Assembly (NCBI GenBank): GCA_003650365.1
Contig: QMPA01000003.1
Coordinates: 1 to 41,918, forward strand
Reading direction: 5' to 3'
Source of the DNA: Bacteroidota bacterium
GTDB lineage: Bacteria; Bacteroidota; Bacteroidia; Bacteroidales; F082
Length of the DNA stretch: 41,918 nt
Program-made: the position numbers and the translations under genes
In this document: piece after piece, positions 1 to 41,918 of the stretch
Position numbering within the stretch: the first letter of the stretch is position 1
How the letters are laid out: each line of letters opens with the position of its first letter
Notes under the pieces: generated by a model
Seen by the model: only the letters and a program-made list of their open reading frames with translations
What the model was told of the DNA's origin: nothing
Databases searched by the model: none

Positions 1-1
1 A

Positions 2-526
2 GATACCGCCACTTTTGGCTCGGGCTGCTTTTGGTGCAGCGAAGCCATTTATAGCCGATTAGAAGGTGTGAATGAAGTTGTTTCAGGCTACTCCGGTGGC
101 GACGAACCAAATCCAACTTACGACATGATTAGCAATGGCACATCACTATACGCAGAAGTGATTCAGATTTCTTTTAATCCCGACCTTGTTTCCTTTAGGG
201 AATTATTGGAAGTATTCTGGAAAACCCACGACCCCACAACTTTAAACCGGCAGGGTGCCGATGTGGGCACACAGTACCGTTCGGTTGTTTTTTATCACAA
301 CGAAGAGCAGGAGCGAATAGCAATCCATTATAAGGAGGAACTCGATAAAGCAAAGATTTGGAAGAACCCAATAGTTACAGAAATCAGCCCTTTTAAAAGT
401 TTTTATCCGGCAGAAAAATACCACCAGGATTATTACAAAAACAATCCTGCACAGGGCTATTGCAATATTGTAATTACACCAAAAATCAAAAAATTTGAAA
501 AGATTTTTTCAGAAAAATTAAAATAG
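2..526 (+). CDS. msrA: Peptide-methionine (S)-S-oxide reductase MsrA, 5'-truncated by window edge
   Basis: Frame open from nt 2: DTATFGSGCFWCSEAIYSRLEGVNEVVSGYSGG with the GCFWC catalytic motif and the GYCN...I MsrA C-terminal region. Confidence 0.95.
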   Translation, partial: DTATFGSGCFWCSEAIYSRLEGVNEVVSGYSGGDEPNPTYDMISNGTSLYAEVIQISFNPDLVSFRELLEVFWKTHDPTTLNRQGADVGTQYRSVVFYHNEEQERIAIHYKEELDKAKIWKNPIVTEISPFKSFYPAEKYHQDYYKNNPAQGYCNIVITPKIKKFEKIFSEKLK

Positions 527-529
527 TCA

Positions 530-725
530 GTCGGACGACAACCACTAATACGCAAAATCAATAAAGTGGTCAGACGACTAAAGAACAAATAATTGAAACC
601 GTCGTCCGACCACTATAATACGCTAAATCAGCATAGTGGTCAGACGACTAAAAAGCAATTTAATCAAATAATAACAACAGTCGTCTGACCACTATTTTGC
701 GCTGGTGTATTAGTGGTCGGACGAC
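530..725. repeat. Mosaic array of alternating inverted copies of AGTGGTC(A/G)GACGAC
   Basis: Copies read at 565-579(+), 601-614(-), 635-649(+), 679-693(-), 712-725(+), plus a degenerate copy at about 530-546. Confidence 0.9.
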
Positions 726-770
726 AACTTTCACACATTCACACATTTACACATTTACGCATTCATTATC

Positions 771-2663
771 ATGAACTACCTTTCCGCAGATAAACTTTCC
801 AAATCTTTCGGTGATTTATTGCTGTTTGAAAATATTTCTTTTGGTTTAGAGCGGGGCGAAAAAACAGCCCTGATTGCCAACAACGGTACCGGTAAAACGA
901 CCTTGTTTAATATCCTTTCAGGGCTTGATACTACTGATAGTGGGAAGCTTAGTTTGCGTGATGGAATGAAACTTGGTTATCTGCAACAAGACCCTGTTTT
1001 TGATGAAAGCCTGACAATTGCGGAAATATTACAAAGCGGACATTCTGCCATCTATTCGGTTATTCGCAATTACCAAAAAGCCCTCGAAGAACACAGTAAA
1101 GAACACACGCCAGCCAATCAACAGGCTTTTGAAGCGGCTTCAAATGAAATGGATATTCACCATGCCTGGGATTTTGAGCGCCGTGCCATCGAATACCTGA
1201 CTTTGTTTAATGTTTACCTCCCAGAGCAAATCATCGGCACACTTTCGGGTGGGCAACGGAAACGCTTGGCACTGGCTTTGGTATTAATTGACGAACCAGA
1301 TATTTTACTCTTGGACGAGCCTACTAACCATCTTGATATAGAAATGATTGAATGGTTAGAAAAGTATCTTCAAAAAATAACTTCTGCTTTGCTCATGGTT
1401 ACCCACGACCGGTATTTCTTGGACAGGGTTTGTAATCATATTCTGGAAATGGACGTTGGTCATTTGTATCAGCACCAGGGCAATTATTCTTATTTTCTAA
1501 AGAAAAAAGCAGAACGAATTGCCAATCGGGAAATGGAAATTCAAAAGGCTTCAGGATACGTCAGAAAAGAAATAGACTGGATGCGCCGAATGCCCAAAGC
1601 ACGAACTACCAAATCCAAAGCTAAAATTGACTCCTTCTATGAAAAAGAAGCCATTGCTAACAGTGGAAAAAAAGAACAGGCAATCAAACTGGAAGTGAAA
1701 ACCAGGCGGATTGGGGGTAATATTCTTGAACTGGAAAAGTTGAACAAAAGTTATGGCGATATTAAAATCCTTGATAACTTTAATTACCTCTTCAAACGTG
1801 GTGAACGTATTGGTATTATTGGTAAAAATGGAAGTGGAAAATCAAGCTTTTTAAATGTGATTCTTGAAAAGGAAGCTGTAGATTCTGGGATGGTTAAGAA
1901 AGGTGAAACCATAGTTTTCGGATATTACTCTCAACAAGGAATGCAATTGAAAGAAGACAAACGCGTAATTGAAGTGGTAACCGATATTGCCGAAGTGATT
2001 GAAATGGGAAACGGTAGTACAATCTCTGCATCACATTTTCTTACTTACTTTTTGTTTCCACCGGAAAGGCAATACAACTACGTTTCAAAACTGAGTGGTG
2101 GTGAAAAAAAACGGCTGTACCTTTTAACCGTCCTGATGAAGAATCCCAATTTTTTAATCCTTGATGAACCCACCAACGACCTGGATTTAACTACCTTAAA
2201 CAAACTGGAAAACTTTTTATCTGCCTACCAGGGATGCCTTGTACTTGTTTCTCACGACAGGTATTTTCTAGACCATTTGGTTGACCATCTTTTTGTGTTT
2301 AAGGGCGATGGAGAAATCAGGGATTTCCCCGGAAATTATTCATCCTACCGAAAAAAGACAGATGCTTTGGAGCAATCAAAAAGAGCAAAAAGGGTAGGGG
2401 AGAAGAAATCAGAAATGCCAAAAACAACCATCAATCCGTCTGGAAAAAGAAAACGGACTTACAAAGAGAATCAGGAATACCTGCAACTGGAAAAAGAAAT
2501 CGAATCCCTTGAAGCAGAAAAACAAACTTTGGAAACAGCACTGAATTCAGGTGACAGTGATTACGAAAAACTCCAAAAAACAGCCGAACGCATTGGACAA
2601 CTCATTGAGATAATTGACGAAAAAACTTTCCGGTGGATGGATTTGGATGAGCTTGGTGATTAA
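771..2663 (+). CDS. ABC-F family ATPase (Uup-like), two ABC domains and C-terminal coiled coil
   Basis: Two Walker A / LSGGQ / DEPTNHLD-DEPTNDLD sets, inter-domain linker, no TM segments, coiled-coil C-terminus. Confidence 0.93.
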   Translation: MNYLSADKLSKSFGDLLLFENISFGLERGEKTALIANNGTGKTTLFNILSGLDTTDSGKLSLRDGMKLGYLQQDPVFDESLTIAEILQSGHSAIYSVIRNYQKALEEHSKEHTPANQQAFEAASNEMDIHHAWDFERRAIEYLTLFNVYLPEQIIGTLSGGQRKRLALALVLIDEPDILLLDEPTNHLDIEMIEWLEKYLQKITSALLMVTHDRYFLDRVCNHILEMDVGHLYQHQGNYSYFLKKKAERIANREMEIQKASGYVRKEIDWMRRMPKARTTKSKAKIDSFYEKEAIANSGKKEQAIKLEVKTRRIGGNILELEKLNKSYGDIKILDNFNYLFKRGERIGIIGKNGSGKSSFLNVILEKEAVDSGMVKKGETIVFGYYSQQGMQLKEDKRVIEVVTDIAEVIEMGNGSTISASHFLTYFLFPPERQYNYVSKLSGGEKKRLYLLTVLMKNPNFLILDEPTNDLDLTTLNKLENFLSAYQGCLVLVSHDRYFLDHLVDHLFVFKGDGEIRDFPGNYSSYRKKTDALEQSKRAKRVGEKKSEMPKTTINPSGKRKRTYKENQEYLQLEKEIESLEAEKQTLETALNSGDSDYEKLQKTAERIGQLIEIIDEKTFRWMDLDELGD

Positions 2664-2684
2664 TAATCAAGCTTTAAATACCCT

Positions 2685-2722
2685 GACCCACCGGGTTTTC
2701 TCCAACCCGTTGGGTCAAAAAA
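2685..2722 (+). terminator. Hairpin terminator after ABC-F gene
   Basis: GACCCACCGGGTT-ttctcc-AACCCGTTGGGTC (one mismatch) followed by an A-rich, not T-rich, tract. Confidence 0.5.
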
Positions 2723-2814
2723 CACTAAAAATATAAATCAGAGAAATTTTTTTCCTCCGATTTACCCTCGCCTTCAAGATCGTTATTAGATTATTAAAGG
2801 CTTAAAAATTAGCC

Positions 2815-2822
2815 TATCTTTG
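2815..2822 (+). promoter_or_regulatory. Bacteroidetes-type -7 element TATCTTTG
   Basis: Matches TAnnTTTG about 60 nt upstream of ORF 2880. Confidence 0.5.
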
Positions 2823-2879
2823 TCTGAACTTGACCAGAAACAAATCCTGTAATATCAATTTCAAATAATTGAAAGTAAA

Positions 2880-5417
2880 TTGAGATTTAAATCCTTAATA
2901 TTCATACTGATAATATTTGTTATCTCGAATTCGCTTTATGCGCAAAAAGAAGCCAATATTTGGTACTTTGGTGAAAAAGCAGGGCTTGATTTTAGTGCTG
3001 GTAATCCGGTTGCGTTAACTGACGGGCAGATGGATACCTGGGAGGGATGTTCTTCGATTTCTTCCCCAAGCGGAAACCTTTTGTTTTATACTAACGGAAT
3101 TACGGTTTGGAATAAGCAACACACAATAATGCCGAATGGAACGGACTTGATGGGAAATCCTTCCAGTACACAATCGGGTATGATTGTACCTTTCCCCGGT
3201 ACAAATGATAAGGTACTGATATTTACAGTCGACTGGGCTGCCTCTGACCCGCCAGGAGGAGCAAAGGGTTTAAGATATTCGCTGGTTGATCTCACTCTTG
3301 ACGGCGGTCTTGGCGATATTGTTCCGGCAGAAAAAAACATCGAAATATTGGCCCCTGTCTGCGAAAAGGTTACAGCGGTTAATCACAGTAATGGAATAGA
3401 TATTTGGGTGGTAGTAAACAAGTTTGGAACAAATTCCTTTTATGCCTATTTGGTAAGCACTTCAGGCGTAAGCAGCAACCCTGTTATAAGTACCGCCGGT
3501 GATGTGCTAACAGAAACCAATTCGCAAGGCTATATGAAAATTTCTCCTGATGGCAGTTGGCTTGCCAGAGCGAATGGCAGTGGTGGCTCAATAGAAATCT
3601 TTAATTTCGATGCATCAACAGGAATCGTTAGTAATGCCATCAAAGGTACCGGTTTTGGAATACGTAAAATGTACGGTGTGGAGTTTTCACCTGACAGTAA
3701 GAAATTGTATGTAAATACCTGGTATTCGTCTGCGTCAGGTGGTGGCCTTTACCAGTACGACTTGGAGGATAGCAATATTCTTGGCTCCAGGGTTTTTATT
3801 TCCGATTTGCCCGATGGTGCTTTGCAACTGGCTCCAAACAGTAAAATTTATGTGGTAAAAAAGGGACTGTCTTCACTTGCTGTGATTAATCAGCCCAACG
3901 AGAAAGCCCCGGCTTGTAATTTTCAGTTAAATGGGATCAATCTTTCGGGTAAAATTAACCATATGGGACTGCCCCCATTTATCCAATCTTTCTTTAATCT
4001 TGATCTTGATTTTTCTCATACCAATACTTGCTTTGGTGATTCAACGCAGTTTACCCTAATCACTTCAATTACACCCGATTCCGTTTTGTGGGATTTTGGT
4101 GACCCGGCTTCAGGAGTAAACAACACTTCTAAGCTAATCGATCCAAAGCATATATTTAGTATTTCCGGAACGTATACTGTCAAAGTCAAATTATGGTCGC
4201 TAACAGCAGTTGATAGCATAGCCTATGATATTTTAATTTCTGAAATACCAGTTATTAACCTTGGTGACGACACTTCCTTTTGCAGTGGTAGTGAATATGT
4301 TTTAAATGCAGGTCCGGGCCTCACTACTTATTTGTGGTCAACTGGCCAAACCAGCCAGAGTATTCATGTAACAACAGCCGGTACTTATTGGGTAGAGGTA
4401 ACTAATGAGCCAACTTGTCCAGCTAGCGATACCATTGTTTTGGGAATCAACCCAACCTATTCAATACAGATAGATACCAGTATTTGTAAGGGAGAATCCA
4501 TTTATATTGGCGGTGATTATCAAAATGAAGCAGGAATATATTACGATACCCTCCTTACTATTTTGGGATGCGATAGTATTTTTGAGACGAATTTGATAGT
4601 TAATGATTATCTAACATTAAATATTGACACCACCATTTGCCAGGGAGATTCTATTTTATTGGAGGATGCGTATCAAAAAGAGGAAGGAATTTACTACGAT
4701 ACCATCAACAATGTAAATACTTGTGACAGTGTGATTGTTACGGATTTATCTTTAACCGACTATCTGACGAAAAACAAAGAAACTATTATTTGTGATGGCG
4801 ATTCTGTTTTTCTGGAAGGTGCCTACCGCAGCGATGAAGGAATATATTATGATACAATAATAAATATTGAGACTTGCGATAGTTTACTGATTACACAATT
4901 GTTCGTCGATCCTTTACCAACAGTATCTTTGGGAAATGACACCACCATTCTGGAAGGTGACGTACTTCTGCTTGATGCCACTTTTCCCGATGCCGAATAC
5001 CTTTGGCAGGATGGTTTTACCGGGGCTATTTATGCTGCTTCCGATTCAGGCTGGTATTGGGTAGAAGTAAGTACGCATTGCGGGTTGGCTATCGATTCAC
5101 TTTATTTTGATTATTATATTGACCTGGATTGCTTTGTTACTGTTCCTAATGCGTTCACGCCTAATGGCGATGGAAAAAATGACACCTTTAAACCAATACT
5201 TAATTGCGATGCTACCGTTTACGAGTTTAGTGTTTTTAACCGTTGGGGCGAAATGGTTTTTACAAGCGACAATCAAGTAGAAGGGTGGGATGGAGGTAGT
5301 AGTAAAACAGCCGATCCTCCAGATGTATATGTTTGGCAACTGGTTTATAAAATCCAGATAAATATTAATAAATTCATCGAAAGTGCAGAAAAAGGGACAG
5401 TTACTCTGGTGAGATAA
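2880..5417 (+). CDS. Secreted beta-propeller/PKD protein with T9SS type B (CHU_C / gliding-motility type) C-terminal domain
   Basis: Signal peptide; PKD-like VLWDFGDPASG; C-term NAFTPNGDGKNDTFKP...FNRWGEMVF...GWDGG. Confidence 0.85.
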   Translation: MRFKSLIFILIIFVISNSLYAQKEANIWYFGEKAGLDFSAGNPVALTDGQMDTWEGCSSISSPSGNLLFYTNGITVWNKQHTIMPNGTDLMGNPSSTQSGMIVPFPGTNDKVLIFTVDWAASDPPGGAKGLRYSLVDLTLDGGLGDIVPAEKNIEILAPVCEKVTAVNHSNGIDIWVVVNKFGTNSFYAYLVSTSGVSSNPVISTAGDVLTETNSQGYMKISPDGSWLARANGSGGSIEIFNFDASTGIVSNAIKGTGFGIRKMYGVEFSPDSKKLYVNTWYSSASGGGLYQYDLEDSNILGSRVFISDLPDGALQLAPNSKIYVVKKGLSSLAVINQPNEKAPACNFQLNGINLSGKINHMGLPPFIQSFFNLDLDFSHTNTCFGDSTQFTLITSITPDSVLWDFGDPASGVNNTSKLIDPKHIFSISGTYTVKVKLWSLTAVDSIAYDILISEIPVINLGDDTSFCSGSEYVLNAGPGLTTYLWSTGQTSQSIHVTTAGTYWVEVTNEPTCPASDTIVLGINPTYSIQIDTSICKGESIYIGGDYQNEAGIYYDTLLTILGCDSIFETNLIVNDYLTLNIDTTICQGDSILLEDAYQKEEGIYYDTINNVNTCDSVIVTDLSLTDYLTKNKETIICDGDSVFLEGAYRSDEGIYYDTIINIETCDSLLITQLFVDPLPTVSLGNDTTILEGDVLLLDATFPDAEYLWQDGFTGAIYAASDSGWYWVEVSTHCGLAIDSLYFDYYIDLDCFVTVPNAFTPNGDGKNDTFKPILNCDATVYEFSVFNRWGEMVFTSDNQVEGWDGGSSKTADPPDVYVWQLVYKIQININKFIESAEKGTVTLVR

Positions 5418-5454
5418 ACCAAAGCAATGCAACGAAACACTGCGTAATTTTGTT

Positions 5455-5462
5455 TACTTTTG
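5455..5462 (+). promoter_or_regulatory. TAnnTTTG -7 element TACTTTTG
   Basis: Consensus match 40 nt upstream of ORF 5502. Confidence 0.45.
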
Positions 5463-5501
5463 TAGGCAACCGAATTTTTTACCATTTACGAAACGCCGCC
5501 T

Positions 5502-8363
5502 GTGATGAAAAAAAATATATTTATTCTTTTTGGTTTACTTCTGTCTCTTTCGCTAACAGCACAGAAACAAGCCAGTTACTGGTTCTTTGGGGAAAATTGC
5601 GGCCTCAATTTTAACAGTGGAGTACCGGTTGCATTAACCACTGGTGCCCTATCAACCATGGAAGGCTGTTCTGCTATTTCTACTGAATCGGGAGCTTTGC
5701 GGTTTTATACTGACGGTAGTACAGTTTGGAATAAAAATAATGTAGTAATGCCCAATGGTAGTGGATTGATGGGTAATTCATCAAGCACACAATCGGGTAT
5801 TATTGTCCCCTGGCCGGGAGATGATAATAAATATTTTGTTATTACGATTGATGATGTTGATGCTGGTGGTGGAGGTAATGGCTTACGCTATTCAGTTATT
5901 GATATGACCTTACAAGGATTTCTGGGTGACGTTACAAGTGAGAAAAATGTATTGCTAACTACACCCATGTGTGAAAAACTTACTGCGGTAGGCCACGACA
6001 ATGGTATCGACACCTGGGTAATCTCTCAAAAATGGGGAACCAACGATTTTTATTCCTATCTCGTTAAAACTGACGGAGTGGATATGACTCCGGTAATTAG
6101 TTCTGGTGGTGTTATTATATCAGGTGATATTGACAATGCCAAAGGCTACTTAAAGGTTTCTCCCAATGGGGAAAAATTGGCTAAAGCCAATGCCGGTCTT
6201 CGTTCTGTGGAGATATTTAACTTTAATAATGTAACAGGTGCTGTAAGTTGGATAGTAACCGATAACAACCTTGGTGGTGAGGCATATGGGGTTGAGTTTT
6301 CACCTAACAGTAAGTTGTTATATATCAATACCTGGAAAAATAACAATTCGAAAAAACTGGTTCAATACAATCTTGAAGCCAGTACACCCCAGGGTATTAT
6401 TGATTCCAGGGTACAGATTGCATCGGGAACAGATGGTGCTTTGCAAATTGCACCTGATAATAAAATGTATGTGGCTACAAATCAAAGTGCATACATCAGT
6501 GTTGTTAATGCACCAAATAAGCAGGGGAGTGCCTGTGATTTTGATGCCAATGAAGTTTACCTTGCAGGAAAAACATCGAGATGGGGCTTACCCCCTTTTA
6601 TTCAATCATTTTTCAGTTTTAATGCTGGCTTTTATAACGAAACTCCCTGCTATACAGATCCTACTCAGTTTTATGAAAATAGTTCTGTAACGCCTGACTC
6701 TGTTTATTGGAATTTCGGAAATACTTCTTCCGGCGATGATAACATTTCTTACGAATTTGATCCCGTCCATTTATTTACAGCTCCGGGACTTTATTTTGTA
6801 AAGCATGTAATTTGGGTAGAAGGATTGAGCGACAGTCTCACCAATGGGGTTTTTGTTCACGAAAAACCAAATATCCAATTGGGGAACGATACTTCATTTT
6901 GTGAAGGTGATCCCTTAGTTTTGGATGCCGGAGATGATTACGATACTTTTTTATGGAGTAATGGCGATACAACAAGAACCACCACTGTTGTACTTGCCGG
7001 GGAATATTGGTGCGAAGTTACAGAGGGAGCAGGTTGTAGCAATAGCGACACCATCTCAGTGATTGCTTTTGAAAAACCAACGATTAACCTGGGCAATGAT
7101 GTGGCACGTTGCGCGGGCGGATTTTATACCATTGATGCAGGCTCAGGTTACGTTAGTTATTTATGGCCAAATGGTTCCACGTTGCAAACTTTTTCTGTCG
7201 AATCTTCTGGTACATACTGGTGCGAAGTTACCAATGAATTTGGCTGTCCGAATCGAGACAGTATCGATGTCACTTTTTACCCAAATCCCATTGCCGACCC
7301 TGGTCCTGTGCAAACAATTGATCAGGGAGAAACGACGGTTCTTGAAGGCGCTGCTTCAAGTGGATTAAGCCCTTATGCTTATGAATGGCAACCTGCCAAT
7401 ATGTTGGTGCAAAACGATATTCCGGATCCTACTACTTTGCCAATCATCACACCTACCTGGTTTACTTTAATTGTAACAGATAGCAGGGATTGTGTTAGCG
7501 AACCTGAAGATGTTCTCATTAATCTTACAGGTTCTACATTATGGGCATTACCAACCTCAGACCCTGATACGATTTGTTTAGGAGAATCGACTGATATTAC
7601 TGCTTACGCAACTGGCGGTGGACTTGAATACACTTATCAATGGACCAGTAGTAATCCGCCGGGATTTTCTTCTTCATCAGCTAATTTTACGGTTACACCT
7701 ACAACTTCAGGAACAGTTGTTTATAATCTTCATCTAACAGATCAATATGGTAATGAATTTGATGGCAGTACCACTGTCGAAGTAAAACCCTTGCCAGTTA
7801 TTGATCTTATACCTGAAGGGATTATTCCTATTGGCCCCGACACAATTGTTGTGTGTGTTCGTGATTCGGTAATGCTTGATGCGGGCCAGGAAGGCGATCC
7901 TGAAGAGACCACCTATTTTTGGACACAGGCCAATTATTTGGGCAGGTATTTTAAGGCTACAACCAACGGTAACTGGATTGATTTCCAAACCCACGAAGTT
8001 CGTGTAAATTATCCGGGAGCCAATGGCTGTGAGAGTATAGGTGAAATCACTATTGTTTTCGACTTTAACGAATGTCAGATTGGAATTGATGAAAATATTC
8101 CGGATGACCAACAAGCTTTCCAGATTTTTCCAAATCCAAACAATGGAGCGTTTACAATATTGTTAAACCAGGAAATGCACGATTTGGAAATCAGGGTTTT
8201 TGATTATGTTGGCAAGCAGGTTTATACCGAAAGTTTTAATGGAAAATTTGAAAAAGGATACCAACAGCAGTTTCAGCTAAATCTTAAGCAGAAAGGAATT
8301 TATTTTATACAATTACTTTCTGAATCCACAAGTTTGTCGGTACAGAAAATTGTCGTGAGGTAG
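5502..8363 (+). CDS. Secreted propeller/PKD protein, paralogue of preceding ORF, with T9SS type A C-terminal sorting domain
   Basis: N-terminal region aligns with previous ORF (ANIWYFGEKAGLDF vs ASYWFFGENCGLNF; SSTQSGMIVPFPG vs SSTQSGIIVPWPG); C-term FQIFPNPNNGAFTI...KGIYFIQLLSE...SVQKIVVR. Confidence 0.87.
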   Translation: MMKKNIFILFGLLLSLSLTAQKQASYWFFGENCGLNFNSGVPVALTTGALSTMEGCSAISTESGALRFYTDGSTVWNKNNVVMPNGSGLMGNSSSTQSGIIVPWPGDDNKYFVITIDDVDAGGGGNGLRYSVIDMTLQGFLGDVTSEKNVLLTTPMCEKLTAVGHDNGIDTWVISQKWGTNDFYSYLVKTDGVDMTPVISSGGVIISGDIDNAKGYLKVSPNGEKLAKANAGLRSVEIFNFNNVTGAVSWIVTDNNLGGEAYGVEFSPNSKLLYINTWKNNNSKKLVQYNLEASTPQGIIDSRVQIASGTDGALQIAPDNKMYVATNQSAYISVVNAPNKQGSACDFDANEVYLAGKTSRWGLPPFIQSFFSFNAGFYNETPCYTDPTQFYENSSVTPDSVYWNFGNTSSGDDNISYEFDPVHLFTAPGLYFVKHVIWVEGLSDSLTNGVFVHEKPNIQLGNDTSFCEGDPLVLDAGDDYDTFLWSNGDTTRTTTVVLAGEYWCEVTEGAGCSNSDTISVIAFEKPTINLGNDVARCAGGFYTIDAGSGYVSYLWPNGSTLQTFSVESSGTYWCEVTNEFGCPNRDSIDVTFYPNPIADPGPVQTIDQGETTVLEGAASSGLSPYAYEWQPANMLVQNDIPDPTTLPIITPTWFTLIVTDSRDCVSEPEDVLINLTGSTLWALPTSDPDTICLGESTDITAYATGGGLEYTYQWTSSNPPGFSSSSANFTVTPTTSGTVVYNLHLTDQYGNEFDGSTTVEVKPLPVIDLIPEGIIPIGPDTIVVCVRDSVMLDAGQEGDPEETTYFWTQANYLGRYFKATTNGNWIDFQTHEVRVNYPGANGCESIGEITIVFDFNECQIGIDENIPDDQQAFQIFPNPNNGAFTILLNQEMHDLEIRVFDYVGKQVYTESFNGKFEKGYQQQFQLNLKQKGIYFIQLLSESTSLSVQKIVVR

Positions 8364-8390
8364 CATAATATATTAACAATCAGTCTTTAA

Positions 8391-9233
8391 TTACACTTTG
8401 TTATCCACGAGTTTAATTGATGTTTCACCGATTTCTAATTTCCTTTGCTTATACAAAGCACCAACAGCTTTCTTGAAAATCTTTTTACTCATTCCTAACT
8501 GATCAACAATTTCAGACGGGGCACTTTTATCGGTTAAATTTAGTTCTCCACCGTTGTCCACAAGTGCATCATGCAGTTTTTGAACATTGTCATCAACAGC
8601 AATATAGCCAGAGCGGTTTAAACTAACATCAATCTTTTTATCAGCTCTTATATTTTTTACATAGCCGTTTAATGCTTTTCCAATTTTCACCTTTTCGAAA
8701 ACTTCATTGCTAAAAAGCATACCCTGATAACTGTTGTTCACAATTACACTTATTCCTATTTCAGAAAGTGCATAGGGAAGTAAACTTACTTTATCACCAA
8801 TTTGAAGGTCTTGAGGTTCTTTCTTAAAAGTATTGTTAATCTTTGTACTACCCACAAGACGTTGAGATACTTCGTCCAGAAAAAGATAGACAACATAAGC
8901 TTTACCTTCTTCAATATGTTTGGCTTGTAGCCTGTACGGAACCAATAAATCTTTCTCAAGTCCCCAATCAAAAAAGGCACCAAATGTACCCACTGCCTTG
9001 GCTACAAGTGGTGCATATCCATTCAGCATTACTTTTGGCAAAAGGGTTGTGGCTATTATTAAATCCTCAGAATCTTTGTAAAGAAAAACCTCAATTTTGT
9101 CGTCAATTTCTAATTCGTCCGGTACATATTTATTGGGTAGCAATACCTCATCTGACTCATCATCTATCAGGTATATTCCATTATCTGTCTGCCGTGAAGC
9201 TTTAAGTGTATTCAGTTGTCCTAACTTGAGCAT
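8391..9233 (-). CDS. CvfB/YitL-like S1 RNA-binding protein
   Basis: S1-like repeats GTFGAFFDWGLEKDLLVP and C-terminal winged-helix-like tail DKSAPSEIVDQLGMSKKIFKKAVGALYKQRKL. Confidence 0.85.
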   Translation of the reverse strand: MLKLGQLNTLKASRQTDNGIYLIDDESDEVLLPNKYVPDELEIDDKIEVFLYKDSEDLIIATTLLPKVMLNGYAPLVAKAVGTFGAFFDWGLEKDLLVPYRLQAKHIEEGKAYVVYLFLDEVSQRLVGSTKINNTFKKEPQDLQIGDKVSLLPYALSEIGISVIVNNSYQGMLFSNEVFEKVKIGKALNGYVKNIRADKKIDVSLNRSGYIAVDDNVQKLHDALVDNGGELNLTDKSAPSEIVDQLGMSKKIFKKAVGALYKQRKLEIGETSIKLVDNKV

Positions 9234-9405
9234 AAAAATATTTTTTGGTAAAATTAATCTAATTCAAGTTTGAAATACTTTTTGTGAAATATGCCGTGAT
9301 ATTCCATCGCTGAAGAATTCTATTATTAATACCCTATAATAGATATTATGTTAAATAGTGTGTTTTAAATAAAAGGGAAACAGTAAAACTATTTCCCTCT
9401 CGTTA

Positions 9406-10542
9406 TTAATTACTATCGTTCAACTCTTTTAACTTATCATTCATTTTTAATTGAATGTAAATATTTTTTAGTGCAAGTACTGAATATTTATCATTAGGAT
9501 CCAACTCCAAAGCTTTTTCAAAATATGGCATGGCTTGCTTTAACTCAACATTCCCCTTCTCGACCAATTCTTCATATTTCGTCACTTCGTTTAACGGAAG
9601 ATCTTTGGCTTCATCTAGGTAAGCTTTACCTTCGTTACTGTATATGGCTCCGATATTGTAATAAACACTGGAATTCTCTCCTCCAAGATCAATGGTTTTT
9701 TGATAATACTCTAATGCTTTTTCGTACTCACCATCATTGTCATAAGTTTGACCTAGAATCAGATACAGATTCGGATTCTCTTTGTCGGCATCAATGGCAG
9801 ACAACAAAGCTTCTCTGAGTTTATCATTATTCCCCGTTTCGAGATAAATCTGAGCCAATTCAAGCATTAAGCTAAGATCATCAGGATATTTAAGCCTTCC
9901 TTTTTCGATAACTTGTAAAGCTTTGGTAGTATCCCCCAATTGCTTAACAGATTTGCTATAAAACTTATAAATCCTGGCATCATTATAGTCCATTTCAATA
10001 CATTTTTCAAGGTATTTAGTAGCAACTTCTTGATTATCAGCCCAAACACCAGACATACCCGCATAAAACGCTGCTGTAGTATCATACCTGCCTTCAAGTT
10101 CTGAAATAGCAACTACATTTATATAGCCATTAATAGCAACATCGTAATCTCTATTGTTATACCCTTCTCCTGCAAGCTTGTAATATAAATTTGTAAGGTT
10201 ATACAGGTTTAATGCAAGTTCTCCTTCATAAGTATTTTTTGGATCGTATTTTTTAACATTAATGAATGATTCAAAGGCTATATCAGCAGCATTCTCAGAT
10301 AAGCCTTTGACTTCTGCGTCTTCTGAAACAGCAATATTGTAATAAATTTCACCTCGGTACAACCATGTCTTCGCGTCATGCATTGTTTTTTCGTGTAAAA
10401 TGGCTACGTCAATAACTTCTTTTGCTTTCTTGTATTCTCCGTTTTTATTGTACATATAGGCACTGGTCCGTTTGTTTTTTTGTGCCTGCATACCCATACT
10501 GACCAAAAGGCTTAAGCCTAAAAGAATTGCTATTTTTTTCAT
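9406..10542 (-). CDS. Tetratricopeptide repeat protein, secreted
   Basis: Signal peptide and multiple TPR motifs (EKALEYYQKTIDLGG, AMPYFEKALELDPND). Confidence 0.85.
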   Translation of the reverse strand: MKKIAILLGLSLLVSMGMQAQKNKRTSAYMYNKNGEYKKAKEVIDVAILHEKTMHDAKTWLYRGEIYYNIAVSEDAEVKGLSENAADIAFESFINVKKYDPKNTYEGELALNLYNLTNLYYKLAGEGYNNRDYDVAINGYINVVAISELEGRYDTTAAFYAGMSGVWADNQEVATKYLEKCIEMDYNDARIYKFYSKSVKQLGDTTKALQVIEKGRLKYPDDLSLMLELAQIYLETGNNDKLREALLSAIDADKENPNLYLILGQTYDNDGEYEKALEYYQKTIDLGGENSSVYYNIGAIYSNEGKAYLDEAKDLPLNEVTKYEELVEKGNVELKQAMPYFEKALELDPNDKYSVLALKNIYIQLKMNDKLKELNDSN

Positions 10543-10565
10543 CTTAATCTGTTTTTACGTTTTTG

Positions 10566-10573
10566 CAAAGATA
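10566..10573 (-). promoter_or_regulatory. -7 element (TATCTTTG on minus strand)
   Basis: CAAAGATA on plus strand just upstream of TPR gene. Confidence 0.5.
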
Positions 10574-10677
10574 TTTATAAACTAAATACTTATCCAATCA
10601 TACAAAATTTATACCGTTTCTAAATATTGGCGTTTGCTGTTGGTTATGGAGTTAAGCACTAATTGTTCTTTGCTATA

Positions 10678-13242
10678 CTACTCCTCCCCTTCTGTTTCCG
10701 GCTGATTTGCAGCGCCTTCCTCAGGCTTTGTAGGATTTTCATCATCTCCATTTTCGTTTTCTTCCTCTAATAGATTCTCAGCATACTCATCAGCAGAGAT
10801 TTCTATTTTTGCCACTGCAGCTATTTCATCACCTTCGTTCAACTTAATCAGTCTTACGCCTTGTGTTGCCCTGCCCATCACACGCATGTCTTCAACAGCC
10901 ATTCGAATGGCAATTCCTGATTTGTTAATAATCATCAGATCATCTTTATCGGTAACATGTTTAATGGCAATTAACGATCCTGTTTTCTCTGTAATGTTAA
11001 GGGTTTTCACACCTTTTCCTCCGCGGTTGGTTATCCGGTAATCATCAACATCAGAGCGTTTACCATATCCTTTTTCAGAAACCACAAGAACACTGTATTC
11101 ATTACTTTCCAGGCAAATCATACCAATTACTTCATCCTTGTTATCCGCCAGTGTTACACCACGAACTCCCGCAGCATTGCGTCCCATCGAGCGTACTTTT
11201 TCTTCATTAAAACGAATGGCCCTGCCAGATTTTTTAGCGAGAATTACTTCATTGTTGCCATCGGTAAGGCGTGCCTCCAACAGCGTGTCACCCTCCCGGA
11301 TTGTTATGGCATTGATACCATTTTGCCGTGGACGTGAATAAGCCTCAAGCGAGGTCTTTTTAATCACACCCTTTTTGGTAGCCAGCATGATGTAATGCGC
11401 ATTAATATAATCCTCGTCCTTGAGGTCCTTGGTATTGATGATGGCTTTTACTTTATCGTCAACAGGAATATGAATGAGGTTTTGAATAGCCCTTCCTTTT
11501 GAAGTTTTTGCCCCTTCCGGGATTTCAAATACACGCATCCAGAAAACTTTCCCTTTTTCGGTAAAGAACAGCATGTAATTGTGGTTGGTTGCAACAAAAA
11601 GGTGTTCAAGAAAGTCTTCGTTCCTGGTGGTGCTTCCACGGGAACCACGCCCTCCCCTTTTCTGCTGGCGGTATTCGGTAAGTGGTGTGCGTTTTATATA
11701 CCCCATATGCGAAATGGTAATCACTACTTTTTCGTCAGGGATAATATCTTCCATACGAATATCTTCAGCAGTATAAACAACCTGTGAACGACGTTCGTCA
11801 CCGTATTTTTCTTTAATCCGGATAAGTTCATCTTTGATGATTCCCATTCGGATTTCCTTACTTCCCAATATTTCTTTCAGACGTGTGATCAGTTCCATTA
11901 AAGCTTCATAATCCGACTTTATTTTGTCTCTTTCCAGTCCGGTTAATTTTTGAAGGCGCATATCCAAAATGGCTTTGGCCTGAAGCTCGCTTAGATTAAA
12001 AGAACTCATCAAACCGTTTCTTGCATCTTCGGGCGTTTTCGAAGCCCTGATCAGGGCGATTACTGCATCCAGATTATCGAGTGCAACAAGCAGGCCTTCA
12101 AGAATATGGGCTTTGCGTTCGGCTTCTTTCAGTTCATATTCGGTACGCCGGGTAACAACTTCGTGACGGTGTTCCACAAAATAATGGATCATGTCTTTCA
12201 GGTTGAGCATTTTCGGCCGGCCATTTACCAATGCAATATTGTTTACACTAAATGAACTCTGAAGTGCAGTCTGCTGATAAAGTTTGTTAATAACAATACT
12301 CGGAATGGAATCTCTTTTCAAGTCGTAAACAATACGCATTCCATTTCTGTCCGACTCATCATTAATGTCTGAAATACCTATCAACTTCTTTTCGTTGACA
12401 AGATCGGCTGTTTTGCGGATCATTTCAGCTTTGTTCACCATATAGGGTACTGAAGTGGCAATAATACGTTCCTTGCCTGTTTTTGTCTCTTCAACATGAA
12501 CTTCGCCACGCATCATCACGCGCCCCCTGCCGGTTTCAAATGCACTAACCACGCCTTCGTAGCCATAAATAATACCACCGGTTGGAAAATCGGGTGCCTG
12601 AACCAACTTGATCAAGTCTCCAATTTCAATTTCGTTGTCATCAATATAGGCTAGTGTTCCGTCAATTACCTGTGACAGATTGTGTGGTGCCATATTGGTG
12701 GCCATTCCCACTGCAATTCCTGATGCACCGTTAATGAGTAAATTTGGGATTTGTGTAGGTAATACAGTTGGTTCTTGAAGTGTATCATCAAAGTTTGGCC
12801 TGTGATCGACCGTATCTTTGTCAATATCAACCAGCATTTCTTCAGCAATCTTTCTCAACCTGACCTCGGTATAACGCATGGCAGCAGGATTGTCGCCATC
12901 AATAGATCCAAAGTTTCCCTGTCCCTGTACCAATGGGTAGCGCAACGACCAGTCCTGGGCCATCCGTACCATTGAGTCATAAACTGAAGTATCACCATGT
13001 GGATGGTATTTACCAAGCACCTCCCCTACTATTCTTGCCGATTTTTTATACGGTCGATTTGAATAAACACCCAATTCGTGCATGCCGAACAATACCCTGC
13101 GGTGTACTGGTTTTAAACCATCCCTAACATCAGGTAAAGCCCTGGAAACAATGACCGACATCGAATAATCGATGTAGGCCGACTTCATCTGATTCTCTAT
13201 ATTTACTTTAACAATTCTCTCCTGTTGAAATTCACTTTCCAT
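10678..13242 (-). CDS. gyrA: DNA gyrase subunit A
   Basis: [47 protein letters not shown], GyrA-box-like QKRGGRG, acidic C-terminal tail. Confidence 0.97.
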
Positions 13243-13284
13243 CCAATATATTTCTTTAATCTATTCCAAAAAAAAATTAACATG

Positions 13285-13292
13285 CAAAGGTA
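13285..13292 (-). promoter_or_regulatory. -7 element (TACCTTTG on minus strand) of gyrA
   Basis: CAAAGGTA on plus strand about 45 nt upstream of gyrA start. Confidence 0.5.
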
Positions 13293-13475
13293 CGGTTTTA
13301 GCATGAAACAGCTATTAAAAAAAGCGACTATCTGCACATTAATATTAACAATTGGTTGTTAACATTTGGCCGGACAGAAGTATTGTGAAAAAAACATTCC
13401 TTTTACTTTTGAACTTATCGAAAGTCATGCTTTTCGGGAAGGTTTATTTCCGGGCACATGAAAGCAAGTTTTAAT

Positions 13476-13483
13476 TAATTTTG
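13476..13483 (+). promoter_or_regulatory. -7 element TAATTTTG of clpC
   Basis: TAnnTTTG match directly upstream of the proposed ATG at 13505. Confidence 0.5.
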
Positions 13484-13504
13484 CAAGCTCAAAAAAAGAA
13501 TTTT

Positions 13505-16051
13505 ATGGAAGCTAAATTTTCTGACAGGGTGAAAGAGGTTTTGACCTACAGCCGTGAAGAAGCAGTGAGAATGGGGAATGATTACCTTGGTGTTGAGCAT
13601 TTGCTGCTTGGTATTATTCGTGAAGGAAACGGGATGGCTATTCAGCTTCTCACCTATTTTGGTGTTGATTTAAAAGGTTGTAGAAGAAATATTGAAAAAG
13701 CTGTCCAGAAGGATCAGAAAGTAAATATCAATAGCAATACCATCCCTTTATCAAAACAAGTTGAAAAAGCATTGAAACTAACTTATCTCGAAGCAAAAAT
13801 TTTCAACAGTGAGCTGATTGGTACCGAGCATTTGCTTTTGGCTATTTTAAAGGATAACAATAATCTGGTTACAAGTGAATTGGCACTTCAAGGTGTATCA
13901 TATAATGATTTAAAAGAAGAATTGAATTCCATTAAAAAGGAAAAGCATGGTGACTTGACTTACGAGCAACCAAAATCGGCGCTCTCCGAGGAAGAAGAAG
14001 GCGACCCAAGAAGAAAAGGAAGACCAATTGGTGCAGGAACAGGATCCAAAAAAGGTGACCCGAAATCCAAAACACCTGTACTGGATAATTTTGGTCGTGA
14101 CCTAACAAAATATGCTGAAGAAGGGCGCTTAGATCCTATTGTTGGCAGGGAAAAAGAGATGGAACGGATTGCCCAGATACTGAGCCGGAGAAAGAAAAAT
14201 AACCCCATACTCATTGGCGAACCCGGCGTTGGCAAATCAGCCATTGCCGAAGGTCTGGCCTTACACATTGTCAACCGCAAGGTTTCAAGGGCTTTGTTTA
14301 ACAAAAGGGTTGTTACCCTTGACTTGGCTTCAATTGTTGCAGGCACAAAATACCGCGGACAATTTGAAGAAAGAATGAAAGCCATTTTGAATGAATTGGA
14401 GAAAAACCAGGACATCATTTTATTTATCGATGAAATCCATACAATTGTCGGGGCAGGAAATGCTTCGGGCTCGCTGGATGCTTCAAATATGTTTAAACCT
14501 GCACTGGCAAGGGGCGAACTTCAATGTGTTGGAGCAACAACACTGGACGAATACAGGCAACATATTGAAAAAGATGGTGCACTCGAAAGAAGGTTTCAGA
14601 AAGTATTGGTGGAGCCCACATCCCCAGATGAAACAATCAATATTCTTGAAAACATAAAAGAAAAATACGAAGACCACCACCTCGTAAAATATACTGACGA
14701 TGCAATTCAGGCATGTGTTCAATTGACACATCGTTATATTAGCGACCGCTATCTTCCTGACAAGGCTATTGATGCACTGGACGAAGCTGGAGCTCGCGTA
14801 CATATTAGTAACATTCATGTTCCTGCAGAAATAATTGACCTCGAAAGTTCTATTGAAGAAATAAAACTGAAGAAAACACAAGCTATTAACGGACAAAAGT
14901 TTGAAGAAGCTGCACAATTTAGGGATATTGAAAGACGTTATAGCGAAGAGCTGGTAAAAGCTAAAAAACGTTGGGAAGAAGATGCGAAAATTAACAGGGA
15001 AACTGTTACTGAAGAAAATGTATCGGAAGTTATTGCAATGATGACGGGTATTCCTGTAACAAATATAGCACAAAGCGAAAGCAACCGGCTGATAAGTATG
15101 GATATCGAGTTGCAAAAAGAAGTTATTGGGCAAAACGAATCGATTGCGAAAATTGTGAAAGCCATCCGTCGTAACCGTGCCGGATTGAAGGATCCAAACA
15201 AACCCATTGGTAGTTTTATTTTCCTGGGACCAACCGGAGTAGGAAAAACATACCTGGCTAAAATGCTTGCCAAATTCATGTTTGATACAGAAGATGCACT
15301 GATTAGAGTTGACATGAGTGAGTATATGGAAAAATTTGCCGTTTCGCGTTTGGTGGGGGCACCTCCCGGATACGTTGGCTACGAAGAAGGCGGACAACTT
15401 ACCGAAAAAGTGAGAAGAAAACCCTACTCCATTGTACTGCTTGATGAAATTGAAAAGGCACATCCTGATGTATTTCATTTGCTTTTGCAGGTACTTGATG
15501 ACGGTGTACTTACTGACAGTTTTGGACGAAAGGTTGATTTCAAGAATACCATCATTATCATGACCTCTAATATTGGGTCGCGGCAGTTAAAAGATTTTGG
15601 GCAAGGTGTAGGCTTTAGTACAGAAGCCAAAAGGACTAGCAAAGCCACTCATACCAAGGGAGTTATCGAGAATGCCCTGAAGCGAGCTTTTGCCCCTGAA
15701 TTTTTGAACCGCATCGACGATGTGGTCATCTTCAATTCGCTGGACAAAAAATCTATATATAAGATTATTGATATTGAATTGCGTAACCTATACTCACGTA
15801 TAAACGAAATGGGTTATAAAATTAAAGTTACCACCAAGGCCAAAGACTTTATCATTGACAGAGGTTGGGACGAACAATTTGGTGCACGTCCGCTCAAACG
15901 CGCCATCCAGAAATACATTGAAGATGAACTGGCCGAAGAAATCATTAAATCTGCTATCAAAGAAAACGACATCATTACCGTTGACTTTGATACCAAAAAA
16001 GATGAGCTTAAAATAAAGATTACGAAACCAAAAAAGCCTGCAAAAGCGTAA
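13505..16051 (+). CDS. clpC: ATP-dependent Clp protease ATP-binding subunit ClpC
   Basis: Clp_N repeats, two AAA+ modules (GEPGVGKSAIAEGLA, GPTGVGKTYLAK), UVR region; start moved from TTG 13481 to ATG 13505 (MEAKFSDRVKEVL). Confidence 0.96.
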   Translation: MEAKFSDRVKEVLTYSREEAVRMGNDYLGVEHLLLGIIREGNGMAIQLLTYFGVDLKGCRRNIEKAVQKDQKVNINSNTIPLSKQVEKALKLTYLEAKIFNSELIGTEHLLLAILKDNNNLVTSELALQGVSYNDLKEELNSIKKEKHGDLTYEQPKSALSEEEEGDPRRKGRPIGAGTGSKKGDPKSKTPVLDNFGRDLTKYAEEGRLDPIVGREKEMERIAQILSRRKKNNPILIGEPGVGKSAIAEGLALHIVNRKVSRALFNKRVVTLDLASIVAGTKYRGQFEERMKAILNELEKNQDIILFIDEIHTIVGAGNASGSLDASNMFKPALARGELQCVGATTLDEYRQHIEKDGALERRFQKVLVEPTSPDETINILENIKEKYEDHHLVKYTDDAIQACVQLTHRYISDRYLPDKAIDALDEAGARVHISNIHVPAEIIDLESSIEEIKLKKTQAINGQKFEEAAQFRDIERRYSEELVKAKKRWEEDAKINRETVTEENVSEVIAMMTGIPVTNIAQSESNRLISMDIELQKEVIGQNESIAKIVKAIRRNRAGLKDPNKPIGSFIFLGPTGVGKTYLAKMLAKFMFDTEDALIRVDMSEYMEKFAVSRLVGAPPGYVGYEEGGQLTEKVRRKPYSIVLLDEIEKAHPDVFHLLLQVLDDGVLTDSFGRKVDFKNTIIIMTSNIGSRQLKDFGQGVGFSTEAKRTSKATHTKGVIENALKRAFAPEFLNRIDDVVIFNSLDKKSIYKIIDIELRNLYSRINEMGYKIKVTTKAKDFIIDRGWDEQFGARPLKRAIQKYIEDELAEEIIKSAIKENDIITVDFDTKKDELKIKITKPKKPAKA

Positions 16052-16055
16052 AATG

Positions 16056-16086
16056 AAACCCGTCTTAATCTAAAGGCGGGTTTTTT
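16056..16086 (+). terminator. Rho-independent terminator of clpC
   Basis: AAACCCG...CGGGTTT followed by T tract. Confidence 0.85.
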
Positions 16087-16103
16087 AATTTACAGACAAA
16101 CCG

Positions 16104-16111
16104 TATCTTTG
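16104..16111 (+). promoter_or_regulatory. -7 element TATCTTTG
   Basis: TAnnTTTG upstream of the proposed ATG at 16148. Confidence 0.5.
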
Positions 16112-16147
16112 CCGACCATAAAACAAATTTTAATAAATTTTCAAGAA

Positions 16148-17926
16148 ATGAGTAATAGCCTAAAAGGAGGAGAATTCCTTATCAAAGATGTTGATTTCAA
16201 TGACGTATTTATTCCGGAAGAATTTGATGAAGAACAATTAATGATAGCCGAAACCTGTTCCGATTTTGTCGAAACAGAGATTGTCCCAAACTTTGCGGCC
16301 CTTGATGATCATGCGGAAGGCCTGATGGCATCTTTGTTAAAAAAAGCCGGGGAGCTGGGCTTGCTGGGAATTGCCATTCCTGAAGAATATGAAGGATTTG
16401 GACAGTCGTTTCTTACCAATATGAAAGCCAACGAAGCTGTTGGTTCTGCCTATTCTTTTTCGGTAGCATTTATGGCACATACTGGAATCGGTAGCCTGCC
16501 CCTCGCCTATTATGGTAACGACGAGCAAAAAGAAAAGTACCTGGCCGACCTTGCTACAGGTGAAAAACTGGCAGCTTATTGCCTGACCGAACCGGGTGCC
16601 GGATCTGACGCCAATGCGGGAACCAGTAAGGCAGTGCTCACAGAGGATGGTAAGCATTATAATTTGAATGGGCAGAAGATGTGGATCACAAATGGTGGAT
16701 TTGCCGATTTATTGACAGTTTTTGCCAAGATTGATAAAGACAGAGTATTGAGTGCATTCCTTGTAGAAGCTGACTCGGAAGGTATTACAATGAATCCCGA
16801 GGAGCATAAAATGGGGATCAAAGGATCGTCAACCCGCCAAATATTTTTTAATGATGTAAAAGTTCCTGTAGAAAATCTTTTGGGAAGACGTGGGACAGGA
16901 TTCAGGATTGCATTAAATATTCTTCACATTGGGCGTATCAAGTTGGCTGCCACTGTTCTTGGTGGAATGAAACGGGCGATTAATTACTCCCTTACCTACT
17001 CCAATGAGCGCAAACAGTTTGGCTCATTTCTTTCAGAATTTGGGGCTATCAAACATAAAATTGGCGAACAGGTTATTAAAACATTTGCGACTGAATCGGC
17101 AGTTTACCGTGCCAGTAAAGATGTTGAGTTGATGATTGATAAATTGAAAGCCGAAGGAAAAAGCTATGGGGAAGCCAATATTGGTGGTGTTGCCGAATTT
17201 GAACCTGAATGTGCATTACTCAAAGTATATGGTTCTGAATCATTGGATTATATCGTTGACGAAATGGTGCAGATTTATGGTGGAATGGGCTTTTCTTCCG
17301 AAGCACCGGCAGACCGTTCTTATCGCGATTCACGCATTAACCGCATTTTCGAAGGTACCAACGAAATCAACAGACTGATTACAGTTGACGCTACCATGAA
17401 AAAAGGAATGAAACACAAGATCGATCTTTTTGAAGCGGCAAATGTACTATTAGAAAACCTGGACGACATTCAGGCAGTTGACAGCGCAAATGGTGATTAT
17501 TTTGAAATCAAACATGCACAATTAAGTAATCTTAAAAAGGCGTCGATCCTATTCCTTCCTGTTATTCAAAAAACTTTCGGACGAAAACTGATGTTTGAAG
17601 AAGAAGTGTTGATGAACATTTCAGACATGATAATGAACACCTATATTCTGGAATCGACACTGCTTCGCGTAGAAAAAATTGACAAGCTTAGCTTAAAGCC
17701 GGATGTATCACTTTACAAAGACATGCTGGATGTACTGGCTCAGGATATGATCCGCTCAATTAACAAATCGGGTTTCGATATTATTGGCTCCATTGCCGAT
17801 GGCGAAGAAAAAGAAAAACTTTGCAAATCCCTGAATACATTAACTTGCATCACTTCGGTAAATGTAAAAGAAGCACGCCGCCACATTGCCAATAAGTTGA
17901 TTGACGAAGGACGGTATATTTTTTAA
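16148..17926 (+). CDS. Acyl-CoA dehydrogenase, long form (about 590 aa) with C-terminal extension
   Basis: ACAD motifs AYCLTEPGAGSDANAG, WITNGG, QIYGGMGFSSEAPADRSYRDSRINRIFEGTNEINR; start moved from TTG 16109. Confidence 0.92.
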   Translation: MSNSLKGGEFLIKDVDFNDVFIPEEFDEEQLMIAETCSDFVETEIVPNFAALDDHAEGLMASLLKKAGELGLLGIAIPEEYEGFGQSFLTNMKANEAVGSAYSFSVAFMAHTGIGSLPLAYYGNDEQKEKYLADLATGEKLAAYCLTEPGAGSDANAGTSKAVLTEDGKHYNLNGQKMWITNGGFADLLTVFAKIDKDRVLSAFLVEADSEGITMNPEEHKMGIKGSSTRQIFFNDVKVPVENLLGRRGTGFRIALNILHIGRIKLAATVLGGMKRAINYSLTYSNERKQFGSFLSEFGAIKHKIGEQVIKTFATESAVYRASKDVELMIDKLKAEGKSYGEANIGGVAEFEPECALLKVYGSESLDYIVDEMVQIYGGMGFSSEAPADRSYRDSRINRIFEGTNEINRLITVDATMKKGMKHKIDLFEAANVLLENLDDIQAVDSANGDYFEIKHAQLSNLKKASILFLPVIQKTFGRKLMFEEEVLMNISDMIMNTYILESTLLRVEKIDKLSLKPDVSLYKDMLDVLAQDMIRSINKSGFDIIGSIADGEEKEKLCKSLNTLTCITSVNVKEARRHIANKLIDEGRYIF

Positions 17927-17944
17927 CGATAAATGAACTTGGTG

Positions 17945-17978
17945 AAAGCGTAGCATTTTTGTTGCGCTTTTTTTTTAT
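17945..17978 (+). terminator. Rho-independent terminator
   Basis: AAAGCG...CGCTTT then T9 tract after the acyl-CoA dehydrogenase stop. Confidence 0.75.
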
Positions 17979-18005
17979 CTTTTCAACTACTTATGTGCGC
18001 GTGTT

Positions 18006-18037
18006 AAAAAAAGCCGATGGCAAAAATCACCATCGGC
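18006..18037 (-). terminator. Terminator of minus-strand acyl-CoA dehydrogenase
   Basis: GCCGATGG/CCATCGGC hairpin with A tract on plus strand (T tract on minus). Confidence 0.85.
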
Positions 18038-18087
18038 AAAAATTAGATTGGTCGTACTAAATTTCAACAAGGAAAAATGCTCTCTCT

Positions 18088-19230
18088 TTATTTCAAAATC
18101 CCTTTACCAATAACCAGTCTTTGAATCTGGTTTGTTCCTTCGTAAATCTGGCAAAGCTTGGCATCGCGCATCATTTTCTCGACAAGGTAATCATGCGAAT
18201 ACCCATCCCCGGCCATCACCTGAACAGCATCGGTAGTTACCTTCATGGCAACATCAGATGCATACAGTTTTGACATGGCAGATAAAAGATTAGCTGACTT
18301 TTGCTTAGTATCGTAAGCCCAGGCGGCATTCCAGGTTAATAAGCGGGCAGCTTCAATTTCGGTAGCCATATCGGCCAACATAAAACTAACACCCTGATTA
18401 ACGGTAATTGGTTTGCCAAACTGTATCCGGTTTTTTGCCCAATCACGTGAAGTTTCATAAGCTTCGCGGGCATTTCCAATACTTAAAGCAGCAACGCCTG
18501 TACGGGTTCTTTCAAATGTTTTCATAGCAAAAAGAAAACCGTGGCCCTCCCCTCCTATTCTATTTTCAATAGGAATCTCCACATCATGAAATTTAAACTC
18601 TGTTTGCACCGATGCCCTTTGTCCCATTTTGCTCATATCAGCTACCTGTTCAACTCCGGGAGCATCAGTAGGTACAACAAAAGCAGTTAGGCTGCGTGCC
18701 CCTTTGGAAGGGTCGGTTATGGCAAATACGGTAATGAATGCAGATGCACTTCCGTTTGTGATAAAACGTTTGTGGCCGTTCATAATGTATTTGTCACCAT
18801 GCAAAATAGCCTGTGTTTTGATTCCGGCAACATCCGATCCGGCATTAGGTTCTGTAAGCGCATAAGCAGCTACACTTTTTTTCTCCTTGATCTCTCCGAA
18901 AAAACGTTTCTTTTGTTCGTCGCTTGCGCCAATGTAAAGTGGTGTTAATGCAAGGGTATTGGCGTCCATGCATATACCAATGCCTACACAGCCGGCACCC
19001 AGTTCTTCCGAAGCCAAAGCACTTTCAAAAATACTGTGCCCGTGTCCGCCATATTTGGCATCCATCGGCCCGTTCATCATGCCTTCATCATAGGCCTTTT
19101 TTACGATTTCCCAGGGAAATTCCGCCAGCTCATCATATTTTCTTGCATTTGGCCGCATATATTTGTCGGCAAAATCCCGGACTTTTTCCCGGAGTTCAAT
19201 CTGTTTGGGTTCTAATGAAAAATCAACCAT
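18088..19230 (-). CDS. Acyl-CoA dehydrogenase (short/medium-chain type)
   Basis: YALTEPNAGSDVAGIKT, RFITNGS, DGYSHDYLVEKMMRDAKLCQIYEGTNQIQR. Confidence 0.93.
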   Translation of the reverse strand: MVDFSLEPKQIELREKVRDFADKYMRPNARKYDELAEFPWEIVKKAYDEGMMNGPMDAKYGGHGHSIFESALASEELGAGCVGIGICMDANTLALTPLYIGASDEQKKRFFGEIKEKKSVAAYALTEPNAGSDVAGIKTQAILHGDKYIMNGHKRFITNGSASAFITVFAITDPSKGARSLTAFVVPTDAPGVEQVADMSKMGQRASVQTEFKFHDVEIPIENRIGGEGHGFLFAMKTFERTRTGVAALSIGNAREAYETSRDWAKNRIQFGKPITVNQGVSFMLADMATEIEAARLLTWNAAWAYDTKQKSANLLSAMSKLYASDVAMKVTTDAVQVMAGDGYSHDYLVEKMMRDAKLCQIYEGTNQIQRLVIGKGILK

Positions 19231-19288
19231 CTCTTAATATTAATTTGATTATGAATAATTTGTATTTGTTCGATTATTGGAAAGGAAA

Positions 19289-19296
19289 CAAAAGTA
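19289..19296 (-). promoter_or_regulatory. -7 element (TACTTTTG on minus strand)
   Basis: CAAAAGTA on plus strand about 60 nt upstream of the gene. Confidence 0.5.
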
Positions 19297-19338
19297 GTGA
19301 TTAATTGTGATTATTTCGGTTTTAGGTAGTAATTGTTG

Positions 19339-19380
19339 AAATTTCAATCCCGATAGCTATCGGGACAAAATTCAAATTTC
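19339..19380. repeat. Palindrome TCCCGATAGCTATCGGGA with outer GAAATTT/AAATTTC arms
   Basis: Perfect 18-bp palindrome at 19348-19365 plus outer arms. Confidence 0.85.
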
Positions 19381-19492
19381 ACGTTTTACAAATAAATTGC
19401 TTTGATCATTGATTTTTAAGATTTTGTTATTTATTTGTTTCTTTGTCAATTGGAAATTAAGCCGACTACAGAAAGCTTAAAGGGAAAAAACA

Positions 19493-20395
19493 ATGAATTA
19501 CATCATCCTTCAAAAAGGTTTTTCAACTTACCTGAAACTGGAAAGGGGCTTGTCAAAGAATACCTTAGAAGCCTATTTGCACGATACCGATTTGTTGTTT
19601 TCTTTTTTGAAAGCTGAAAAAGAAGCTATTCCAATTCAGAAAGTGAGCATGAACGACCTCAGTGATTTTATCGTTTACATTCATAAAATGGGATTGGGTT
19701 CCTGGTCGCAATCACGTGTGCTTTCCGGAGTTAAAGCGTTTTTTAAATATTTGATGATTGAGCAGGTTATTGATAAAAACCCTTCTGAATTACTGGAATC
19801 ACCCCGCCTTGACCGCAAATTACCCGAAGTGCTGAGCCTGGATGAAGTGGAAAAAATGATTGACACGATTGATTTATCGGAATCACAAGGCGAACGCAAC
19901 AAAGCCATTATTGAAACCCTTTACGGATGTGGGTTGAGGGTTTCAGAGCTCACCGGATTAAAAATTTCAGATCTCCACTTGAACGAAGACATGATAAGTG
20001 TTACAGGAAAAGGAAATAAGCAACGCCTGGTACCCGTAGGTGCTTTGGCCAAAAAACAAATTACGACTTACTTAAAGCAGATTCGCATCCATATTATCCC
20101 ACAAAAGAAATACGAAGACATTTTATTTCTCAATCAAAACGGACGTCAGTTGAGCAGACAGATGGTATTTATTATCGTGCGCACCTTGGCCGAAAAAGTG
20201 GGCATTAGAAAAAAAATAAGCCCGCATACTTTCCGGCATTCTTTTGCTACACATTTGGTAAAGGGTGGTGCTGATTTGCGTGCAGTCCAGGAATTATTGG
20301 GACACGTATCTATTACAACTACCGAGATTTACACCCACCTTGATACCGATGATTTAAGAAAGGCAATTATGGAATTTCATCCAAGGAATCGGTAG
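19493..20395 (+). CDS. xerD: Tyrosine recombinase XerD
   Basis: Core-binding domain plus catalytic motifs ETLYGCGLRVSELTGL, HTFRHSFATHLVKGGADLRAVQELLGH, YTHL. Confidence 0.92.
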   Translation: MNYIILQKGFSTYLKLERGLSKNTLEAYLHDTDLLFSFLKAEKEAIPIQKVSMNDLSDFIVYIHKMGLGSWSQSRVLSGVKAFFKYLMIEQVIDKNPSELLESPRLDRKLPEVLSLDEVEKMIDTIDLSESQGERNKAIIETLYGCGLRVSELTGLKISDLHLNEDMISVTGKGNKQRLVPVGALAKKQITTYLKQIRIHIIPQKKYEDILFLNQNGRQLSRQMVFIIVRTLAEKVGIRKKISPHTFRHSFATHLVKGGADLRAVQELLGHVSITTTEIYTHLDTDDLRKAIMEFHPRNR

Positions 20396-20471
20396 AAATA
20401 TTTGAATACTTAAACAAATTATTGTATTGTTTACAAACAAACAAATGCTATAGGGTTGTTATTAGCACGTA

Positions 20472-21010
20472 GTTGACGTTAATATTAAATAAAGTAATAT
20501 GGAAAAAGATTGTTAAGAATTGAAATAATAGTTATTACTATATTTATCATTACGTTAATCAACTTATTTCTGCCATATATAATTGATTTGGATTATTCAG
20601 GAAAACAAAATAACAAAACTGCGACCACGAAAGAATTACCTGCTGACCTTACGAAACAACGATTAAATAAAATTACATATAAAATTAAAACTGACTTTAA
20701 TCATTCAGACTGGAACGAATTTCATAATGTGTTTGGAGAATTTGCTAAAGCACAAATTAATGTAGAAGATATTGAAAGTGGATTTATTAAACTTAAAACT
20801 GTTGTTGGTAATATCCAGACTTATGCGTACTCCCATTATGAATATGAAGAGAATAGGGAAAACGCTGATTGGTTTATAATTTATTATAAATGCAGATTTG
20901 ATAATGGAAAAGGGAGCATTAAGATATCAACTCGGACTCTAGATAATGTATCTGAGGTTACTGGAGTAAATATTGTTTTAGATGAATTATAAGAAAGTAC
21001 TAACGTCAAC
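20472..21010. repeat. 10-bp inverted repeat (GTTGACGTTA / TAACGTCAAC) bracketing an orphan ORF
   Basis: Perfect IR at 20472-20481 and 21001-21010. Confidence 0.7.
20510..20992 (+). CDS. Hypothetical membrane-anchored small protein
   Basis: Single N-terminal hydrophobic segment IIVITIFIITLINLFLPYII; TTG start; no recognisable domain. Confidence 0.6.
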   Translation: MLRIEIIVITIFIITLINLFLPYIIDLDYSGKQNNKTATTKELPADLTKQRLNKITYKIKTDFNHSDWNEFHNVFGEFAKAQINVEDIESGFIKLKTVVGNIQTYAYSHYEYEENRENADWFIIYYKCRFDNGKGSIKISTRTLDNVSEVTGVNIVLDEL

Positions 21011-21121
21011 AAAAAATATAGTGCATTTGACAAATAGTACTGAATATGAAGGTTATAATAATAAATAAAATTAGTTGTAAATTGAAAATGATGCGTTTCA
21101 AAAAGCCAAACGTACCATAGC

Positions 21122-21574
21122 TCAAACCCTTTCAATATCCCCATCCTCATCCACAAAAACACCAAAGTTCATGTAGATGAGCTTTCCTTCACGAAAGAAA
21201 AAATCCATCATGCTGAAATCGTAGGAGAGGCGGATGTCATTTTCTTCAACTTCTCTTTCGAAAGTTGAATGCCCGTTATTTTTCAGGAGTGCAATCAATT
21301 CCGCTTCCGTCAAACCCATGATCTTGCTACCAAAAAGTGTAGTATCGGGGTGGTCGGTTTCAATTCCGGCCAGAATCTGATTGGCAAGCCCCACAAAGAA
21401 AACAGAAAAGCCCCCTTTCCAATAATGGAGCAGGGTTGTATTCATTTGTTCGTCTTCTTCAATCGTATCCATATCTTCGGCCTGTCCAAACTGCTCAATA
21501 AATTCATCTATTGCAATTCCAAAAGTCAATTCTCCCAATCCAATATTTGGATTAATATCGTGTTTTTTTAGCAT
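21122..21574 (-). CDS. Hypothetical acidic protein
   Basis: Intact 150-aa ORF with plausible start and composition; family not recognised. Confidence 0.65.
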   Translation of the reverse strand: MLKKHDINPNIGLGELTFGIAIDEFIEQFGQAEDMDTIEEDEQMNTTLLHYWKGGFSVFFVGLANQILAGIETDHPDTTLFGSKIMGLTEAELIALLKNNGHSTFEREVEENDIRLSYDFSMMDFFFREGKLIYMNFGVFVDEDGDIERV

Positions 21575-21860
21575 TTCTAATAATTCTTTAAATGTTAATA
21601 TCTTATTTCTATTATTCGTTTATTTCCCAAACTATTTTCGTTCGTTTATTGGTGAAAATTCCAAAACACAATAAACAAAGAACAAACAAAATTCAAAAAA
21701 AACAATACTAAAATTACAAACTGTTTGATATAAAACAAGACCCTATTCGGAATTTGAATATTTGCAATATTGGAATCTATTTGTCTTTTAGTTTTTGAAC
21801 TTTGCTATTTCAATGTTATAATGTTTTATTTTCAATGTTTTACAGCAAATAATCTCTATT

Positions 21861-22667
21861 TTATTTAAAGGGCGATCCCGGTTCTTTTGACATCACCCTG
21901 TAAATCTGTTTTGTCATCCATGTTGGAAAAAATTTATTAAGAAAAACCATTTGTTTACCCAAGCTTGTTAATACAATCTTATTTTTTCGTTTTTGAACTG
22001 CTGAATAAATTTCACGGGCTACTTCTTCGGCAGTCATCATCTTCTCTTCTTCCCGTGGTGATTCCCCTTGCATGCTGCCATCTGCTGCAAGCGCAGTATT
22101 GCGAATATTGGAAGCTGTAAATCCGGGAAAAGCCATCAGCACATGCAATCCGGTTTTTAAGTTCTCCGTTCGAAGGCTTTCCATGAAACCGTTGGTGGCA
22201 AATTTGGATGCCGAATAACCAATTCTGCCGGGCAAGCCCATTAAACCGCCAATAGAAGAAACGGCAACAACACTTCCCTTTTCCTTTAGTAAATAAGGTA
22301 ATGCATATTTGGTGCAATAAACCGTCCCCCAGAAATTCACATTCATTAATGTTTCTATAACATGTAGTTGCGTTTCAGCAAACAATGCACGCATCGAAAT
22401 ACCGGCATTATTAATCAGAATATCTATTTTTCCAAACATTTCAACTGCTGTGAGCATAAGATTTTTACAATCGGCTTCTTTGGTAATATCAGTTTGGGCA
22501 TAGGCGATTTCTCCCCCATTGCGCTTGATGTCTTCAGCAATTTCAACCAATTTATCATGGGTTCGCGCACCGATAACAACTTTTGCACCTTTGGCGGCAA
22601 ACTCGTAGGCAAGGGCTTTACCAATTCCGGAAGTGGCACCGGTTATTACAACAACTTTGTTTTGCAT
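21861..22667 (-). CDS. Short-chain dehydrogenase/reductase
   Basis: MQNKVVVITGATSGIGKALAYEFA, NNAGIS, YSASKFA; start moved inward from 22775. Confidence 0.9.
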   Translation of the reverse strand: MQNKVVVITGATSGIGKALAYEFAAKGAKVVIGARTHDKLVEIAEDIKRNGGEIAYAQTDITKEADCKNLMLTAVEMFGKIDILINNAGISMRALFAETQLHVIETLMNVNFWGTVYCTKYALPYLLKEKGSVVAVSSIGGLMGLPGRIGYSASKFATNGFMESLRTENLKTGLHVLMAFPGFTASNIRNTALAADGSMQGESPREEEKMMTAEEVAREIYSAVQKRKNKIVLTSLGKQMVFLNKFFPTWMTKQIYRVMSKEPGSPFK

Positions 22668-22857
22668 TAACAATTCGGTTTTATCGTACAATGATAAAAA
22701 AAAATAGAAGACCACCGACAGCGCCAACAATTTTTTCACCACCCTCGCCCCCTCGCCTATTTTTCTCCCACTCACCTACTCTTATCTTCACCCCCTCTCC
22801 TTTTCTCGCCCACTCGCTCCCTCATTTTTTCCCCCTCGCCAATCCATTTCCTTTCTG

Positions 22858-22865
22858 TACTTTTG
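22858..22865 (+). promoter_or_regulatory. -7 element TACTTTTG
   Basis: TAnnTTTG 20 nt upstream of aminotransferase ATG. Confidence 0.5.
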
Positions 22866-22885
22866 AACAAAGAAAAACCTAGAAC

Positions 22886-24079
22886 ATGCAACTCACCAAC
22901 CGACAACTTTTTTATCAGCATCTCGCCATCCCGGCAGACGTTCCCGATGCGCTTGAAATTGTAAAAGCCGAAGGGATTTACCTTTACGATATTGATGGAA
23001 ATCGCTTTACAGACCTTGTTTCCGGAGTTTCGGTGAGCAATATTGGGCATCGCCACCCCAAGGTTTTGGAAGCCATTAAAAATCAACTCGACCAATACCT
23101 TCATTTAATGGTTTATGGGAAATACATTCAGTCTCCTCAGGTGAAACTGGCCAGAAAACTGGCTGGGCAACTCCCCGACTCTTTGGATTCAGTTTTTTTT
23201 GTCAATTCAGGCAGCGAAGCCATTGAAGGCGCACTTAAATTAGCAAAACGGATAAATGGCCGATCAGAAATTATCGCATTTAAAAATGCATACCACGGTA
23301 GTACTCACGGTGCTTTGAGCGTTCTGGGAAACGAAGAAATGAAAAATGCTTATCGTCCATTATTACCAGATATTCGGTTTTTGAATTTCAATAATGAAAA
23401 TGAATTGGATCAAATTACAGACCAAACAGCCTGTGTTATAATTGAACCCATTCAGGCCGAAGCCGGAATTATTATTCCTGACAAATCTTATTTGAAAGCA
23501 TTGCGCAGACAATGTAATAAAACCGGTACTATTCTCATTTTTGACGAAGTACAAATGGGTTTTGGAAGGACAGGAAAACTATTTGCTTTTGAGAATTTTG
23601 ATATTGTTCCTGACATTTTATGCCTCGCCAAAGGAATGGGCGGCGGTATGCCCATTGGCGCTTTTGTTTCTTCGTCTTCATATATGAATCTACTGACACA
23701 CAATCCGGCACTCGGTCACATTACAACCTTTGGTGGACATCCGGTAAGTTGTGCAGCGGCACTGGCGAGTTTGGAGGTAATACTTGAAGAAGGACTTCAT
23801 AAAAAGGCAGAAAAGAAAGGTCAGCTTTTTGTTGAATTATTAAAAAACCATCCGACAGTAAAAAGCATTCGCCAAATAGGATTAATGCTGGCAGTTGATT
23901 TAAAACCAGCTTATTCTGTAAGCAAACTGGTAAAGATATTACAAAAGAATAAACTTATTGTTGATCAGTTTTTGTTCAACAGCAGCAGTTTCCGCATCGC
24001 CCCCCCCCTGACGATAACAGAACAGGAAATCAGGGAGGTTTCGGAAAAGGTGATAGAAAGTCTGAATAGCCTCAAATAA
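22886..24079 (+). CDS. Class III pyridoxal-phosphate aminotransferase (acetylornithine/ornithine-type family)
   Basis: VNSGSEAIEGALKLAKR, ILIFDEVQMGFGRTGKLFAFE, LAKGMGGGMPIGAFV. Confidence 0.9.
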   Translation: MQLTNRQLFYQHLAIPADVPDALEIVKAEGIYLYDIDGNRFTDLVSGVSVSNIGHRHPKVLEAIKNQLDQYLHLMVYGKYIQSPQVKLARKLAGQLPDSLDSVFFVNSGSEAIEGALKLAKRINGRSEIIAFKNAYHGSTHGALSVLGNEEMKNAYRPLLPDIRFLNFNNENELDQITDQTACVIIEPIQAEAGIIIPDKSYLKALRRQCNKTGTILIFDEVQMGFGRTGKLFAFENFDIVPDILCLAKGMGGGMPIGAFVSSSSYMNLLTHNPALGHITTFGGHPVSCAAALASLEVILEEGLHKKAEKKGQLFVELLKNHPTVKSIRQIGLMLAVDLKPAYSVSKLVKILQKNKLIVDQFLFNSSSFRIAPPLTITEQEIREVSEKVIESLNSLK

Positions 24080-24082
24080 CAA

Positions 24083-24118
24083 AACCTCAACCTCAACCTT
24101 AACCTCAACCTTAACCTT
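24083..24118. repeat. Hexanucleotide tandem repeat (AACCTY)6
   Basis: AACCTC AACCTC AACCTT AACCTC AACCTT AACCTT read directly. Confidence 0.97.
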
Positions 24119-24122
24119 AACA

Positions 24123-24806
24123 ATGCCCATTTACCAACTTCCAGAAGAACCACTTTTCCCCAATCCTGAAATGGCAGAGGAAGACGGATTACTTGCCGTT
24201 GGTGGCGACTTATCACCTGAAAGATTGCTCAACGCTTATTCACAAGGTATTTTTCCCTGGTATAGTGAAGGGCAGCCCCTTTTGTGGTGGTCGCCCGATC
24301 CGCGAATGCTACTTTTTCCAAAGGATTTTAAAAGGAGTAAAAGTCTGAGCAGAACAGTACAAAGCGATAAATTCCAAATTAAATTCGATCGTAATTTTGA
24401 GGAAGTCATTAACCATTGCAGCAAAATCAGCAGAAAGGGACAGCCCGGAACCTGGATTACAGAAGAGATGAAAAATGCCTACATCAACTTGCATCAATTG
24501 GGTTTTGCCCATTCGGTGGAAACCTATCTTGACGAAAAACTGCTTGGCGGTTTATACGGTATTTCACTGGGAGGTGCTTTTTTTGGCGAATCCATGTTTC
24601 ATCTTGTTACCGACGCATCCAAGGTTGCGCTCTGGAATCTGGTTGACCGCGCATTGGAATGGAACTTTGATTTTATTGACGTTCAACAGGACACAGAACA
24701 TCTGCGTAGTTTGGGCGCTGTAAATGTCGATCGGAAAAAGTTTCTAATTTTACTGAGTGAAAGTCTGAAGAAAGAGACGAGAAAAGGGAATTGGGGGATA
24801 GGTTAG
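24123..24806 (+). CDS. aat: Leucyl/phenylalanyl-tRNA--protein transferase
   Basis: FPNPEMAEEDGLLAVGGDLSPERLLNAYSQGIFPWYSEGQPLLWWSPDPRMLLFP. Confidence 0.96.
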   Translation: MPIYQLPEEPLFPNPEMAEEDGLLAVGGDLSPERLLNAYSQGIFPWYSEGQPLLWWSPDPRMLLFPKDFKRSKSLSRTVQSDKFQIKFDRNFEEVINHCSKISRKGQPGTWITEEMKNAYINLHQLGFAHSVETYLDEKLLGGLYGISLGGAFFGESMFHLVTDASKVALWNLVDRALEWNFDFIDVQQDTEHLRSLGAVNVDRKKFLILLSESLKKETRKGNWGIG

Positions 24807-24893
24807 AAGGAAATAGGGCAATAAGGGGAATAAGGAAATAGGGGAAATAGGTTTTATAGAAATAAGGCTAAAAAATATAACGGAGATTATGCA

Positions 24894-25376
24894 ATGAACA
24901 AAATAGAAGATAATAAGAAATTCATGCAAGAGGCCATCAAACTGGCGCATTCAAATGTGGAAGGAAACAATGGCGGGCCTTTTGGGGCTGTTGTGGTAAA
25001 GGATGGAGAAATTATTGGCAGGGGAAAAAACAAGGTAACATCAAGTCACGACCCGACTGCTCATGCTGAAATTGTCGCCATTCGTGAAGCAGCCAAAAAT
25101 CTTGGTGCATTTAACCTTGAAGGTTGCGAAATATTTGCCAGTTGCGAACCCTGCCCCATGTGTCTTGGTGCTATTTATTGGGCACGCCTCGATAAATTAT
25201 ATTATGCCGGAACCAAAGACGATGCTGCCAAAGCCGATTTTGATGATTCATTTATTTATAAAGAGTTTTGTATGCCTAAGGAAAAGCGCTCTATTCCATC
25301 ATCACAACTGATGCGTGATGACGCTGTTAAAGTATTCGAGGACTGGATAAAAAGCGAAAAAAAAATTCCTTATTAA
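24894..25376 (+). CDS. Nucleoside/guanine deaminase (CDA superfamily)
   Basis: TAHAEIVAIREAA and SCEPCPMCLGAIYWARLDKLYYAGTKDDA zinc motifs; GuaD-like C-terminus. Confidence 0.88.
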   Translation: MNKIEDNKKFMQEAIKLAHSNVEGNNGGPFGAVVVKDGEIIGRGKNKVTSSHDPTAHAEIVAIREAAKNLGAFNLEGCEIFASCEPCPMCLGAIYWARLDKLYYAGTKDDAAKADFDDSFIYKEFCMPKEKRSIPSSQLMRDDAVKVFEDWIKSEKKIPY

Positions 25377-25385
25377 TCTTTAAAT

Positions 25386-26147
25386 ATGTCTTCTTCCGTG
25401 AATCAACTAAGTATTTCTAAAGCTGTAAAATGGCTTAAGCAGTCAAATTACACAACAGCATTCACCGGTGCCGGCATCTCCGTCGAGAGTGGTATTCCAC
25501 CTTTTCGTGGCGAAGATGGGCTGTGGAGTAAGTACGACCCTATCGTGCTCGACCTCGATTATTTCCATACTCACCCTGCGCATTCCTGGGATGTTATTAA
25601 AGAGATTTTTTACGACTTCTTTGGAGAAGCAAAAGCCAATGCAGCACACATTGTACTGGCGAAAATGGAAGCCGCCGGTTTCCTGAAAAACATCATCACC
25701 CAAAATATCGATAATTTACATCAGGAAGCAGGAAGTAAGGCTGTTATTGAGTTTCATGGAAATTCAAGAACATTGGTTTGCACAGGATGCCATAAGCAAT
25801 ATAGCAACAGTGACTTTTCTTTAGATGAATTACCGCTGCGTTGTGAGGATTGCAATGCTTTAATCAAACCTGATTTTATATTTTTCGGTGAAGGCATCCC
25901 ACCATTGGCTTACCAAAAATCAATTGAAGCCGCCGAAAAGGCTGATGTTTTTCTGCTCATTGGTACTACGGGCGAAGTAATGCCTGCCAGTCAAATTCCT
26001 CATTTGGCAAAATCAAATGGAGCAAAGATTATTGAAGTCAATCCCAATCCTTCAAATTATACACATCAGATTACGGATATTTTTCTCCAGGGAAAAGCCA
26101 CTGAAGTGATGGGGGAGATTTTGGAAAATCTTATACAAACTTCTTAG
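25386..26147 (+). CDS. Sir2-family NAD-dependent protein deacylase
   Basis: FTGAGISVESGIPPFRG, TQNIDNLHQEAGS, zinc cysteines CTGCHKQ...CEDC, GTTGEVMPAS. Confidence 0.94.
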   Translation: MSSSVNQLSISKAVKWLKQSNYTTAFTGAGISVESGIPPFRGEDGLWSKYDPIVLDLDYFHTHPAHSWDVIKEIFYDFFGEAKANAAHIVLAKMEAAGFLKNIITQNIDNLHQEAGSKAVIEFHGNSRTLVCTGCHKQYSNSDFSLDELPLRCEDCNALIKPDFIFFGEGIPPLAYQKSIEAAEKADVFLLIGTTGEVMPASQIPHLAKSNGAKIIEVNPNPSNYTHQITDIFLQGKATEVMGEILENLIQTS

Positions 26148-26189
26148 CGGCTTATTGTTCTCTCATAAAGCCGCTTAGAAGTTTTTTTT
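26138..26189 (+). terminator. Terminator hairpin overlapping the stop codon of the Sir2 gene
   Basis: AACTTCTTAGCGGCTT...AAGCCGCTTAGAAGTT followed by T tract; TAG stop at 26145-26147 lies in the left arm. Confidence 0.85.
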
Positions 26190-26191
26190 CT

Positions 26192-26199
26192 TACCTTTG
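26192..26199 (+). promoter_or_regulatory. -7 element TACCTTTG
   Basis: TAnnTTTG immediately after the terminator, 27 nt upstream of ATG 26227. Confidence 0.5.
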
Positions 26200-26226
26200 T
26201 TATCGAATCCATTAAAAACTACCACA

Positions 26227-27027
26227 ATGAATCTTACTAAATCACACATCAAATTAATCCAGACCGAACTTAATAAAATGGGCTTAAATGCCGGAACTGT
26301 TGATGGCATTGTTGGAAATAAAACAAAATTGGCACTGCTTCAAGTAGCCGGAAACACAGGAAGCTGGCCTTTTAAACGACAAGCCATTGCTTTTATTCAA
26401 ACTGTTTGCAAACAGAAAAATATTGATGCCGGGACTATTGATGGTTACTGGGGACCACAAACCGATTTTGCCTATGGTGTTCTTGTTAATTTTCTCAGAA
26501 CCGGGATAATGCCACTACCCTGGCGGGATGAACAAGCGGCTTTTTTGGAAAATCCGCACAACTGGCCTTTTGAAAGTAATGCATCACTCGAGCAGTTTTA
26601 TGGTGAAGTTGGAAAGAACCAGGTACGCCTTCAACTGCCTTATCCTCACCGCTTGTCGTGGGATAAACGGAGTATCGTACGTTCATTTTTTTGTCATGAA
26701 AAAGTAAAGGATAGTTTAAACACTGTATTGACAAATGTCCTTAACCACTACGGAATGGATGAAATTAAAAGACTGCATCTTGATATTTGGGGAGGCTGTT
26801 TGAATGTTCGCAAAAAGCGTGGCGGAAGCACCTGGTCAACACACAGTTGGGGCATTGCTATGGATTACGATCCTGATAACAATGCTTTGCGATGGGGCCG
26901 AGACAGAGCAGCATTTTCCCGACCTGAATACGACAAATGGTGGCAATTTTGGGAAGAAGAAGGTTGGGTAAGTTTGGGAAGAACCAAGAATTATGATTGG
27001 ATGCATATACAGGCTGCCAGAAAATGA
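26227..27027 (+). CDS. Peptidoglycan-binding-like repeats plus M15-type D-Ala-D-Ala carboxypeptidase domain (endolysin-like)
   Basis: Repeats NAGTVDGIVGNKTKLAL and DAGTIDGYWGPQTDFAY; STHSWGIAMDYDPDNN and YDWMHIQ; no signal peptide; start moved from TTG 26197. Confidence 0.78.
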   Translation: MNLTKSHIKLIQTELNKMGLNAGTVDGIVGNKTKLALLQVAGNTGSWPFKRQAIAFIQTVCKQKNIDAGTIDGYWGPQTDFAYGVLVNFLRTGIMPLPWRDEQAAFLENPHNWPFESNASLEQFYGEVGKNQVRLQLPYPHRLSWDKRSIVRSFFCHEKVKDSLNTVLTNVLNHYGMDEIKRLHLDIWGGCLNVRKKRGGSTWSTHSWGIAMDYDPDNNALRWGRDRAAFSRPEYDKWWQFWEEEGWVSLGRTKNYDWMHIQAARK

Positions 27028-27153
27028 GGCTTATTAGTTTAAGGTTTTGAGCTTTGTGCTTTGAATTTATGTTTGAATAGAGACTTCCACTCTTTCAATC
27101 TACCTTTGTCTATTCGTCCATTCTTTTTCTTCTCCTCACTCCCGAATCTTTTT

Positions 27154-27161
27154 TAGCTTTG
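27154..27161 (+). promoter_or_regulatory. -7 element TAGCTTTG
   Basis: TAnnTTTG 60 nt upstream of ATG 27221. Confidence 0.45.
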
Positions 27162-27220
27162 CGCATCCAAATTGATCAGAACCAAATTTAGGAAACCAGG
27201 TTTTTATTTTGCGTTATTTC

Positions 27221-27832
27221 ATGAAGAAGTTCATTTTAACCTTCCTGTTTATTTCAGTGTCTTCACTTTTGTTAACGGCACAAATAACCATTAAACCCGG
27301 TGGTGGTTTTAATTATTTGGATTACTCCCGCAGTACGAATAACTGGGATCGCTTTGGAGGAATTGGCTATCAGGTTGGAAGTACGGTAAAAATTGGCAGG
27401 CAGTTTTATTTTGAACCCGGTGTTTTCTGGATGGCTAATATTTCTGAGTTCTCCCAAATTGAAGGGGACAATGGCAGCGGCCCAATTCGGCTAAATCATC
27501 AATTAAATACCCTTCGCGTACCATTACTCGCCGGATATAACTTCTGGGATTCACAGGGGGCTTCCGTCGATTTCAATGTTGTTCTTGGTCCTGTGTTTAA
27601 TTTCGTTGTTGGTGTTGAGAATTCAATTCCCAATACAAGTGCCCCTGCAAAAGATGATTACAATACTGTATTTTGGGGAGGAAACCTAGGACTCAACATC
27701 GCTTATTGGTGGTTGTTTCTTGATGTGGGCTACGAGATGGGATTCTCGAAACTATATAAAGACACAGATCAATTCGGTTCTGCAAAGGCAAATACCTTCT
27801 ATCTTAACATAGGTATAAGAATACGTTTGTGA
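27221..27832 (+). CDS. Outer-membrane beta-barrel protein (PorT-like family)
   Basis: Signal peptide; alternating beta-strand pattern; ending FYLNIGIRIRL. Confidence 0.78.
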   Translation: MKKFILTFLFISVSSLLLTAQITIKPGGGFNYLDYSRSTNNWDRFGGIGYQVGSTVKIGRQFYFEPGVFWMANISEFSQIEGDNGSGPIRLNHQLNTLRVPLLAGYNFWDSQGASVDFNVVLGPVFNFVVGVENSIPNTSAPAKDDYNTVFWGGNLGLNIAYWWLFLDVGYEMGFSKLYKDTDQFGSAKANTFYLNIGIRIRL

Positions 27833-27896
27833 TTTCATGTTTTATCGCTGAACGTAGTTTTCTAAAATAAATCTTTAAACTAAAAAACAAAATATT

Positions 27897-29522
27897 ATGA
27901 AATCTCGAAAAATTATTTTCATACTGCTAACTGCTTTTTTATTCAACTTTTCTGTCTATTCACAAAAAGAAGAAGTGAAACAATTGATAAAGCAAAGGGT
28001 AGCATCAGGAATAGAAAGTAAATCTGTTGCTGCTGCCGGCATAGTTTTATTTTCTCAAAACGAATTACCAAAGTTTTATACAAACCAGGATTTTGCTCCT
28101 GTATGGAATGACAAAAAAAATGTTGATGACCTGCTGGTAAGCCTAAAATATTCCTATTTAGAAGGTCTAATACCAAACGATTACCATCTCAAGAAAATAG
28201 AAGCCCTTCAGAACAAAAAGCTGAACAGCGAGGAGAAAGCTGATTTGGATATGCTAATGACGGATGCTCTTTTAATGTACGCTTCTCATCTGATTATTGG
28301 TAAAGTTGACCAATCCAAAATCCGTCCCGGATGGGATATGCCGCTCAACAAACTGCCTGTAAATGTGGACAGCTTACTGACACTATCATTAAAACAGAAC
28401 AATATCAAGGAAGACCTGGAAAGCTTGAAACCCCAGAATTTCATGTACGACTATTTAAAAACAGGACTGGAAAAATACAAGGGAATTGCAAGAAAAGGTG
28501 GATGGCCCGAAATTCAGGGAGGCATGGTTATGAAAAAAGGAGTAGCCGAAGACAGGGTCCTCACTTTAAGAAAGTACCTTTCGATTACAGGAGACCTGGA
28601 TTCCTACGATGAAACAAACAACAATTTTGATGACGAACTTGAAAATGCAGTAAAGCAGTTTCAATTCAGACACAATATGACACAGGATGGCGTAGTAGGA
28701 AAAGGTACGCTTGAACAGATGAATATAACTGTTGAACAACGCATTGACATGATAAGAATAAATCTGGAAAGGGCTCGCTGGGTGTTACACCACCTGGATT
28801 CCGACTTTCTTGTCGTGAATATTGCAGGCTTTAATATCAGGCGTGTTACCAACGATGAAGTTGTTTTCTTTTCGCGTGTTATTGTTGGCAAGCTTCACCA
28901 TGAATCGCCAATATTTAAAGCCAGGCTGACCTATTTTGTCCTTAACCCGACCTGGACAGTCCCCTACTCTATTGCTACAAAAGAGACGCTTCCTAAACTA
29001 CAGAAAAACCCAGGATATCTTGCAGACAAGAATATGGAAATAATGGACAGAAGTGGGAAAGTACTTGATCCTTCTACAATCGACTTTAGTCAATATTCCA
29101 GAAATAATTTCCCATTTACAGTCCGCCAGAAAGCAGGCCCACACAATGCATTGGGACAAGTTAAGTTTATTTTCCCCAACCAATATTCTGTTTACGTTCA
29201 CGACACACCGGCACGTAGTTTATTCGGTAGAGAAGACCGTGCATTTAGCCATGGGTGTATCCGTTTAGATAAAAAGTGGGAATTGTTGTTGAACCTTACA
29301 GATGATCCTGATGAGTGGAATATGGCAAAAATCAATGAAGTACTCAAATCAGGAAAAACGACCAACGTAAATCTGAAACATCCTATTGATATTGTTATTT
29401 TATACTGGACAGCCGGGGCTGACAAACAGGACAAGCTTTATTTTGATAAGGATGTGTACGACAGAGACCCTGAAGTCCTGAAGGCCCTTGATGCCCCAGT
29501 TCATTTTAAAGCAAGTAAATAA
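27897..29522 (+). CDS. Murein L,D-transpeptidase (YcbB/LdtD-like)
   Basis: PG-binding segment AVKQFQFRHNMTQDGVVGKGTLEQMN; YkuD catalytic motif AFSHGCIRLDK. Confidence 0.92.
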   Translation: MKSRKIIFILLTAFLFNFSVYSQKEEVKQLIKQRVASGIESKSVAAAGIVLFSQNELPKFYTNQDFAPVWNDKKNVDDLLVSLKYSYLEGLIPNDYHLKKIEALQNKKLNSEEKADLDMLMTDALLMYASHLIIGKVDQSKIRPGWDMPLNKLPVNVDSLLTLSLKQNNIKEDLESLKPQNFMYDYLKTGLEKYKGIARKGGWPEIQGGMVMKKGVAEDRVLTLRKYLSITGDLDSYDETNNNFDDELENAVKQFQFRHNMTQDGVVGKGTLEQMNITVEQRIDMIRINLERARWVLHHLDSDFLVVNIAGFNIRRVTNDEVVFFSRVIVGKLHHESPIFKARLTYFVLNPTWTVPYSIATKETLPKLQKNPGYLADKNMEIMDRSGKVLDPSTIDFSQYSRNNFPFTVRQKAGPHNALGQVKFIFPNQYSVYVHDTPARSLFGREDRAFSHGCIRLDKKWELLLNLTDDPDEWNMAKINEVLKSGKTTNVNLKHPIDIVILYWTAGADKQDKLYFDKDVYDRDPEVLKALDAPVHFKASK

Positions 29523-29812
29523 CTTTGGTTCTACTGGTATTTTATTGGGGCAAATAATCAATAGTCAACACTCAATAAACAATAAGAAAGTAAAAAGAAA
29601 GCATAAAAAATATATAAATTATTTGAATATCTGTCTTTTAGCATCAACAATCTCACAGTTTTTTGTTTTATAATTCAGTATTTATCTCTGGTACTCATGA
29701 ATAAATTCATGCAAAAGCACTTGATTGTTGAGTATTTTTTAGTGTTCCTCTAAACCCGCCTGTCCGTCCGGCAGGTTCGTGGCAGAACTATAACTTTTTA
29801 AATATCGAGCAA

Positions 29813-30742
29813 ATGAATAAGAGAATAATACTTGCCCTATTGTTGTTGGCTAGCCTTTCACTTTCAGCTTTCGAGTCAAACCGACTGAGTTTTGAATTAA
29901 TTATTGAACAGGAAGCGACCAACCTAAACTGTTTTTTCTACCCAGTAATGCCCGGTGACACTATTGCTCTGAATATAATCAGCAAACATCCAGAAAGTAT
30001 TGTTCTGCAAAATACCGGGGGGAAAATCCAGAATGTAAAACTAAATCATTGGCAGTATGTTGCACCCTTGAACAGTGGTGATTACAGTTTGATTATTACC
30101 GACAAAACAAGCCATGAAATAATGAGCGTTACCATTATTGTATTGGTGGCTGCATCAGAGCAAAAAGGCGAATACCTGAATGGCTATCGCATTGGGAACT
30201 ACCCTGCTGTCACTTATAAAAACCGAAATAAATATAAAGTTCCTGAAGGTTTTATTGAAGTTACCGAAGCCAATAAAGATTTATTCATTACCCCCCATTT
30301 TCAGTTGAAACAGTTTTTGTGCAAACAAAGTTCGGGATGGCCAAAATACATTGTATTGAGCCCAAGGCTACTAATTAAACTTGAACATTTGTTGCTGGAA
30401 ATAAATAAGATGGGGACAATTTCAAATTCACTTTTTATCATGAGTGGATACCGCACGCCATATTACAACCATTCAATTGGAAATGTGAAATTCAGCCGCC
30501 ATGTTTTTGGCGATGCAGCCGATGTGTATGTGGATGAGAATGGAGACAGCAGTTTTGATGACCTCAATAAAGATGGCAAAGTAAATATGTCAGATGCCGA
30601 AATTATCTATAAAATTGTTAGCGAAATGGACAATGATCCTGATCTGAGCCATTTGCTTGGTGGAATGGGGAAATATAATAAAAATTCTCGCCACACTTTT
30701 TTTATCCATGTCGATACAAGAGGCTACAAAGCGAGGTGGTAA
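29813..30742 (+). CDS. Secreted M15-like peptidase (D-Ala-D-Ala carboxypeptidase-like)
   Basis: FIMSGYRTPYYNHSIGNVKFSRHVFGDAADVYVD and C-term HTFFIHVDTRGYKARW. Confidence 0.82.
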   Translation: MNKRIILALLLLASLSLSAFESNRLSFELIIEQEATNLNCFFYPVMPGDTIALNIISKHPESIVLQNTGGKIQNVKLNHWQYVAPLNSGDYSLIITDKTSHEIMSVTIIVLVAASEQKGEYLNGYRIGNYPAVTYKNRNKYKVPEGFIEVTEANKDLFITPHFQLKQFLCKQSSGWPKYIVLSPRLLIKLEHLLLEINKMGTISNSLFIMSGYRTPYYNHSIGNVKFSRHVFGDAADVYVDENGDSSFDDLNKDGKVNMSDAEIIYKIVSEMDNDPDLSHLLGGMGKYNKNSRHTFFIHVDTRGYKARW

Positions 30743-30785
30743 TATTACGCAGCTGGATTGGCAGAAAAAAGGCATTTTTTTATGG

Positions 30786-30866
30786 ACCTTCCAGCGTTCG
30801 TAGAACCTGGAAGCGTCTGGATTTCAGATAATACAACGCTTCCAGGTCTTTCAGACGCTGGAAGGT
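30786..30866. repeat. Nested inverted repeats between convergent genes
   Basis: Outer ACCTTCCAGCG (30786-30796)/CGCTGGAAGGT (30856-30866); inner ACCTGGAAGCGT (30805-30816)/ACGCTTCCAGGT (30836-30847). Confidence 0.9.
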
Positions 30867-30870
30867 TGCT

Positions 30871-31323
30871 TTACCTCTTCATATGCCGGTCAATCTCACG
30901 TTTGTGGTCTTTTTCTTTCAGGCTTTCACGTTTGTCGTAAAAGTGCTTTCCTTTAACGAGTGCGATTTCCAGTTTGGCCAACCCCCTATTGTTGATGAAC
31001 AAAGTGAGGGGTACTACTGTCATTCCTTTTTCACGAACTTTCAGATTGAGTTTTTTCAATTCACGGGCAGTAAGCAACAACTTCCGGTCGCGTTTGGTTA
31101 CGTGATTATTATAAGTTCCATAGGTGTATTCGGCAATGTGCATATTTCTGACAAACATCTCCCCTTCTTCAAAAACACAAAAGGAATCGGCAAGGTTGGC
31201 TTTGCCCGAACGGATGGATTTTATCTCGGTACCGGTAAGCACAATTCCAGCCACCAGTTTGTCAATGACAAAATACTCCCAGGAAACCCTTTTGTTTTTT
31301 ATACGAATGTTTGTTTTCATCAA
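30871..31323 (-). CDS. smpB: SsrA-binding protein SmpB
   Basis: [37 protein letters not shown]...[38 protein letters not shown]. Confidence 0.97.
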
Positions 31324-31338
31324 TTATGAATGAGTGAG

Positions 31339-31346
31339 CAAAGATA
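31339..31346 (-). promoter_or_regulatory. -7 element (TATCTTTG on minus strand) of smpB
   Basis: CAAAGATA on plus strand. Confidence 0.5.
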
Positions 31347-31420
31347 AATAAAACGACAATCCTAATTCTTTTCTTAGTAATCAGAAACAATAGATATTTA
31401 TTCACAATGCAACAAACAGG

Positions 31421-31446
31421 TATTTAAGAATTTAGCATCTTAAATA
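31421..31446. promoter_or_regulatory. Candidate operator upstream of norC: TATTTAAGA-N8-TCTTAAATA
   Basis: Perfect 9-bp inverted repeat; second TATTTAAG at 31451-31458. Confidence 0.5.
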
Positions 31447-31500
31447 AACATATTTAAGCATCTATATATATCATAGTATATATTTCATTGGTTTTCTTTA

Positions 31501-31508
31501 TATTTTTG
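31501..31508 (+). promoter_or_regulatory. -7 element TATTTTTG of norC
   Basis: TAnnTTTG 41 nt upstream of norC ATG. Confidence 0.5.
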
Positions 31509-31548
31509 GCCTCAATAAATTTCAAATTATTCATAAAACCAACGCATT

Positions 31549-31974
31549 ATGTTATCTAAAAATCAAGCCAAATTATTTTTTCTGGGAGGCACGGTTGTGT
31601 TCTTCCTGATTTTTCTGGTTCTCTCGGCACATACTTTGTCGAGTGGGATTCCGAAAAAAACCCATTCTGAAAATGTTACAGCAGAAGTTGCAGCCGGAAA
31701 AGTATTATTCGACGAAAACAACTGTATGGGTTGTCACACTATTTTAGGCGAAGGTGCTTACTATGCTCCCGAACTCACCAAAGTAATGGACCGCCGCGGC
31801 GAAGGATTTGTAAAAGCCGTTTTGTCGTCAAAAACACCATGGACCACAACCGGTCGGAAGATGGTTGCCTACGATTTTACTGAAGAAGAGGTCAGTAACC
31901 TGATTGCCTTCTTTACCTGGATCGGCCAAATGGATTTGAATGGCTTTCCACCTGAACCAGACCTGAAGAAATAA
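31549..31974 (+). CDS. norC: Nitric oxide reductase subunit C (membrane-anchored cytochrome c)
   Basis: N-terminal TM, CMGCH haem-c motif, GEGAYYAPELT; adjacent to norB. Confidence 0.93.
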   Translation: MLSKNQAKLFFLGGTVVFFLIFLVLSAHTLSSGIPKKTHSENVTAEVAAGKVLFDENNCMGCHTILGEGAYYAPELTKVMDRRGEGFVKAVLSSKTPWTTTGRKMVAYDFTEEEVSNLIAFFTWIGQMDLNGFPPEPDLKK

Positions 31975-32008
31975 TAAACCAAATTAATCACATTTAAGAA
32001 AAAGAAAT

Positions 32009-33349
32009 ATGAAATATAAATCTCAAAAGGTAGCCTATTGGTTTTTTGCACTGAGTATGGTGCTACTGATCTTACAAATTGTTTACGGTTTTATCATGGC
32101 TTTTGCACATGCCGGTTATGATGGCCTCCACGAAATTATCCCTTTCAATACAGCAACTGCCACCCACAAAAACCTGCTTGTAGTATGGTTGTTAAGTGGA
32201 TTTATGGGAGCTGCTTATTATATTATCCCCGAAGAATCGCAACGCGAATTGGTATCAGTTCCGCTTGCAAAATTACAATTTTGGGCACTTGCCATCGTTG
32301 GTGTTGTTGCTGTTGCCGGCTTTCATGTTGGCTGGTGGGAAGGACGTAAATTCCTCGAAATCCCCCGTTTTTTGGATTACCTTGTCGTAGTGGATATACT
32401 GCTGTTTCTGGGTATTATTTTTGTTACTATTTTCAAAGGAAAGGAAAAAACAACAACAGAAATGGTGTTGGCGATGGGTCTGTTTTTTGCTGCCTTGCTT
32501 TATCTTCCCGGTATGATTTGGTTTGACAACCAGTCCGTTGATTCATTCTTCCGATGGTGGGTTGTTCACCTTTGGGTTGAAGGTGTTTGGGAACTCATCA
32601 TGGGTGGTATTCTTGCCTTCCTGCTGATTAAACTTACCGGTGTTGACCGTGAACTTATTGAGAAATGGTTGTACGTTATTGTTGGACTGACTTTCCTTTC
32701 GGGAATCCTGGGAACAGGACACCACTATTATTATATAGGAGTGCCTGAATACTGGTTAATGATTGGTGGTATTTTTTCCGCATTGGAGCCACTGGCATTC
32801 CTTGGAATGGCTTTGTTTGCATTCGCCATGTATCGCAAAGGCGAGAAAAACCACCCCAATAAAACTGCATTATACTGGACATTGGGAGCAGCAATTATGT
32901 CGTTTGCAGGTGCCGGCCTCTTGGGTATTGCACACACCATCCCTTCAGTGAACATGTGGACACACGGAACATTGATAACAGCCATGCACGGACACATGGC
33001 TTTCTGGGGTGCTTATGCCATGATGGTTTTTGCAATCATCTCTTATGCAATGCCACTAATGACCGGAAGAAAATTATACAATACCGCAGGATCCAGTTAC
33101 GCATTCTGGTTGTCGAATATTGGCATGATTGGAATGACGACAGCTTTTGCAACCGCAGGTGTTGCCCAGGTATATCTTGAAAGAAAAGTAGGTATGTCGT
33201 TTATGGAAGCACAAATGGCAATTGAGGTGCACTTTTGGGTGTTGATTGCCTCAGCAACGCTGTTTACCATCGGTATTATTTATTATGTCATTAATTTCTT
33301 CCAGCATGGAATGCCTACCGACGAGGCACTTGTAGAAAATATTGACTAA
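32009..33349 (+). CDS. norB: Nitric oxide reductase subunit B (cNOR catalytic subunit)
   Basis: ATHKNLLVVWLLSGFMGAAYYIIPEE, HLWVEGVWELIMGG, GTGHHYYYIGVPEYW, MHGHMAFWGAYAMM. Confidence 0.95.
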   Translation: MKYKSQKVAYWFFALSMVLLILQIVYGFIMAFAHAGYDGLHEIIPFNTATATHKNLLVVWLLSGFMGAAYYIIPEESQRELVSVPLAKLQFWALAIVGVVAVAGFHVGWWEGRKFLEIPRFLDYLVVVDILLFLGIIFVTIFKGKEKTTTEMVLAMGLFFAALLYLPGMIWFDNQSVDSFFRWWVVHLWVEGVWELIMGGILAFLLIKLTGVDRELIEKWLYVIVGLTFLSGILGTGHHYYYIGVPEYWLMIGGIFSALEPLAFLGMALFAFAMYRKGEKNHPNKTALYWTLGAAIMSFAGAGLLGIAHTIPSVNMWTHGTLITAMHGHMAFWGAYAMMVFAIISYAMPLMTGRKLYNTAGSSYAFWLSNIGMIGMTTAFATAGVAQVYLERKVGMSFMEAQMAIEVHFWVLIASATLFTIGIIYYVINFFQHGMPTDEALVENID

Positions 33350-33370
33350 TCCGAAATCATAAGGAAGTTT

Positions 33371-33378
33371 TACTTTTG
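33371..33378 (+). promoter_or_regulatory. -7 element TACTTTTG in norB-norQ gap
   Basis: TAnnTTTG match directly upstream of a hairpin. Confidence 0.4.
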
Positions 33379-33379
33379 C

Positions 33380-33413
33380 AAGGCTGATTGAAATTTATAA
33401 TTCAATCAGCCTT
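33380..33413 (+). terminator. Perfect 13-bp stem hairpin between norB and norQ
   Basis: AAGGCTGATTGAA-atttataa-TTCAATCAGCCTT followed by TCTTCATT. Confidence 0.7.
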
Positions 33414-33432
33414 TCTTCATTAATCGAATATT

Positions 33433-34215
33433 ATGCATACAAATAACGAACCTTATTACAGACCGGTTGGTAAAGAAATCGAAGTCTTTAATCACTGTTA
33501 TAAAGAAAAACTCCCTGTTTTATTGAAGGGGCCGACAGGAACTGGAAAGACACGATTTTTGGAACACATGGCATTTAAGTTGGATATGAAAATGATAACC
33601 GTTGCCTGTCACGAAGAAACTTCAGCCACTGATTTATTGGGTCGCTTTATTTTGAAAGGGGCAGAAACAATCTGGATGGATGGCCCGCTAACTACGGCTG
33701 TAAAAGAAGGTCATATTATTTATTTGGATGAAATTGCCGAAGCCAGGCCTGATGTAATCGTTGCCATTCACTCGCTCACCGACCACCGCCGGCAATTGTA
33801 TCTTGATAAACTTTCGGATGAACTCAAAGCCCATGACGATTTTATGTTGGTGGCCTCGTTTAATCCGGGTTATCAAAAAGGATTTAAAGAACTGAAACCT
33901 TCTACCAGGCAGCGTTTTGTTTCGATGGCATTTGATTATCCTGACGAAAAACTGGAAGCAGAAATTATTATTAATGAAACCGGTTTGGATGAAAAGGATA
34001 CGAAAAAGCTGGTGAAGATTGCGAACAAAATCCGTAACCTGAAAGAACTGGGATTGATGGAAACTGTCTCAACACGTTTGGTAGTTGATGCTGCTAAACT
34101 GATGCATTCGGGACTAGGCAAACGCTTATCTGTAGAAGTAGGAATGATTCAGCCCCTAACGGATGATGACGAGATACTGCAGGCATTGAAGGACCTTGCA
34201 GATTTGATGATCTAA
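33433..34215 (+). CDS. norQ: MoxR-family AAA+ ATPase NorQ/CbbQ
   Basis: LLKGPTGTGKTRFLEHMA, IYLDEIAEARPDV, FNPGYQKGFKELKPSTRQRF. Confidence 0.92.
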   Translation: MHTNNEPYYRPVGKEIEVFNHCYKEKLPVLLKGPTGTGKTRFLEHMAFKLDMKMITVACHEETSATDLLGRFILKGAETIWMDGPLTTAVKEGHIIYLDEIAEARPDVIVAIHSLTDHRRQLYLDKLSDELKAHDDFMLVASFNPGYQKGFKELKPSTRQRFVSMAFDYPDEKLEAEIIINETGLDEKDTKKLVKIANKIRNLKELGLMETVSTRLVVDAAKLMHSGLGKRLSVEVGMIQPLTDDDEILQALKDLADLMI

Positions 34216-34217
34216 CA

Positions 34218-34250
34218 AGTCAGGGCTTGACTTAAAGTCAAACCCTGACT
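34218..34250. repeat. Near-perfect 33-bp palindrome between norQ and norD
   Basis: AGTCAGGGCTTGACTT-a-AAGTCAAACCCTGACT, 15 of 16 arm positions pair. Confidence 0.93.
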
Positions 34251-34262
34251 GAATACAAAATT

Positions 34263-36020
34263 ATGGAACCCGATCAGGTTATATTCAAAAAGGTTTTCGA
34301 TCTTTTTAAACGGTTTAAAAAAACCGATCCTGAGCTAAGCAATAGAACAGCTACTTTGGATGTGCTGAATGGCCGACTTACACTTATTGCTACTGCTCTG
34401 TGCGGGAGAAAGATCGAAGTGCTTCCTGCAGAACAAGAAGGCGGTTGGAAAGACCATCTTTTTTATATGCCAATAAAATTTTCATTGCTTCCGGAGCTTG
34501 AACAAAACATCAGGTTCTACATCTTTCGCATTGTTTTTCTTTCCATACAGCAGGAGCTGAAATTGAAAAATGACCTGCCTGATATTTCCCTTGAAGATAT
34601 GCGCCAGCAGGCAAAAGAAATCGGAGGGCAGGTTATTGAAGTCATGGAAAACGACTTTCCATCTGTAGCTGAATACTATCATTCCATAAAAGGTTTATTT
34701 GGGACAGCACAAAAAAAGAGTGAAATCATTCCCGATTATTGGTTGTACGGAAAACTGATGAATAGCGATGGTAATTCCCAAAACAAGAAAACCACGAATC
34801 CCGATGGGGATAATGAAGGTCGACAAGAGATAAAACCCAAAACAGAAATTAAAGCCAAGCCTGTTGAAGAAGCGGAAGTGATTAATGTTGACAAGAAAAC
34901 ACAGGAAGACTATGTGATGACCCATAATTTTGAGAAAGTAGATACTGCCGAAGAATTCAAGGGAGTCTGGCGCAATTTTGATGGCGATGACAGTCTTGAG
35001 AAAGATGCCGAAGCTTTGAGTGAACTGAACCTCAAACACCTTGTTCGCACCGATGATGAAGTGCATTCGGTTTACCAGGCCGATTTCAGAGATTTGCAGG
35101 GCATTGCAGAAAGTGGCGACAAAGAAGACGATGGCCACCATATTTGCTATGACGAATGGAATTATCAGAAAAAGCAATACAAACCCAATTATTGTAAAGT
35201 CTATCTAAAATCGATACTTGGCAATAATATGAATTACGCCGCCACTGCCCTTTCGGAAAATGCGGTAACGTTGAATGGCTTGCGCCGAAAATTTGCACAA
35301 ATTCACCAGAAACGCGAATTTGTCAGGCGAATGCCCGATGGTGAGGCGATTGATATGGATGCTGTTGTGGACATGTTTACAGACATCAAATCGGGGCATA
35401 CGCCATCAGAAAATATTTATATCACTAAGCGAAAAAAAGAGCCGGATATTTCCATTTTGTTTCTGGTGGACCTGAGTTTGTCAACTGACAGTTACGCAGC
35501 CGGAAACCGCATTCTTGATGTGGAAAAACAGGCTGTAATCCTTTTTGGGCAAGTACTTCAGGAATATGGTGTTGACTTCGCCATTGGTGGATTTTATTCA
35601 AAAACACGAAACAACTGCGCTTATATTTCTGTGAAAGGATTTAATGACGACTGGAACAAAGCCAAAAGAAATATTGGTGTTGTCGAACCAAGGGGATACA
35701 CACGGATTGGCCCGGCTTTGCGCCATGCCAAATCCTTGATAAGCGATCGTCAGATGCAAAACAAATGGGTAATTCTTTTGTCGGATGGAAAACCCAATGA
35801 TTATGATAAATACGAAGGTCGCTACGGGATTTCTGATGTAAAACAAGCTTTGCGAGAAATGCACGAATACCATATTAATACTTATGCCATTGCCATCGAA
35901 TCGACAGCAAAATATTATTTACCGCAGATGTTTGGGCAAAATCATTACAATATTTTGTCTCATCCCGAAATGCTATTGCAGTCGCTGACAACGCTTTACC
36001 AACGCATCCAAAATCATTAA
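34263..36020 (+). CDS. norD: VWA-domain protein NorD
   Basis: MIDAS-like LFLVDLSLSTDSY, WVILLSDGKPNDYDKYEGRYGISDVKQAL; downstream of norQ. Confidence 0.9.
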   Translation: MEPDQVIFKKVFDLFKRFKKTDPELSNRTATLDVLNGRLTLIATALCGRKIEVLPAEQEGGWKDHLFYMPIKFSLLPELEQNIRFYIFRIVFLSIQQELKLKNDLPDISLEDMRQQAKEIGGQVIEVMENDFPSVAEYYHSIKGLFGTAQKKSEIIPDYWLYGKLMNSDGNSQNKKTTNPDGDNEGRQEIKPKTEIKAKPVEEAEVINVDKKTQEDYVMTHNFEKVDTAEEFKGVWRNFDGDDSLEKDAEALSELNLKHLVRTDDEVHSVYQADFRDLQGIAESGDKEDDGHHICYDEWNYQKKQYKPNYCKVYLKSILGNNMNYAATALSENAVTLNGLRRKFAQIHQKREFVRRMPDGEAIDMDAVVDMFTDIKSGHTPSENIYITKRKKEPDISILFLVDLSLSTDSYAAGNRILDVEKQAVILFGQVLQEYGVDFAIGGFYSKTRNNCAYISVKGFNDDWNKAKRNIGVVEPRGYTRIGPALRHAKSLISDRQMQNKWVILLSDGKPNDYDKYEGRYGISDVKQALREMHEYHINTYAIAIESTAKYYLPQMFGQNHYNILSHPEMLLQSLTTLYQRIQNH

Positions 36021-36021
36021 A

Positions 36022-36609
36022 ATGACAACAACGGATAAAATTCCTGATAAATCTTTTTTATATCCACCGGGGGGAATCCTAATCTGGATAATTGTAATTG
36101 TAGAATTGCTCACTTTCGGAATTGCCCTCATCGTGTTCCGGGTGAATTTTCATCAGGATTACGACACTTTCCTTTCCTCTCAAAATATGCTCAGTAAATA
36201 TATCGGGCTTTTTAATACGATCGTACTTATTACAAGTGGCTACTTTATGGCTACAGCTTTGATGAACATCAAACACGCGAAACAGAAAGAAGCAATTAAA
36301 TGGTTGCTGTTGACGATTCTGACAGGTGTTTTATTCCTATTTGTAAAGGGCTGGGAATACAGCATTAAAATTGCAGAAGGGCATTCCTTCGGATACGATG
36401 ATTTCTTTGATTTTTACTGGATGCTCACCCTCTTCCATTTTATTCATGTCCTTGTCGGGGTGGTCATTTTATCGGTACTGCTGCTCAAATTGCGCCAGGG
36501 TTATTACAACGCTTCAAATTATCTTGACGTTGAAACTGGTGGCGTATTCTGGCATATGTGCGATTTAATCTGGATATTACTCTTTCCTGTTTTATATTTA
36601 CTCCATTAG
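36022..36609 (+). CDS. norE: NorE-like cytochrome c oxidase subunit III family protein
   Basis: Multi-TM; FHFIHVLVGVVILSVLL...GVFWHMCDLIWILLFPVLYL. Confidence 0.88.
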   Translation: MTTTDKIPDKSFLYPPGGILIWIIVIVELLTFGIALIVFRVNFHQDYDTFLSSQNMLSKYIGLFNTIVLITSGYFMATALMNIKHAKQKEAIKWLLLTILTGVLFLFVKGWEYSIKIAEGHSFGYDDFFDFYWMLTLFHFIHVLVGVVILSVLLLKLRQGYYNASNYLDVETGGVFWHMCDLIWILLFPVLYLLH

Positions 36610-36612
36610 AAA

Positions 36613-36855
36613 ATGAATAAGAAAAACACAATTCTCTGGGTAATATTGATGCTATTGATGCTGTTTAATTTTTGGCTGGCAGAAATTTCTCCCATAACCG
36701 GAAAATGGACATTAACAGTTATTTTGTTTGTGACACTGATAAAATTCCTTGGCGTGGCATTTAGGTTCATGGATTTGAAAAACGCCCATAAACATTGGAA
36801 AATCATATTCATCGTTTTCATCCTTTTGTTTTCCGGGCTTGCCGGCTTGATTTAG
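36613..36855 (+). CDS. NorF-like / prokaryotic cytochrome c oxidase subunit IV family protein
   Basis: Two to three TM helices, 80 aa, ITGKWTLTVILFVTLIKFLGVAFRFMDLKNAHKHWK. Confidence 0.75.
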   Translation: MNKKNTILWVILMLLMLFNFWLAEISPITGKWTLTVILFVTLIKFLGVAFRFMDLKNAHKHWKIIFIVFILLFSGLAGLI

Positions 36856-36896
36856 AAAAGACTTATATACTCAACCTGATAAGTAAGAAAAGCTAT

Positions 36897-36993
36897 ACGC
36901 AGATTTGCGCGGGTTTATTATGATTGTACAACAACTTCGTTGTTGATACTAAAGCGAAGCATTTTATCATAAATAACCTGCGTTAATCTGCGT
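36897..36993. repeat. About 97-bp imperfect palindromic element
   Basis: 28-nt arms 36897-36924 and 36966-36993 match at 23/28; inner hairpin CAACAAC-ttc-GTTGTTG. Confidence 0.8.
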
Positions 36994-37021
36994 CAAAAAG
37001 ATTTTAGCTAAAGTTCTCCAC

Positions 37022-37053
37022 AAAAAAAACCGCGAAACCAAAGGCTTCACGGT
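37022..37053 (-). terminator. Rho-independent terminator of SPFH gene
   Basis: Minus strand ACCGTGAA...TTCGCGGT then T tract. Confidence 0.8.
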
Positions 37054-37084
37054 CTTCTAATAAATTATCGTTTCTTGCCGAACC

Positions 37085-37918
37085 TTATTTAGTATCTCCC
37101 AAAATCAGTGGCATGCCATCGCTATTACCAATAATAACAACTTTAGAATTGGGGGATTTTGCCAATTCCAGTGTAGCACTGATGCCTTTTTCGCGAAGGA
37201 TTTTATCAGTTAAACTGGCATTGAGAATATCATTTGCCTTTGCTTTTCCTGCGGCGTCAATTTTTTGACGTTCGGCTTCTTTTTGTGCTTTTTCTAATTT
37301 AAATTTATACTCCAATGACTCTTGCTCCTGCTTCAATTTGCTTTCGATGGCCGTTTTAATAGTTGGTGGTAAAACGATGGAACGAATGAGTACCTGATTC
37401 AATGTAACGTATTTTTCATCAAGGATGTTTTTGGTTTCTTCAAATATTTCATCCTGTATGGCATCGCGCTTGGTAGAATAGATTTGCTCTGGTGTATAAC
37501 GCCCAATCACACTCCGTGCCGATGCCCTAAGGGATGGAATGACGACGCGCCGTAAATAGTCCTTGCCAATACGGCCATGTAGCAATCCCAATTTCTCGTA
37601 TTGTGGTCGATACCAGGCCGAAACATCAGCTTTAATTTCCAGCCCGTTGGAGGACAACACATTCATGTCTTCCGCAATTTCCTGCTGACGGGTTTCATAG
37701 ACAATCATATTGTTCCATGGAGCCAGGAAATGAAAGCCTTCGCTATAGGTTTGGGTCGTGTCAACACCACCACTAAAGGTTTTAAACAATACTCCGGCAT
37801 GACCGGCTTCGACTGTAACTGTAATTCTGCTCCAGAAAATAACCAGTAGTATCAGAACTAAAACCACCAAACCGATTGGGAACATTTTTTTCAAATTTAC
37901 TTCTTGTTGTTGTGCCAT
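37085..37918 (-). CDS. SPFH/Band 7 (prohibitin-family) membrane protein
   Basis: N-terminal TM, TVEAGHAGVLFKTFSGGV, KLKQEQESLEYKFKLEKAQKEAERQKIDAAGKAKAND; start moved from 37975. Confidence 0.9.
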   Translation of the reverse strand: MAQQQEVNLKKMFPIGLVVLVLILLVIFWSRITVTVEAGHAGVLFKTFSGGVDTTQTYSEGFHFLAPWNNMIVYETRQQEIAEDMNVLSSNGLEIKADVSAWYRPQYEKLGLLHGRIGKDYLRRVVIPSLRASARSVIGRYTPEQIYSTKRDAIQDEIFEETKNILDEKYVTLNQVLIRSIVLPPTIKTAIESKLKQEQESLEYKFKLEKAQKEAERQKIDAAGKAKANDILNASLTDKILREKGISATLELAKSPNSKVVIIGNSDGMPLILGDTK

Positions 37919-37955
37919 ATTATTAAGTTTAAAGTTTATATTAATGTAGCGCAGT

Positions 37956-37979
37956 AGAGACGCATTGCAATGCATCTCT
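37956..37979. repeat. 24-bp palindrome AGAGACGCATTGCAATGCATCTCT
   Basis: One mismatched pair; in the leader of the SPFH gene. Confidence 0.9.
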
Positions 37980-38013
37980 ATATTGCAATATGCTAATGCA
38001 ATTTTTGCGTTGA

Positions 38014-38021
38014 CAAAGATA
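38014..38021 (-). promoter_or_regulatory. -7 element (TATCTTTG on minus strand) of SPFH gene
   Basis: CAAAGATA on plus strand. Confidence 0.5.
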
Positions 38022-38046
38022 GCTATTCGGAAACATCTAACAACAA

Positions 38047-38928
38047 TTAATATTCATCGAGGGAAATAATAAAAATGTCAAATCTATTTTCCTGCAAAAC
38101 TGACAAAGCCATTTTTTTTCCATCCGGTGAAACTGCCGGTGTTTTAACTTTTAACTGATCGTTTGTAAGCCGCTCAAGATGCGAGCCATCTTTCCAAACA
38201 CTGTACACCTCGCCCTGCACTTCTTCTTCCCCCGAAACAAAATAAACTTTCAAACCATTGGGGCTCCAGGCAGGTTCAGTTGCCCAAAGGGAATCCAATT
38301 CGGTTTCCAAATTACCATACCAATTTAAAATAGATATTTGCTCGAAGGGATATCTATTAACGACTCTTGAAAAAAGGATTTGTTTCCCGTTTGGAGAAAC
38401 AATGGGCATGGAACAATCCCCTTTTAATTTGGTGAGGTGGTTCAAATTATCTGAAACAAAATCGTAGCTATAAATAGCCCATTCTCTTGATTTCCGATCG
38501 AATCCGGAAAAATAAACCAGGCGTTTTGTCGGAGGAAAAGAAGCTTGTCTGCATTCAATATTTCTTTTAAATAAATGACTTATTTCATCGGTTTTCAAAT
38601 CCATTTGAAAAAGGTAGTTCACCCCTGCCCTATCCGAATCGAAAACTATTTTGTTATCCTTGGGAAACCATTCCGGATGCTGTTCATTCGCCTGATTGTG
38701 GGTAAGCTGTATGAGTGTGTCTTTGTCAAAGTCAAACAAAAAAATATCCCAATTCCCGTTTCGGTTAGATTGAAAGAGCAAGCGTAAGCCATCATCTGAC
38801 CATTTGGGGAATAAATCATCTCCGGGTGAAGAAATGATTTGGTAGGTAGAATCGATGGTGAAAGGTTGGGCTATCGCAAGTTGCAAGAACAGCATTAACA
38901 GTATAGTAAGCAGAAAACGGCTCATCAA
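38047..38928 (-). CDS. Secreted TolB-like/PD40 beta-propeller protein
   Basis: Signal peptide; repeats FPKWSDDGLRLLFQSNRNGNWDIFLFD, HPEWFPKDNKIVFDSDR, PAVSPDGKKMALSV. Confidence 0.85.
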   Translation of the reverse strand: MMSRFLLTILLMLFLQLAIAQPFTIDSTYQIISSPGDDLFPKWSDDGLRLLFQSNRNGNWDIFLFDFDKDTLIQLTHNQANEQHPEWFPKDNKIVFDSDRAGVNYLFQMDLKTDEISHLFKRNIECRQASFPPTKRLVYFSGFDRKSREWAIYSYDFVSDNLNHLTKLKGDCSMPIVSPNGKQILFSRVVNRYPFEQISILNWYGNLETELDSLWATEPAWSPNGLKVYFVSGEEEVQGEVYSVWKDGSHLERLTNDQLKVKTPAVSPDGKKMALSVLQENRFDIFIISLDEY

Positions 38929-38992
38929 AAAGCAGAATGAATTTTGATGTAAAAATAAACTATTAATCGTTGAATTTATCTAATGACAAGAA

Positions 38993-39110
38993 CTGCAAGC
39001 GTGGACGCTTGCAGCAGGGGTACACAAACCTGCTGAGTGGCCTTTTGCTCTCAGCAGGTTGAAAGAATGAGTCTTTTTCAATCTGTCGGGAATAAAACTA
39101 CCCGCCAGAT
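38993..39110. repeat. Cluster of three stem-loops between the PD40 gene and the TonB receptor gene
   Basis: CTGCAAGCGT-gg-ACGCTTGCAG (38993-39014); AACCTGCTGAG-N12-CTCAGCAGGTT (39027-39060); ATCTGTCGGG-N10-CCCGCCAGAT (39081-39110, one mismatch). Confidence 0.92.
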
Positions 39111-39119
39111 TTGAATACG

Positions 39120-41546
39120 TTAAAACTTCAAATTAATCCCGGCAGTAAAATGAAATCCGGCCTGTGGAAAATAGCCGTTCATTTCTGATTCTAAACCTTC
39201 CCAAACATAGCGGTAAACCCAGGCATTGGTTTCGTATTTTTCATTAAAAATATTGTTTAAACTTACAATGAATTCAAGCTTTCTGATCCATTTTGGACTG
39301 ATGCCGTAGAAGAACTGAAGGTTGTTCACAAGATATGGGTCAAGGCTTCTTTCGAGGCTGGATGTGTTGTCGATGAATTGCCTTCCCACATAATTTGAAA
39401 CGAGGCTCACAGAAAAACCTTTGAAAGCTGTAATACGTAAATTACTACCGGCAACCCAATCGGGCGAGAAAGAAATATCAGTTTCCCCAAGTTCATTTTC
39501 GTATTGATAGGGCTGATTATCGGGGTCGTCCCAATAATTCCAATTGTCAACGTGCTCGGTAAAATCTTTGATTTTATTTTGGCTATAAGTCGCGTTCAAA
39601 CTCCAGTCAATTATTTTCAAGAAATTGAAAGCTGTAGAAAGTTCAATTCCTGCACGATAGCTGTCGGGCACATTGGTGAGTATGGGTGCGCCCACATTGT
39701 TTATCTTGCCTGTTAACACCAATTGATCTTTATAATCCATATAAAACAAGTTGGCTTCAAATGAAAAATGTGTGGCACGTTTGCGATAACCCAATTCGTA
39801 ATCAATCAGACGTTCCGGCTTTATTTCCTGCCCGGGATCAGCATCAAGAAAAACAGAACGATTGGGTTCACGGTGAGCAACCCCAACAGAAAAGTATAGA
39901 TTATTGTTTTTGTTTACCTCATAAAAAATACCGGCTTTCGGATTGAAGAAATTGTATTGGTGCTGCTGGCTTACATTTCGTAAATCATCATCGGTTCCAT
40001 CAATTTTATAATTGATTGTCCGGAATTGCAGATCGGCATATAAGTTTAAATGCTCTGTCAATACAAAGTTTGCTTTGGCAAAAATATTGAACTCGGTTTT
40101 ATTTCCAGTATTGAAATACCAGTTTCTGTCATAATCACCAAGTCGTGCAATTTGTGCCCAGATGATTTTCCCAAAGTGTTCGCCTTCATATTTATTGAAT
40201 CCTGCACCAATATTGAGGTTTAGCCTGTCAGCATTATAATTCAGAAATAAATTGATGCCGTAAAAATCGTTGTCTAACCATTTTTGTTCTATCAGGCTTG
40301 TTCTTGAAAGAGTATCGCTGCCAATAATCGTGTCATTCATTCCGTAATTCGAAAGCTTTTTATTGTTTTTGTAATTCTCGTAATAACCTTTTCCCTTCGT
40401 ATAAAACAAAGCCGTTACCAGATTGAGCTTCGGATTGAATTCATGCGCATAATGCAGTTGGTAATAGGTTTGGTTATAATTGTCTGTCTGGTTGTCATAA
40501 AACCCCAGAAAATTTCCTTCTGTATCGTAGATTTCTCCTGCCGGATTGTAGGTGCGATTGGTTTCGAGACTGTCTTTCGGGATACCGTACCAGGCTTGAT
40601 AAGTTTTCTCTGTTCCATGAAGATAAAAGAATTTCACTATATCTTTCTTTCCTAAATAAGAAGCGGCAAATTGCATTGACCTTAAATTTGCAGATGCCCT
40701 GTCAACATAGCCGTCAGTACTCAGTAGCGAAAGCCGTCCGTCGATGGCAAACTTTCCTTTGATAAGACCAGAACCAAACCGCAAAGTATTTTTAAAAGTA
40801 TTGAACGAACCGGCAGCACTACTGAGTTCGGTATAAACATCGGGCCTGAATTTGTCAGTTTTGATATTGATGCTGGCGCCAAAAGAAGCCGCACCATTAC
40901 TTGAGGTGCCCACACCCCTCTGGATTTGTATTTTATCAACGGATGAGGCAAGGTCGGGTAAGTCAACAAAAAATACATTCTGCGATTCAGGATCGTTCAC
41001 CGGTACGCCGTTTAGTGTAACATTAATGCGTGTTAAATCTGTTCCCCTTATTCTAATGCCGGTATATCCCATACCCGTTCCGCCATCAGAAGTAACAACT
41101 GTTGAGGGCGATGAGGCCAGTAAATAAGTCAGGTCTTTGCCTGTATTTTCACGGTTTATCTGCTCATCGTCAATATCTGTATAAGTTAAAGGCGTGTTTT
41201 TCTGTGCCCTGGTTGCCGTAATAATGACTTCTTCGGTAAGAAAGGCTTCCTCTTCAAGCTTAAAGTTTAACTTTGAATTACTATTTATATTTACTTCTTT
41301 CTCAATCATTTTAAATCCAATGAAAGTTACCTTTACAATATAGCTTCCTTTTTTTAAACGTTTGAAAATATAGCTGCCATCCGTTTCTGAAACTGCGGCA
41401 ATATTGCTTCCCTTCAACACAATATTAGCACCCGGCAATGCTTCTCCATTAGCCTGATTACTGATTTTTCCTTCCAGAATGAATTGTGCTGAACCGAGCA
41501 TTGGTAAAAATACAATCAGCAATAAAAAGTACAATTGTCTTTTCAT
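39120..41546 (-). CDS. TonB-dependent outer-membrane receptor, probable thiamin(-precursor) transporter
   Basis: CarboxypepD_reg-like domain EGKISNQANGEALPGANIVLKG, plug TGMGYTGIRIRGTDLTRINVTLNGVPVNDPESQNVFFVDLPDLASSVDKIQIQRGVG, barrel; TPP riboswitch upstream; start moved from 41585. Confidence 0.9.
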   Translation of the reverse strand: MKRQLYFLLLIVFLPMLGSAQFILEGKISNQANGEALPGANIVLKGSNIAAVSETDGSYIFKRLKKGSYIVKVTFIGFKMIEKEVNINSNSKLNFKLEEEAFLTEEVIITATRAQKNTPLTYTDIDDEQINRENTGKDLTYLLASSPSTVVTSDGGTGMGYTGIRIRGTDLTRINVTLNGVPVNDPESQNVFFVDLPDLASSVDKIQIQRGVGTSSNGAASFGASINIKTDKFRPDVYTELSSAAGSFNTFKNTLRFGSGLIKGKFAIDGRLSLLSTDGYVDRASANLRSMQFAASYLGKKDIVKFFYLHGTEKTYQAWYGIPKDSLETNRTYNPAGEIYDTEGNFLGFYDNQTDNYNQTYYQLHYAHEFNPKLNLVTALFYTKGKGYYENYKNNKKLSNYGMNDTIIGSDTLSRTSLIEQKWLDNDFYGINLFLNYNADRLNLNIGAGFNKYEGEHFGKIIWAQIARLGDYDRNWYFNTGNKTEFNIFAKANFVLTEHLNLYADLQFRTINYKIDGTDDDLRNVSQQHQYNFFNPKAGIFYEVNKNNNLYFSVGVAHREPNRSVFLDADPGQEIKPERLIDYELGYRKRATHFSFEANLFYMDYKDQLVLTGKINNVGAPILTNVPDSYRAGIELSTAFNFLKIIDWSLNATYSQNKIKDFTEHVDNWNYWDDPDNQPYQYENELGETDISFSPDWVAGSNLRITAFKGFSVSLVSNYVGRQFIDNTSSLERSLDPYLVNNLQFFYGISPKWIRKLEFIVSLNNIFNEKYETNAWVYRYVWEGLESEMNGYFPQAGFHFTAGINLKF

Positions 41547-41629
41547 GACATGAATTTTATTGGATGCCCAAAACAAAATGGACAAACATCTTTTGTTAAA
41601 ATTGCGGGGGTATCTAAATAAATTGGCAA

Positions 41630-41712
41630 AATCCCTTTCCCTACGTCGGCATTACCCGTATCAGGTTCAGAGGGTTTGATCTCAGCCCGTTATTTTAAGG
41701 CACCCCTGGTAA
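41630..41712 (-). ncRNA. TPP (THI-box) riboswitch
   Basis: Minus strand CCAGGGGTGCC...GGGCTGAGATCAAACCCTCTGAACCTGATACGGGTAATGCCGACGTAGGGA matches the TPP aptamer core. Confidence 0.95.
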
Positions 41713-41804
41713 AGGGGCGAAATTAATAAAAATAAGAGATGGAAACCATATATTTGGCTGATTAATTTTCTTTCAAATTTTGTAGTTTCAAAAAACCTCT
41801 TTCG

Positions 41805-41812
41805 TACATTTG
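41805..41812 (+). promoter_or_regulatory. -7 element TACATTTG with TTG at 41780-41782
   Basis: TTG-N22-TACATTTG fits Bacteroidetes promoter architecture upstream of ATG 41849. Confidence 0.5.
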
Positions 41813-41848
41813 TTGTCTTTAATTGTAAACTCACTAATAAATGATATT

Positions 41849-41918
41849 ATGGCAAAAAGAACAATCGTTGCATTACCGGGCGACGGCATTGGAAAACCGG
41901 TATTGGATGAAACAATCC
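41849..41918 (+). CDS. Isocitrate/isopropylmalate dehydrogenase family protein, truncated at window edge
   Basis: MAKRTIVALPGDGIGKPVLDETI N-terminal motif. Confidence 0.75.
   Translation, partial: MAKRTIVALPGDGIGKPVLDETI

Follow-up and report, generated by a model that had tools for sequence, protein, structure and literature searches.

An array of alternating inverted repeats between msrA and an ABC-F gene is probably a local cluster of REP/REPIN-type elements of a Bacteroidota RAYT

The array of short inverted repeats between msrA and an ABC-F ATPase gene (530–725 of the window, the 41,918-nt stretch of Bacteroidota DNA analysed here) is most likely, with a probability of about 0.9, a local cluster of REP/REPIN-type miniature mobile elements. 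These would have been spread in trans by a RAYT (TnpA_REP, an HUH transposase) encoded elsewhere in the same genome, at G000:C12:10319–10900, where G000 is the 3.66-Mb assembly to which the window belongs. The reading of the cluster as REP/REPIN of a Bacteroidota RAYT rests on the dispersal of paired arms, on a RAYT gene flanked by these arms and on the relationship of its product to the protein of PDB entry 4er8.

The upstream neighbour of the array is msrA (peptide methionine sulfoxide reductase; 68–526, + strand; PF01625, 1.3e-51) and the downstream neighbour is the ABC-F gene (771–2663, + strand; ABC_tran 7.1e-47, also ABC_tran_Xtn and ABC_tran_CTD), both outside the element. Five exact copies of the arm AGTGGTC(A/G)GACGAC were located, at 565–578 (+), 601–614 (−), 635–648 (+), 680–693 (−) and 712–725 (+), in the strand order that an earlier sequence-only reading of the window had described. 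When up to three mismatches are allowed, the window contains 11 arm matches, whereas 100 dinucleotide shuffles gave 1.75 on average and never more than 6. The array can be read as three units of the form '− arm, loop, + arm' (542–578, 601–648 and 680–725), the third in the opposite orientation. Unit 1 (+ strand) has lost its left arm and consists of the loop TAATACGCAAAATCAATAA followed by the intact + arm at 565–578. Unit 2 (+) is intact, its arms enclosing the loop TATAATACGCTAAATCAGCATA and its central pair, C.A, being mismatched. Unit 3 (−) is likewise intact, lies in the orientation opposite to that of unit 2 and has the loop TATTTTGCGCTGGTGTATTA and the central pair T.G. The degenerate copy at the left edge, proposed from the same reading, is real: positions 530–542 (GTCGGACGACAAC) equal 716–728 with no difference, and by inspection this broken edge (530–546) looks like a + arm remnant (530–539) joined to CCACT (542–546), a − arm remnant. 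The two spacer classes are real as well, one being the loops of 20–22 nt with a TACGC/GCGC core and the other the A-rich stretches that separate units 1 and 2 (579–600) and units 2 and 3 (649–679).

Together with their spacers, units 1 and 2 are a direct repeat (81%, period 70), and tandem duplication thus accounts for at least part of the growth of the array. The predicted DNA fold of the 211-nt array (−47.6 kcal/mol) is far more stable than that of shuffled sequences (−17.2 ± 3.0 kcal/mol; z = −10.2). The A-rich spacers were compared with the RAYT gene for remnants like those between the doublets of the RAYT locus (described below), and the best pairs gave p values of 0.02–0.07 before correction. 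Elsewhere in the window, the ORFs of 31549–36855 resemble, from their translations only, a nitric oxide reductase cluster, with cytochrome c and heme-copper subunits, a MoxR-type ATPase, a von Willebrand-type protein and a protein like cytochrome oxidase subunit III.

Copy numbers were obtained by pattern searches of G000 and of two congeners, G001 and G002. G000 contains 85 exact arms, against none for a reversed-pattern control; with one mismatch and a free centre the count is 170 arms against 12. The arm arrays occupy ∼50 intergenic loci in G000, beside many unrelated genes. Of 144 arms checked, only 10 lie inside an ORF of at least 100 amino acids, compared with 83% of random positions. 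Between co-directional genes, as judged from crude gene calls, the units are in most cases closer to the upstream gene's stop codon. Arms are paired at nearly all loci and form imperfect hairpins, each unit comprising two arms of 13–15 nt that enclose a loop (18–43 nt overall). In the common G000 unit, GTGGTC A GACGAC comes first and GTCGTC C GACCAC second, with some 18 to 20 nt between them. At many loci two inverted units 10–20 nt apart form an opposed doublet of ∼110 nt, whose inner and outer arms are exactly complementary. In a second form of the unit, which includes those of the window, the arms are swapped around a similar loop; this form is what was retrieved from Chryseosolibacter histidini (loop 22–27 nt) and it is dominant in G001 (mostly 38 nt). 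With its ∼50 loci, its opposed pairs and a repeat-flanked RAYT in the genome, the family is well supported as what the sequence-only reading had proposed, dispersed, non-autonomous, palindromic and REP/BIME-like.

The centre of the stem carries a conserved mismatch, and every lineage retains a non-pairing base there: A.C (G.T on the other strand) in 55/60 type-A units of G000, A.A/T.T in 18/19 units of G001 and A.C/G.T in 32/39 units of C. histidini. Covariation had been suggested as a check on the hairpin, and all five two-sided stem changes proved to be complementary; three of them occur in one array, so that they represent ∼3 independent compensated events.

Other palindromes were seen beside or apart from these units. 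A second, related palindrome in G000, AGTCGTCNGATG ... AAATCCGTAGGACCACT, shares the arm ends, has a different inner stem and often adjoins the main units (L042 930–975, L051 940–985, L073 1068–1102 and L231 1300–1338). Many C. histidini units (L149, L165, L173, L192, L194 and L205) adjoin a second repeat type, CGGTCCACGG / CCGTGGACCG, which looks like insertion into or beside another palindrome. One other genus of the family has a minimal hairpin (L087, G018:C38, 1808–1838), a single perfect arm pair around only 5 nt, AGTGGTCGGACGAC ATGAA GTCGTCCGACCACT.

The sequence-only reading was right that the window lacks a RAYT, yet this absence reflects only the window's size; the search for a RAYT/Y1 transposase located one in the same genome with arms on both sides. 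The Pfam Y1_Tnp profile (PF01797) found 38 genes in seven genomes, none with an adjacent arm at up to one mismatch, which suggested that the repeats were orphans. That idea was overturned at locus L151 of a Sphingobacteriales MAG, where the stretch separating two arm arrays was found on reading to encode a 200-aa protein with the motifs NHFH and YIHQNP. Its homologue in G000 is a 193-aa RAYT-type HUH transposase (C12:10319–10900) with one arm array on each side (9976–10304 and 10899–11090); the gene overlaps the downstream arm by two bases, which close its TAG stop codon and open that arm. Flanking of the RAYT by the same arm was also found in C. histidini (G041), in the Sphingobacteriales MAG (G043, two copies, the second with partly decayed arms) and in MAG RYN_297 (G440). 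A homologue search found no close RAYT in G001 or G002, though both carry the repeats, which may be orphaned there, or the gene may be missing from the draft genomes. More distant homologues were without arms, and three fairly close ones had none in the DNA examined around them (L234, near a contig end; L235, with an internal stop; L236, short).

The G000 protein matches REP_Tyr_transpos with an E-value of 8e-14 and has no Pfam Y1_Tnp match. Against the NCBIfam model NF047646 (REP_Tyr_transpos) the proteins score 52–75 bits, that of G000 51.7 bits, and the curated (equivalog) cut-off of 80 is not reached. A profile of the RAYT family gave a single match in the PDB, 4er8 (E. coli TnpA_REP), at an E-value of 2e-4, and the catalytic NHFH and YIHQNP motifs are invariant in six homologues. 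An AlphaFold model of the RAYT made from two sequences had a mean pLDDT of 43 and was unusable. In a phylum-wide sample, RAYTs of the G000 family were present in 105 of 396 genomes, and most of those examined had their own flanking palindromes, whose arms differ in sequence. Arm sequence does not strictly track RAYT similarity, as a 52% identical RAYT (L280) has other repeats and a 44% identical one (L233) has the same arm; the backbone of the RAYT tree is unresolved and the arm-flanked label needs about 3 changes on it.

Several further RAYT-like sequences came to light around these loci. Between neighbouring doublets of the G000 RAYT locus (L231, G000:C12:8819–12394), two pieces (1264–1380 and 2183–2226) join the start of the RAYT frame to its end and are internally deleted copies of the gene, the first also containing another palindrome. 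Another RAYT-like gene (L040, G000:C282:2845–4774, ORF 1132–1779, − strand) carries in-frame inserts of HAENPRAS repeats that recur in a neighbouring ORF, apparently a different repeat family within coding sequence. In L281 (G690, 1237–2719), a RAYT sharing 50% identity with the G000 protein has near-identical flanking arms, CTCGTCCGACCAC / GTGGTCCGACGAA, ∼80 nt apart, intermediate between the G000 arm type and other arm types.

Beyond G000, the arm was counted 36 times in G001 and 17 times in G002, and it is nearly absent from the remaining family and order. Among 394 other genomes sampled evenly from the class, two had one arm match each and the others had none. A scan of 84,980 species genomes with a two-arm pattern, which queried only the swapped-arm form found in the window, gave matches confined to Bacteroidota; the carriers were C. 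histidini (>30 loci), both congeners and a few other MAGs. Such a patchy distribution of a fixed arm is as would be expected for a mobile element with some horizontal spread.

A rival explanation is that the array acts in cis as an RNA element of the ABC-F leader, serving as an attenuator or as a stability hairpin. The array is upstream of and co-directional with that gene and folds strongly, and ABC-F genes often have regulatory leaders. The same elements, however, lie at ∼50 loci beside unrelated genes, their position in co-directional pairs favours the upstream gene's stop codon, and no Rfam family was matched at its gathering score, all matches being far below. The orthologous region of G002 also speaks against a conserved leader, at least in the one ortholog compared. 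There, msrA is still followed by the ABC-F gene (79% identical), and the spacer of ∼93 nt contains one decayed unit, AGTCGCCCGGCCAC ... TTCTGACAACT, rather than a clean empty site. The unit thus probably predates the split of the two species, and the array would have expanded in G000. In G001 the sequence 3′ of msrA, read from its translation, resembles instead the window ORF at 2880–5417, so that both the ABC-F gene and the array are absent there. A leader RNA, which the sequence-only reading had offered as its other option, is accordingly very improbable; as far as these comparisons go, the array is not a conserved part of ABC-F control, and any influence on expression of msrA or the ABC-F gene is probably incidental.

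Two further explanations account for the arms without a leader function, and both are highly unlikely. If the arms were the terminal inverted repeats of a MITE derived from a DDE-type insertion sequence, inverted repeats of 13–15 nt around 18–43 nt and a patchy distribution would be natural. This was rejected, since inspection of the listed flanks by eye revealed no consistent target duplication and no gene other than a RAYT was found between arm arrays; opposed doublets and shared arrays are, moreover, typical of REPs. Alternatively, the arm could be a dyad site for a protein that binds double-stranded DNA, the hairpin being a by-product: the arm AGTSGTCNGACSACT is itself symmetric at 6/7 position pairs and is identical between lineages whose loops differ completely. 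Against this, the near absence of the arm from other genomes of the class is more in keeping with a mobile element than with a conserved cellular site, a RAYT gene is flanked by arms, and double changes in the stem are compensated between arms.

Among described systems, the REP/REPIN-type elements and RAYT of G000 best fit TnpA_Y1 subclass 2.6, equivalent to RAYT group 5, a tentative assignment based on phylum, protein size, the Tyr motif and flanking palindromes that are not of the GTAG type. The published RAYTs of this Bacteroidetes group are bordered by 'atypical secondary structures' outside the GTAG rule; they have a mean length of 179 aa, the signature NH[LIV]H ... YIH[QN]NP and no free GT[AG]G foot (PMC6006769). 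The G000 system is alike in phylum, in size (193 aa), in the YIH[QN]NP-type W/Y motifs, and in gene-flanking palindromes that lack a free GT[AG]G foot and have copies elsewhere in the genome, but it has NHFH as its HUH motif where the subclass has NH[LIV]H. The likeness of the repeats to those of subclass 2.6, described only as atypical secondary structures (PMC6006769), is judged from that description.

The better known REPINs and BIMEs of gamma-proteobacteria (E. coli and Pseudomonas; RAYT groups 2 and 3) share with the present elements imperfect intergenic palindromes, opposed doublets, mosaic arrays and a cognate RAYT flanked by repeats, and the E. coli REP also has a stem mismatch, needed there for activity (PMC8266576). 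They differ in the unpaired GT[AG]G foot of classical REPs, as here GTGG occurs only inside the paired arm, in the subclass of the RAYT and in the loop, which is longer here (18–43 nt). CGTC-tagged REPs, reported in Bacteroidetes among other phyla, are likewise short palindromic repeats that form head-to-head dimers; they have stems of 8–9 bp, loops of 4–5 nt, an unpaired CGTC tag and no dedicated transposase (PMC3733652). With stems of 13–15 bp, loops of 18–43 nt and an arm-flanked RAYT, the G000 elements do not belong to this type.

A mechanism can be proposed by analogy with TnpA_REP, which acts strand-specifically, binding and cutting REP hairpins in single-stranded DNA, and which in E. 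coli requires the stem mismatch (PMC8266576). By the same action, the G000 RAYT would recognize one strand of the hairpin while the DNA is single-stranded, probably in the course of replication, through the arm sequence and the central mismatch. The mismatch and the two asymmetric positions of the arm could let the enzyme tell the strands apart, and its HUH and Tyr residues would nick and rejoin the hairpin, moving or copying the unit. An ancestral unit between msrA and the ABC-F gene would then have become the present array by tandem duplication with a period of 70 and the addition of an opposed unit.

The kind of element, REP plus RAYT, is already known; the present case is a well-supported new member of it and makes explicit a candidate substrate for a poorly described group of RAYTs. 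A Bacteroidota RAYT repeat is now defined base by base, with its copy number, architecture and cognate gene, the last documented at five loci spread over four genomes that include an isolate (C. histidini). A search with Pfam Y1_Tnp alone can miss such a RAYT, and the repeats then look orphaned. A more speculative and rather unlikely proposal is that a single RAYT–repeat system, whose 15-nt near-palindromic arm is fixed, passes horizontally among distant Bacteroidota, its enzyme tolerating both arm orders around the same loop; if true, its mode of recognition would be unlike that of GTAG-guided REPs. The G000 RAYT and its repeats thus provide a concrete candidate enzyme–substrate pair for studying how non-GTAG REPs are recognized.
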